Assembly (NCBI GenBank): GCA_025716815.1 | Contig: JAIXMN010000004.1 | Span: 1,736,001-1,800,000 of the forward strand | Length of the DNA stretch: 64,000 nt | From: Dichotomocladium elegans | Lineage: Eukaryota > Mucoromycota > Mucoromycetes > Mucorales > Lichtheimiaceae | Reading direction: 5' to 3' | Shown: piece after piece, positions 1 to 64,000 of the stretch | How positions within the stretch are numbered: position 1 is the stretch's first letter | Layout of the letters: every line of letters begins with the position of its first letter | The notes under the pieces: model-generated | What the model was told of the DNA's origin: nothing | The model's database searches: none | The model's input: only the letters and a program-made list of their open reading frames with translations | Translations under genes and position numbers: made by a program

Positions 1-480
1 TCAGCTTATCTTCAGGAAGCTTTCGACCCCATCCGGCCAATTTTCGATGCCTACACCAGTACCCACGCCTTCGACAACCATAGCATCTACTACGATGCAA
101 AGGTTCATCCAATCCAACATATGGCAGCCTTTTACCAGCTCGCTCTCCTTTTCGAGCGGCTTCAGTTGCCTGATTTGCCTGTTTCTCTCTTCGTCGGTCA
201 TGGTCTCCGTCATACATAATGATTGACGCAAAAATCATTTGGCAAAACATTCTGGGTCGCTCATAGGCCAAATGAGTTCCTTATCCTGGCGGATGGGATG
301 AGGTCATCGATGACCATTCCAAAGCTCTCAAGCCTGCAGAAAATGGAGTACTTCGATTTCGTGATATACTTGAAACGGATGGCGTAGGAGTCTCCATTAC
401 AGTATCAAGAAGAGAAGGGCCAGTGACGTACCCCGAAGAACCGGTGCAGCTCCGAAGGTGGAGGAGCAGTTGGATCACAG
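1..480 (+). pseudogene. Fanzor (eukaryotic TnpB-like nuclease) relic, truncated by the window edge
   Basis: The plus strand encodes, in broken frames, a diverged copy of the middle of a Fanzor protein. Bases 1-222 read as a block with the shared motif SIYYDAK and then a stop. Around 222-270 a second block contains IDAKIIWQNILG, matching IDTKILCYHILG of the intact Fanzor at 16906. Bases 300-430 give ALKPAENGVLRFRDIL followed by ETDGVGVSI, matching its AFKPQESELLQFRGTI and HTDGVGV. In-frame stops near 222 and 286 plus frame changes show decay. The RuvC and zinc-finger parts are absent: the coding similarity ends near 430 and other sequence follows. It is too diverged from the intact gene to be a recent copy of it. 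The 5' end lies outside the window. Confidence 0.8.
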
Positions 481-499
481 TTGTTCCCCATTACGGCAG

Positions 500-1590
500 T
501 TAACTACGCACATATGAGAATGAGAAACGAAACCCTCGAAATCGCTCAGCTTTAAGTTATTGGATGCTTCGCTGATTTATGTCATCAATGTGTTGCTTTC
601 TAAGAACCTATTGCGTCTAACTTTGCTCTTGACCACTGACCAAAACTGCTCAATAGGATTGAGTTCAGGCGAGCATGGTGGAAGGTAAGCATATCGATAT
701 CCTCGAGACTCGATGTATTTAGAGATATCCTGAGCCTTATGGATAAGTACATTATCCATTACCAAATAATGGCCCTTCATATGTTCATACTTATCCATCT
801 CGTCCATTGTTGCCTTAAGGAAGCTGAGATGATATACAGTTGCAGTTCCTCTGCTCGCAACTTCAGATTGATCTGCCCTCTTCTTTTCTGGATTGGTGGC
901 TGTGGGATTCTCAAGCTACTTTGAATGATGCCTGACGCTGAGACTGCTCCCAAGATGGTACTTGTTTTTGCTCTTGTTTTCGGCACTGTGACTACTGTAG
1001 AAGTCCCTTTCTTGGACCATGCATGCTGCGTTTCATATTAATTTGGAATCCAGCCTTATCAAGGAAAACGCAGTTTTTCTAAGTCGATGTCGGTCCTGTC
1101 CTATCTGCACACCAAGCCAAGGCGCTCTTGGATCTTCGCAGCACTATTCCTGTCTATAGGCTGAAACCGAACCATTTTTAATAACAAGTTGCATACGTTT
1201 TCATAAATCGATGGAACGTCGTTTAGATGCTTTGAGACCCTAAAATCGTTGGAGCAGCTACTCTAGAACAATGGAAGGGTCTTCATCAACGCATTCTAAA
1301 ATAATGCGCTTATGCTCTTCATTGAGAATACGCGAACGACACCCCCCGCGTTAGGTTTCTTGAAGATGCTATCAGGATCCTTCTCGTACTGTAAAAAAAA
1401 AAGGACAATCATACGCGCATACTTCAAATTTCTCTTTTTTAGCATTATGTCTGAATAACCATGAAGATATTCGAATACTTTTTGATGCATTGATTGTTTA
1501 TATTCGTGAAGAAAAGCAAAATATTCCTTAGGAATGATGATTTCTTTTCTACAACATAAGATATCTTCCTTCAACAAGCTCATGAGATGT
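500..1590 (-). pseudogene. Tc1/mariner (IS630-type) transposase relic A
   Basis: Read on the minus strand from about 1590 down to 500, the segment holds pieces of a DDE transposase in different frames: an HTH-region stretch with YEKDPDSIFKK, a block with AKTSTILGAVSASG, and an almost intact C-terminal catalytic part at 577-807 with MDNVLIHK (second Asp region) and PPCSPELNPIEQFW (the typical third acidic site of Tc1/mariner and IS630 enzymes). Several stops and frameshifts break it. The same family is present at 7265-8370, 15600-16040, 59150-59790 and 62025-62215. It is inactive. Confidence 0.85.
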
Positions 1591-2763
1591 ATACCTCTAT
1601 ATCAGTAACACATAATGCCGCGGCTGCTAATCTACTTCAGAGTATTAATACATCCAAATGTAGCAATAGCAGAAAAATTGCGATACCCGGATATAAGAGA
1701 GAGTCGGATCCTCGGCGTTGTTCAGTTGCAGTCAAGAAACCCCCTACAATGAAACTAGACTAGATATACTGTACCAGCTGAAAATGTTTGATGACATACT
1801 GGAAAATTGAGAGAATACCAATGAAGCACAACAAAATGAATAGTAGGGAACAGAACAACTGTACTCGGAGAAAACCTAAATGTTACTGAGATATATTCCA
1901 CACTGACAAGATCCTAGAGATTCTGGTCACTTTAAGAAGCGGTGCAGCGAACAGTTAGTAGCTAACATATACTGAGGTATTAAACAAGAAACTAGATCAA
2001 ACTTGCTGTGTGTTAATGCACGGATATCCAGGTACAGGACCAAATGTGGCAACAAGCACTAGAAGGAGTCTCAAAAAAGCTCTGTTCCATATCATGCGTG
2101 AAGGTTGGGCAATAAGAAAGTTGTCTAGGGCGTGTTATTTCCTTCAATGTCTAGACAAATAGGCTTGTCAGCAGCGTACCATGGACATTCTCTTCTATGA
2201 AAGCTACGGTGTGAAAACAAGAGTATTCTACTATGTATTCATAGATGACTGCTCATAGGTGAACTTACATCGACTTCCCCGTTCACATAGTAACCCGAAC
2301 CATTGAACTACTATAATATGTCATATAAGTTTTAATAGTTTATGGGGAAACCGATTCAATTAAACAATTACTTCTCAAAGTTTGACCACATAGCAAGGAC
2401 GGATGGGCTGTGGAGATACAGCTATTCTTACCTTATCTCATACCAACCTATTTACGCTTCCGTTGCTCGACGAAGCCGCGGATCGCTTATACTCATACCA
2501 AAAATATTACCAAGAGTTTAGAAACTGGTATTTAGGTGTAGTCATAAGTGTGTGAGGGAATCACCCTTTGATGCATAGCTGTAACAATACGATGAATCAG
2601 CGACGACATGCTAGGATTTCCTTTCCTTTTAAAGGAGCGCCTGAAATTGTGCAGGAGTGTGACAGTGTTTCCTCGACAACGCCACCCTGATTTTCCATAT
2701 GTGTCAAAAGTTAAAGTCTGAGTATACATTTCCACTTTATCCGGAGAGCTTGCACTGTGAACC
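1591..2763. other. Intergenic, no gene recognised
   Basis: No convincing coding region, RNA gene or repeat was recognised. The short open frame on the minus strand at 2532-2771 overlaps the start of the next gene and has no recognisable motif. The stretch is probably old transposon debris followed by the promoter and 5' UTR of the acetyltransferase gene that starts at 2764. Confidence 0.4.
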
Positions 2764-5700
2764 ATGGTCAAGAAGGTCGTCGATTCCCGAGTTCATACAC
2801 TCATTAAAAACTGTGTGCAAACTAAGCACCGCTCTTTTTTTGTTATTGTCGGCGACAAGGGCAAGGATCAGGTAAACCTGCCTTCGTTTAGGGTTATGGA
2901 AGAAGTGTTCCTGACAAAAAAATAAATGTGCTTAGGTGGTCAATCTCCATTGGCTTTTGTCCCAAGCCCAGGTGACTTCCCGGCCTTCGGTTCTTTGGTG
3001 CTATAAAAAAGAGCTTGGTTTTACAAGGTAGATATGACTATACAACGTTATGGACGATCGCTTGCTCACACCTTATCAATCTGTAGTCATCGTAAGAAGC
3101 GTGAGGCAAAGATCAAAAATGAGATCAAGAAGGGCATTCGCGAAGCAGATACCGAAGATCCATTCGAGCTGTTTATCTCGGTGACAGATATTCGCTATAC
3201 ATATTACAAGGAGACTCAGAAAATCCTCGGTAACACTTACGGCATGTGTATCCTCCAAGATTTTGAAGCAATCACCCCGAACACCCTTGCACGTACCATT
3301 GAGACTGTTGAAGGTGGAGGTATGATCGTTCTTTTGCTCAAAACCATGAACTCGCTCAAGCAGCTCTATACGATGACCATGGTACGAAATGGAAGGAGCG
3401 ACCGACTTTTGCCAGTGTGCTAACGAGAAATGTAGGATGTTCATTCACGATATCGTACTGAAGCACACAGCGACATTGTCGCTCGTTTCAATGAACGTTT
3501 CATTTTATCTTTGGGATCGAGCGAAAACTGTTTGGTGGTGGACGACGAACTGAACGTCCTCCCTATTAGTATGGGAAAGCACGTTAAGCCCATGTCTATC
3601 AAGTCCTCCGAGGAATCAAAATCTGCCGAGGAGATGGAGCTGGATGAATTGAAGGAATCGCTTGCTGATACAGAACCAGTGAATTCACTGGTTAAAAACA
3701 CAAAAACAGTTGATCAGGCTAAGGCCGTCCTGACCTTTATTGAGGCCATCTCAGAAAAGACGTTGCGAAGTACGGTCACCTTAACAGCTGGTCGTGGTCG
3801 CGGTAAATCAGCTGCACTTGGTATTGCTATGGCTGCTGCTGTTGCGTATGGATATTCCAACATTTTCGTTACGTCTCCAAGCCCCGAGAACTTGAAGACG
3901 CTTTTCCAATTTGTGTTCAAGACATTCGACGCTCTCGGCTACGAAGAACACTTAGATTACGATATTGTGCAATCTACAAATCCGGAATTCAACAAGGCTA
4001 TCGTCCGTGTAAACATTTTCAGACAGCATCGTCAGACTATTCAGGTATTTTTGTGGTTATTAGATTAAGATAACTGGCTAACGAATCTATAGTATATTCA
4101 ACCCCAAGATGCTCATGTGTTGGGTCAAGCTGAACTGGTGGTTATTGACGAGGCTGCTGCAATTCCTCTTCCGATTGTTCGCAAGCTTTTGGGCCCCTAT
4201 CTTGTCTTTATGGCATCGACGATCAATGGTTATGAAGGCACTGGTAGATCCTTGTCTCTGAAGCTCATTCAACAATTGCGTGAGCAATCTAGAGGGTTTA
4301 TCGGCAAATCGGGTGGTGTTGCAAAGGATTCTTCTGGCGAAAACATTCTGGTGGACCGTTCGATGAACGCCAAGAAACAGACAGATGACATGTCAGGCCT
4401 TGGCGGACGTACACTCAAGGAAATTAAGCTCGAAGAGCCTATCCGTTATGCTCCTAATGATCCCGTTGAAAAATGGTTGAACAAACTTCTTTGCCTGGAT
4501 GCCACTGTCGTTTCCAAGAATATCCAAGGATGCCCCCATCCATCCGAATGCGAACTTTATTATGTTAACCGCGACACACTCTTCTCCTACCATCCCGTCA
4601 GCGAAACCTTTTTGCAGCGCATGATGGCGCTCTATGTCGCAAGCCACTATAAGAACTCCCCCAATGATCTTCAGTTGATGAGCGATGCACCAGCCCACCA
4701 CCTGTTTGTTCTTCTCCCCCCTATTTCGGAGAACAGCAATAGTCTCCCCGATCCTCTCGTCGTTGTTCAACTATGTCTCGAAGGCGAGATATCCCGTCAA
4801 ACCGTGGTCAACTCTTTGTCGCGTGGCCAACGCCCTGCGGGTGACATGATCCCCTGGTTGCTTTCTCAGCAGTTCCAGGATGATGACTTTGCAAGTCTAT
4901 CGGGTGCACGCGTTGTCCGTATCGCCACTCACCCTGACTACGCCCATATGGGTTATGGTAGCCGTGCTCTTGATCTACTCAAGTCTTTCTATCAGGGTGA
5001 AATGTCAGATCTTAGCGAAGCTGGTGTTGACGATGACGAGACAATCGCCCGAGTTGATGATGATGAGCTAGAAAATGCTGATCTTAAGACAGATCAGGTT
5101 AAGATTCGCGATCCTCGTAAGATGCCTCCTCTTTTGAGCAAGCTCAGTGATAAGCGTGCTCCTCGTCTCGACTATCTTGGTGTTTCTTACGGTCTGACCC
5201 CTGCCCTTCACAAGTTTTGGAAGCGCGCTGGTTTTGTGCCACTTTATATCCGACAAACACCCAATGATCTGACGGGCGAGCATACATGTGTTATGCTTAA
5301 CACATTAGACAATGGAGTCTCAACCGCACCGTGGCTTGAAGCATTTGCCCGCGATTTCTCAAAGCGTTTCTTGAATCTACTTTCCTATCAATTCCGAGTA
5401 TTCCCTGTCGTCAACGCCCTCAGTGTGCTCGAGGCGGCACTGCAAGGTCATCAACAATCTGAGGTGATTAGCAAGGATGTCTTGAATATATTCTTCTCGC
5501 CTTACGACTTGAAGCGCCTCGATTCCTATGCGAACAACATGCTTGATTACCATGTTATTATCGATATGATTCCCACCGTGGCCCTTCTTTATTTCCGTGG
5601 CGATATGGGGTCTGAAGTCAAGTTGTCAGGAGTTCAGAGCGCACTTTTATTGGGTATTGGCTTGCAACGCAAGACGGTCGAGGACCTCGAACAGGAGCTT

Positions 5701-6231
5701 GGTTTGGCTGGTAACCAGGTGCTTGCTATGTTTGTCAAAGTTGTCCGCAAGGTCAGCCAATTCTTTACCAATGTTCAGAGTAAGGCCATCGAAGAAGAAT
5801 CTCCGGATTTGAAGAAGAAAAAGAAGCAACAGGAGGAAGACGAGCCGGTGATTGACGAGGAAGAGAATTCCAATAAGCGTGATATCATGAACGAAGAGGC
5901 ATGGACACCGCTAAAAGACACATTGGACAGTGAGCTTAAGGAGGCCGGAAATGAAGTCCTGGACGAAATGAAGTCAAGGCAGCGCGAGATGATCGACTCG
6001 CTTGATCTCACTAAGTATGCCATTGGTGGCGAGGAAAAAGACTGGGCTGCTGCTGAAGCGCAGGTGAGCGCGCTGGCAACCGGCAAAGCGAAGTCATCGG
6101 TGGTGAGCGTGAAGAACCCCCAGTCATCCAAGAAGCGAAAGTTTACTACCACTGCGAGCGGTATTGCTGCCAAGGAGCAAAAAGCACTCCAAAGAAAGGT
6201 AAAAATGACGAAGAAGACGAAGCAGTCATAA
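2764..6231 (+). CDS. KRE33: RNA cytidine acetyltransferase (KRE33/NAT10 family)
   Basis: Five exons: 2764-2871, 2936-3027, 3087-3381, 3436-4044, 4093-6231. Together they give 3243 nt, a 1080-aa protein, close to NAT10/Kre33. The family makes N4-acetylcytidine in 18S rRNA and some tRNAs, uses ATP and acetyl-CoA, and is needed for 40S assembly in the nucleolus. Visible domains: the N-terminal TmcA-like region (residues about 1-250), an RNA helicase core with Walker A GRGRGKS near residue 285 and a Walker B-like VIDEAAAIPLP just after the last intron, the GNAT acetyltransferase region around 500-760 (RIATHPDYAHMGYGSRAL), then the tRNA-binding-like domain and a lysine-rich tail. All introns are 48-64 nt with GT-AG ends. 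ATG 2764 gives the conserved N-terminus MVKKVVDSRVHTLI. The 3' end faces the mitochondrial gene at 6373. Confidence 0.95.
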
Positions 6232-6372
6232 TAGATACACACATATGCACAACCGCCCACAAACACACACACATATCTATTATATATTATCCACCTTGCA
6301 TGCCGCACATTTTTTTGTTTATTTATTCAATTCTATAAAAATGCATTAAAAAAATCGCGTCGACAACTTGAT

Positions 6373-6982
6373 TTATTGCTTACCGATCTTGTTGACTCGA
6401 GCCTTGAGCTGAACATGCTCGTGGCTGATAATATCCTATCGACGCGTCAATAGGAATGGATATTCATCAGTATAATAATGCCAAAAAACCTACATGGGCC
6501 TTGTAAATTTCACGACGCAACTGTGCTAGGTCCTTGGAACCAATAATGTTCGACTTGAGTTGATGGTAGTCGCGATCGAGCCGTTCTACAATGTCTGCAT
6601 ATTCTCGCACCTTCATATCAAACATACAACAAAGAAAAGCGCACGTGAGCTCTCGCTCCTTATTTTCTCCCTGGCGTGCCTAGAAGATATAAGCATACTT
6701 TTTCAGTCGACACACGAAGTTCATCCACCGATTTTGCTAAATGGCGGGTCGAATCGAGAAACTCTTGTTGCATAAATTGCTCAGAGACAGCGATGCACGC
6801 GCCTGTGCCGAGGAGGAAACCAAGGAGACTGTGTAGTGGATTAGAATCGGCACTGGCTCAAAACTAATAAAAGGCGTCACTCACCCTCCACGCAGGGCTC
6901 CCACTCTCCGCTTGGGTGCTCCAGATGAGTGAGTCGAGTAAGCACGGCGTGAGGCTGCCATGATGGCTTGACGAGGCAGCAT
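6373..6982 (-). CDS. Small mitochondrial membrane/coiled-coil protein (unidentified)
   Basis: Four short exons on the minus strand: 6982-6885, 6828-6699, 6610-6494, 6435-6373. They join in frame to 408 nt (135 aa), with GT-AG introns of 57-88 nt. The protein starts with an arginine/serine-rich, acid-poor leader (MLPRQAIMAASRRAYS) typical of mitochondrial presequences. A short hydrophobic stretch LLGFLLGTGACIAVS follows at about residues 34-48, and then a long charged helical region likely to form a coiled coil. A second in-frame ATG at 6961 is an alternative start. I do not recognise the family; an inner-membrane-anchored coiled-coil protein is inferred from topology only. It converges on the KRE33 gene with 141 bp between stop codons. 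Confidence 0.7.
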
Positions 6983-7144
6983 GGTAAAAAGGTGGATTAA
7001 TATTTTTGAGAAAACAAGTTCAATTAGCGATATATAGTCAAGACGACCTTAAATTTTCAAGCGCCGAAGTTTGTCACGCATCCTTCGGATGCCTTGTCTC
7101 ATCTCATACAATAGCCACCTGTTATACACAGTTCCAAACGTCCT

Positions 7145-7260
7145 TGGCAGTTCGGAAGTCGCAAGATCCCAAAATAAATATCTCATTTTGCCCAGAAAAT
7201 TTCACGCGTGATACCAAAGCAAATGTTGCATGCACGGCGAAAGATACGGTATATGGCCTT
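7145..7260. repeat. Dispersed repeat segment next to the transposase relic
   Basis: About 100 bp here match 15470-15560 (same orientation) and, for roughly 50 bp, 33937-33990 (reverse orientation). The common core reads on the minus strand as ATFAL, then SRVK and SGQ in all three. In two of the three places a Tc1/mariner relic follows directly, so this may be the element's left flank or part of another element into which it inserted. Confidence 0.6.
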
Positions 7261-7264
7261 CTTA

Positions 7265-8370
7265 AATATGGATTATGTCGTCCATGAGGAAATGTATTCG
7301 CTTCAATCCATGTATTCACACACCGAATATCTGCGTAGTGTATGTTACCGAGGAAATCCTGACCTTGTCACTAAGCATATTCTCAAGCGAAAGATTTCAG
7401 GCATTCAGATGAAAGAAGCAGACTTTAACCTCGGCTACATCGGCAAAACTCGGATTTTTCAAACTGATGTTTGAGAAGACCTTAAATGCATCTGCTACTG
7501 CAAACAGCTAGGAACTCATGTTCGTTCAGCTCAAAGATGGACATCACAGTAGGAAAAGGACCCTGAAAGCATTTTTAAGAAATGTAGAGGCAATGGCCGA
7601 TCTCGTATTCTCACCGAAGACCATAAGAGTTCTATGTTAGAACGGGTTGACGAGATTCCGTCTATTGTCCTAGAACAACCGATGGATCTCCACAGATTTG
7701 AAGGTCATAAAGTATCGAAAACAACGTTCATCGATTTATGGAAGATGAACGTAACTTGTCACTAAAAAAGGCTCGGTTTTAGCCTGTAGACAGGAATAGT
7801 GATGTAAAAATCCAAAAGCGCCTTGATTAGGTGTGCCGATGGGACATGACTGACATCGACTGTAGATAAAACTGAGTTTCCCTTGATGATTCTGGAGTCC
7901 ATATTAACATAAAGCACAGCATGGCATGGTCTGAGAGAGGGACTTCTACAGTAGGTACAATGCCAAAAGCAGAGGCGAAAAGAACTACCATCTTGGGAGC
8001 AATTTCGGCATCAGGCATCATTAAATGAAGCTTGAGACTCTCGCAGCCCTAATCTAGGAAAGGAACAGGGTAGGAATTGGACACTAGTTCAACTTTCTTA
8101 AGGCAACAATGGACGAGATGGATAAGTATGAACATAAGGCTGAGGATGTCGATGTGCTTATCTTCCACCATACTCGCCTGAACTCTATCTGATTGAGCAG
8201 TTTTTGGCAGTTGCCAAGAGCCAAGTAAAACGTAATGGCTTCTTGGAAAGCGAGACATTGATGACCTGAATCAGGGAAGCATTCAATAACTTAAAGCTGA
8301 GTGATTTCGAAGGCTTCGTTTCTCATTCTTATAGATGTTTATTCAACTGTCATAACAGACCGCAACTGTG
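7265..8370 (+). pseudogene. Tc1/mariner (IS630-type) transposase relic B
   Basis: Plus-strand relic of the same family as relic A. The N-terminal part carries EEMYSLQSMYSHTEYL, then HVRSAQRW (HTH region). Further on come pieces equivalent to the first Asp region and, near 8113-8260, fragments of ATMDEMDKYEH and the Pro-rich catalytic end (a shortened equivalent of PELNPIEQF). Many stops and at least one internal deletion between the second and third catalytic sites make it inactive. Confidence 0.8.
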
Positions 8371-9530
8371 ATGCGCATTTCTAGGTACACAGCAAAAGTA
8401 AGTAGAGTATGAGACGTTGATTTACAATCCTATCACTCTGATATCTGCGCACATGATACCAACTAAAGACAAGAACAATGTAAAAGCATATGTCATTATA
8501 ATGAGTTTAATCAGTAAGCTTTCGGTGGTGGTTATTGAGAGTATGAGCAATGGCATTGATGAAGGACGAAGGTGGATTAAGTTGTTGTGGACGTACCAAT
8601 GAATACTAGTAAGAGTCGATAGTATGTACAACGCAATCATGGTGCCTGAAGTGGCGAAGGAGCGTGATTGCAGGTGCTTATGGTTGACGAAAGCGTGTAC
8701 TCATCAATGTGCGAAATCGGAGTCGAATGGTAGGCGGATGTAGTTTCAAAGGCAAGTGTCATGCAGGGAAAGGGAATGGTGATTTCTAAAAGTTCTTGTC
8801 CGAGTTCAAGGAGACTTGGTTTTACGATGGCGGAAGGGTATTTTTGAGGGGCTCTGACATGGCGTTTGGGCTGATAGGATGAAACTTTTCTAAAACCAGC
8901 TTGATGATATTACTTTAATGGTGGTGCAAGGAGGACTGGGAAGTGAAAACGGAGCAGTAGAAACGTCTGCCGTCACTACGAAAACACGATAATCTCTTAT
9001 TATCAAGCCAAACAAAATTATGCTTTCGAGTAGCAAATCTTTAGGGAACAGACGGGGAAAATTGATACCAGGAAGAGACACCAATTATTAGAGTATTGTA
9101 TATATTGCAGAATAAAGTTATATTGATAAAGAATAGGTCTTCGTAACAAGGGAATAAAACAGGAGCTGATATTTATTATATTGCTAACTAATGAAATGTT
9201 TATACTAGCTTGAATGGTTAAAGTTATGTGTATGATTTTTAATCGACAAGTTGGTTTATAATATGTAAGTAAGCTTGGTTTCGGGATAGCGTTGTTTGAT
9301 AAGGCCATCGAACTTCTTAGTAATCCTGTTGAGGTGCTGCTTGGCAGTCAAGGTCACATGATAGATGTTGGTCGTACTGTACAAAGCGCTATTGCCCTAC
9401 GTGTCAATATTTGGTATTCGGTTAAAGCGTTACAGTCTTGTAATATCAAAGTGGTATCAATGGTGATAATGTAGTTGGGTGCACTCCTTAATGTGTCTGT
9501 ATGTGATTATTTCTGGTTCAACAAGGTTTC
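8371..9530. other. Intergenic/transposon debris, nothing recognised
   Basis: No gene or known repeat was recognised on either strand. A minus-strand frame around 8890-9084 and a plus-strand frame at 9292-9474 are open but match no family I know and lack clear start context. Confidence 0.35.
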
Positions 9531-9538
9531 GATCTTAT

Positions 9539-10115
9539 TATAAATAACGGGGTTTGATCAACTGATTTTCTTCACCAAATCCATCCTCTGCTCTCTTGTG
9601 TCTTGAACGGCATACAGCCCCAGCGTACCGACTTGCTCCATTCTGCAATCTTCTAATATTTCGGGTCCTCTGTATATAACGATATCAGCCTAACTCAAGC
9701 GCCTCTAAAGGAGAGGGTATGGGCTTTGGGTGAGACCGTGGTTGGCTGCATCCACGCAAACCTCCCACCATGACCTCGACTGCTTCCTCCGATGCTTCCC
9801 TCCGATGGTTCTGCCACTGGTGTTGTCGTTGTTCCGTCGTCATCCCCCCTGCTCCTCCCTCCAACTCTTCCGCTGTCGCATCCGCTGTCGACGCTCAACT
9901 GCTCCGGATCCTTCTTCTCTCCCTGTTCCGCGATTTTTACCGCAATGACACGCCTAGCTATCTTCGGGGTAAGTTGAAGGGTAAGAAGGGGGCTGATATT
10001 TTCTGTTGACTAAAGGGTATGTCTCGGCTTTCTTATTTATACGACAGTTTATTTTACTTTGTATGCGTCATAATTTTCCTCCTTTGCGAAATTTATTTTT
10101 GAAAATAAAGTATTT
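9539..10115 (+). other. Solo copy N of the Fanzor-associated 3' module (short transcription unit)
   Basis: A TATAAATA box at 9539-9546 is followed by about 420 nt and then by a 3' module related to that behind the Fanzor gene. It holds a segment ending in CTTCGGGG, an intron at 9969-10015 (GTAAGT donor, TTGACTAAAG acceptor/branch region, 47 nt), and a tail with a TATACGACA motif, GAAATTTATTTTTG and AATAAAG near 10106. A 79-codon open frame from ATG 9770 covers the first part; its end (LLLSLFRDFYRND) resembles the end of the small ORF in copy R (LVLSLRPGYRRDY). No nuclease is present. This is the most diverged of the copies. Confidence 0.6.
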
Positions 10116-12430
10116 CGCTTTGCTCTAATCCAAGGTCAGTCGTCACTGTGAGCTATTACACGATACGCTGGATGATGTATTAACAGCAATACATATAAGC
10201 TCACACCATGCATGGACACTGTATAATGATTCGAAACGTAGTCTGAACGCATCTCCCCACCATCTCCTATTGAGAGGTTCCTCATTCTGCGAATATTTGT
10301 ATCCAATTTCGATACCACGTATTAGGGACGATCAAGTGACGTATACAGAACCATTGCGGTTGCATTAATAGTCAGAAAAGCCAATATAGTCATCACTCGT
10401 TTACCTCTAGGCTCTGTAAGCTCAAATACCAGCCGGTAAAGCAGCCACCGGTATCCGTTGGAGTATCCCGGGCTGGATGAACCAGGCTTATTTTTGGCGA
10501 TGGGCTGAAGATAGGTATCTTATCTGCTCTGACCTACTACATCCATAATTGGTTACCGTCTGCTGAGATCAGCGTGCATTTCTGAGCTCTAGCTACAAAA
10601 ATCCAGCCTTTCAGGACTGAAACCACCCAGAGCATGGAAATTGATGACATTCCACACTACTGCAAACGGCAGAATTCGATTTCCTTAAGGTGTTCATCAA
10701 AGGTCGAGTCATCTCAGATGAAGGACCTGTCGACGCTTGCATACCAGCACACCTTTTGCTGCGATTCTTAGGAATTCTTTCATCCTTCATGGTGTTATTC
10801 TATATGCGAAGTAACTGATAAACAACCTGAATTTCTGTGCGGAGGTCATTCAACCAACCGTACAGTCAGGTCTACGTTATGCATACATACTTCCTATTTC
10901 CCAAAATCAAAAATGTCCATACGAAAGGATGTTGCACAAAGGGCATGGCAAGTCCTCCTCTGTAAAAAAGACAAAATGCAAACGTTTCAGGGTTATTAAT
11001 TTATTTTCTCATTCTATAGATATCCAGGGTTATCGAATGAGTAATCAATTTGTTTTTATGGATACAGATGGGATCATCTCGTTGATGAGTATGGGTCCAT
11101 TGAATCGAAGGACTGGGTAGTCAACAAAGTGTACTCTTTTATAGATCATATACTTCAAATCCGAATGTATCTTAACCCAGGAACGTCGCAGTTCAGATAA
11201 AATAAGCAGGATTCGAGGACGACTTCATAATTATATACTGACCAAGACAAGGTGAGATTTTCCGGGATGCTTAGAACGCAACCAGGAATATATACCTATT
11301 TACCAGAGCCGTCAGCACATGGTTTGTTTTGTTTAGCCATTCATGATATCAACCGTTTTATAGCAAAGGGAGGTATTCAACAGAAGTTATGATGGTTCTC
11401 CCAATAGCTTTAATTTTTACCAAGAGGATGCAAACAATTTCTTTCTGGAAATGACATGGACTCTCCTTGTTTACGGCCTGCTTCTCGCTACCTTTCTGAA
11501 ACACTTAGTGTGCTCCATCAAATGACTCACTTATTGTTTTTTCGGGACTATATACGACTTCCAAAGGATCCTATTCAATACTGCCATATATCGATTCCAC
11601 AATTGATATTGAGAGCGTTCACTCCCGACTCTATAATCCCTTATTGATTGATTGATTTGACTGCATTGAACGTCAATATATACTCCACCTGTCTCTTCAT
11701 TTCATCTTGTAGAAAATATCCTCATATTAGGTTATCTTAAAACATCATCAGGTTACCATCGTCCCAATCAGATATTTGTCTCAGTCCATTGATCTATTCA
11801 AGTTGTCCTTCTGGTTCTGTCGTGTCGCTGGTACTTATCTGGTTCGATGCAAGACGTGTGATAGAATGCACTTAACACCATTCCCCCGCCATAATGTAGG
11901 TCTTCTCTTGTCCTCATCTCTTGTTCTGTCAGCATTGATTTTAGAGCAGCTTCCTCATCATTCCTTCTACTCTATTGCTAACGCTACCACTGCTAACCCA
12001 TTCCCAAGTTTGTGCCTGTCTTCTGTCCTCTCACCTTGCTCTTTAACTATTTCCGCTTTACACCGAGCTACACTTTCCTATTCCTTCCGTCTTTGCGACA
12101 TTTGCCTATGATTTTAGTATTACTAGATCTTTTACCTATGCGCCATTCTTGACCAACATTGCAGTGTTGTTGCTATTGATCCTAATGATAGCACTCCGCA
12201 TCTTTTTTAGGTATGTCTGAGTTACTGAGCTCGGCGTTCGAATTGGTTGCGAGAGCGCAAAGGCGTGAGATGCCAGCGACCCAATGACACGCATAGCTTT
12301 TAGGAGAGCATGTTCCTAAGCACTCATGCACAGGGTGAGAGGGATTTCTGCTCGGTCGTCAGATGCCCTGAGAGGCTTGGCAAACTAACGTGATTGGAAG
12401 TCACAGGTCACATTATCAGGCTGAGCATGA
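10116..12430. other. Long non-coding stretch, nothing recognised
   Basis: About 2.3 kb without a recognisable gene. Open frames here are short, lack motifs and overlap one another. It probably consists of decayed repeats, which is consistent with the neighbouring relics. Confidence 0.35.
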
Positions 12431-12439
12431 AATGAAAAG

Positions 12440-12447
12440 TATAAAAG
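12440..12447 (+). promoter_or_regulatory. TATA box before the minisatellite unit
   Basis: TATAAAAG stands about 45 bp before the start of the tandem repeat and could drive transcription of the 12490-12960 segment. There is no independent evidence of transcription. Confidence 0.35.
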
Positions 12448-12499
12448 AGCGCGTTTTCCTGATCTCAAAAATCCCTACGGTTTAACAACAACTTGGATT

Positions 12500-12690
12500 C
12501 TACAAAAATTGGATTTTACAACAACTGGATTGGACGGCACGTGGATTTTACAGCAATTGGATTGGACGGCACGTGGATTTTACAGCAATTGGATTGGACG
12601 GCACGTGGATTTTACAGCACGTGGATTTTACAGCAACTGGATTGGACGGCACGTGGGTTTTTACAGCAATTGGATTGGACGGCAACTGTA
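12500..12690 (+). repeat. Minisatellite, about 32-bp units
   Basis: A unit of about 32 bp beginning TGGATTTTACAGCAATTGG and ending GGACGGCACG is repeated about five times with small changes, including a shortened unit that repeats only the first half near 12607-12638 and a one-base insertion at 12658. Because of the unit length, reading frames stay open through it in several phases, so the overlapping ORFs at 12493-12988 are probably by-products. Confidence 0.85.
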
Positions 12691-12901
12691 CAGGCTTTTT
12701 TTCTTCAGTTTTTTGGCGAATGGATTCAGCCCGCTATTCGCATTTTTTCTGTTCTTTCCTTCTCGCTTGGCGGCAAGCCTTCGGGCTTCAGTCGCATCCT
12801 TACCATTTGGTAATGGAAAGGAAAGGGAACTTGAAATAAACGGAATAGGATGCGGCCGCTCCTATTTAATTTTTTCAATTTTCAAAAATTTTTTGAACTT
12901 T

Positions 12902-12946
12902 GGCCCCGTTTGGCAGGTGCGGCTGCCAAACGGGGCCTTTTTTTTT
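12902..12946 (+). terminator. Strong GC hairpin followed by a T run (terminator-like)
   Basis: A perfect 15-bp inverted repeat (GGCCCCGTTTGGCAG / CTGCCAAACGGGGCC) with a 6-nt loop GTGCGG is followed at once by nine T residues. It resembles an intrinsic or Pol III terminator. In a fungal nucleus it may instead be the end of a transposable element. AT-rich A/T tracts flank it on both sides. Confidence 0.55.
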
Positions 12947-13059
12947 CCAATTTTTTTTGAAGGTTATGATATAGCATTGCAAAGCTAATAACGAGATGCG
13001 CTTGCTCGAGCGGATGCTTGTCGAGAAATATGCCTGTGAAGAAAAGTCAATATCATTGA

Positions 13060-13770
13060 GTGATCATTGGACGCCGCGTCGAGAGCCAGAAATGCCTTTT
13101 GCGAGATTACTTTCGTAGATGAGCCTGTCTATCATAAAGCTCGTTTCCGCCATAGATTTAGAATAAGCCGCAATCTACTCCTGCACATTATCGGCAACAT
13201 GGAGCGCCATGGCATGCATACCTGTCCAGAAGATGTATGCGGTGTGTAAGCTTGATCTGTCTTCACTGCAGAAGGCTATCGCAGCTTTGCGCCAGCTTGT
13301 CCACGCCCACTCTTCAGATGCCATTGATGAATACGTCCGACTTATGGAAAGCACCGTCCTGATGTGCGATGATCAAGATATACAATGCCGAGTGCATGGG
13401 ACGCCCAATGAGGGAACGATGTCAAGCATCTCATGTCTGATGGCGAGAGACGCAGTGTTTCTGCGTTCCCGCGATTGCTTACAGTAGCCATGGCGTTCCA
13501 CGATCTGCGGACATCGCACTTTTCTTTTGGTCTTCCCGGGGTCATTGAATGACATCAATGTGCTATCTTTCTCGGATATTCACTGAAGTTTTGAAAGGTA
13601 GTACCCTGCTATTATCATTCATTGTCAGTGGTCACACGTAATAACACCGGTTATCACCTTGCAGATGGTATATACTCTAATTACACCGTCCTCGTGTAGT
13701 CCATCCTCGATCCACAGACGGGAAAGCTCGCGCTATACGATGAAGTCCTGACTATATTTCAGAGGTATGA
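13060..13770 (+). pseudogene. PIF/Harbinger transposase relic (plant-type nuclease)
   Basis: Plus-strand fragments match the plant-like Harbinger nuclease. DEPVYHKARFRHRFRISRN with LLLHIIGNMERHG lies at about 13110-13210, LDLSSLQKAIAALRQLVHA and DAIDEYVRLMEST at 13250-13355, FGLPGSLNDINVL at about 13525-13565, and parts of the YYLADGIYSNYPTFV-like block around 13650-13700, then ILDPQTGKLALY at 13707-13742. Stops and frame shifts between the blocks show that it is dead. The second (Myb-like) Harbinger protein was not found. Confidence 0.75.
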
Positions 13771-15273
13771 AATTGGGGACAGTCATCGCAGATTCGTGGG
13801 AATGTGCGATTGCGACACGCCTATGACGAAGTTTGGAAGATGGAATCCGATTGAATCCAATGGAATAAAAATCTATTGACCCTATCATAGTCATCAAATA
13901 GAATATGCTAATGCATGGGAGGAGATATATATATTCTTCGGCCACTTCTTCTAGATGATTGCTGCTCTCTTATTCTCGAAGTTTATCGACACACTTTTCC
14001 TTCCGCAGACGAAGTAACCTCTCTTCGACAATATGTCAAAGGCTTCGAACTGCAATGGCGTCCGTGATGGCTGAGCGACGAAATCTCGTGAGTTTGATAT
14101 CGTTGCATCGTTCCGTCTCCGTGGCGTATTTCCCTCCGGTTGCATGACAGAGAAATGTTCGATCAGCATCATTTTGGGTATTCCGCGGAAGGGCCTTTGT
14201 TTTGAGATAGCGCCTTCTCGACCTTTCTGCCAGGAGGGGTACACATGCGGTGAGCCAGTGGAGTGGGAGCAGCGAAAGCGACTGTGGCTCTCCTAGCCTC
14301 CGACTAATATGCACTAGCAATCGTATAGAAATAATTTCTTCTTTTCTATAAACTTGAAGAGTTTCATCACCGCCAGAATACTCTGTTGTTCGATCGGAAC
14401 ATTCATCAAGTAGAACGCGAAAAATGAATTACTTCTCTTCCTAGTTGGTCCTACTTACTTCGGGGGCTTCCACTTGGGCAAGGTACCCGGTAAATTTGGA
14501 TGTTAATCGTTGGATTGTATGAAAGCGAGAACACGAGACAGATTGGCATATCTCAACCCCACCCCCGTTATTGAAATTCTGGAGGATTTCACCATGGAAA
14601 ATTAGGAAGTATTCTTGCAAAATATTTAAAGAGCTCGATAGAGTAGGGGTTGTGTATATCAAAAGCTCTATACACATCTATGCACATCCGCAGCATTGTA
14701 AACTATACGGTATCGCTGGGGAGCCTAGGCAGGATAACACCCAGATTTTAACAGTTTGGCCGGAGAATCCCGACAGCAACAGGCAACTTTACCGGTATAT
14801 ATAGTAAATTGAGTGCTGACTTTTCGCATTTGTTCCATTACGTGTATCATTTTCACCAAAGGACGATGTAAGCAACACACCTAGGAGCATGTTCACTGCG
14901 AAGAAAAGATAGGAGAAGGAGACGATACATGTAGCAGCATTGTACAAAATGGTTACGCGAGAGACAGAGTCCATTGAGAGCCAAATGCATTACTACTTCC
15001 TGTGCTCATTAAGAGGCAAGATATATAACACAGTTGGCTTGGTGATTGTGGCCTCTACATTCTACCTTGAGCTTACTGCATCAAACGTGACAGATGCAAC
15101 AGCTTCCTAGGGAATATTTTATTTTAAGAATAATGGACATTCCCAGCATACGTAAACTTCCATCGTCCGCGAGATAAATCAAAGCCGAGGTCTCTGAACT
15201 GCTCGTCAGGGAAGTCGGTAGTTTGTCACATTACCTACACCGGCTTCTGAAGTAGCAAATACTCACATACTCG
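13771..15273. other. Intergenic/transposon debris, nothing recognised
   Basis: No gene, RNA gene or clear repeat was recognised. Small open frames on both strands (for example 14036-14320 minus) have no recognisable motif. Confidence 0.35.
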
Positions 15274-15591
15274 TCATATTAAACAATGCCTAGTCTTGTT
15301 GTTCTCATTCTTAAAAATCTCTTGATTTGCTTTATCCAGCTCATCCCCACTATAGTCAAAACAGACATCTTTTGGCACTGGATCATCTGACAGAGTCAGA
15401 TACTGTTCCACAGGGTTGAAAAATTGATCTGCGTTTATACACCATTTTTCAAAATCAAAGTCGCAGCCTGCCAGTTTTGAAGTCGCAGGATCGCAAAAAT
15501 ACAAATCGCATTTTTGTCCGGAAATCTTTACGCGTGATGACAAAGCAAAAGTCGCATACATACACGGAAAGATGTCGCAAATCCATCTCAT
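15274..15591 (-). other. 105-codon ORF fragment shared with two other sites
   Basis: The minus-strand frame contains ATFALSSRVKISGQKCDLYF, then CDPATSKLAGCDFDFEKWC and an acidic end. Its first half recurs at 7122-7319 (minus, ATFALVSRVKFSGQ) and 33937-33990 (plus strand coding side). It lies head-to-head with relic C. It could be a remnant of another mobile-element gene. I do not recognise the family. Confidence 0.4.
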
Positions 15592-15599
15592 CCTTATGA

Positions 15600-16040
15600 C
15601 TCTTTCTCTTTATAAACTTTTACATTTTGAAATGAGCAATCTATTATTTTACAACGATGGCCAAGGTCATGTCGCTGATGAGGAAATGTACTCACTTCAA
15701 TCCGTTTGTTCTTACACTGAATATCTGTGTAGCATATCGTGCAAAGATAACTCTGAGTTTACTCTCACACACATTCCCAAGCGAAAGGATACATACATTC
15801 GGATGAAAGAAGCGGGGATCAAGGGCAGTTACACAGCATACACTGATCAAGGCAAGGTCAGATGTTTCAAACTGGTGTTTGAGGAGGTATTGAGTGCATC
15901 AGCTGCAGCAAAACAGCTAGGACTCCATGTTCGTTCAGCACAGCGATGGGCATTACAGTAAGAAAAGGATCCTGACAGCATTTTAAGAAACGTAGAAGCA
16001 GGGGGCCGATCGTGTATTCTCAATGAAGAGCATTTATTGT
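15600..16040 (+). pseudogene. Tc1/mariner transposase relic C (N-terminal part)
   Basis: The N-terminal third of the transposase is well preserved: DEEMYSLQSVCSYTEYL, a spacer, then VFEEVLSASAAAKQLGLHV and RSAQRWALQ before a stop at 15961. Shifted-frame similarity continues to about 16040 (KDPDSILRN, then an NEEH piece). The catalytic domain is missing. It is the best-preserved N-terminus of the family in this window. Confidence 0.8.
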
Positions 16041-16488
16041 TCTAGAATGCAATTTTTGCTAAAAATAGCCGTACTCAAAAGAATCCTATATCGAGAAGAC
16101 TAAGTTTATTCTTGGAAAGAACAAAGAACTATGGGAGTGTGCTTTCTTTGTCAATGAGCCATTTAGCCTGGGGATTGTAACTCCGAAGCTGGTTATCAAA
16201 TGGAATAATGAAGTAATAGCTTTCAGGAGACTCCTGTGTTCTCATTGTAATATTCAGAGAAATTATTCATTATGTACCTACACTTTCTGAACGTATGGAT
16301 AAGGATGACAGCAGTGTCGTGTTTTGTTGTGTTGTAAGAGACTGAGAGAGTACGAAAAGAAGTACAATCTTCCTACACTACACAAGTGCCGGATATGTAT
16401 CGGATTATTCTTGAGATGGTCTCTTGGAATTACTTGTTGGAATTGTTTGGGATTTCATTGTTGATTTCAGACCGCCCTCACGTCGATA

Positions 16489-16660
16489 CAGTGGCCGCCC
16501 CTTATAGTTATACCCTCGGTTCCAGGAAATCGCATCACTATAATGAATTATCACTATAATGAATTGGAATAAGCCCTACCTGGCAATTTTGTCCTTCATA
16601 AAGTGTATCGCTATAACGAATTATCATTATAATGAATATCACTATAACGAGCGGCCACTG
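16489..16660. mobile_element. pogo-type MITE, copy 1
   Basis: A 172-bp element with terminal inverted repeats CAGTGGCCGCCCCTTATAG / CTATAACGAGCGGCCACTG, flanked by TA on both sides (16487-16488 and 16661-16662). The interior is rich in CACTATAATGAATTA-type palindromic repeats. CAGT ends with TA duplication are typical of pogo/Tigger-type Tc1-mariner relatives. A second copy lies at 33643-33795. It ends 66 bp before the TATA box of the Fanzor gene. Confidence 0.88.
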
Positions 16661-16726
16661 TAAAACCTCATTAAAGAACCCAGTGGGAAAAAGAAAAACA
16701 CTGTGGAGATGGATCATTGCTGACAC

Positions 16727-16735
16727 TATAAATAG
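16727..16735 (+). promoter_or_regulatory. TATA box of the Fanzor gene
   Basis: TATAAATAG lies about 180 bp before the Fanzor start codon. The other two main module copies also have TATAAATA upstream (9539; 33253 on the minus strand). A GTAATA...CCCTAG segment at about 16836-16891 could be a 5' UTR intron. Confidence 0.6.
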
Positions 16736-16905
16736 TGATGCTCAAGCAAGCTGTCCCTTTCCATTATCCACATACAAAACTAGAGCCCATTCAGCCTACA
16801 GAAAATAACACAGCACCACATTTACGGTTGAAAGGTAATACGGCCGCTTTCATACTCGGCTCTGCGATACTAAGAAATAATATACCCTAGGTCTTCACCC
16901 ACCAA

Positions 16906-19104
16906 ATGGCCCAACCCCACCGCCCCGTCATTCCCGAAGGCATGCGCACTGGCCACAGCATTGACCGCACTGGCCGTATAATTGGGGTGAAATCGTCCAT
17001 ACGGGGCATCGGCTGGCGACAGCAGTACCGTGAACGTCTGTATCAGTTGGTTGACCTTGTCCACAACACCACAACACAGGCGTACGCGTTCGCCAAATAT
17101 ATTTTCATCAACGAGGCAGCGCGCGATCCAACTTTTAACATCCAGGAAAACATCACGGAGAAGTTCTTTTCAGAAGTTTGGCTCTCCATGGTTAACAAAG
17201 CCGAACGCCGCACCCAAGGTGAAACTGCCCGCATCCGAGAACTAATTAACCGCCACAAGGATGAGTACCTTCGGATATCCGGATACGACAGGCCTGCGTT
17301 CCCTTATTCCCAGCAATGTTCTTCTTACGAAGGCACCAAGATTTATACTGCTTACGTGAATAATGTCCACATGCGGTTCGGGCAACACCTTCGGCGTGTC
17401 ATCAATGTCATCCTGAATCTTCGTCAGCGAAAAGCCGACCGCAAGCGAGAGTTAATCGCACAGGGCCTAAGCCCCGATCAAATACGCCAGGACCTTTATG
17501 AAACCATCACCCGGCATGCCACAGGATTCAAGCTAGCAATTGCCCGTCGAGGTATTTTGAGGGAAGACATTAACGCCGAACCTGGATTTCTTCGGGAAGC
17601 ATACGATATCCTACAATCTGTCTTAAACGCTTACCCCCGAAACCACCAATTCCAACACCAGAGTATCTATTACGACGCCAAGGCCAATCCTGTTAAGCAT
17701 TTCAACGCCTTCTTCCAGCTTGCACGCGTTTGTCAACAGAACGGAATACGCGGATTCAACTGTTTTCCACTTCGTCGCTCGTGGTCACCATGCTACATGG
17801 AGATCGATACGAAAATCCTTTGCTACCATATCCTGGGCTGCAAAATGGAATCCCACACAAGCAATATGGAGTACTGGAGACGTGTTGTAAACCTGAAATC
17901 AAGAGCTTTCAAACCCCAAGAATCCGAGCTGCTCCAATTCCGTGGGACTATTCACACTGACGGCGTCGGTGTTACTGTGTTCAAGAAGACAAATGGCCTT
18001 CAATCGGGTTTCGGACAGAGATTTTGCATCCAGAGCGAAGATATCGAATACGTCACCCCACAGATACTCCGGAACGAAGACTATAGAGGACAATGGGTCA
18101 CCATTGATCCTGGCAGAAGGGACCTGTTGTATTGCGTTCATGAGAACTCGTCACCCGACAACCACCAGACCTTCCGATATACAAAGCAGCTTCAAGATCA
18201 TACACAGAAGTCCAAACGGTACCGCAGACTCCGAGAACGACTCAAGTTAGAGCGACCCGAGGTCGCGTTGGCTGAGCAGAATCTATCGCAATTTCAAAGT
18301 CATACGCTTTCCGTGCCCAACTACGACGGATACCTCGCTGCCAAGAACAGGGTCTCTGTAGTTCTCAAGTCTTTCTACGCGACAACCACTACGAACCACC
18401 CGAACCCACAATTTCTTTTTCGAAAACTTCGCCTGTCAGCGTTTTACAAGAAGCAGCAAGCAGATGAAAAGCTTCTCGATTCTTTGAATGCGAAGTTTGG
18501 CAGTAGATCCGTTTTCGTGATGGGAAATTGGTCTGCGCCGCATACAAGATATCACGAGCCTATCCGTGGTGTCGGCTTCCGGCGGCTGTTGAAGAAGAAC
18601 AATTGCAATATTTATTTGGTCGACGAGTACAAGACAAGCAAGTGCTGCCCTGTATGTGACAATGAAAGCCTTGCTACCTTTAAAATGGTTCCTAATCCAC
18701 GCCCATATCGACGACCCGACAATCCGCTCACGATCTGCCATGGCCTGCTACGGTATGAAGGACGGGCATGTTGTGTTATACTTCCAAAAGATTATAATAC
18801 AGTATTTTGATGTTTCAATAGATGCACAAATCAAAACTGTACAGCAGGCATGGCAGAGGGTGTTTGTCAACCAAGGTTATGGAACCGGGATCTGGCGGCG
18901 GCTCTCAACATGCATCATATCCTCCGGGGTCTTCGGGAAGATGGTATCATCCCAGCAAGGTTCCAGAGAAGAAATGCTGCACAAGCATCCGCAGCTGGTG
19001 GAAGACCACACTCACCTGAACCAGAGCAGCGCAGCGTGAGACCACGACGGGCAAGGCCAGGAAGGCCACGAGGTGCACGCTCTGGCGGGTCGAGACGACC
19101 GTAA
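16906..19104 (+). CDS. Fanzor RNA-guided DNA endonuclease (eukaryotic TnpB/OMEGA family)
   Basis: Two exons, 16906-18752 and 18822-19104, give 2130 nt and a 709-aa protein. Without splicing the frame stops at TGA 18808; removing the 69-nt GTATGA...AATAG intron restores LLRCTNQNC and reads through. The RuvC nuclease can be followed: RuvC-I VTIDPGRRDLL (Asp about 401), a GNWS block near 540, VDEYKTSK with Glu about 574 (candidate for the alternative catalytic Glu reported for Fanzors), a split zinc finger (CCPVC at 580-584, then CTNQNC at 617-622 and Cys 631), and RuvC-III LWNRDLAAALN with Asp about 639. The N-terminal 390 residues carry the helical part (YQLVDLVHNTTTQAYAFAKY). The C-terminus is Arg-rich and could serve nuclear import. 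Fanzors cut DNA guided by an RNA made from the 3' flank. All expected catalytic and zinc residues are present, so it may be active. Confidence 0.93.
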
Positions 19105-19119
19105 CCCCAACCAAGAATT

Positions 19120-19202
19120 TTCCGCGTCAGTTATCGCTGACGCACCCAGGATAACCACAGCCCTTCGGGGCAAGCCCCCTTCCTTTGGAAGGACGGTGTG
19201 TT
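19120..19202 (+). ncRNA. Candidate Fanzor guide-RNA scaffold (fRNA/omegaRNA-like hairpins)
   Basis: Starting 19 nt after the Fanzor stop, three hairpins follow one another: GCGTCAG-TTATCG-CTGACGC (19124-19143), GCCC-TTCG-GGGC (19160-19171) and CCTTCC-TTT-GGAAGG (19178-19192). The first recurs in the solo module on the minus strand near 32930 with the same loop TTATCG but a different stem (GTCCCGG/CCGGGAC), that is, compensatory changes. The UUCG hairpin also recurs with altered stem pairs. Fanzor and TnpB guide RNAs are known to come from this 3' position. The role here is inferred from position and structure; no transcript is shown. Confidence 0.5.
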
Positions 19203-19390
19203 GTAAGTCAACGGGATTGGAGAAGGCGTAGTGTTTTCTGCTGACTAACAGGGTTTCATCCATGGATGCGAAATCTTTTTACCTATTGATACGACAAATT
19301 TATATAATTCTATGCGACATTTTTCTTGTATTTTGCACGACATTATTTTATCTTGTTTACGAAATTTATTTTTGAAAATAAAGTACAGTC
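19203..19390 (+). repeat. Conserved 3' tail of the Fanzor unit with spliced intron and poly(A) signal
   Basis: An intron-like segment at 19203-19251 has a GTAAGT donor and GCTGACTAACAG (branch plus acceptor). It is followed by a tail with ATCCATGGATGCGAAATC, CTATTGATACGACAAATT and GAAATTTATTTTTG, and AATAAAG near 19377. The tail is nearly identical to the reverse copy at 32722-32881 and related to 9969-10115. An ATTGATACGA fragment occurs at 20408-20475. Confidence 0.75.
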
Positions 19391-20720
19391 CACTCCCAGC
19401 AAACTTGCCCGTACGTCAGGACTTTTTGAGCGAGGCGAATAGATACAATCGTTCGCTTCGCACGAGGAAAAAGATGGATGGAATCATCCTTCCCGAGGAG
19501 TGTCACGCATTTCATCCTGACTCGCGTTTAGGGTTTCGGGAGAGGTGATCAAGTGAGCATCCCCATGCGCGAATAGCCTGCCGATTCTCATTCTTTGCCA
19601 GTTGGGTTTTCTGCAGCAAGCCCCCTGAGGGTATTGTTTGCAAGAGGTAGGGATGGCCCAGGAAAGAAATGTTCAGATTATAGCAAAAGGTGTACGGTTT
19701 TAATAGGCAGCGAACTGGGGCACTGTCTCATCCGGTGGTACCCCTGGCTTCTAAATATTGAAACCGACCGCCTTTCGTACGCATCCCCCCCCAAAAAAAA
19801 ATCTCCTGCCGGTAAACACGCGTGGGCAGATCTGCGGAAAAATCCACATTTTTCCCGCCGAAAATGTATTGACAGCGACGGATGATACACTATTTTGGCC
19901 GTGATCAAGGTTATATTAAAAAATAAAAGATATATAATCCAAAAACCTGTATTGTGAAGAAAGTTTGTGCAAATTGGCAAGGCAAGCTTTCAGACCTCGG
20001 TCACCTCTGCGCAAGAAGACAAAAATAGGTGTTGCACAAAAAACTTCGCACATTCAACTCTATATGGGCATTCAGCATTCTCAAATAAGCAGCCAGTTTA
20101 TCCATGAAGAAGGGCAGGGCTTTGCTGTATACTATATGGGCATTAATGAAGAAGTAATCTATTTGTTCCTATTCAGAACTCAGTGTATGTAGTAGGCTTT
20201 GCTACGGTAAGCGCATACTCCTTACTGAACATATTTCTGAAGGAAAAGGCACAGACCTCCCAACAAAGCGAAGCAGGGCTAAGTCATAGTTTCAGTGCAA
20301 ATGCTGGCCAACGTGCTGTCAGACTTCCAAGCCGACTTTCGCAAGAAAATTTGCATAAGGTTGAGGATATCTCCAAGTGCGTTAGAACTACTTCCATTGA
20401 TCCACGAGCGGATCCAATGAATTTCGTTTTACTTATTGATACGATGACTACATACAATTCTATGTGACTCAAGTTCGATAATATGGTATTCTCAATGCAT
20501 GTATGACCAAGAGAAGCACTGTTGTTTCATCACAGGGATTAAGCACGTACAAAACTAATACCTAGGACATTGAGGATTGATCATTTCCTGTACCAACACC
20601 GCCTCGCAGCCTCCAACAATCTCCCCCCAAGCGCGTTCGGACTCGCCGGGATCCCGACGAAAAGAAAAAAATTATCTTCCCTTCCTCTTTGCATGTACGA
20701 TTGAAGTCAACGGGACCTAC
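19391..20720. other. Intergenic with a Fanzor-tail fragment at 20408-20475
   Basis: No gene was recognised. Bases 20408-20475 (GATCCAATGAATTTCG, TTATTGATACGA, CAATTCTATGTGACTC) are a diverged fragment of the Fanzor 3' tail (compare 19258-19320). Upstream of 20721 is presumably the promoter of the reductase gene. Confidence 0.5.
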
Positions 20721-21759
20721 ATGTATCTGATTATATTCATTTGTTTTTGCCTATGCACACTTACGGTTGGCGCCATCCTGGCGAAGTGCGTTCCGGCGTT
20801 GCGAGCATCTGTGTTATCCTATGGCAAGCTCCAATCCACTGCTGAAAAGCCGCAAAACGCTATTATTGGAGCCATCGCGCAACTGACAGTGCCTAAATCA
20901 TGGTTCGCGCACTTTTACGTTGTCGGTCTGGGATCAGCGCTTTATTGCGCGGTCGAGCTCGGGCTTCTGCTTGGATGGCATAGGCGTGGACCGATTGTCC
21001 AGCTATTATGCGATTGGGACATTCCTAACGGCGCTGACCATGTTTCGGTTCCTGATTGTGTCGCAGCACTCGGATTCATGACTGTGCATCTTGCGCGACG
21101 GGTCTATGAATCGCTTTGGGTGGAGCATCCATCAGCAAATGCGCGGATGCATTTCGCCCACTATGTCGCAGGGCTCGGGTTCTATGGGGCAATGGTACTG
21201 GGCGCATGGTTAGAAGGCGCTGCATTTATGGGCATCTGGGAGTCCGATTCCTGTTCTGTCGATGGTACCACTACTGCTACTGGTACCTTGGTTGACGGTG
21301 ACAATAGCAGTGCAATGGTCAACCGTAAGTGGTGATGGGGAGGGGGCTATGGCCGAAGAAGACGCTGACCAATCAGACGGAGTAGAGAAAAGCATAATAT
21401 CACCTTTTCGTACTGCGATCGCTCTGGTGATCTTTGGTTATGCATCCAATCATCAGCACACGTGCCATAAGGTCCTTGCGTCGCTACGAACCCAGAATGC
21501 GGGCTACAATATTCCAAGAGGAGATTGGTTTGAATGGGTCGTTGTCCCACACTACCTTTCTGACATCCTCATCTACCTATCACTCAATGTGTTGCATGGA
21601 TTCCGCAATCATATCTACCTCTGTGGCCTCCTGTGGACAACCGTCAACTTATCCATCACCGCAAGCGAGACCGAGGCGTGGTACAAGAAGTACTTTGGGC
21701 TTCGCTATACGGCTGCTTTCCCCAACGGGCGTTGGATCATCTTACCCGGCATCTACTGA
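20721..21759 (+). CDS. DFG10: Polyprenol reductase (SRD5A3/Dfg10 family)
   Basis: Two exons, 20721-21324 and 21377-21759 (52-nt intron), give 328 aa. The family reduces polyprenol to dolichol in the ER membrane, supplying the lipid carrier for N-glycosylation. The C-terminus has the steroid 5-alpha-reductase signature: HQHTCHKVLASLR, then YNIPRGDWFEWVVVPHYLSD, and near the end NLSITASETEAWYKKYFG with a final WIILPGIY. The N-terminus begins with a hydrophobic segment (MYLIIFICFCLCTLTVGAIL), and several more membrane segments follow. An upstream in-frame ATG at 20577 would add 48 hydrophilic residues. I prefer 20721 because it puts the membrane helix at the start, as in the family. A Ser/Thr/Gly-rich loop just before the intron is unusual but harmless. 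Confidence 0.9.
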
Positions 21760-21947
21760 AAGATTTTCTTCTCCGCCTTTCAATTCCAACCCGCGAAACT
21801 CTGTGCGCTTCTTTTTCTTAACCTACCCCCCAAAAGGTTCATGCCCATTAAAGAAGAGGCTCCTCTCGGGAATAGAAAAGAGTTCGCTTATATATTTTTC
21901 TGATTTCCTTCCCTTTTCTTCCTTCCCTTACTTTTCGCTTCACTCTT

Positions 21948-24316
21948 ATGAAATTCGGTCAGACATTACGAACCTCATTATACCCCGAGTGGACTTGTTA
22001 TTATTTAGGTAACAAAAAAATCCCTTTTTGGCTCGGCTCGTTTTCGCTTTGGCAGTTTTTTTCTAATCACACGAAAACTTGACGCTCATACAGCGTATGA
22101 CGACTTGAAAGCATTATTAAAAAAAGGCTCGGTGGGCGGTCAGGAGTGGACAGAAGAGAAAGAGTCGCGCTTTGTTGAACAACTCGAGAAGGAGCTTGAC
22201 AAGGTGTACAGCTTTCAGCGTGTCAAACTTGACGAGATAAACAAGCGGATCGAGGAGGAAGCAGGGGAGGTCGATGAGTTATGCAGAAAAGAAGCGCCGG
22301 AAGATGATGAGTTTACTGCGTCTGAGCTTGAGCTTGAGCATATCATTGCGGATGTTCATGACCTTGCAAAGTTCACGCGTCTTAACTACACCGGCTTCTT
22401 GAAGATAATCAAAAAACACGATGTAAGAAAGTGTGGAGTTGGGGAGGGTGAGGGGTCTGACAGTCTTATTTAATTATGCCTGGGGGCACCTGTTTATAGA
22501 AAGTGACAAAGTGGAAGCTCAAGCCCATGTTCAATGTGCGACTCAATGCGAAGCCGTTCTACAAGGAAAACTACGATGCATTGATTGTGCGCATTTCGTC
22601 GCTTTACGATCGCGTCCGTACACGTGGCAAAGAGCGTGCGGGTGACTCATCTGCGGGCGGCAAGCAATCTGCCTTTGTTCGAAGCACAACAAAATATTGG
22701 TAAGCATCGTCTGTGGCAAACCGCTTATGTGCACACACGGAATTAAAACCTAAATCCATAATCCAGGGTCCATCCTGACAATATTACCGAATTGAAACTC
22801 GTCATTCTTAAGCATTTGCCTGTCCTTGTATTTAACCCGAACAAGGAGTTTGAGATCCAGGACTCTGCCATCACCAGCATATATTACGACAACGACGATT
22901 TCGACTTGTATATGGGCCGTCTGGAGAAGACCGAGGGTGCCGAAGCTATCCGAATGCGCTGGTACGGTGGCATGGACTCCAATACGATTTTTGTGGAGCG
23001 CAAAACCCATCGCGAAGACTGGACGGGCGAGAAGTCAGTCAAGGCGCGATTTCCCATCAAGGAGAAGTACCTAAACGCATTCATGCGGGGCGAATATACT
23101 GTGGATGCGTTGTTTGCGAAGCAGCGAGAGCAGGGCAAGCTGTCAAAAAAGGAGCTTGAGGAGATGGAGCAGCTAGCGCAAGAAGTACAGTATCGAGTTC
23201 TGACGAAGCGCCTGCATCCGATGATGCGCAGTTTCTATAACCGGACAGCCTTCCAGCTGCCGGGTGATGCGCGCGTGCGCATCTCGCTTGACACCGAGCT
23301 GTCTTTGATCCGGGAGGACAACATGGGCCGCGTCCGCTCGGGTGATAACTGGCGCCGAACTGACATTGGAATCGACTATCCCTTTAAGCAGCTTCCCGAG
23401 TCAGACATCTGCCGATTCCCCTACGCTATTCTCGAAGTCAAACTCCAAACTCACGTTGGCCAAGAGCCTCCCCAGTGGGTTGTCGATCTGGTCAATTCCC
23501 ATCTTGTCGAATCAGTGCCCAAGTTTTCGAAGTTTATCCACGGTTGCGCCACCTTGCTGGAGGATAAGATCAACGTCTTACCCTTTTGGCTGCCCCAGAT
23601 GGACACCGATATCCGCAAACCCCCTACGCACTCCTTTGGTCTCTTGCGCCCTGCAGATACTACAAACAGCAGCTCGGTGTCTAATAATAGCACTAACGAC
23701 GAGGACCATGTTCAGATCCGCATGATCGCCGAAGCTACCGAGCATTCTCCCCTACTGCTACGCGGCCACGAAGACGAGACCCATAATGATCATGACAATG
23801 CATCATCCTTCCTGAAGCAGCTTTCCCCTGCCGGTCTCCGGAACCTGTTCAAAAAAAGCAAAACAACCTTCGGATGGGCACAGAGCTCTTCAACAAGCAA
23901 CACACGACGTCCTGTCATCTCCGCTAAACCTCCACCCGTCAAAACGTTCTTCGCTAACGAACGCACCTTCATGTCCTGGCTTCAATTCACACTTATGCTC
24001 GGCGGTCTAGGGATTGGTCTCTTGAATTTCTCGGACACAGTCGGTCGCTTGTCAGCATGTGTATTCATTCTGATCTCCATTGGTGTTATGATCTACGCAC
24101 TCTTCAACTACCATGAGCGCGCTAACCGGGTAATTAGAAACGAGACGGGGGAGTACTCGGATAAGTACGGTCCTGCTGCGCTTACAGGGTGTATGGTGCT
24201 AGCAGTATCTATCAATTTTTACTGTAAGTCGGGGCATGGGGATGAGGGGCCGCGTTATGTGGTGTGATGCACTAACCAGAGTTGTTACTCTAGTACGCCT
24301 CACCTTGGGCGGTTGA
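21948..24316 (+). CDS. VTC4: Vacuolar transporter chaperone 4, polyphosphate polymerase (VTC4)
   Basis: Five exons: 21948-22008, 22094-22422, 22500-22699, 22767-24223, 24294-24316; total 2070 nt, 689 aa. VTC4 is the catalytic subunit of the VTC complex, making polyphosphate from ATP and moving it into the vacuole. The first exon supplies the SPX start [20 protein letters not shown] and joins to [11 protein letters not shown]. The SPX domain (about 1-145) ends with the Lys-rich [18 protein letters not shown]. The catalytic tunnel domain (about 190-480) shows [41 protein letters not shown] and AILEVKLQ (basic and acidic active-site residues). Three C-terminal membrane helices of the DUF202 type follow ([46 protein letters not shown]). 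The tiny last exon (23 nt) gives the ending RLTLGG. Confidence 0.95.
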
Positions 24317-24389
24317 ATAATCCCGCCCATCCACCTATTTCCCCAAATTTCATGTACTTTATTTTCAAGTAATAATAAAATGCTGTAGT

Positions 24390-24431
24390 CATGATGATGA
24401 TGATGCTGCTGCTGCTGCTGCTGCTGCTGCT
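24390..24431. repeat. (ATG)n/(CTG)n microsatellite
   Basis: Five ATG repeats run into about nine CTG repeats in the intergenic gap between VTC4 and the lipid kinase. Confidence 0.9.
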
Positions 24432-24680
24432 TGGAAGCAAGGGGATAATCTCTCTTCCAAAAGGGGCACCAACACATGTGAGTGGAAGCCGATTTGTACA
24501 TCTACGCGTGGCTACTGTGGTTCTCGAAGGGGGGAGAATCCCATCAGGACATCGCTTGTCTATCGCGCTTCTCTTTCTCTCTGCTCTCTCATCTTTTGGC
24601 CGTTTTTGTAGTACCACCGTGTCAACTTCCTCCCCCCCCAAAAAAAAAACCAACTGCTTTTTTTCTTTTACCAATAACCT

Positions 24681-27259
24681 ATGTTTTCCCGCGGAAGACA
24701 TCCGAGCGCACCCTCCACAGGGCAAGGAGCATATACCCGACTGCAGCAGCAAGACGACTTGGACGATGACCTTGATGATCTAATCGCTCATACTTGCATT
24801 GCTCGCCATCCGAACTCGATTATTGTGACCAATAACTACCATAGTACTGTTGCCCCTATACTTGCGAAATCACCTTCTCTGCCCACGGCGCAAAACAATG
24901 AATCAGGCGGCGGTGTGAGCATTACGATCGCTGAGGATGATGAATCCAGCAGCAGCAGTCAACACCTCCACACGCAGCCGCCCTCGCAGCCGCCTCCACC
25001 ACCGTCTTTCTCTCAAAGGGCATCGTTTTCTGCGAGGCGAGCGGCCGAAATACCCACGGCAACGCGGCACTTTATCCAAAGCAAGCTGCCGTTCCGCAGG
25101 AAAACAGCAAGTGAGGCATCTTTTGCCTCCTTGCCGCAGGTAGTCATAGCAGATATCCAGCAGGGCGATATGCCTGCCCAGAGCGATCCCTTGCTCAAGG
25201 AGCTCCCCAAGCGCGGATGGACCATCGTCCGCCGCCGCCGCTTCCGGGGCCGGCGTCGTATGCTTGGCAATAAAAAGAACGAGCGAGGCATTCTGGCCCC
25301 TTTGCCATTTGACAAATCGCTCGTGCAAACCGACACTATTTCCGCATCTGTGTTTGTAAAGTGGGACCCGTCAAGGTCAACATCATCCAACATCGATATG
25401 ATTTCCATACAAAGCTATCATCACACGGCCACTACGTCTGTGAAACCTGCTCCTAAGGTATCAAGAGAGAGAGGGGGGAGATAGAACAATGCCACGTCGG
25501 ATACAAGAAACAGATGATAATATCTGATAATAATGATAGGATATTCCGGTGAGTACACCTGAATTCAACTTGATCGTGCAATCTGTCCGGACGGCGATCG
25601 AAGATGCAGGCGTGCAGCCAACACGCATCAGTCAGGGCTCGAGCGGATCCTATTTCTGTCGCAACAGCAGCGGTAAGACGGTTGGCGTATTTAAGCCGAA
25701 GAATGAAGAGCCCTATGGCCGTCTAAACCCCAAATGGACAAAGTGGATCCACAGACATCTCTTCCCATGCTGCTTTGGGCGGAGTTGCCTGATCCCCAAT
25801 CTCGGCTACATATCCGAGGCGGCCGCCTCGCTCATCGACCGTCGACTTGGCACATGCATTGTGCCCCACACAGGGATCGTCCATTTAGCGTCGCCCTCAT
25901 TCCACTATGACTATCTCGATCGGAGATCAGCTGCGATTGTTGGCCTTCCGCCGAAGATTGGTAGCTTTCAGTGCTTTCTCGATGGCTTCAAGGACGCCAA
26001 CCTCTTTCTCCGCGATAACCCTTATCCCGCAGAAAACTATACTGCCTCCTCTCTGGTTGGTCGGAGCACTTCAGCCGTTTGGGCAGGGTGCATGGGTCAG
26101 CAGCAGACCACTGACTGGGACGAAGGAAACGAGAGTATCGCAGAAATGAATGACGAAAGTGATCACAGCGCCCAGCAATCGCCTGCAGCCACCAAACGGT
26201 TTCGGTGGACAAGACGGCTCCAGGACAACTTCAAACTAGAGTTTGAGCAGCTTGTCATATTAGACTATTTGATTCGCAACACAGGTGAGAACGAGCAAAG
26301 CGGGGATGGGGGATGGGGATGTAAATCCAGAGACTTACATATGAGAGAGAACTCAAAAAGACCGGGGATTGGACAACTGGATGATCAAGTACTGCGACCG
26401 GGCATCTAACAGCGGCAGCAGCAGCCCAACTAACAACAGTAGCAACGCCACATTAGCTGATTGCGCACGAGACTACATCCAGATTGCCGCTATTGACAAC
26501 GGCCTTGCCTTTCCCTTTAAACATCCTGACGAATGGCGGTCGTATCCCTACGGCTGGCTTGCGCTGCCAGATACCCTCATTGCCCGGCCCTTCTCAGAGC
26601 AGACGCGGCATCAATTCCTCGGCGTCCTTTCAGATCCGGTCTGGTGGCGAGAAACTGTATATCAGATGCGCGAGCTGTTCCAAAACGATGCAGACTTTGA
26701 TGAGCAAATGTTCGAACGGCAGATGGCAGTCCTCAAGGGCCAGGGCTTCAATATTGTCCGAGTCTTATCGAACCCTAACGCCTCGCCGCTCGATCTGGTG
26801 GCGACAGAGCGGGTCTTAGTCAATCAGGAGGAGATCCTGATCGAGTATGATGAGGACCTGATCCGCCAGCGCAGCCCGAGCTACAGCGCAAAGTCATCAC
26901 AACCACCATCCAACCGACGTTTGCGCACCAAACGATCGACATCTTTTGACATGACAATGCATAGGCCTCTAAGCGCGGATAATGGAAATCCTGAAGAAGA
27001 ACATGGAGTGAACACAGAACGCCCTTGGAAGGATCGAATGTGGGGCCGCGTATCAATCGACCTCGGACGTCGGCGACGAAAGCGGTTGATGAAGAATTTG
27101 AGGTTAGGAATGGGGACCGCCGGAAGCGACGGCGAGGACAATGATTCGGACTCGTCAAGCGACGATGAAGACGAAGGAAAATCGCGGAAACGCGTTACGA
27201 TCATTATGGAGACCATTGAAGTTGTCAAAAGCCGAACACCTTATTTCACGTGCTGCTAG
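24681..27259 (+). CDS. LSB6: Type II phosphatidylinositol 4-kinase (LSB6/PI4K2 family)
   Basis: Three exons, 24681-25457, 25540-26284 and 26361-27259; 2421 nt, 806 aa. The enzyme makes PI4P on endosomal, vacuolar and plasma membranes. The first 259 residues are low-complexity and basic near the end (RRRRFRGRRR). The kinase follows: the glycine loop QGSSGSYFC, the ATP-binding Lys in VGVFKPKNEEPYG, a cysteine pair in LFPCCFGRSC where family members are palmitoylated, the catalytic DYLIRNTDRGLDNWMIKYCD formed exactly across intron 2, and the metal-binding AAIDNGLAFPFKHPDEWRSY. The C-terminus has a Ser/Asp-rich acidic run and ends in FTCC, a possible lipid-modified end. It is longer than yeast Lsb6 because of the N-terminal extension. 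Confidence 0.93.
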
Positions 27260-27293
27260 GTGACAACTATAGAAACGAAGATAAACCGGGGAG

Positions 27294-27375
27294 GGGAGAG
27301 AGAGAGAGATACAACAAAAAAGAAAAATTAACGAATTAATACAAAATTTTAACACAAACACATGGACAAAAAAAG

Positions 27376-27405
<30 letters not shown>
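27294..27405. repeat. (GA)n microsatellites in the 3' gap
   Basis: Short GA runs at about 27296-27309 and a longer one at about 27376-27402 lie between the convergent lipid kinase and seryl-tRNA synthetase genes. Confidence 0.85.
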
Positions 27406-27406
<1 letters not shown>

Positions 27407-27437
27407 AAGACAATTGGACACATCATTCCTTGTCTAT

Positions 27438-29011
27438 CTATCGGAGATGGGTCGGCTGACCAGGAATCCATTTACGCAGAACTTCGGGTATCCTCACAGA
27501 ACCATCAGGCTGTTGGTGTGTCTCGAGGATAGCGATAATGACACGTGGGACCGCAATGGCAGTGCCATTCAACGTGTGGCAGAACTGTACCCACTTTTCC
27601 TTGATGTGCCAGGGGACTCGAACATCCTTTGGCCCGACTTTGTCCTTGAACTCGGATGACAGGTACCGAATATTAAGGCGTCGGGTCTGGTAATCAGTGC
27701 AATTGGAGGTGGATGAAATCTCACCCCAGTTTCCTCGACCTGGCATCCACGCCTCCATATCATATTTTCGATATGCACTGGCACCCAGTTCCTCGGTTGG
27801 CATATCCAGAATTCTATACACAAAAGTGAGGAAGGGAAATATATTAGGCCAAGCTCAATGATGTTCCGACCGTCACTATTATACCTGACGCAAAGCCCAA
27901 GTTCTGTGAAGAGTTCCTCCTGGAGTCCCCTCAGTTCCTCCAGGATTCCATCGCTCTGCTGCGGTGTTGATACAGCAAAAAGCTCAACCTTGGAGAACTG
28001 ATGAACGCGATAAAGCCCACGCTCCTCTGCCGAACCATGTCCTGCCTCAGCCCGGAAGGCCCTTCCAAAACCAACGACTCGCTGGGGCAGATCTTCTTCC
28101 TTGAGCATCTTGTCGGCGAACATGCCCGCCAATGGGATTTCTGCTGTGCCCGTCAGGCATAGCTTCGGAGCGGTGGTGCTGACGGTGCTGGCGGTGCTGA
28201 CATCGTAAATCTGAGAGGCTTCGCTCTTTCGAGGCTGAAAACCACAGCCGTACGCGACTGAGGTGCGGACAACATCAGGCGTGATGACAGGCAAAAATCC
28301 ACGGGAAGTAGCCCTGTCCATGGCATATTGGATCAAGGCCATCTCCAACCACGCGCCGCCGCTCTTGAGATAGTAGAATTTGCTGCCGCTTACCTTCGCC
28401 GCCTGTCCAAAGTCCACCAAACCTAATCGCTCTGCTATCGTCAAATGATCCTCCAATGGAGGCTCGCTTTGTTGCAGTGGAGTGCCGAACACTTTGATTA
28501 CTCGCGCATTCTCTTCCGGGCCGATCGGTACATCTGGATGCGTGTCGTTCGGCACCATCAGGCCGTGGTAGCACATATCCTCCTCTACAGCCGCCAGCTC
28601 CTCCCCGAGAGCCTTCAGCTTTTCTTTGACTGCCTTGCCTTGAGCAATATGTTTTTCACGCTCCTCTCGGCTCTTTGCTCCTCGAATCAATCCGTTTGCA
28701 GCGTCGCGCTCGGCTGACAAATGCGCCTGCTCCTGAAGTATCTGCTCCTTACGCAAGTAAAGCTTCTTGATCTGATGAACATGATCTCCATCGTAATTTC
28801 GAACCCGTATATTGCGCTCAATCGCGTCGCTATTGTCCACAAAGTGTTTGTAATTGAGCTGCGGCCGGATACGCTGATGTTGTGCTGTTGCTTCTACTTC
28901 AACGTCAGCTTTTCTTATAGACGAGATCCCGAAGCATCGCGCAGAGAGCGCTCGAGAAGCAGCAATGGAGCGCCGGCAAAGTGGTCGGCTTGCCAGGCAA
29001 CGCTGTAGCAT
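27438..29011 (-). CDS. DIA4: Seryl-tRNA synthetase, mitochondrial
   Basis: Two exons on the minus strand, 29011-27885 and 27813-27438; 1503 nt, 500 aa. The protein charges mitochondrial tRNA-Ser. An Arg/Ser/Ala-rich presequence (MLQRCLASRPLCRRSIAASR) precedes the N-terminal coiled-coil arm (about 60-150) and the class II core. Motif 2 is visible as RVVGFGRAFRAEAGHG with RGLYRVHQFSKVELF. The TGTAEIPL stretch binds serine/ATP, and motif 3-like EISSTSNCTDYQTRRL with NGTAIAVPRVIIAILE lies near the end. The 71-nt intron splits CVR|ILDMP. It starts 158 bp from the start codon of the divergently transcribed Grx5 gene. Confidence 0.94.
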
Positions 29012-29169
29012 TTTTCAAATAGCAACAACGGTAGAAAAGAGAGAAAGGGAAATTGGCAGTCAGATGCGGCAAGTGCTGCCAGGGCAAATGAGAACTCCGA
29101 GACTTACTCTATTCTCTGAGCAGAAAAAAAAAATCATTCATATTTTTTCTCTCCCCCACTCCAACAACT
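29012..29169. promoter_or_regulatory. Shared divergent promoter, SerRS(mt) and GRX5
   Basis: Only 158 bp separate the start codons of two divergent genes whose products both act in mitochondria. No TATA box was recognised. A poly(A)/T-rich tract lies at about 29125-29150. Confidence 0.7.
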
Positions 29170-29940
29170 ATGAACTTCTTCAGAGTAGCAACACGCACTG
29201 TAAGTGAACAAAGCTAAACAACATGTTTTGCTCGTCGTGAATGAGCACAGCATCAAAACAAGGGCAAATCACATTATCAAGCAAAGCGCGATTATTCAGC
29301 AGGGAAGTAATCTTCTCTTCTACTAGTCCACGTTTTTGCGTCCTGCTGTTAATTCTCGTGCAAGCACTCCCTTGTGCGCACGTTGGATCTCTGATGAACT
29401 TCGCAAGAAACTTGATGAGGTAATAACGATAATAAAACAGAAGCCAGCAAATCTCTGTCCCAATGTCGCTTTTTTTTTTTCTACTTTCGAAGATCGGTTT
29501 CACTCAAATATTTTTTCCTCCTCCCCGCTTATTTTAGGATGTCAAATCCAAGGACATTGTTCTTTTTATGAAGGGCACTCCCGAGCAGCCCATGGTAAGC
29601 AAAAGAGTTCGTGTACGTGCACATAACAGGATAAGTCAACCGTGGGATAATTGGCTAGTGCGGATTCAGCCGAGCTGCTGTTCAGATTATGCAAGTCCAG
29701 GGCGTCGACTTTGACAAAGTTCAGACATTTAACGTGCTAGAGGACCCTGACCTTCGTCAGGGCATCAAGGAGTACTCAGAGTGGCCGACCATTCCACAGG
29801 TGTACATCAAGGGAGAGTTTGTGGGCGGCTGCGATATCCTATTGAACATGCATCAGTCGGGCGATCTTGAGGATTTGCTGGTCAAGGAGGGGATCGTGCC
29901 CGAAGAAATTACTGACGATAATAACAAGAAGCAACAGTAA
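29170..29940 (+). CDS. GRX5: Mitochondrial monothiol glutaredoxin Grx5
   Basis: Four exons: 29170-29199, 29327-29419, 29538-29594, 29659-29940; 462 nt, 153 aa. Grx5 holds and transfers [2Fe-2S] clusters in the mitochondrial iron-sulfur pathway. The first exon codes only ten residues ([10 protein letters not shown]) of the presequence. The body has [14 protein letters not shown] joined across intron 3 to the monothiol active site [11 protein letters not shown], then [20 protein letters not shown], which contains the cis-Pro TIPQ and GGCD glutathione-binding motifs. Length and motif order are standard. The C-terminus is a short acidic/Asn-rich tail. Confidence 0.95.
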
Positions 29941-30801
29941 AAAAAAAGAAAGGGAAAAGAATTCCATAGAAGCACGCAACTCCATCTTCATTTCGGAACA
30001 AAAAAAAAGAAAACGTCAGAAACTTTTCATGTTGAAATGAACCGACTTATTTTTTAGTACTGTGAATACAGCTACTGGTGATATGGGGCCAACCACCACA
30101 CAACATCATCCTCCGTGGTCCCCATCCCCGGGCTCCTCCGATCGGTAAGGTTTGTGAGATAACCTATGGAAAATACTAGTAGGGGCCGGGTGAGAAAGAT
30201 TTTTTTCTCTGGAGAAAATGAGTCTAGCGAATCGAACCACTAGTGACGCCTTGTCCGCCGTCCCAAATAAAGAGATCCATTGACACCAATCACATCGTCT
30301 TGCAAAGCATCATGTTGTCAAAGCTACAATGCTAACCGCACCATGGATTTGATCTACTGCAGGAAAAGTTTTGGGGGTGTGCTGTGCGAGAGATTTGTCA
30401 TGCGGTGTTTCTACGACATCGCCATCCATGACGGCCCGCTCCCCACTTAACCCCCAAACCCAAATCAACCCTAGCAAAAATATCCCCCCCCCAATGTTGC
30501 TTGAGAGCACCCAGGAATAATATTTACGTCACAGGCTGTCTGACTCATATTTTTGTCATTTTTAAACTACGGCTCGGTGACAATATTTCCTTCACTCCTT
30601 TTCACCTGGAGGATTATAATGTGCTATTCCTTTTAAAAGGGACTCCACTTACACTATAAGCCTACTCTTCGCTTTATTTTCCCTTCAAAGAAACATCTGC
30701 TTCTAATCAGCACTATAGCCCGCTCCCAAGCACAACTATAACCCTACCTTACTCCCGATGCCTATTGTCTCTTATTCATTTACCCACAAGCTTTCTCAGC
30801 A
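29941..30801. other. Intergenic, nothing beyond promoter sequence
   Basis: No gene was recognised. Pyrimidine-rich tracts toward 30650-30790 fit a 5' UTR/promoter of the gene at 30802. A GGTTCGATTC-like box on the minus strand near 30230 was considered and rejected as a tRNA gene. Confidence 0.4.
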
Positions 30802-32124
30802 ATGGCAAGTAATTCTTGGCAACTCGGTTTTTACCCCTTCATGCGCCACCATTTGTTCCCATCACACCCTTTTACCAATCAGGCCCGTGCATCAACGCCG
30901 GTCGACGTAATTAAATTTCTTTACGACAATCCCCCGTCCCCCTCCTCCTCCGTTGCAGCCGGAGGAGCCGAAGACAGTGCGAGCAACTCGTCGTCATCCG
31001 GTTGCACTATGGACTCTGTTGACTCTGGCCCCCATGTACGAAGGTGCAAGAAGCGCTCACAACATATGTTGCTCAGAGAGATCAGGCGTTTGCGGGCCGA
31101 AAACGACGGTTTACGGAACATGGTAGACACCATCAAGGAAGACCTACGCTACGAACGAGAGTCCCGCCAGATATCCGAGCAGTGCCATCTAAAATATTAT
31201 ACCAGCTCATGTGATCGCCAACTTGAACTCGAGGACGATGTTGCAGACAAGCAAAAGCTCATCGACGATCTCAAATTGGAAATAGAAGAATTGAAGTCTC
31301 GTTCGCCATCACCTTCACCCACTCTCATGACGCCTTACTACAACAACACATCGTCTTCGTCCTCTTCATCTCGCGCTTTTGCATGCTTCGACTTTGATGA
31401 CCATGATATGCTTTGTCAGCCTATCTCCTCCGAATCTGCCACCCCCGACCGCCTTGTCATTGACAGTGGCAGCGGCAGCGGCAGCGAAGAAGATGCGGAC
31501 AATGACGATGAGAACGATGACGACAATGATGACGACGACGACGATGACGATGACGGCTTAACAGATAATCAGCGCTTTGAGCAGCTTGCAGCATCTTATC
31601 TTCATCAGGCTATCCTTTCAAAATTGACAAGCGCACGTGCCAATTTGGAGCTTGATGACCTGATGCTCAAATACGATCCATCTCCGGCTGTAGTTCTCAA
31701 GACGCTCGCGAATGCTTTTATTGCCTGGATAGACAATACCATTGCGTCCTCCAAGCATGGCACTTTTAAGGAGATCTGGACATCTTCTGTCATCGGTGGT
31801 TTCCTTGCCTTTTGGAAGGCAATCTTAGGGAAACATATACACGACGAGGATGATATGGCTCAATTCCTTAACGAGGCTGAGCACTACTGCCTACAGCAAC
31901 GATGCGACAGAAGCCAGGACAAAGAAACTCCCAAGGCTCTTGTCGAGAACTACCAATCGTTTCTCATCTTACTCTACAAGTATGATATCGTTGACGCGGA
32001 GGCGATCAGCGCCTGGTGGCGCGTCACTGACCATTCCGGGTTGGTCGCGGACCGTCTTCGTGACGTGACAAGCTCATTTATCAAGTGGCTTGAAGAAGAT
32101 GAAGACGAAGAAGATGATGAGAAC

Positions 32125-32156
<32 letters not shown>

Positions 32157-32481
32157 GGATGTAGATGAAAAGGCTGATAATAGCGACAGCGATACGGTCA
32201 TTGACTATGTTGATGATGGTGAGAGTGTAAGGGAAGACAACCGCGCGTTAGACAATATGCTTGAAGGTGACCGCAAGTACTGCGTTTGTCAATTCGAGAC
32301 TTCCCAGGATGCTTCACCAACACCTCCTGTCCCATCCTCCCCGCCTCATCCTCTACCCCCACCTGCATATAATACTTACAACAATAGCAATTTACTCGCC
32401 TGTAAATGCGATTACATATACACACCCTCACCACCACCGGCTTACGATAAGCCCAAAAAGACGGTCAGAATCATCTTGTAA
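30802..32481 (+). CDS. Acidic coiled-coil protein with poly-Asp runs (unidentified)
   Basis: A single-exon frame of 559 aa. I do not recognise the family. Residues about 90-165 form a likely coiled coil (LLREIRRLRAENDGLRNMV; later DKQKLIDDLKLEIEELKSR). Ser-rich linkers and a long Asp/Glu run (about 230-252) precede a folded-looking helical region (about 255-430) with tryptophans (FLAFWKAILG, AISAWWRVTDHSGLV). A second Asp run follows at about 435-455. The C-terminus is Pro-rich with two PPPAY motifs, which often bind WW domains (for example Rsp5/Nedd4-type ligases). Codon use and length support a real gene. Function is unknown. Confidence 0.75.
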
Positions 32482-32721
32482 ATATCAACTATTCTTCCTT
32501 CCTATATTTTATTTTTTTGCTCGGAACCATGTACTTTAGTTGCCTACGCTCTATTAAAAGAAGTGTGTTTCTTTTTCTTTCTCCCCAATCCTCCCCTGCG
32601 GACTCCACTGAGGATAATTATTTAGCCCGCGGCTTTGTCATCACTTTAGGCCGTGAGTCCGAGGTTTCACTTTTTGGTCAGGTGCTACCCAATGGATCGG
32701 CGTGAACGAATGTTTTTAATT

Positions 32722-33253
32722 CATTACTTTGTTCTCAAAAATAAATGTCGTAAACAAGATAAAATAATGTCGCATTGAATTATATAAATTTGTCGTATCA
32801 ATAGGAAAAAGATTTCGCATCCATGGATTAAAACCTGTTAGTCAACAGAAAAACACTACTCCTCCATACGCTTTAACTTACACTCAAGGGCCCCGAAGGA
32901 CCCAGGAGTTATCCTGGGTAGTCCCGGCGATAACCGGGACGGAGAGACAGGACGAGAGAGCCAGCACACCAGAAGAGACAAGCGGCGGCTGCCAGGGCGC
33001 CAAACGAGGGAATGGCGGCGGCGGAGGGAAGGAGCGAAATGGGGCCTGCGGTGGCAGCGAAAAAGAGCGGAAGGATCGGAAGGGTGTTCAGGAACTCCTC
33101 TCTTCTATGGCTCATCAAGCACGGGTACGATTGGTTAATCTATAAAGGACAGTGGATGTTAGTTGCAATACTCACACCGGATAAGACCATGGAAGAGAGG
33201 GTCGGGATGAAGTCGATGGAGAAAGGAGATTTCTCAGTTGTCCATTATTTATA
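32722..33253 (-). other. Solo copy R of the Fanzor-associated module (short transcription unit)
   Basis: Read on the minus strand: a TATAAATAAT box (33253-33244), a short exon with ATG 33190, an intron (33175-33140, GTGAGT donor, AACTAAC branch, TATAG acceptor), a small ORF ending at 32909, hairpins at 32940-32888 (GTCCCGG-TTATCG-CCGGGAC; CCCAGGA-TAAC-TCCTGGG; GGGTCC-TTCG-GGGCCC), then the conserved intron 32881-32835 (GTAAGT to CTAACAG) and the tail to 32722. The region from the hairpins to the tail end is the same as that behind the Fanzor gene, but no nuclease sequence is present. Confidence 0.75.
32909..33190 (-). CDS. Putative 81-aa hydrophobic protein within solo copy R
   Basis: Two exons, 33190-33176 (five codons) and 33139-32909, keep one frame across a canonical intron and give 81 aa: a short basic N-terminal part (SHRREE), a hydrophobic Ala/Leu/Pro-rich middle (LPILPLFFAATAGPISLLP and similar) and a basic end (RPGYRRDYPG) that overlaps the first hairpin. 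The related frame in copy N shares the end. It may be a genuine small membrane protein, or an accidental frame in a GC-rich non-coding RNA. Confidence 0.35.
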
Positions 33254-33276
33254 GGAAATCAAGGAGGAGCAGAAGA

Positions 33277-33470
33277 AATTTCTTTGTGATAAACGATGCT
33301 GCAGTAGATACAGCGGCGGATCATATGCTCTTTTCATCGACTCGCTGATCCTTTAATCGGTACAGGAGCTTGGAAACGTCCTGTTATTGCATTTCGAGAG
33401 TACTTGCATAATTTCTTTGTGATGAACGATGCCGCAGTTACAGCAGCGGGTCACATGCTCGTTTCATTGA
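33277..33470. repeat. Direct repeats upstream of solo copy R
   Basis: A segment of about 65-80 bp starting AATTTCTTTGTGATAAACGA is repeated with changes at about 33409 (AATTTCTTTGTGATGAACGA). The two lie roughly 130 bp apart, upstream of the copy R TATA box on the minus strand, and may be promoter repeats or subterminal repeats of an element. Confidence 0.7.
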
Positions 33471-33642
33471 CGATTTCCATCATTTATTGATACTGTTTAT
33501 TTTGGGTTTTTTTTTTAGCCCTAGGCGGTTCGCATAGCGTATTTCAGCAATCGACATACCGTCCGTGGTGCTGTTAGAAACGAAATTGTATTGGGCGTAT
33601 TCAGAGGTCGGCTTGATAAGAATTGGATGTGCATTTATGTTA

Positions 33643-33795
33643 TAGTGGCCGCCTGTTATAGTGATACCCTCGGTTCAGGAAATGGCATCACTATAATGAA
33701 TTGGAATAAGCCTTACCTGATGATTTTGTTCTGTAAAGTGTATCGCTACAATGAATTATCATTATAATGAATATCACTATGAGGGGGGGCCACTG
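33643..33795. mobile_element. pogo-type MITE, copy 2
   Basis: A 153-bp relative of the element at 16489-16660. The ends are TAGTGGCCGCCTGTTATAG and GGCCACTG, with TA on both sides (33641-33642 and 33796-33797). It shares TCACTATAATGAATTGGAA and other internal blocks. Compared with copy 1 it lacks about 19 bp of an internal repeat, and its right end has degenerated to a G-run. Confidence 0.85.
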
Positions 33796-34642
33796 TACAT
33801 AATTGATTTCCCGTTAATCCTACCATCTGAATGCTTGTATGAGACTAGTCAAATAAGAAATAATAGATAATATATACTTTCGCGTAGAAAACCGCTTGTT
33901 TACTCTCAATTCCGTGTATGTGTGTGACATTCGATTTGTCATCACGCGTAAAGATTTCTGGGCAAAATCCGATTTATAATCAACGATCCATGTCCCTCCG
34001 TCTATGTGTTTCTGTATGACCCGGAGGTTTTCTCAATTGAAAAAGACGTAAACAAACGCAAAGTTTTTCCGAGATTTTTTTTATCACCCATCCTCGGCCC
34101 CAACACATGTTCTCCGCAGTCGTGGACAAGACAAGATGAGGACACGCGCCTGATTTCACCTCGTTTTGTGGTACAGCAGCATCGTGCAACGCGTTGGGCC
34201 CATTTCTTTCCTTCTCTCGCAATCCATTATTCATCTCGTCAGGCCGAACGGTACCAGAAAATAATAATAATAATATACTATACGCCAAAAATGCGTCTAT
34301 GCCAAGCAGTACCCCTCACCACTACCACCGACGACGCATTGCCTCTGCAAGCAAGGAAAAAATAGTTCCACTGGCTCTTTCCCCGGGGCGATGATGATCG
34401 TCGCTGTCGCCACTTTATACCTCACCCGTAGAACTCCTTTTTTTTTTATCGTGACGTACGAACAAGCAAGAACACTGCTCAGTCTGCAGTGGCATCGATT
34501 TCATTGTTCCATTGCTGGAAGGTTTACAAACAGTGCATAATAAATATAAAAGAGAGAGGGAGGGAAGAGAACACCAAAACTGAGACTGTGGATGAAAGAA
34601 GATGCGAAAGAGAGAGAGAAGGGAAGGAAGGGAGAAAGATAT
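33796..34642. other. Intergenic with a repeat fragment at 33937-33990
   Basis: Bases 33937-33990 match the dispersed segment at 7145-7215 and 15480-15540 in reverse orientation. The rest (34000-34640) contains no recognised gene and probably includes the 3' UTR of the Def1-like gene. Confidence 0.45.
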
Positions 34643-37587
34643 CTACTGGCTCCAATAGGGTTGCTGACGGCCCATCGGAGACGGTTGCTGCTGCTGTTGT
34701 CCTCCTGAGGGAGGTTGCTGGTAATACTGCTGCTGGTAGTGGCTAAAATAGTTATTGGGATTCATGGCCTGCTGGAATCCCTGTGGCTGTTGATGATGTG
34801 GTGCTTGCTGGCCACCACTTCCCGATTTATCGCTCTTGCCTCCTGCTCCACCTTGTGATCCGCTTGCTGCTCCTCCAGCAGCGCCTGCACCCTGACCTTG
34901 CTGCGACAATGGCATCTGCTGCTGCTGTTGTCCCGCACTACCAAGGAAGTTGGGGAGTTGCTGTTGCTGGTATGCTCGCTGATAGTCCTGGAGGCCGCCG
35001 AGATGGTGCTGTTGCTGCTGCTGCTGTTGTTGTTGCTGCTGCTGCAACCCACTCATGTCTTCATACCCGCCATACATGTTCTGAGTATACGGAGAACCGT
35101 AAGGCGAGGCAGCTGAACCACCAGCGCCGGCATTGGGCTTGGCACCTGCACCCGTGGCAGCTGAGTGCCCGTACATATTTGGGTACATGCTCTTATTGAT
35201 GAATGGTTGGCCATATGTGGGCTGCTGGTAACCAAATTGATTGGGCATATAGTAATAAGGATAATAATTCAGGCTATTGGGGTACAAGTGTTGAGCCGCG
35301 GCAGCAGCTGCGGCGGCGTTGGGAGCATGGCCCGCCGACTCCTTGTCACGAGCAGTCTGGTACGATGAAGCTGAAGGGGAATGGCAATACGCACTTTGAT
35401 CATAGTAACCCTATCGTTGCCGTGGTGACATTTCGTGTTACCCCATGCCATGCAATGCCATATGCTTTCCCTTCTCCAGTCAGCATCAGTATCCCACGTG
35501 CTTACCATGGCAGCCCGATGGGCATCCGCACCATAGATGCCATAGTCAGGTATCGAGCCCATTGGATTAATCCCAAAACCAGATATGTTTGAAGGAGGCT
35601 GACTGGCAAGATATGAATTGTTATAGCCAGAAACTTGCTGTTCCATGTTAAGCAGATGAGGCTGCTGCGGGAAACCAGGTTGCTGGTGCTGTTGCTGTTG
35701 AAGATGGTGCATCGGTGCTTGTTGTGCAGACGTACCAGCGCCAGAAGGAGGAGGCACACCCTCAGTAGGCGGTTGCTGTTGATGGTGATGATGGTGATGT
35801 TGCGACGGCTGCTGTTGTGGCTGCTGTTGCGGTTGCTCCTCGGGTTGCGCCTTTAGCGAATCAACTGTCGGAGCACTGAATCGCTGCTCCAATGCCGCTT
35901 CCTCTCCAGAGTCATTGACGGACTCACTAACAACGATCCGCGTAAATATGAAATCCTTCTAAATTTCCGATTATAGCCATCACATTACCTCTTGGTTGTG
36001 TGCAAGACTGTTTCGGTCATTTGTATAGTCTCATTAACAGTACCGTCATCCAAACTCAAGCTGCCGAACTTGACACCAATCGAATTAATCGATGCGCCTG
36101 TATCAGGAAGGACGACAGGAACATCTTGCTTGAGGCGTCGACTCGTCGTTGCCATTGGTTTTCTAGATGTGCTGATGGGTTCTGGCAATGCCTCTGCGGC
36201 AGCAGAAGTGGTGTTCTCGGCCTCGGCCTCGATAGATGACGCCTCAAATGACTTTCCTTCGACCTCTTTGAAGGGCTCATTTTCTTCTTTAGTAATCTTA
36301 GCCTCAGTCGAAGTCCAAGCATCAGTTAATGCTGCAGAACTGGACGAGTCTTGTTCCTTTAATGCTGTTGACGCTGGCTCGTCCCAACCGGGTGTCTCAT
36401 GAGACTTTTCTTGCGTACTAGACGGAGCGCCCCATCCATCACCGCTGAGGGTTGATGCTGCTGCCGGGGCGTCCCATTCACTCTTTGGTGCGGTGTCCTG
36501 CTCCTGGGTCTGTTTCTGAGGTTCAGGTTCAGCCTTTGGTTTTGACCTAGACAGAAAGAAACAAACAAGGGTCAATAAACAGCGACAAGATGAGATGATA
36601 CACGCTAATTGGTAAAAAAAAAACTTACTTGAGTAGGCTAGCCCATGTCTTCGGTTGCTCAGATGACGAGGGTGCGCTGGTCCCATTATTATTGTCGGGT
36701 TCTACTTCAGATTCGGTGGTGTCCCATCCACCGCCTGTTGATCCTGTCGGTGCTATTGGATTTGAGGGCTCATCCCAGCCACTGGTACCGGCAACTTCTT
36801 GCGAAGAAATAGACGCACCCCGTGCGTCAGCCGTATTCTTCTTTGCAATGGCTGCCCATGACCCGCTGCCGCTGAGAGAGTCTGATGACTTCGATGGAGC
36901 GGTTGTCGCAGGACCCCACGCAGCAGTATGATTGTTGGTCTGTTTTGGCACACGAGATGTTGCCAGGCTCGCGCCACTGTTGGCACCGCCGCGGCCGCCT
37001 TGTCGATTATTTTATTTTATGACGTTAAGAAAATTGAGAGGTACGCGTCAGCATGGACCACAAAGCAAAATACCATATTATCTAGTGGTTTTTACCTCTT
37101 CTCGCTCGATCGCCGCCTCCTCGCTGCGTAGGACGGTCTGTTTTTTGGTATTGTTGCTGTGTGGAAGGTAAGGGTGGTGGGGGAACGGTGGATGGGGTGG
37201 TCACTGCTTTCGCTTTTTGTACGGCTTCTTTCTTTGATTTCTTAGTCTTGACTTCGTCCCACTGGGATACAAGGCCTGAAAGGGAAAAATGGGTTAGGTT
37301 ATCATGACCTTAAATAAACCCTTTAAACCCACCGACTTCAAAAGAAGGTAGCCTGTCCTGCTCTTACCCTCACTGATGCGGTCTATTGCCACCTCTAGAT
37401 CACCATCGGCATCTTGAATGGCGAATATGAGATCATCGTCAGACCAGTCTGGAAATAGCTCTCTGAGTGTGCCCAGGTGGGAGCCATATCTCGACTTGAG
37501 CCTCTTTAAATCGTTTAGTTCAGCAGACGAGGAGGATCTGCCTCCTGATTTCATGGACTGTGTGAAGCGTGATCCGTGTGATGTCAT
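34643..37587 (-). CDS. DEF1: RNA polymerase II degradation factor Def1-like (CUE domain)
   Basis: Six exons on the minus strand: 37587-37368, 37275-37096, 36998-36629, 36546-35989, 35926-35506, 35356-34643; 2463 nt, 820 aa. Def1 promotes ubiquitination and removal of stalled RNA polymerase II and has telomere roles. The N-terminus carries a CUE-type ubiquitin-binding fold (LRELFPDWSDDDLIFAIQDA with DLEVAIDRISEG, about residues 38-73), followed by LVSQWDEVKTKKSK. Then come an Arg/Gly stretch, repeated GW motifs (SGWDEP, GGGWDTTE, GDGWGAP), a conserved KFGSLSLDDG and a long Gln/His/Asn/Tyr-rich C-terminus, as in fungal Def1. All splice phases agree. The Q-rich part rests on CAG/CAA runs, so its length may vary among strains. 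Confidence 0.88.
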
Positions 37588-39233
37588 TGAGCTTGTATGA
37601 GTCTAGAGAGAGAGAGAGAGAGGAGAGAACGGGAAGATAGAAAAATAGAAAGAATGGCAAAACGGCGAGCGTTAGAAACAACTCTTCCCTTGCTGTCACT
37701 TCGCAAAGCGCTCCGCTTGCTCCACGCGTCTTTCCACGCGCTCTCATCAGCATGATTTACATTGAATTGTTCTTTCGCTTTTCCCTAACCCTCTCGACGT
37801 ATAGTTGATATTTGGTAAAATGCCACAATAATGTCACGAAAGAAAAAACGAACAGAGCGGAACCTGCGGAATGGGTCTTTCACCCTCTCCCTCCCTCCCT
37901 CCCTCCCTCCCTCGATGGCCGCACGGAGTTCAATTGGTCCTGCGGGTGCTGCTGTGTGAGGGTGAGTCCACAAAAAAACAGCCCAAATTCGTGTGATGTC
38001 AGGTGCTCCTGAGCACGATCATGGACAAATCAAATTCGTTCAATTGCTGTCGATCCCACCTACACACAATCCAGTCTCATTCATCGTAATTTTTTATCCG
38101 GGACGCGTTTTTCTTCATACGATATTTTTTCTTTGAGATACTGAAAATCCATGGGAGCTTGAAAATACTAACAAAAAGGTATTAATCCTTGTATTACATT
38201 CAAAGAGAAGACAGCGAGTCTGCAAGTAATGAAACTTCCAATGTCAGCTCGCCACGGATGGCCCGTGCTCACTTATCCTAACAGCATTCTCATCTTTAGG
38301 GTGGCGTACGTGACTGACCAATATCTCTAGGCAATACTATAGGATGTTGTGCACAGACGTGCGCATAAGTTGCAGCTCAGATGCAGATGGTTGTCAGCAT
38401 CCTGTCAATGTTAAGCATCCGTATCCATGGAGTTTTCAAAACCGCCAATATAAATTATCCATCATTTGCAAGACCATGTATATATTGTTGACAAGCAATA
38501 TAGGGTTTATTGGAGGAAACTGTAATTCGTGCGTTTCTTTTTGGGGGGGAGGGAGGCGCAGGGAACTGTCACTCTATGGAGAAGTAACCAAACAATATCG
38601 TCTTTGGTCCTTCATAAGCCCATGTATGCCTAATGTTTATGTGGATGGGAATATTTTAAAGACTATCCGATTGCTTGTAGAAAAATCCACGATGTCTTTC
38701 TTGGACATAAATCAGCAGGTCGCTCGGGCTTCGCCTGTAAAAACCAACCCATAGTGATGGTCTTTTATAGGTCAGAAATACAATAGCGTCAACAATGATG
38801 TTAAAAGTCTGGTTGACAAAGGGCAAAAGATGATAAGTACCACATTGCTTGGCTGCATTAACGTATCGCGATGGATTAATAACTGTTGACGCTGCTGAAA
38901 ACCTGGACTCGGACCTACTGAATCAACTGTTGCAGTGCCAATGATGTTATTTATGTTTTATCCAGGGTCGGCTCAGTTATCTTCTCAGCACCCGTGGGAG
39001 CTGCTGTCTGTTCAAAAGGGACTGGGATCAAAGCTCTTGATCTGAGAATGTTTGGGCAAAGCTGGAGGACGACCCTTCTTTCTCCCCGTTGCTGCCGGCG
39101 CTTAAATTTTTGAGACACACTCTTTCCCCCTAGTAGGAGCGCGAGGTGCGTTCGGCCCACCCTTTCGACTTCCTCTCGCTCTCCCCGTCCTTTTTATTAT
39201 TACCGTCTCCGGCTTGGGAATTAAGCTAAAACC
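37588..39233. other. Intergenic between divergent Def1-like and AP-3 beta genes
   Basis: About 1.6 kb without a recognised gene. It has a GA run at about 37605-37621, CCCT repeats at about 37885-37912 and a CT-rich stretch at 39165-39200 that fits the AP-3 gene promoter. An open frame at 38344-38754 has no recognisable motif. Confidence 0.45.
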
Positions 39234-42200
39234 ATGGAGGTCACTGATTACATCAACAAGGCCATGACCTTTGCGGAAAATGCTGCCAAGTTGTCCCAGA
39301 AGATGTCCCAGGGCCTTGTTGAGAATGCTCGCGAATTCGGATTTCCAACTGGCGGCGAATCGGGTGCTCAGTACTTCGATACGTCAGAAGAAAAGATGCG
39401 CAACATTAAACGTCAACTGGATTCTAAGAACGATAGGGAGAAGCTAGACGGACTTAAGCGGCTGATTGCAGTACGTCCTTTTCACAATAGAAAAAAAAAC
39501 TACGGCTTTGGCTTCGGGGCGGGGTAAGGGGAGTGAGCGAGAAACGAGAAATGACCTATTACATGCATATACGCGTGCATCCACACCATAGATGATATCA
39601 AAGGGCAGGGACGTCTCTGAATTCTTCCCGGATGTTGTGAAGAATGTAGTATCGCAAAATATCGAAGTTCGCAAGCTGGTGTACATCTATCTCCTGCGTT
39701 ATGCCGAGCAAGAGCCTGATCTTGCTCTCCTTTCAATCAACTCGTTTCAGAAAGACCTGAGCGACAAAAACCAAATCATCCGTGCCATGGCACTTCGTGT
39801 GATGAGCGGTATCCGCGTCCCCGTTATCAGCCCTATTGTGATGCTTGGTATCAAGAAATGCGTAACAGACCCAAGCGCTTATGTTCGAAAAACAGCTGCT
39901 CATGCGATCCCCAAATGCTACAGGTAGAAGAGAAAAGAGGGCGTATCGACACTGAAATTGAACTCTGCTACTTTTCATTTTGTGCAGCTTGGACGAGACA
40001 CAAAAAGATGCCCTCGTAGAGATTATTGCCACGTTACTCAAGGATCGCTCAACGATCACTATCGGAAGCACTATCATGGCCTTCAATGAAGTTTGTCCGA
40101 ATCGATACGATTTGATCCACCCATGTTTCAGGAAACTATGCGGTGTACTTGCGGATTGCGACGAGTGGGGTCAAATGTCTATACTTGGACTTCTGCTACG
40201 CTATGGGCGGTAAGCTAGGAAATGAACACATACTGAGGGGAAAGAGAAGCTGATTTGATGGATCTATAGTTCTCAGTTTCAGAACCCCAATCCCCATGTC
40301 AGTATTGGTTCAAAGAAAGTATTGATGAGTTGAAGAGGCTAATAGACTTCATAGGGCGAAGACAAGTCGCGGCTGCCACCCAAAGCAGTAACTATTGTCC
40401 GAGATGACCGTCACTTTTATAGCGATAATAGCAGCGACGAAGAGGAAGTTCAGCCAGACGATGTCTTGCAGCTGGATCCAGATCATGAGCTTTTGCTGAA
40501 AAGCTGTATACCCCTCCTCCAGAGCCGGAATAGCGGTGTAAGTGGGTGGATATTGGAAGAAAAGAAAGAGAAATACTGAGATCTATTATGAAGGTGGTCC
40601 TGGCTGTTGCTCGGCTGTTTTACCACTTGGCACCGGCTGCTGAAGCTCAGAAAATAGCTCGACCTCTCGTCCGTTTACTGAGAAGTCATAGAGAATTGCA
40701 ATATGTTGTTCTGAAGAATATTGCAGAGATGGCTGCGAGCCGACCGGTAATGTTCATTAGGCGCAGTAAAAAGGGATGTTTACCAATAGCTTTTTAGTAT
40801 CTTTTCGAGCCCTACATCCAACAATTCTATGTGCGTTCCATGGAACCGGTTTTTATCCGCGATATCAAGCTGGAAATCTTGACAAGCATCTGCTCTGAAG
40901 CAAGCATCCACACCCTATTGAACGAGTTCCGGGTATGCTATGTGACATTGTCTTCCGAAGAAAATAAGACCACGTTACCAACCCATTTACACTAGCAATA
41001 TGTCAAGAATTACAACAAAGATTTCGTGGCTGCCACGATCCAGGCGATCGGCCGGTGCGCCACGAACGTTACTTCCGGTGCAGACCGATGCTTACGGTTG
41101 CTGATGAAGCTTCTCCGTAGTAAAAATGGTAAATATTCGCGTGGGGCAGAAGAAGAGGCATCGTCGCTGACGAGGAGTTTTATATGAAGAACTGGTGGTG
41201 GCGGAATCTGTCATCGTGATCACAAGGCTCCTGCAGATGTGTGGTGAGGAGCGCAAACGGTCTGTGGTCGCTCTGGCCAAGCTACTAGAAACGATCAAAG
41301 TGCCGATGGCCCGGGCAAACATCATTTGGTTAATCGGACAGCATGGTGAGACGATGCCAAAAATAGGACCTGACGTACTTCGCCAAGCATTGAAGAACTT
41401 TGGATCCGAGGTAGGGCAATCTATTCCATATCAATGTTCAAGTCTGAATGAACCTGATTGCACACATCATTGACTCGGTTATCGTTTTGTGCACGAATGG
41501 ACCATGTAGGCAGATCTAACAAAGCTTCAAATCCTGACCTTGTCTGCCAAACTTGCCTGCCTCAACACAGAAGATCCCATTATAAATACATTGAATCAGT
41601 ATGCGCTCAACCTTGCACGATACGACATGAGCTATGATGTCCGCGACAGAGCCCGTTTCCTGCGTGTGCTGACAATGCCGCTCACAAATGAAATGTCACC
41701 AGGTCTGCAGGCATTGCGACAGCACGCGAAGAACGTCCTCTTTGGAGACAAGGAGCCTCCAGCTCCGGACAGCGCTGAAGGTAAATTTGAAGATAACAGC
41801 TACCTCTGATTGAGAGGTAGATACGGCTGTGGGGAGGCCAGGGGGAAGATGCTGACCATACACTATGCGTATATTACTAGTGAGGACTGAGTATACTATC
41901 GGATCTCTTTCCTTGCTTGCCAACCAGCCTTTACCCGGCTATGTGCCGCTGCCCGACTATCCGGAGGAGCCACTCGATCCATCGGTGCGCGACGTGGAGG
42001 AGCTCGAGGGCTGGGCTGGTAGCCGCACGATCAATGTTGAGCAAGGCTTTGGCAGCGATAGCTTCGAAAGCAGATATCGCAATCCATCGATGGCGTCAAC
42101 AGCCTTGTCAGGTGTTGAAGCCGTTGGCTTCCATAGTGGGATGGCGAGCGGCGTCAGGAAGGGCAATGATTATGATCTTGATGCATTCTACGACACATCA

Positions 42201-42386
42201 TCTGAAGAGTCTGACGAAGAGGGGACTGAGGGCTCTTTCACGGATGATGACGATGATTCGGAAGAGGAAGACGAAGACGAAGACGAATCTTCGTCGGAAG
42301 AGGAAGAGGAATCGAGTGGAGAAGAATACGAATCAAGCGAAGAAAGTGATAATAGTGACGCTCCTGTATTATTGCATAAAAAGTAA
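39234..42386 (+). CDS. APL6: AP-3 adaptor complex beta subunit
   Basis: Eleven exons: 39234-39470, 39592-39923, 39988-40209, 40270-40297, 40355-40537, 40594-40746, 40798-40932, 40996-41128, 41190-41410, 41510-41780, 41881-42386; 2421 nt, 806 aa, about the size of yeast Apl6. AP-3 carries cargo directly from Golgi/endosomes to the vacuole. The trunk (about 1-650) shows the adaptin solenoid: [60 protein letters not shown], and later [19 protein letters not shown] Ser/Asp/Glu-rich hinge ends the protein ([12 protein letters not shown] and similar), as in beta-3 subunits. A large C-terminal ear is missing, as in yeast. Exon 4 is only 28 nt. Confidence 0.95.
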
Positions 42387-42711
42387 AAACAGGAAGTCCC
42401 CTTTTACCCTATATGCACAATATCCATATATACTACTTGAAGCTACACAGAGAATTACAGTTTCTCGGGTTCACTTTGTTAATTAATGTGACAACTTATG
42501 AACAAAGTGCCTTAGGCACCGGATTTACAACAGATTTACAGGATGAAGGGGATGGATCTCCTAGAGAGTCAAAAAAGTATGGCAGCATCGGGGGATAGTA
42601 GTAATAGGAAGCACTAGCTGTGGATGGCCTGGAGCCGTAAGGAGGAGAGAGTCATGATGGTATTAACGCTATAATGGATAGAATATACAAAAGAAACGAC
42701 CTATTTTTGTT

Positions 42712-43926
42712 TTAACCTTGCGAGTGGCGACGGAAAAGGAAAACGGGTTCCGGCGGCAAGGCATAGAATGGTGGAGCGCTAGGCGTATATGCGGGCGGTG
42801 GACCCTCGGGGGGCTCGACCGGAGACGCAGATAATGCATGTGGAGTATGAGGATAATGCTGTCCTTGTTCGTATTGAGGGTAACGTTTATTCTGCTCGGA
42901 TGGCGAAGGATGCTGGTTACTGATAAGGCTGGAACTTCCTGTCGTTGCCATTGCTGAGGACGACGATCCTGTTGTTTGACTAGATGGAAGCTCGATCATA
43001 CCATCAAGTTCTTTTGCGGTGGGCGCGGAGGGCGCAGGTGTCGCCTGGGAAATGGTCGAGATGATATTTCGCCTGCGTTCATACGTGGATTGATCGAGAC
43101 TGGCCAAGAAGGGCTCGGGTGCTGGGGGAGCAGATGGTATCGGCATCGAGTGGTCCATATCAGCCGGCGATGGCGTCGTGCGGGCCAGTGGAGGTGTTGC
43201 TTCTGCTGTAGCTGTGACCAACAAACCGCCCCTTGTCGTTGATGTCGTGTCGATTGACGCCACGTCGTTATTATTGTGATTACTGTTGCCGTTACAGCTG
43301 CCGTTATTGCTGCTGCCATTCACCCGCAATGCCTCTTCCTCGGCTTCAAAGCGCTTACGCTTGTTTGTCCGCATCCGTGTAAACACAAGTACCGATACAA
43401 CCACTGCAATTGCGCCAACTCCTCCCACGACAGATAAGATAGTGATCATACGTCTCAGTGCTGCTTGATCCTGCTTGAGCTGCTCGGTCACATTATTATC
43501 GTTACTTGGATCTGACGCGCTGTTGTTGCTGTTGTTACCCGAACCGCCGCTGGAGACGTCTTGCTGATTACCATGGTCATTGTCGTTTGGGTACACATTG
43601 CTAGTGTACTTGTTCCCGTCGCTTGGTATGACAACAACCGTGGTCACATTGGCAAAGACGGACTTGCCTTTCGAATCGGCTTTTGTTGTCCTGTCAATCG
43701 TTTGTGAATCCTTTTCTCCGTCATCAGGTCCATCTCGCTCAGCATGCCGCCAGTAAGCAGGAGCAGTAGGTTCTGGCTTCAGCGATTCTGCTAGAGACAA
43801 TTGGAAATGGGTCGGTAATGCAGGCAAGTTCGGAATTCCTGACCCAGGTGCCGGTGATGCTTCGACAAATGCTGCAATCGCGGTAAGACAGAAGAGAAGA
43901 ACAAGCGTCGGAAAGAATGGGCTCAT
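42712..43926 (-). CDS. Single-pass membrane protein with signal peptide and PPxY tail (unidentified)
   Basis: The minus-strand frame is open from 44085, but the start at 43926 gives a clear signal peptide (FFPTLVLLFCLTAIAAFVEA), hence 404 aa. The outer part is Asn/Ser/Gly-rich with several N-X-S/T sites. One transmembrane segment follows at about residue 165 (ITILSVVGGVGAIAVVVSVL), with a basic stop-transfer sequence (RMRTNKRKR). The cytosolic tail is Ser/Pro-rich and ends with GPPPAYTPSAPP, a PPxY-type WW-binding motif. This layout (type I receptor or wall-sensor-like) is common among uncharacterised fungal plasma-membrane proteins. I do not recognise a specific family. Confidence 0.75.
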   Translation of the reverse strand: MSPFFPTLVLLFCLTAIAAFVEASPAPGSGIPNLPALPTHFQLSLAESLKPEPTAPAYWRHAERDGPDDGEKDSQTIDRTTKADSKGKSVFANVTTVVVIPSDGNKYTSNVYPNDNDHGNQQDVSSGGSGNNSNNSASDPSNDNNVTEQLKQDQAALRRMITILSVVGGVGAIAVVVSVLVFTRMRTNKRKRFEAEEEALRVNGSSNNGSCNGNSNHNNNDVASIDTTSTTRGGLLVTATAEATPPLARTTPSPADMDHSMPIPSAPPAPEPFLASLDQSTYERRRNIISTISQATPAPSAPTAKELDGMIELPSSQTTGSSSSAMATTGSSSLISNQHPSPSEQNKRYPQYEQGQHYPHTPHALSASPVEPPEGPPPAYTPSAPPFYALPPEPVFLFRRHSQG

Positions 43927-44509
43927 TCGACGTCTGAGGGAGAGGAGAGGAGGACGATAAAATAGAGCAGGCTTTCTGGGAAATGGAAAGGGGCCACAAG
44001 GAGGTTGAAAGAGGAGAAAGGAGATAGTGGAGAGACACCAAGAAAGAGAGGAAGGTATTCGGAATTGTTTTGGGGAAGATGACACTATTGCAGTCCCTCA
44101 GTGTATCTCGCGTGTATGTGTATATACATATATATAAAGGTATGTATATATATGTATATATGCAAATTGAAACAAAGGAGACACCTGTTGGCATAAAAGA
44201 GGGTTATATAGGTGTGCAGCAAGACAATAGCAGGATACTACGTGTGGATGTCGACGAAAAGGATCTTTCATATTCCTCATGAATGGGGGTGGGTCCGTGC
44301 ACTCTCTTTTTTCCATGATCAGGTACTGTGCCTGCTTTGTTTATTCTGCTATAGATAACGAATAAAAAAGCTGCAAACAGTTATCGAATCGAAAGTATCG
44401 AGAGTCTGAAGTTTCTTTTTCTTTACTATCACTTCAAGAAACAAACCTGTAACTTTTGCTGTGTAACTGCAAGTGGCATTTTACGTTTTATTGATGGGGA
44501 TTCTATTAT
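43927..44509. other. Intergenic with an alternating TA/TG tract
   Basis: A TATATA/TGTATA-rich tract lies at about 44110-44163. It and the sequence up to 44509 contain no recognised gene and presumably hold the promoter of the 42712-43926 gene and the 3' end of the next. Confidence 0.5.
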
Positions 44510-45091
44510 TTAAGCTCGTTCATCGAAATTCACGACTTGTAGCTGTTGTCTGCCCTGCGGTGGCCTAATATCCATCGACCTGCGAAGGCTGACCCATTGA
44601 ACAGAAGCTACAGACTTGCGTCCGATTGATACAAGTACACTTGCTTTACATGGTTCATTGTTGCCTTTATCATTCCTACTCTTATTTCGCCTTGGTAAAC
44701 TCCCGCTGCTTGAAGATTCCTCTTCTCGTTCTTCAGATGTGGTGGTTACTGCTTCTGTGGTTCCAGGCGGTTCGACCATTACTATTGCTCTGGCAGACTC
44801 CATCGAATTCAAGTCATCAACTGCTGCAACTTTTTCTGTGCTTGGCGATGTTGCTGCTACTGCTAAGCTTCGGGTAAGTTCAAGGAGATTGGAGGCGCGC
44901 TGTTGTCGTCGTTGTGCTCTGCTCTTCGCCCAACGGTATGTGGCCCAAGCAAGAATAATGGCAGCAATAAGGATTCCTGTGACAGCAACCACAGAGAACC
45001 AAAATGATTGTGATTGCCCTTCTTCTCCTCGCCGGACAACCTTTCTAGCAGCTTCGGCATCTGCACGGACGGTTTTTGCCACAATGATCAT
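44510..45091 (-). CDS. Small single-pass membrane protein (unidentified)
   Basis: The longest frame begins at 45376, but I prefer the ATG at 45091: a TATA-like ATATAAAT (about 45151-45144) lies about 60 bp upstream, and the shorter 193-aa product starts with a sensible membrane topology. A basic N-terminus (AARKVVRRGEEG) precedes one transmembrane segment (FWFSVVAVTGILIAAIILAW), then a basic WAKSRAQRRQQR stop and a Ser/Glu-rich cytosolic tail with SLPRRNKSRND. No family was recognised. The neighbouring gene at 42712 has a similar plan, but I see no sequence similarity. Confidence 0.55.
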   Translation of the reverse strand: MIIVAKTVRADAEAARKVVRRGEEGQSQSFWFSVVAVTGILIAAIILAWATYRWAKSRAQRRQQRASNLLELTRSLAVAATSPSTEKVAAVDDLNSMESARAIVMVEPPGTTEAVTTTSEEREEESSSSGSLPRRNKSRNDKGNNEPCKASVLVSIGRKSVASVQWVSLRRSMDIRPPQGRQQLQVVNFDERA

Positions 45092-45700
45092 CCTCCAGCA
45101 AAAGGGGAAGGGAAAGAGAAAGGCTGGCAGTTCCCCGGACCAATTTATATTGCTGATCCTGACTACCCCTTTAAACTGATCAACTTCACCAGCCTGCTTT
45201 CTCGCCCCTCTCATCCTTTTAAATACAGATTGGACGTTCAAGTAGCGGGAAAAGATCTCGCCTAACTGTATCACTGCAGTAGCAGCAGCAAAATTTTTAA
45301 GGATATTGCCATACAAAGCAGTAGTACAACCCTTCACATAACGGCGCATAGGCATGCAAATATCTCTAAATTTCACCCATTTTATTTCACTTTACACTTT
45401 TCCTCAAAAAACAAGAAAGCAAGGTATAGTCCTTTTTACTTGCATCTGCATATCTTAAACTTACTAGCATTTCATATCTGATTTCTAGCATACCTGCTTC
45501 GTCATAATCACGTGCACGGTCGAGCTACTCCTTTTCCTATGCTTAGTGAGGGATGCGGTCATCTTCTTCAGAGCGAGGTGTCGGCTGGATGCGTCATTTC
45601 GTATCCACAGAGATTGTGATTTGTGAGCAGAAATTATGCCCAGCGGGTTCGTTCTCGTCTCACCCAGGCAAACTTTATTGCGACAAAATATAAAAAAGCT
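45092..45700. other. Intergenic, nothing recognised
   Basis: It contains the promoter of the small membrane protein gene and the 3' UTR side of RPL22. No other gene was seen. Confidence 0.4.
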
Positions 45701-46127
45701 TTACTCCTCGTCCTCCTCAGCCTCATCGTTGGCAATGTTGAAGTAACGGAGCTCAAAGGTCTGCTTGTCGGTGGCAATAACACGGAGCCAGTCACGGATC
45801 TGGTTCTTCTTCAAGAACTTCTTCGTGAGGTACTTGAGGTAGCGCTTGGAGAAGGCAATGGTGGCAACGACGACGATCTTGTTGTCGCCAGTGCGGGTGA
45901 TGGTGACAGCTTCGCCCAAGTTGTTGGTGCGGCCCTCAACCTTGATGCGGTCGTGAAGGTACTTCTCCTAAGCAGAACGGTGAGTACACACGCTCGTTCT
46001 GGCAGTCGATAGACGTTGCAGCGATACTTACGAAGGCAGCAGCATCGAAGATCTTGTCATTGGCAGGGCCAGAGCAGTCGATGACGAACTTGGACTTCTT
46101 GTTGGCAGCAGACTTGACAGGGGCCAT
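45701..46127 (-). CDS. RPL22: 60S ribosomal protein eL22
   Basis: Two exons, 46127-46032 and 45967-45701; 363 nt, 120 aa. A large-subunit protein lying near the exit-tunnel side of the ribosome. It begins [20 protein letters not shown], and the intron falls between FDAAAF and [18 protein letters not shown]. The signature [19 protein letters not shown] then [14 protein letters not shown] follows, and the end is acidic (EAEEDEE). Length and sequence are standard. Further intron sequence may exist in the 5' UTR upstream of 46132. Confidence 0.96.
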
Positions 46128-47238
46128 TGCGAATTACTGAAAAGAGAGAGAAAGAAAAAGCTTCGTATCGACCTCCCCCATTCCCTTATAACACCCAAAA
46201 AAAATTTTCGTGTCCCTTCCCCCCGCCCGTTCACCTCTCTGTGGCTTTTCCCTCGGAGTTTGTTTCATACCATCCGCGGAGAGCCTTCGAATAAGGTCGC
46301 ATGAAAACGGCCGCAGCTCGATACATCCGGATATGCGCACAACGATAACCATTTTGTCCTGGTCAGTACCATCAGGTAGCTGCGTTGAACGTGCCTTCCT
46401 TCAACTGAATACTTTTATCCTTGCTCTTTGGGTATTCATAACAATAAGCTCACACTTACTCTTGCGGTTATTCAGTCTGTGAGCAGAGAGATTTGTGTGT
46501 ATGCGTGTGTGCGTGTGATGGATGTATAGTAGAAGATTGACAATTTGTTGCAAATATTTATTGTTCCCCGGCGAGTTTCTGAACAGGCTGACATGCGATT
46601 ATGATTTTGGGCAAATAGTATATGCACCGAAAAGATGTCTAAGAAAATTGCAGATCGATCTATGTCCCAAATGCTCGCTGTGCTAAAAAGAACAACGAGT
46701 CGAGAGGTCAGAAGTAGTCACTGCATCTTCCATCTTGAGGAAGATATATCGTAGAGAAAACCGCATTAGGTACTGTCAAATGTACATCTTGATACGTATA
46801 TTCTGCTAGTATATGGGAAGATAATGAGAGAAGTTTAGCTTTGAAAATAAAATTTATTGGGATGCTTGGCTGGGCCAGTATCAAGAATAGCATGTATGGA
46901 GAAGGGCTGAAAAATGGGGGTGAATGTCTACTCTTTATATTCTATACTATGTATACGCTATAGTGCACGAGCAGTTGGCTGTTCAGTGTAATTGGTGATG
47001 GTATTATGAAAGAGAAAATCGCTATACATCGGGTATGATCGATATGTGTATTAAGCTCATATGCTGCTGAAGACAAACATGGATGGTGATCGTTTTTTAT
47101 AAGTGACAGTGATGGCGGACATGACTGAAATTGGGGCATTATTGAGCAGCTTTAGATGCTCTAAGGGTGTATTCGAATGGGATGCGGCAGTATCCACCAA
47201 TGCTCGAGGGAACTGTACATGGTGGCAAGAGATTGCAG
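46128..47238. other. Intergenic, nothing recognised
   Basis: Upstream region of RPL22 (pyrimidine-rich at about 46200-46260), then AT-rich sequence without a recognised gene on either strand. Confidence 0.4.
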
Positions 47239-47548
47239 CTAGCCGATTGCTTTTCCCGTCAGTAAAGCAAGAAGTAATAGTAATAATACATATTTCTACA
47301 CTTACAGACCCAGTCAGCGACAGAGTCAGTCATATGCTTCGTAAAAGTACGGGCATGATCCAATCTACAATGGGCTTATCGATCAATCAATTATTATCAT
47401 GTCCATACCGAAAACATGCTTACCCGTAAAAGCGAGCTGTCCCCAGTACTAGACCGGCAGTTATGCTAATAGCGCCGCCAATGTAAGCCTTGTTAATGGT
47501 TGGCGATGTTGTGTGATGGACCATCTGTGTAACCACAGCAACGGACAT
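47239..47548 (-). CDS. Putative 64-aa membrane protein (three exons)
   Basis: Exons 47548-47424, 47364-47306 and 47249-47239 join in frame (195 nt) at GT-AG sites. The product starts MSVAVVTQMVHHTTSPTINK, has one membrane segment (AYIGGAISITAGLVLGTARF) and a short amphipathic C-terminus (KHMTDSVADWVSIG). Size and topology resemble small accessory proteins of the mitochondrial inner membrane, but I do not recognise a family. The last exon (11 nt) is the weakest part; reading on from exon 2 gives a slightly different end. Confidence 0.42.
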
Positions 47549-48539
47549 AGTACGCAAGAAGAAGAAGAGAAAGAAAATAATCAAGCAGCAAAGAGAGGGG
47601 GTAGAAGCTGAAATGATATATGCTTACGTTCTATTTCAGTCTCTCTGCGCCTCCGCATCAAGGATTTAATAGTAGAAGGTAAAAAGAAAGTCTATGCGAT
47701 GCACACGTCTGCAGTCGACGGTCTTTCGTTCAACCAGCTATCTCTTCAATCAACCAACGGAACACTCCCCCCAATTCTCCGAATTCTCCTTTTTCCCTGG
47801 GGACTTGCAGCAGGCAAAGTTGATCTGTGGCCTGAGGAAAGAGAGTGTGTATGCTAATAAAGCATCAACCACCCCCTATTACATTCCCTCCCTTGTTCTC
47901 TATCCTAGAAGCTAGACAAGGAGATGAGAGAGGATACACGAAAGCAACCCCATCACAGCTTGTTCCAATTGGTGTTATCTACAAGCTTCCTTTAGCTGGT
48001 GCTGTAAGGTCCAATGTGGAACCATAAGATGAATCTATGACATTATGAATTGCGGACAGACAGTATTTATGAGGATTATTACATCCGAACAAGAATCTCA
48101 GGCCGGGTGCTCACTTTATCTTCTTTCTGCTCTAATTAATGTCAAAATTTTCGATGTTGCATGCAATCCTCCTGGCACGTAAAAGCCGAATTATGCGTTG
48201 GCTTGGATTAGCTCCTGTTTTTCCATCACTTTTAGGTCATTCAAGGTAGAGCAAGGTTGGACATTGCGGGAAAAAAAAAAAAAAGGGAGAAATGCCACGT
48301 TTTAACGCGCATGTGTTCAGCGCCTGTCGGTGATAAATCGGTGCAGTGCGCCCAACGCCGGATTATTTAGAACACCGCCAGCTGTCATAAGTGAGCGCTG
48401 TGTGTATATGGGTGAGAGCATCTGTAGGGACAGCTGCCCAAAAGGCCAGATAATTTTACATCCATTCAAGTATCGTATCCAACCGTCTATTCTCTCTCGA
48501 TAGACCACTTTTTTGGTGTATACAATCCGTGCACAGGCC
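47549..48539. other. Intergenic, divergent promoter region
   Basis: No gene was recognised between the small membrane protein (minus) and the RNF220-like gene (plus). There is an A-run at about 48272-48285. Confidence 0.4.
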
Positions 48540-50328
48540 ATGTCCTCTTCTAACCGCGAACTCGCTGAATCAGCAGATCCTGTTTCACAAGACAAGTGAG
48601 CATAAAAACCCTTCCATATCGACAAGGCGGGAAAAAATAAAAGGAAGCGCACACACCAAGAAGAGCGCGCGCTTATTTTTTTGTACATGGCACACTTAAA
48701 CGACTAGACCGCAACGATCAAAAAAGCGCGGCAAGAGCCTTGCGCGTGAACTCCAGCACCTCGTTGATAACAATAACGGCAAACGAGGTATGCCTCTCGC
48801 TTTGAAGAGTTTTACCTCTCTCGCCAATTTCTAAAAAAAAGAGAGTCATCAGCCAAACGTGATCTTCCAAAATGTCCGATATGTCAGGATCGCATTGGCG
48901 TCGATCAGTGGGCTGCGCATTATGCGCATGAGCTTGAACGCCTCGATTCGCTTGATTCCGACGTCTATGACGATCCTCAGCATAGAGGCAAGCGCCGCGG
49001 CGCGGCATTACTCGCTCGACAACAACTTGAAAAGTCAAAGAGCAAAAAGAAGCCAGGATCAGCATACGATGATCTTTTGGGAAAGGTGCACAAAAATCGA
49101 GAACACCGGAAGGAAGCATTAGCGCGATTAGGTAGGTGTGAGTGAGGACACTGGAATAACAGCAATGGGATCCTGTAATTTTCACATACCACATTTTTTC
49201 AGATCCCACATTCCACATGGAAGAGATACCTGAAGCCTTGAGTCAATGTGTGTGCTTTTGAAAGAGAATTAACTTTCCCGCATGTCTTTTTCCTAACTCC
49301 CCTTGGGCATGTGTCTGTGTCCCTGTGATGTTTGTTTTAGCTTTACTTGACCAAGAAGCCAATGCGCAGACTTGTTTCATTTGCAATGAGCGACTACATG
49401 GCGATCTGGATGCTGTCAACTTGCATATCGACAATTGTTTAGCGACAATCGATGCGCAACAACAACAGCAGACTGGCAGCAACAACGATGCAAATAGCGG
49501 ATGGGAAGAATATGAGTGGGCTGGCCAAACCCGAGTACGTGCGTCAGCGATGATGGAAGGCGGCTACGGCGGTATGGATGCGTTCCTTTTCCCTTCTGAA
49601 TGGGTATATTATTCCGAATAAGCAGATGTAGCTCATATCTATCCATTATAGGAGCTGGATTTGCTACCGCTAGCAAGCGCGAAGAAGATGAAGATGATGA
49701 GGACCTTGATGTAGAAGATGACGATGATGCAAAATACGGTGCAGTCCAGTATACCGAAGGAGATGTTGTATTTGGTGCAGAAGAGGATGAAGATGCCGAG
49801 GCGTTGCGGGAGATGGTTGCCGGGAGTAGTAATACGCGCCGCTCACCGTAAGCATTTCAAATGGTGGGTGAGAAAGGGAGTAGATCCAGTTGTTAATAAC
49901 ATAGCACGCAGTGATCAACAAGAGCACGAGCAACAAGGACAACAGCGGAGCGATTACGAGGACACTGTCTCCGATGAAAACTGGCGAAGAACTGCGCAAG
50001 AGGACGCATTGCAAGCAGAAGCTGGAGGTCATTCTAGGCTTATTGTTGAGTCGCTCAAATCTCGGATTCATCAACTGGTAAAGAAAGAACCCAAACGCTA
50101 TCTTTTTATTTGGCACTTAACAAGGATATGCACGCACAGGAATTAACGGCGCGATCTGCACCTCGATGTCTTATATGCCTCGAGCCATATAAAACACCAC
50201 TGACTTCGATCGTCTGTTGGCATGTCCACTGCGAGCAATGCTGGCTCCAGACGCTGGGGTCAAAAAAGCTATGTCCCCAGTGCCAGAAAATCACTGGGCC
50301 TTCTGATCTTCGGCGCATCTACTTGTGA
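48540..50328 (+). CDS. RNF220-like RING-type E3 ubiquitin ligase
   Basis: Eight exons: 48540-48595, 48708-48787, 48853-49131, 49203-49247, 49341-49571, 49652-49847, 49912-50077, 50125-50328; 1257 nt, 418 aa. The layout matches RNF220: an N-terminal zinc finger KCPICQDRIGVDQWAAHYAH, a second zinc finger QTCFICNERLHGDLDAVNLH, the block RASAMMEGGYGGAGFATASK, the acidic DEDLDVEDDDDAKYGAVQYT with EGDVVFG, and a C-terminal RING CLICLEPYKTPLTSIVCWHV then HCEQCWLQTLG with CPQC, ending DLRRIYL like the animal protein. RING E3s bring E2-ubiquitin to substrates; animal RNF220 acts on nuclear factors. The fungal substrate is unknown. All splice phases agree. Confidence 0.9.
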
Positions 50329-50637
50329 TTCATCCTCTTTATCTTCCTTCCCCTGTTTATCACTCGTTGAAATATTCCCTCTCCATCCCTTCATTGCCAT
50401 TTATCTGCATCCTCTATGTAATAACCTATCGTAGTTTTATCTTGCACGAAATCAAAGAGGAAGAGCCACGCGAAATTTACATGAAAATAAAGTATTTGTA
50501 TAGATATTTTTTTACTTGCATTCGCGTTATGTGTTCCCAACCCCACCCCAGCCAAGAGATTTTTTTTTCCTTGAGGGGAAGAAATAAGACACCCTTTCTT
50601 TTCTTCTCTTTCCTCTTCCCCTCCATTAAAATCCGCA
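50329..50637. other. Intergenic/5' UTR of the synaptobrevin gene
   Basis: CT-rich sequence with no recognised gene. Its last part is the 5' leader of the next transcript, which ends in the split start codon. Confidence 0.5.
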
Positions 50638-51324
50638 ATGTAAGCGCGCAGTCTATATTTCTCTATTTTTTTTTTTTTGTTTTTTGCTCGATAATGCATG
50701 CGGGAATGAATGGTCTTTATAATGAACTCTTTATTCACTTCTCTTCTCTCTGGTAGGTCAGCGCCCTACGATCCGTATATTCCCAACAGCCAGCAAGGGA
50801 GTGCTCCCAAAGACAACAAGACCTCACGCGTCCAAGCACAGGTCGACGAGGTGGTCAACATTATGCAAGATAACATCGACAAGGTCATGCAACGTGGTGA
50901 ACGGCTGGATGACTTGCGTGGCAAGACAGGTAACATGGGATGAGATAGGACATCTCTCACTCTATGGTTTTTCCTCATTCTTACTCCAAAACTAGAGGAC
51001 CTGCAATCAACTGCGCATCATTTCCGGCGAGGAGCGAACCAGGTGCGAAAGCGAATGTGGTGGAAGGACTTGAAGTGGAAGATCATCATCGGTGTCACTA
51101 TTCTTATTATTCTTGGTATCATCATTGGTATGTCGTGGTGCTGTTTATCCTTCGTCGCTGCAATCTCGCCAACACTAGCGTCTTTTCTCTCTTTCTAGGT
51201 TCGATCGTCGGCACACAGGTAAACAATTCAAAGCAGGCCCAAACTGTCCCATACTCTTTTTCCTGCTTTCTTGCAGATGGCTGAGGGCGGAGTGGGGATG
51301 TGGCTGTGGCGGATGGCAGACTAA
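50638..51324 (+). CDS. SNC1: Synaptobrevin/VAMP v-SNARE (Snc1/2 type)
   Basis: Five exons: 50638-50639, 50757-50929, 50996-51127, 51199-51218, 51277-51324; 375 nt, 124 aa. It drives fusion of exocytic and endocytic vesicles with the plasma membrane. The start codon is split: AT closes exon 1 before a GTAAGC donor and G opens exon 2, giving MSAPYDPYIPNSQQ. The R-SNARE motif runs SRVQAQVDEVVNIMQDNIDK, VMQRGERLDDLRGKTEDLQS, with the central Arg in MQRGERL and the tail HHFRRGANQVRKRMWWKDLK. One membrane anchor follows (IIIGVTILIILGIIIGSIVG). Most fungal homologues end shortly after the anchor; here about 15 residues (MAEGGVGMWLWRMAD) follow, so the last two splice choices are less certain. Confidence 0.92.
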
Positions 51325-51493
51325 CTATGGGGACTTTGTGATAGACCAACAAGAATTAAAAACAAGCGGAGGACGGTGTTGTCAGCCTATACCCCATTCT
51401 TCAGTCTATCTCTTTTCTGTCTCTATCTCTCTTTATTTCTGCTATTATATTCGGTGCGCAATACAACACTCGGAGAGCTATGTAATATTTTTA

Positions 51494-53865
51494 TTAAAGA
51501 ATGTAACGGAAGGCGGGATGACGGTCATACAGGTCGGGTGTTTTTCCCGGTGAGGACCCGCTTTGCTGCTCGCCATTATTCCGTTGTATTTCGTCGCGGC
51601 GCAAGTTTTCCCGCTTGAAGAGAATGCGGAGTATTATCACAAGAATAAACGTTGCCAGTGCGAATCCTAAGCAAATATAATGGCCGCGATGATAATCCGG
51701 TGCATCGTCATCTCGGTAAAGCTAAAGGCTATATATGTGGGTCTGTCCCTCTCTTTCACCTTGTTCGCTTCATTTCCTTACGTTAGATCCTAGGATACTA
51801 AAGCACTACATCGTAGTATTCTTGTTTGTTTAAACGTCTCTATAGCCAGTGTGTATATATCCCTCGTACCTGAGACATCGCATTAGAAAAAGCAATGGCA
51901 ACTCCCCGCTTGGTATGGCCAAGATTATTATTGCTGATCCAGGAAAGACACTAAGAGAGGCTCTCATGTCAACAACAAAGACGATAAAAAGGGAGAAGGA
52001 GTGTTGGGGGAAAGCATACCAGTGGGATTAAAGGATAAACGCCCGAAGCTACGAGAATAGCGCCGGCATACTTTACGGGTAAGGCGATACCGGCCAGGAG
52101 AAAAATATAGCCGACCACGGTCATTCCGAGGCACACTAGACATGAGAATGCCCGCTGCCTTGTCTTGTCCGAGTACCACGATATTACAAGCACACATACG
52201 CAGGCCGCCACGTAAGGTGGGATGGTAAGCAGCTGGGCCTCGAGAGACTGGAAACCCATGCCCTTCACGATGGTCGGTGAAAACAAAGTATAGGACGCCA
52301 AGCATACATGAATGCCGCTATAGATGAAAGCAAAAAACCAGGTATGAGGGTCCTTGAGGGCAGCCCAGAGTTGTTGCTGACTGAAACTGGTGTCATCAGC
52401 CTCGGTGTGGAGCTTAGTTCGCTCGATGGCCATGTCCTTTTCGGAGGGGGTCAGCCACCATGTTGTATTAGCCGTTTCAGGGCTATAGCATAGAAATAGG
52501 ATGGTGTTACTGAGTCCGACTTCTTTCCGTGTGTGCAGGTGGGAAGAATACTTGCTAATTGGGTAGAAAGAAGAGACAGAGAATGCCGATAACGACGGTC
52601 GGTAGACCTTCGATCAAGAAAAGCCATCGCCAAGAGGCCATCCCAGCCACCTGATCCATATGGCCGATAATAGCCCATGCAAAAACACCTCCGAACGCCC
52701 CTGCTATGGTTGATGCACCGAAAAATATGGAGATCTATAGTTTGTTCGTCTACAGTGTTAGAGCCCTGGGGGTCTTTTCCTCCTGAACTTGGCCTAATTC
52801 ACTCGCCCTTAAAGCCATTTCGTGACGTTGATACCAGAAGCTAATCAGCAAGGGCAAACAGGGTGATACTCCAGCCTCAAAGCATCCCAAAAAGAAACGC
52901 GCTAAGTCATAGAGAACATCAATGATTCTTTTTCTATCCTGCATAGATGCAAGAAATGCAGTACCTGTCATAATCCCCGCAAATCCCTGTGTCCCAGCAA
53001 TGCTATACCGCGGTGAAGTCTCTTGAGAACATATAACCTTGGAAACTCGTTATGTCCTGGTATAGAAAAACACAAACCTTGATGAAGATACTCCCTGAAA
53101 AAAAAGGAAGAAAAAGTTTAGCGGGAAATTCTTTAAAAGCCCAGATCCCTCAATCCATTTACCCATAGAATAGTCGACAGACCGATGAGTAAGGAGGGTT
53201 TGAATCTAGAGTGAAAAGAGAGGCGGGTGGGTTCCCTCGTCGTTGAAATATAATGGATACGCGTATCTACTCACAGCTTGACTGCGATACTTGCGGGCAC
53301 TTGGAAAACAACGTAGCCTAGAAAGATCCACTGCACATGTCAGCTCCCAATGGCTAGCTTCTACCATGGCTATACTTGCCGACGAAAAATATCGAGAGGG
53401 CGTTGTAAAAATCGCTTCCCTCAAGGCGAAGATCGTGCTCGAGACTACCCAAACGTGCGTTTCCGATATTACCCTTGGGTTACGTTACCAATGGACAGGG
53501 TGAGATAAGGCGACCGTTATTTTTCTAGTACACCTACTCGATCAAGGTACGAGAATAAATAAAGAACGGAAAGAGCTGGCATAAGACTTATTGGAGATAC
53601 CAAAAAAAAAAACACGGAAAGGTTACAAGGTATCCCATATGTACGTTCTTTTTTTTCCATACGTCAAATCGAGCTTTCGAACGAGTTTGCGTTCTAGATG
53701 ATGCTGGTGTTGCTGTTTCTCTGCGGTATCAAGATACTGAGTACTATGGACGGACCTCATTTCGACTTCATGCAGGCCTTTCAATTCGGTTGATGACTCT
53801 GAGGTACACAGAGAACTCTGCGTGTCGAAATTCGCCTCTCTTATAGGAATTTGCTGAACCGACAT
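51494..53865 (-). CDS. MFS carrier of the DAL5/TNA1 (anion:cation symporter) family
   Basis: Twelve exons on the minus strand (53865-53663, 53586-53538, 53473-53380, 53317-53275, 53205-53163, 53094-53078, 53002-52965, 52901-52807, 52734-52556, 52482-52020, 51950-51870, 51721-51494); 1533 nt, 510 aa. The family imports allantoate, nicotinate, vitamins or similar organic anions with protons. Visible: SYLDRGNIGNARL, YNALSIFFVGYVVFQVP, GFAGIMTARFFLGCFEAG, VSPCLPLLISFWYQRHEMAL, SWRWLFLIEGLPTVVIG, WWLTPSEKDMAIERTK, SNAMSQ and a C-terminal helix GHYICLGFALATFILV. Three introns use GC donors (GCAAGT at 53379, GCGAGT at 52806, GCAAGT at 52555), and one exon is only 17 nt. The join before LYRDDDAPDYHRG lacks about ten residues usual in the family, so that junction is less sure. 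Substrate unknown. Confidence 0.88.
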
Positions 53866-54813
53866 TTATATTTGCTTGTTGGTAAAAACAGAGAAAGAGA
53901 AAAGGAAAGAATACTATGCAAAGCTGACCTAATGCCACCCGCATCATTTTTTGTACGTCGAAAATAGGAGGTTCACTTGCATATTCTCTTTCGACGGATT
54001 GCACCGCCTATGGCAGTCAAAATACAGATATATCTTACCAAGTGTTCATGCGTCTATAATTGAATAAGCTAATGTCTGGACCGTTCCTTTTGTAAATGGC
54101 CCTGGCGCTCTCGACTCTTCCAGTTCAAACAAAAGTATTCGTCTTTTCTCACTGCAAACTTCCATCAAGGGGTTAGATCTGCCCTGTGCTTCTTGTCTTG
54201 CTCCCTTGGAGTTGTTGCTGCAACTGCTCGGTATTATATGCTAATGCGTTTGTACTGAAGCCGCTATTCCCTCTTTCTCTTTTACCCCGTCGATGAGATC
54301 CCGCAAAAAAGTCACCGTTCATTAAAATGCCAACGCGGCACTGGCCTTAAGAATAGTTGCAACCACAGGCGCATGGTGAACGTATATGTAGGGGTGGGTG
54401 CGTCGGAATCCATACTCGTTCCCAACGTGTAAACAAGGCGATGTCGATCACTGGCCTTATCGAAAGGGAAGGGGGATGATGATGGGAGAGAAAAGAGGAA
54501 GACGTATTTTTTCTTTCCTATAAATATAAATTGCGTATGAAGCCGGATGCTATTTGGTAGGTTGTCCTGATGAGAAGACAGTACGATCTTGCATTGTGGC
54601 GTCGGTGGTCCTGTGGGTTTTGTCTTTCTTTAAAGGAAGATGATAGAGAGAGGGGGGTGAGTGTATAAGCGCGCCTTGTCGTCGTCTTGTCTAATTATTG
54701 CGAATGCAGTGTGATCATGAAAAGTCGCCATCTTCGGATAATTGTCGCTGCAGGTCTTCGTGACGGAGGTTATATCCGTCAGCGAGTATCTATCATCATC
54801 AGCAGCTAGCATG
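53866..54813. other. Intergenic, nothing recognised
   Basis: Promoter side of the MFS gene and 3' side of the TBC gene. No further gene was recognised. Confidence 0.4.
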
Positions 54814-56225
54814 TTAGGTAATCCTCGATATGGCGGTAGGTAACGCGGTATTTACCCGTCGAACATCCATTCCTGGCAGTCGGAGCAGCATCGTCCGAAT
54901 CTCTGACTGTTCCAGATCCTCCAGATTTTCCCGAGCATTTAGCAGTATTGCTGATGTAATAAAGATACTTTTTAGTGGTTGCAATGACTAACCGAAGACA
55001 TGTTTCCTTACCCAGGCAGACATACGGGTGAAATTCCAGAGGATCAGGCATGGCAAAGTATGCATCTATGTACAACGTAAATTCGCCTTGTACCATTTTC
55101 CACAGACTACCTCACGTACCCCAAAGTCGAATAAGGTCTTCAAACTGCATTTCACGAGTAAGCAAATGCTGGAGCCATGATGTTATCCATTCATTCAGAT
55201 CGACCTCCTCGTCTTCAAAATAGTTGCAACTAAAAGCGTCGCGTTAACAGAGGACATCAGCAACAATGTTCCTTTTTTCTCTTCTTTGACGTACAGATCA
55301 GGCAGGGTATGACGAAAGAGCGTCATGAATTTAGCGACGCTTTCCTTAATGGTATGTGTTGCGCTGTATTCGTCTGATTGTTATTATCAACCCCTCCCTT
55401 CGGTTAGAAAATGTCGCAGGCGCAAGTGTGGGGGGGGCATAGATAAAACTTTACCGAGCATCTGCATCAGGCGCTCGAAGCAATAATATGCGTCGCACTC
55501 TTCAGCATAAACATAGATAAAAGGGGCGCAAAGGGATATCAAGGCCGGATGGTACTCTGTGTCGCGGTTCGCGTTGAGGTAGGCCAAGATCACATTTTCA
55601 AAGCGGGCAAGATAATGCCGCCCTTCCAGCAGCGGGACTCGGCGCTGGTATCGACTCACTTCGCCACGGATACGCTTGGCGATATCCATGTCAACCTTGT
55701 CCATTTGTTCATAGTCTTCTTTTCGCGCCTTAGATGTTGTCAGTTCCTTGGCTGTCATTGAATTTGAATTAAGTATTTTGCCCCCCATCCTCGCCATCAT
55801 CCCACTTTCATGTTTAACAAAACAGACATTTTCGTTTCCCCCACCCCACCTATCTTTTTCAAAGCACACATAGTTCCTTTTCCCTTTCCTTCCCAAAGAA
55901 TACAAAACCATACATCGATCGGCTTGCTGAATTCCCAAGAGATATTTCCAGACTTCCTGAAAGTTATGTTGTTCATGTCAACATTCTTCCAGCCATAGAA
56001 AAGGTATGGGAAAAATTGCTTTACCCCGCGAAGCTCATTTGGAACACCGTGGCGAGCCAGTATCCGCAGTCGTTCCAGGTCAACGTACACTTCGGATTGC
56101 AAAATCTCCAAGTAGTCAGTCATATTCGACAGGGCCTCGGTCTGGTGTCTCTCCATGCGGGAGGGGCGATCGCGATGTCTAGGGCCAGTACTTGTTACGG
56201 GCGAACGCATGGAGAGTTGAAGCAT
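54814..56225 (-). CDS. TBC-domain Rab GTPase-activating protein
   Basis: Seven exons on the minus strand: 56225-56025, 55956-55914, 55751-55455, 55373-55295, 55229-55120, 55065-55012, 54950-54814; 921 nt, 306 aa. TBC proteins switch off Rab GTPases in vesicle traffic. The domain fills most of the protein: HGVPNELRGEVWKYLLGIQQ (TBC entry), MDIAKRIRGEVSRYQRRVPL (the place of the conserved Arg-finger region), FENVILAYLNANRDTEYHPA, LISLCAPFIYVYAEECDAYY (with CFERLM), DLIRLWDAYFAMPDPLEFHP, and an ending SRIT. The canonical IPRT-type motif is not obvious (RYQRR stands there instead), so the catalytic finger should be checked. It is a small, stand-alone TBC protein; I do not assign a specific yeast Gyp orthologue. 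Confidence 0.9.
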
Positions 56226-56974
56226 AAGACGATGGAGGGTGGGGGCTTGGAGAAAAAGGAAGAGAAGAAGCTTAGAAATAAAGAAGGCGAGAACGTTAAA
56301 AAAAGGAAATAAAACAAGCGCACGGAAAAGCCCGACTGTTTATAAAAAAAAAAAGTATTCGTCTTCAGCAATTCTTTTATTTTTATCTTTTTTCACGATG
56401 CTCGGCAGCAAATAATATGGTCGTTCTATTCTACTTTATCACCCCTCACTCCTCTTGATGACTATCAGTCACAGGGAGCAATTGACTTTCTACGACCAAT
56501 ACCAATTAAGATGGTCTACGCGAAAGAGAACGTTCAGTATTGGACTTGGGGCTCTGGCCCACCAGATCCTCCCATTTAAGTTTTGATCAAGCATTGAGCG
56601 GAGTGGGTTTTCCTGGGATATTTTAAACGCAGCACACGTCCCAAAAAACTTGGACCTACAGGAATTTCATCAGTGCACGCAGTGTACACACACGCACACG
56701 CGCACGCACGCACACACAGACACACACACACACACATACCCAAACCCAGATAAAAGCGGTAGAGATAAAGAAGGAAAGGAAGGACTCCTCATTCTCAGTC
56801 TTATATGCTTCTCCATCCATCTCTCTTGTTTCAAAGTGCACAAGAGGAATAGAAGAATTAACGAGTAACTAGCCTCCGTCCTGTGGGGAGTTTACACATT
56901 ACCGATCCTTTTGTCTTAGAGGAACAACCACGTAGTGCGGGTGTTTCTCTTCCACAACATTCCTCCTATTCACT
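56226..56974. other. Intergenic with a (CA)n microsatellite at about 56686-56737
   Basis: Divergent promoter region between the TBC and FYVE-RING genes. A CA/CGCA repeat of about 50 bp is the only structured feature seen. Confidence 0.6.
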
Positions 56975-58794
56975 ATGGCCAGTGAATCATTCAATATTTC
57001 CAGAATCGACGAATCTCCATTAGATACAAAGGAAATGGACACCAGTCTTTCCAGGTCCTCCAGTGCAACTACCACACAAGGTAGCAGCTCCTTGCCCTCG
57101 GCTGGACCGTGCATCGATAACAACACACTACGACCTACTTCATCCATTCAAGATAACAATGCGAATCAAGAGGCTTTTGACCTCACAGACGCCCATCTGT
57201 CAGACGAGTCTCAATCCAGCAGAAACCATGACAATACCGCCTCCAACCATGACAACGAAGGACTGGAGCAGCTGAGAGAGGAGGACCAGCAAGAAATTCT
57301 GACAGCACCAGCACCAGCACCAGAAGAAGAAGAGGAGGAGAAAGAAGATGATAAACCTTTAGCATCAACAGTAACGTCGGATGCGCAGGAGCCTAGTCCT
57401 GCTGCAGTACTATCTGAAGAGGAGGGAAACCCTGAGCACCCAGATGTTTTGTCGACGATACGCGTACTGACAGGGGAGGAAGAGGATGGTGATGATCAGT
57501 CTAACGGCCACAATTTGCAGCAGCAATTATGGCATGGGGAGGGCGATGATCAAATTTGTTCAAGCCCACATCTGCAGGAATTCCATGATCGGGAAGCCGC
57601 TGGACTTGACGATGGCAGTGAAGAACACGACCGAGCAGCCATGCCGTTTGATATGAGAGAACTCAATAATATTTCTGGCTGCGCTGAGGAGGATGTGTCG
57701 TCTGGGATTGACGGGGACGCATTTCCATATTGTGTCCATGGGGGCGATGACACTGGTCCTACACCATCCTCTTCTTCTCGTGAGCTTCCTGACTCCACCA
57801 ATGCGATACAAGAGGATAGCGAAAATGATGGCGAACATGCCAGTGGATCCTCTGATGAGCGTAACCATCAGGCACCATCGCTACCTAGGGTGTCTATCGA
57901 TGAGCCCGAGTCGGTGGCAGACCATTCCTCGCCACAGCAGGGCGATGGAAGCGTCCATAGCTCGCAATTGCATCCTCATTACGAGGATCACGTCCGAGAC
58001 GATGGATCAGAACACACAGTTATGGAATCTCGACGTGTATGGGAGGCAGATCGACATGCAGCCGAGTGTCGTCGCTGTAACCGCCGCTTCAATTTCCTAG
58101 TTAGAAGGCATCATTGCCGGTAAGAACAAAGATAGATGTGGTGCTTACGATAACTGCTTGATTGAAGTTGATATTGTCTTCCAATGACCTCAGGCGATGT
58201 GGTCTTGTGGTATGTGATCGATGCAGTGGCCATCGAATCCGCTTGCCGCCCGACGAAATTATCCAGGATCCTGCAATTGATCCCGCTCATTACCCTCTTA
58301 TCGCCATCCATCCCCAGCGCGTGTGCGATGTTTGCGTAAGATTGCCCATCAAAGAAGTATCACCATCTTCGGGAGTCCATCGACGTGCGACCATCCCAGT
58401 GTCGATGAAACGCTCCGGGAGCTCCCAAAGTCTCATGTCCGAGTGTCCCGTTTGTGGACACGATCTGCTGGGTATGCCCAAAAAGGACCAAGAAAAACAT
58501 CTTCAGCTATGTTTAACCGCAGGCAGTCCCCCGGTCAGGCCACCGCGCTACCTAGGTAAAGGATTAGTTCGACCATCTTATGCTCTCGTTAATTCATAAT
58601 CATTGCCCATAGTGTATGAACTATCACCAACGTCACCACAGATCAATTACGAATGCCCTATATGCTTTGAAGAGTTTAAAGCAGGTGAGAAAATTGCGAG
58701 GATGATCTGTCTTTGCTCATATCATCGCCAATGCCTGTCTGATTGGTTAGAACGGGGCAAAGGGTGCCCTGTACATTACGATCCCGCCCTTTGA
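56975..58794 (+). CDS. FYVE plus RING-H2 protein (Pib1-like endosomal E3 ligase)
   Basis: Three exons, 56975-58119, 58194-58555 and 58613-58794; 1689 nt, 562 aa. The first 360 residues are acidic, Ser/Glu/Asp-rich and probably disordered. A FYVE finger follows: VWEADRHAAECRRCNRRFNF, then RRHHCR joined across intron 1 to RCGLVVCDRCSGHRIRLP, with the WxxD and R(R/K)HHCR signatures that bind PI3P on endosomes and vacuoles. A small CPVCGHDLLG zinc knuckle comes next, and a C-terminal RING (CPICFEEFKAGEKIARMICL, then CSYHRQCLSDWLERGKGCPV). Yeast Pib1 combines FYVE and RING and acts as an E3 in endosomal sorting; this protein is much longer at the N-terminus. Role inferred from domains. Confidence 0.93.
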
Positions 58795-59150
58795 AACCTA
58801 TTACTTCTTTCTCTTTTTCCCATTGATACCTTATAAGCTTTCTCTCTTATTCTTTCTCCTCAGAGTTTACATTGTTATTAGCAATCATTTCCTTGCCCCA
58901 TTCTACCCAATACAAATATATATACAATTTGCAAAGATCAACTGACATCCTTCTCAAATCAGAGGTCCAGGGATGACAACGAAATATCTGCTCAGAACGA
59001 CGGATCAAAATAACGCATACGCGGGGGAAAGCTGTCGCACAAAAGCGCTTTTCAAATTCGCTTCTGTACGCATTCATTGATCTGAATTGAGCAACTAATT
59101 TCTTTGCGAAGGTGAGAAGGACCGCCTTGCTTCGGAACATGGTTTCCTGA
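58795..59150. other. Intergenic, nothing recognised
   Basis: 3' flank of the FYVE-RING gene; no gene was seen. Confidence 0.4.
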
Positions 59151-59790
59151 ACCTATGAACTATGCACCTATTGGCGAGGAAGTGAATTCTTTTCAATCTG
59201 CTTAGTTACCCACCCAGGGTATCTGCGTATCTAATCCATACACTATGGCAACGCCTGGCTCGTTGCTACGTATATTTCCCGAGGAAATAACATTCAACCA
59301 TTTCGACGAAAGCCAAGCTACATAACATATACTGGTTAATATGATGCAACCAACCTACATGTTTAGTTCAGCCACACGATGGGGATGGAAATACGAAAAT
59401 GATCTTAATAATGCGGTTAAGGAAAGTAACCAGGAATCATTCGCGTACATTCAATGAAGAATAGAAAGTGTTATTTAAGAAGGCGTTGACGAATTATCAG
59501 AGGACGACTTATGGACTAACCGCTCGAGTGATTTTTGGGAGGAGAACGTAACTTCATTTTAGCATGACACGACCAAATACAATGCTTCTGTAATAGTCAT
59601 GGCACCAAAGACAAGAGCAAAGACGATAGTAACCTTGAGAAGAATGTCAGCATCAGATATCATCCAATGTAGCTTATGATTCTCGCTACTTGAAGTCTAT
59701 AATGGACGAGATGGATAATGTGCTTATTAATAACAAAGAGGATATTGCCAGAGACATCTTCAGATAGATGTTTGTGTTGAACGGACGTGA
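59150..59790 (+). pseudogene. Tc1/mariner transposase relic D (strongly decayed)
   Basis: Nucleotide similarity to the other relics can be followed. The N-terminal region at about 59155-59300 matches 62075-62200 (shared TTTCAATCTGCTTAG-like and TCGTTGCTACGTATAT-like blocks). Catalytic-region fragments lie at 59600-59760 (ATGGCACCAAAGACAAGAGC, ATAATGGACGAGATGGATAA). There is no open frame. It lies just upstream of the LTV1 gene. Confidence 0.7.
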
Positions 59791-59935
59791 GATAGAGGAT
59801 GTCCAAAAGGCTTGTTTTTTTCTTCTATCTAATTAGCGTTCCTATTTTTCCCCAGGGCGAGTCGGGCTTTGATTTACTGTTCAAGCAGAAAATATTTTCT
59901 TTGCTACAACCTTTTCTTCTTTCGATCGTAGGGCC

Positions 59936-61835
59936 ATGGGCAAGAAAGACTTCATCGATCGCAAAACTGCCAAACATTTCCACGTTGTGCATCGATCACA
60001 GCGCGATCCACTCATTAATGATCCGGAAGCGCCGGATCGAGTACTTAAAGAATATATTCCTGGCAATTTGCAAAAAGTAACAGACTCAAGCGCTCTAAGC
60101 ATCACAAACCTGATACTTATTCCCAGTAATCACTATAGCATAAAACACAGCAAGAGATCAATGCGATCAAGCAAAAACCCGTACAGCTGAGCCAGGACGA
60201 GATTGATAGGTTCGTTATTCTTATGGAGAACCCTCGCACTACTGCGGAAAGGAGAAATGAAAAAAAACTGACCGTATCATGGATAAAGCCGAGTGACGTT
60301 TGCTACCCAGCAAGGTATTTACTTTGATGATGTGGGAGAATACGACTATTCCCAGCATTTGAGGATCATTGGCTCTGCGACCGAATCTGTCTTCCTCGAG
60401 GCGCCCAAGCGGGAGGAGAAAAAGAAACATGCTGGCGCTCTTCAGTTCAAGGATAGTGACGATAATAAAGGCAATGACGAGACAAAGAGAAGAACGTTAG
60501 ACTTGCCAGCAGACGTGCTACCATCTGAGATTGAGCGCGACGTCGGTGCTGTGGGTCAGCTTACGGGCCTGGAAGGTGGACTGCAGCCGGATATGGACCC
60601 GCGTCTCCGTGAAATTCTTGAAGCACTCGATGATGAAGAATATGTGGAGGAAGATGCAGACGATGACTTCTTCGCCGAACTTAATGCTGAGGGAGCGCAA
60701 TATGAACCCGAAGAAGACGAAGAAGACGAATTTGAGGAGGAAATAGAGGAGAATGGCAATTACAACTGGGAGGCTGCTTTTCGAAAGTAAGCTTGTTCGC
60801 AGCAATAACTTCGGGGGAAAGGGAAGACTGACGAATTCTCGTTTATGTGTTTAGTTTCAAGCGAGGGAAGCAACGCGGTGGCTCGTCAGACGAAGAAGAT
60901 GATGATGATCTATTGGAACGACGAACAAAAGGGACCAGTTTTTCAGTGTCATCCTCTGTGATGCATCGGAATGCGCAGCTGACTCTGCTGGATGACCGAT
61001 TTGATAAGGTTCGGCATTATTTATGTCTCCTCTCCAGGCTGCGTTCTAACGGTGCCCTATAGATTGAGGAAGAATACATGCGTGATGAAGAATCAGACGA
61101 AGATTACGATGCACCTGACCTGGAGGACCGTGCTGATTTCGAAAATATTTTGGACGATTTCCTGGACAAATATGAAATTGTGGGCCGCAAGATGGCTTTC
61201 AAGCTCGATGGCGATACCGGTGGCGAGAAGCTGGACACCATCCGACAGTCGCTGGGAGGGATCCGACTGGATGATGATCAAGACAAACCGAAAGTCCGAA
61301 AGCAAGATATTGAAAGCATAGACTTGTGGGAACGACCAAAGAAGCATAGAGAAACTTGGGATTGCCAGTCGGTGCTTTCGACATATTCCAATTTGGAGAA
61401 TCACCCTGCTATTATCTCCGACCGCGGCATGAGCAAGAAGATTATTGTTAACCCCAAGACGGGCATGCCCACTTTGGTAGAGAAGCCGGCGAAACCGAGA
61501 ATCCAAAAGGGCAAAGATGTCGAAGAAGAAGATAATGATGGCAGCGATGATGATGCAGATGACGGACTGGACGACGGAGAGGAACGGGTGAACCTGGGAG
61601 CTGCACGGACAAAGGGCGAGAGCAAAGAAGAGAAAAAGGCACGCAAAGCAGCTGTGAAAGAAGCAAAAAAGGTAATAATAACGAACGTATGGCATGAATG
61701 ACCTTTAACACCGTGCTCTAGAACCGACGGGAGACCAAGAAATCGACGAAGAAGGCGTTCCGAGAGGAAGAGAACCGGCAGCGCATGACGATGCAGCAGC
61801 AACGCAAAGCCAAGGGGGTTACCCATATTGCATAA
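59936..61835 (+). CDS. LTV1: Ribosome biogenesis factor LTV1
   Basis: Six exons: 59936-60076, 60151-60209, 60289-60786, 60855-61008, 61063-61671, 61722-61835; 1575 nt, 524 aa. LTV1 binds the pre-40S head and leaves after phosphorylation during cytoplasmic 40S maturation. The start MGKKDFIDRKTAKHFHVVHR with SQRDPLIND is the family hallmark, followed by TFATQQGIYFDDVGEYDYSQ, long acidic stretches (EEDEEDEFEEEIEE), the conserved DFENILDDFLDKYEIVG, and a basic Lys/Arg/Gln-rich end. Its start codon lies about 150 bp after transposase relic D, so the relic may provide part of the promoter. Confidence 0.94.
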
Positions 61836-62024
61836 TAGAAACTTAATAATTGTATATACAATTCCCAAAATCAAACATCGCATTTGCCAACAAGATGATA
61901 AATCAGATGTCGCTTAAAAAGCTCGGCAAAGTCACCTGTATAAAATACGACAGCTTCCTCCACCTTATCATCTTTTTCCTACTATAGACATCCATCATTC
62001 TGAAATTCACATTCACGTTTTTAT

Positions 62025-62215
62025 GAAGATGGGCAAGAACATGTTGTCGAGGACCATGGCTTGCCCTGATCCTATATACTATGTCGCTGATGAGAAAGTG
62101 TACTCTCTTCAATCTGTTTGCTCCCACAGAAGATATCTTCCTGGCCTATCTTCCAACGGTAACTTTGAGCTTGTTGCTACGCGTATCTCCAAGCGAAACG
62201 ATTCAGGCATCCGCC
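62025..62215 (+). pseudogene. Tc1/mariner transposase relic E (N-terminal piece)
   Basis: YVADEKVYSLQSVCSHRRYL and KRNDSGIRL match the N-terminus of relics B and C. It ends abruptly where the DIRS relic begins (about 62222), so one element probably interrupted the other. Confidence 0.75.
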
Positions 62216-62221
62216 TGTGAG

Positions 62222-63790
62222 AAGCCATTTCCTAAAGGTCACCTTCTTTCTGTAGATCTATCCGACACATTTTTGCACCATGGCCTCCATCCCGAATCGC
62301 TTCGCTTTCATCACCTGAAATGTAAGAATCCATTGTATCAATATTTCATGATACCGCCACTTTTGGCTTTGCCTCCAGTCCCAATATCATCGCAAAAATG
62401 TACAGGTCCATCTTGGAGCATTTGCGCTCAAAGATATTAGGATCTCAGCACACTTAAACATCTGGACGTTTCTAGCAAAATTCAAGCAATTGGCAGTACA
62501 GGAGGCATAAAACGTATCGACTGTATTACAGCAATCTGGATGGTTCATCAACTTCAAGCATTCATGTTTGACCTGTCTCCGCACTCAGCAGCTAGAACAC
62601 CTCGGTATTTTTTATTGAATATTGTCCACATGGCAGCATCTCTCCCTTGGCGAAGGCTTCGCTACATCTATTGATCCATCAGACACATTTCTCAAGAAAC
62701 CCTATCGACAAATCTCCTATAGTTAATCTCAGTCTGAGGGCGAGCATCCAAATCGCGAATTACACTATTTTCCGGCTAGGCTGTACATTCGAAAATTACT
62801 CTACGAACAAAAACCAGGCAATACGGAGCGAGAGAGACTTGGACCATCCTCGTTAGTTAAATCATTCCAATATGCAGAAACTCTAATGATGGTGCCTTAC
62901 TCTCGTCCATTGGAAATGGTCGCTCGATGCTCCTCGTCTCCTCTTCTCGGACATAATTCGAAGATACTAGCACTATTGGTTGAGGCTGGGCACTAGGCCC
63001 TCAAACCCGTTCGCATACCAAGGATTCTACAGACTCATCGAGACAGACAGAAGTACTAGCCTGCCTTACATCGACAAGAAGGGAAGCGCGCAACCCGTCT
63101 CTTCCTCTTCATGAACTCGCAACATAAGTCTGGATCACAACATCATGATCTAGACACAGTATATCCAAGAGATACACAATTAGGTTTCCTGATATGTATT
63201 CACATTGCTAATACTTCAACTATCAATGGCGGATCAAACCAATTATTTCCATCGACATACTGGCAAACCAGATGACGATGTAGCTACCAAAATCGGTAAT
63301 CTGGCTTTCGGATCCGGAAGCTATCCGTATTGAAGCATTTATCGCCCTTGGAAAAATTGGATGAACCTACACTGGATTTGATCTCACGGATATTATAGCG
63401 ATCATCACGGTACAGCTTTCTCGCATAGCCTTTGCAATCTGTTTTTGCCCAATGTGATTTGATTTTCCGTACTTCAGCGCTTGGCTCAGTTTTCGCCGCT
63501 CATTCTCCCAGTTGAGGCGGTCCTCTCAAAAGCCGCATCTCCCCCTTTTCCAGAGTGCAAAAGCAATGGGAAGATCTCGTCCGAACAGCATCGTTACTTG
63601 GCTTGCACTTAAGAACATATAAAATATTTCACAGACCGTGTTCCAAGAAAGCTGACTTGCTCAATATTCTTCCCTCTATTCGGCGAACCACACCCTCCGG
63701 TCTCTACTCTGAAGACTACGGAAGATGTGTTGGCCCATTTACATGATAGCCCGAGTACCGTTCGTAGTGATCTCTTGGTGATCTCATTTA
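62222..63790 (+). pseudogene. DIRS-type retrotransposon relic (reverse transcriptase region onward)
   Basis: Three frames together preserve reverse-transcriptase blocks: GHLLSVDLSDTFLHHGLHPE, LYQYFMIPP, RISAHLNIW (degenerate form of the catalytic YLDD region), FKQLAVQEA, VLQQSGWFINFKHS, QQLEHLG and SLPW. This order and wording are typical of DIRS-like elements. Farther on, SDPEAIRIEAFIAPWKNWMN (about 63308-63370) and VLAHLHDSPSTVRSDL (about 63726-63775) are remnants of the downstream RNase H/methylase/recombinase part. Many stops; inactive. No terminal repeats were identified. Confidence 0.7.
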
Positions 63791-64000
63791 GATTTACTTT
63801 TAATACATGCGCCGCCAATTGCTATATATTGAATCATTATGCGCATCACTAACTCTCTATTTAGCCTACGCATGTTCACTCGATCACTTCTCACGCTCGT
63901 ACATCAGATAATTTGCTACTACAATAGTTGGGATTCCTCTTGGCTATGGTCGCTTTTCTCCGTTGGGACGACTTGACTCGCGTTCCTTTCTTATTATGTG
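63791..64000. other. Right edge, nothing recognised
   Basis: About 200 bp up to the window edge, without a recognisable gene. It may be the continuation of the DIRS relic. Confidence 0.35.

Follow-up and report, generated by a model that had tools for sequence, protein, structure and literature searches.

The window (the whole 64,000-nucleotide stretch of Dichotomocladium elegans DNA that was analysed) contains on its forward strand an apparently intact Fanzor1 gene, 16906-19104, within a mobile element derived from the Tc1/mariner group (15440-19383, forward strand). The element is ~3.9 kb long and was delimited as the segment common to near-identical copies with different flanks; just 3' of the gene it holds a structured region that is a candidate omega RNA. 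Host genes recognised in the window by Pfam are a NAT10-like acetyltransferase (4117-6231), a VTC-domain protein (22792-24267), a PI3/PI4-kinase-like protein (25549-26409) and a seryl-tRNA synthetase (27569-29011); no tRNA genes were found in the window. The element, its ends, its copies, its transposase relatives and the guide-RNA region are additions to an earlier note on this DNA, the claims of which about the gene are taken up below.

The Fanzor1 gene and its intron

In a six-frame view the nuclease appears, as the earlier note had said, to end at TGA 18808-18810, the end codon of a 634-aa ORF (16906-18810). The 69-nt segment at 18753-18821 (GTATGA...CAATAG) contains an in-frame TGA, and joining 18752 to 18822 gives a protein of 709 aa with a single stop at 19102-19104. 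On comparison of copies and homologues this segment is a phase-2 spliceosomal intron on the forward strand; "unrecognised", as it had been called, holds for it only insofar as a six-frame view does not reveal it. Exon 1 (16906-18752, forward strand) runs from the N-terminus to HGLLR and includes D401, E574 and the first half of the zinc finger; exon 2 (18822-19104, forward strand) supplies the second half, the NRD with D639, a basic tail and the stop. Removal of the intron rebuilds CHGLLR joined to CTNQNC together with NRD, and the spliced frame reads as had been claimed, with D401, E574, D639 and CTNQNC all present.

The proposed identity of the protein as a Fanzor, with its restored zinc finger and RuvC-III, is supported by alignment of the spliced protein to PpFz1 (Parasitella parasitica Fanzor1, PDB 9cf0-9cf3), its best solved relative, and to SpuFz1 of Spizellomyces punctatus (8gkh). 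The score against PpFz1 (9cf0) rises from 405.6 bits with the exon-1 protein to 438.6 with the spliced protein (+33) and that against SpuFz1 from 153 to 181.6 (+29), the E-values of the spliced protein being 4.4e-130 and 2.5e-52, respectively. Both alignments cross the splice junction without a gap (PpFz1, CHGLLRCKNMSC...RLWNRDQAA; SpuFz1, HGLLGCTNPNC...RYWNRDM), which bears out the rebuilding of the CTNQNC zinc finger. D401, E574 and D639 map one to one onto D383, E541 and D606 of SpuFz1 (residues counted by hand in the alignment), given in PMC10432273 as its catalytic residues, and in the spliced form the Asp of NRD is thus in frame at 639. As defined in PMC10711439, Fanzor1 has DPG at RuvC-I and, some six residues ahead of the first CxxC, a rearranged Glu; the window's protein has IDPGRRD and VDEYKTSKCCPVC at these places, and the RuvC-III Asp after the zinc finger (LWNRD, D639) is present only in the spliced form. 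PpFz1 is alike in its RuvC motifs, zinc finger and RuvC-III but has ~90 extra residues at query 504-506 that are missing from the window's protein and are probably the FRI (cyclophilin-binding) domain.

A profile search had been suggested earlier as a check. Pfam at E 0.05 has no family for the spliced protein and for exon 1 gives only a weak TNB match below the cut-off, so that Pfam alone would miss Fanzor1 here; PF26935 is listed for many database relatives. AlphaFold was run with 28 sequences on a proxy, P0002, which is 46% identical and is the best-scoring relative with both zinc-finger halves and the NRD. In the resulting model (pLDDT 80.2, pTM 0.77) the best seven Foldseek matches are all Fanzor chains (TM 0.57-0.75), with TM 0.68-0.75 against 9cf0, 9cf1, 9ceu and 8gkh; that the model is of a relative and not of the window's own protein counts against the overall explanation given below.

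For the intron comparison 40 loci were fetched from the same genome, and both flanking pieces were matched in 38 of them (in L019 and L031 the exon-2 piece is missing). In nearly all of the 38, one and the same codon marks the start of the insert. Its length is 69 nt for the young family and 56-69 nt for seven of the nine paralogues with ~47-57% identity; several older copies have 64-65 nt. At ten loci (L018, L020-L023, L028, L029, L032-L034) its length is 56, 64, 65 or 68 nt; as these are not multiples of three, exon 2 is frame-shifted on the DNA, yet it is 49-99% identical. Irregular cases are a 390-nt insert in L025 (~320 nt extra), a 27-nt insert without a clean acceptor in L027, inserts in shifted register in L030 and L036, an apparent GC for GT at the donor of L018, and a donor of AT, not GT, in L007.

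At least 79 matches to the exon-1 protein occur in the 39.4 Mb genome (122 contigs), a lower bound with 70 of 853 candidates scored. All 16 near-identical copies (L001-L016) have an open 709-aa spliced frame, with one stop in 710 codons, the D/E/D residues kept and exon 2 running 93 aa to the stop; L007 is open too, despite its lost donor. These copies carry 84 unique changes, 38 of which are nonsynonymous versus 58.6 expected (p 4e-6, with changes taken as independent), ~0.36 of neutral as calculated here, and by this measure they are under purifying selection.

Database homologues point the same way as the copies. An HGLL-type motif was found in 64 of 113 (49 are without it): 35 of the 64 read through by a simple pattern, 13 fall outside the pattern and 16 end no more than 8 residues on. 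Several of the 13 also continue, and P0069 and P0080 were matched in the wrong place. Ten of the 16 that end do so exactly at the intron-split Arg codon (P0043 among these is labelled partial); since read-through from CG into GTAA gives Arg and then a stop, the ten fit gene models running into the intron. The intron is likely to occupy the same place in Syncephalis, Rhizopus, Pilaira, Gilbertella and others, and some nuclease-dead-looking database Fanzors are probably truncated gene models.

A spliceosomal intron is thus indicated by the GT-AG ends, the same position in homologues and the lack of the insert from homologous proteins, and the 69-nt intron of the earlier note is upheld by homology, by the length-shifting variants and by the Arg-ending homologues. 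The alternative, a pseudogene with a protein that truly ends at 634 aa and an insert of degenerate, stop-containing sequence, could draw on the in-frame TGA, on the length of 69 nt (a multiple of three in the window copy) and on the mutated donor of L007, the last of which also weighs against the overall explanation. It was rejected as extremely improbable: other loci have inserts of different length at this site and yet preserve exon 2 in a shifted frame, exon 2 is open in 16/16 near-identical copies, and database relatives read on without the insert.

A role of the intron as a switch, through regulated retention, is improbable but less so. In the P element a retained intron makes a repressor; here a kept intron would give a 634-aa Fanzor without RuvC-III, i.e. 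a non-cutting RNA-guided binder that may repress its own family. Apparent conservation of the intron position across fungal Fanzor1 relatives, a stop in the retained-intron frame at 24 of the 25 loci measured, and a gene in the window that opens without need of any other intron all favour such a switch, but an ordinary intron at that place would look identical, and retention would cost half of the zinc finger as well. The preferred reading is that of an intron removed to give the 709-aa protein, which may be an RNA-guided nuclease and is predicted to be active because the three catalytic residues are kept, 16/16 copies are open when spliced and purifying selection acts on them; to this extent the earlier suggestion of an active nuclease stands. 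Introns in Fanzor genes are probably already known in general, Jiang et al. having reportedly described them in 2023. By a word-start count, the word "intron" is missing from the main text of PMC10432273, PMC11423790, PMC3627910 and PMC10711439.

The mobile element and its transposase relatives

The left end of the element (15440-15464, forward strand) is an imperfect terminal inverted repeat, CACCATTTTTCAAAATCAAAGTCGC, in which the repeat is 14 nt at 86% and longer by eye; the right end is CGAAATTTATTTTTGAAAATAAAG (19360-19383, forward strand). Both are bounded by TA, a target-site duplication presumed from comparison of the copies, at 15438-15439 on the left, with another TA before it (15436-15437), and at 19384-19385 on the right, beyond which lies the predicted guide. 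TA follows 37/37 right ends found by a right-end motif search and stands at the left in 23/28; two right ends of other families (L054, L061) are without TA. The context is TATA on the left (L-7 T 24/28, L-6 A 24/28, L-5 T 23/28, L-4 A 23/28) and on the right (position 3 T 34/37, position 4 A 28/37), suggesting insertion into TATATA-like sites. The right end contains AATAAA (19377-19382), which is poly(A)-signal-like, and cleavage 10-25 nt on would set a guide-like length. At the left junctions of L002, L014, L016 and L037 the usual CAC is missing and 5-6 right-flank bases are repeated (TATAC, TATAG, TATAGC), hinting at repaired or longer-duplication insertion. Directly beyond the window copy, at 19384-19460, is TACAGTCCACTCCCAGC..., which may be the end of another element; the guide of this copy may thus derive from a repeat.

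A 129-aa ORF (15572-15961, forward strand) with a weak HTH_23 match is an N-terminal remnant of a Tc1/IS630-type transposase without the DDE domain, and between it and the Fanzor ORF is a MITE-like insert with 26-nt inverted ends, TACAGTGGCCGC (16487-16662). The 129-aa ORF has at least 180 genome matches (150 of 1404 candidates scored), including a 475-aa DDE_3/IS630 protein at L044 (G000:C44:467800-470600). The latter is an intact Tc1/IS630-type ORF (Sleeping Beauty, E 1e-4); the left ~600 bp of the window's element are 76-88% identical to L044, the right end of which was not found within the 2.8 kb examined. The Tc1/mariner assignment accordingly has TA duplications, presumed from the copies, and inverted ends, though these are weak, but of an encoded DDE transposase only the 129-aa stub; the full transposase is in the related L044, and the window's element is a non-autonomous derivative.

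Similar arrangements are known. The SPu-1 element of SpuFz1 is likewise a multi-copy, Fanzor-only element with a putative TA duplication and ghost RNA loci, but is described (PMC10432273; PMC3627910) as having one ORF, a length of ~2.1 kb and a 75-nt scaffold that spans the right inverted repeat. The Fanzor1 elements of Tc/mariner type described in PMC3627910 are also Fanzor-only with mariner ends and TA duplications; the present element differs from them in its transposase stub, its intron and an RNA region shared with transposase-derived elements.

A structured RNA region 3' of the gene

The candidate omega RNA starts ~260 nt from the right end of the element with SL1, an 8-bp hairpin recognised by covariation (19124-19143, forward strand) that begins 19 nt past the stop codon. 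Beyond SL1 and on the same strand are GGATAA and the SL2 region (19149-19202) of the candidate scaffold, and two conserved motifs, GTAAGT (19203-19208), which is 5' splice-site-like, and GACTAAC (19243-19249), which is branch-point-like; these may also be the 5' and 3' sides of a further stem, SL3. In eight chosen sequences of three families 98.4% of SL1 cells pair and slid controls never exceed 57%; the covariation score was reached by 0/500 shuffles, and the two doubly changed pairs by 170/500. Across six families (A-F, named in this analysis; the window's is family A), represented by 18 chosen sequences, the six inner pairs of SL1 form in 17-18/18 and the two outer pairs only in 11-12/18, the inner pair types being GC/CG, TA/GC/CG/AT, CG/TA and AT/GC with several double changes. 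The base after GGATA pairs with the base before GTAAGT in 18/18 (AT 6, CG 9, TG 3). SL1 of published Fanzor1 RNAs is given as 7 bp in PMC11423790. Against the overall explanation, the 3' region as a whole has a thermodynamic z-score of only -0.18; Rfam at gathering scores matched nothing in the window.

The same RNA region is found in L067 and L068, whose transposase sequence is broken or partial and in which Fanzor gave no match, in the internally deleted copies L045 and L046, and in L069, where the opposite strand has a Fanzor remnant of 45% identity. The more distant Fanzor paralogues L023 and L027 gave no downstream match in a motif scan for this region, which also weighs against the overall explanation. 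L025 (G000:C1:564500-569500) has a paralogous Fanzor with a family C RNA region directly 3' of its right end, and L047 and L052, possibly with others, are a family B variant in which the middle of the conserved block is deleted and GTAAGT and TGACTAA are kept. In the window itself there is a second right-end/omega-RNA-like region at 9945-10111 (GGTAAGTTGAAG...GTTGACTAAA...GAAAATAAAG followed by TA), probably a "ghost" locus; the 245 bases upstream are not Fanzor-like.

Its presence in the degenerate transposase elements L067 and L068 and in the 9945-10111 remnant, and its apparent absence at L023 and L027, might mean that the region belongs to the transposon, as a terminator or transposase aid, and is not a Fanzor guide RNA. 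This is unlikely: in families A and B the region lies directly 3' of the Fanzor stop, SL1 is about the size of that in Fanzor1 structures, and Fanzor-free "ghost" omega RNA loci are described for Spizellomyces in PMC10432273. Even less tenable, and very improbable, is a fixed internal guide, in which the sequence that adjoins SL2 and is conserved between families would be the guide instead of the flank. A pattern search with AGTCAACGGGATTGG that allowed 2 mismatches found 129 matches in the genome versus 37 for the reversed control, at least 36 of them exact among the 100 listed; those placed by coordinates lie in elements, no outside target was recognised among them, and the fixed guide was rejected.

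With the region taken as a candidate omega RNA, the form of that RNA has to be weighed. At about even odds it is one long contiguous RNA of ~260 nt, with SL1, SL2, SL3 (AGTYAA with TTGACT), a right-end hairpin and then the guide, GTAAGT and GACTAAC being strands of a stem. Five of six SL3 pairs form in 17-18/18 representatives, the unspliced RNA of family E pairs GGATA with the flank at 0.84, and Fanzor1 scaffolds described in PMC10711439 include inverted repeats and the target-site duplication. Such a length would, however, exceed the 75-150 nt of the three Fanzor1 RNAs characterised in PMC11423790, including the 75 nt of PpFz1; among near-identical copies anything between 90 and 135 nt follows GACTAAC; and the right-end hairpin is by eye lost in L025 of family C. 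The distance of the candidate from the right end, unlike the 75-nt scaffold of SpuFz1, is likewise a point against the overall explanation.

Attractive but less probable is that the spliceosome builds the guide RNA. A hypothetical second intron, GTAAGT...AAAG (19203-19383, forward strand), would be removed to fuse the SL1-SL2 scaffold to the flanking DNA; the TA duplication would close the last stem and the bases beyond would be the guide. GTAAGT is intact in 49/53 sequences (one duplicate dropped), for which GT[AC]A was already part of the search pattern, and in five of six fetched loci outside that pattern (L047-L049, L052 and L060, not L022). GACTAA or a close variant is followed by 90-135 nt (31 in L026) and then the terminal AG. 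In 36 of 41 distinct tails there is no internal AG past two bases after GACTAA, for which per-copy shuffles give P ~0.02-0.09; a column-shuffle control, which omitted 5/53 rows for lack of an identified right end (some of them with internal AG), gives 6 AG observed versus 7.1 expected (P 0.23). AG exclusion therefore adds nothing past the conserved columns and was rejected as proof of a 3' splice site.

With the segment removed, the probability that the stem continues into the flank TA is 0.99 and 0.74 for two family B copies, 0.96 for family C, 0.90 for E and 0.95 for F; it is at most 0.16 for two A copies and 0.01 for D. Among 75 join positions the GTAAGT join ranks first or second in 12/16 representatives, including L059 with probability 0 and W9945 with 0.06; L058 is third with probability 0, L025 fourth, and family A 6 and 12. 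In families B, C and F the joined form has the better folding energy, in A, D and E an unjoined form of equal length, and GUA pairing in the unspliced RNA reaches 0.63 in family C. Beyond the control P of 0.23, the points against a spliced guide are that SL3 pairing also explains GTAAGT and GACTAAC, that the unjoined form is favoured in A, D and E, that the window's own family A is without a junction effect, that the window shows no enrichment of CTAAC-type introns (7 versus 12.7 in shuffles), and that AAG is a weak acceptor at a branch-to-acceptor distance long for a fungus. Among the matches listed in the Fanzor intron and splicing literature, judged by title and abstract start, no treatment of a spliced omega RNA was found. 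The bacterial IStron is alike in having transposon ends tied to splicing, but is a group I self-splicing intron (PMC4227781), whereas any splicing here would be spliceosomal.

The probable working of the element

The best explanation, with a probability of roughly 0.85, is that a high-copy element with Tc1/mariner-type ends and a transposase stub carries an intact fungal Fanzor1 gene, interrupted by one spliceosomal intron, and most likely works like other Fanzor1 systems. It is favoured by the left end shared with L044, the locus with the intact transposase ORF, and by the 3' RNA region shared with degenerate transposase elements. On this explanation the transposase of related elements would act in trans to move a copy into TA sites; the mRNA, spliced in vivo, would encode the 709-aa RuvC nuclease; and the structured RNA just 3' of the stop would serve as omega RNA, its guide coming from the flank beyond the right end. 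Cleavage of the empty sister or homologous site by this complex, beside a TATA-like motif, would then be repaired by copying the element back in, which would let the family persist. TATA is predicted as the motif of the window's Fanzor because the CATA of SpuFz1 (PMC10432273) fits the CA before its repeat plus TA.

With 16 of 64 motif-bearing relatives stopping at the intron, there may be a bias in surveys of active Fanzors and in the use of such enzymes as editors. If the guide RNA were indeed spliced, it would be a new way of making one, in which the transposon keeps long terminal sequences for the transposase and the guide RNA stays intact. The D. elegans elements appear as one mariner-like lineage in which some members have transposase sequence and others Fanzor, with the RNA region accompanying both, and this genome is thus a setting in which to ask what Fanzor does for the transposon.
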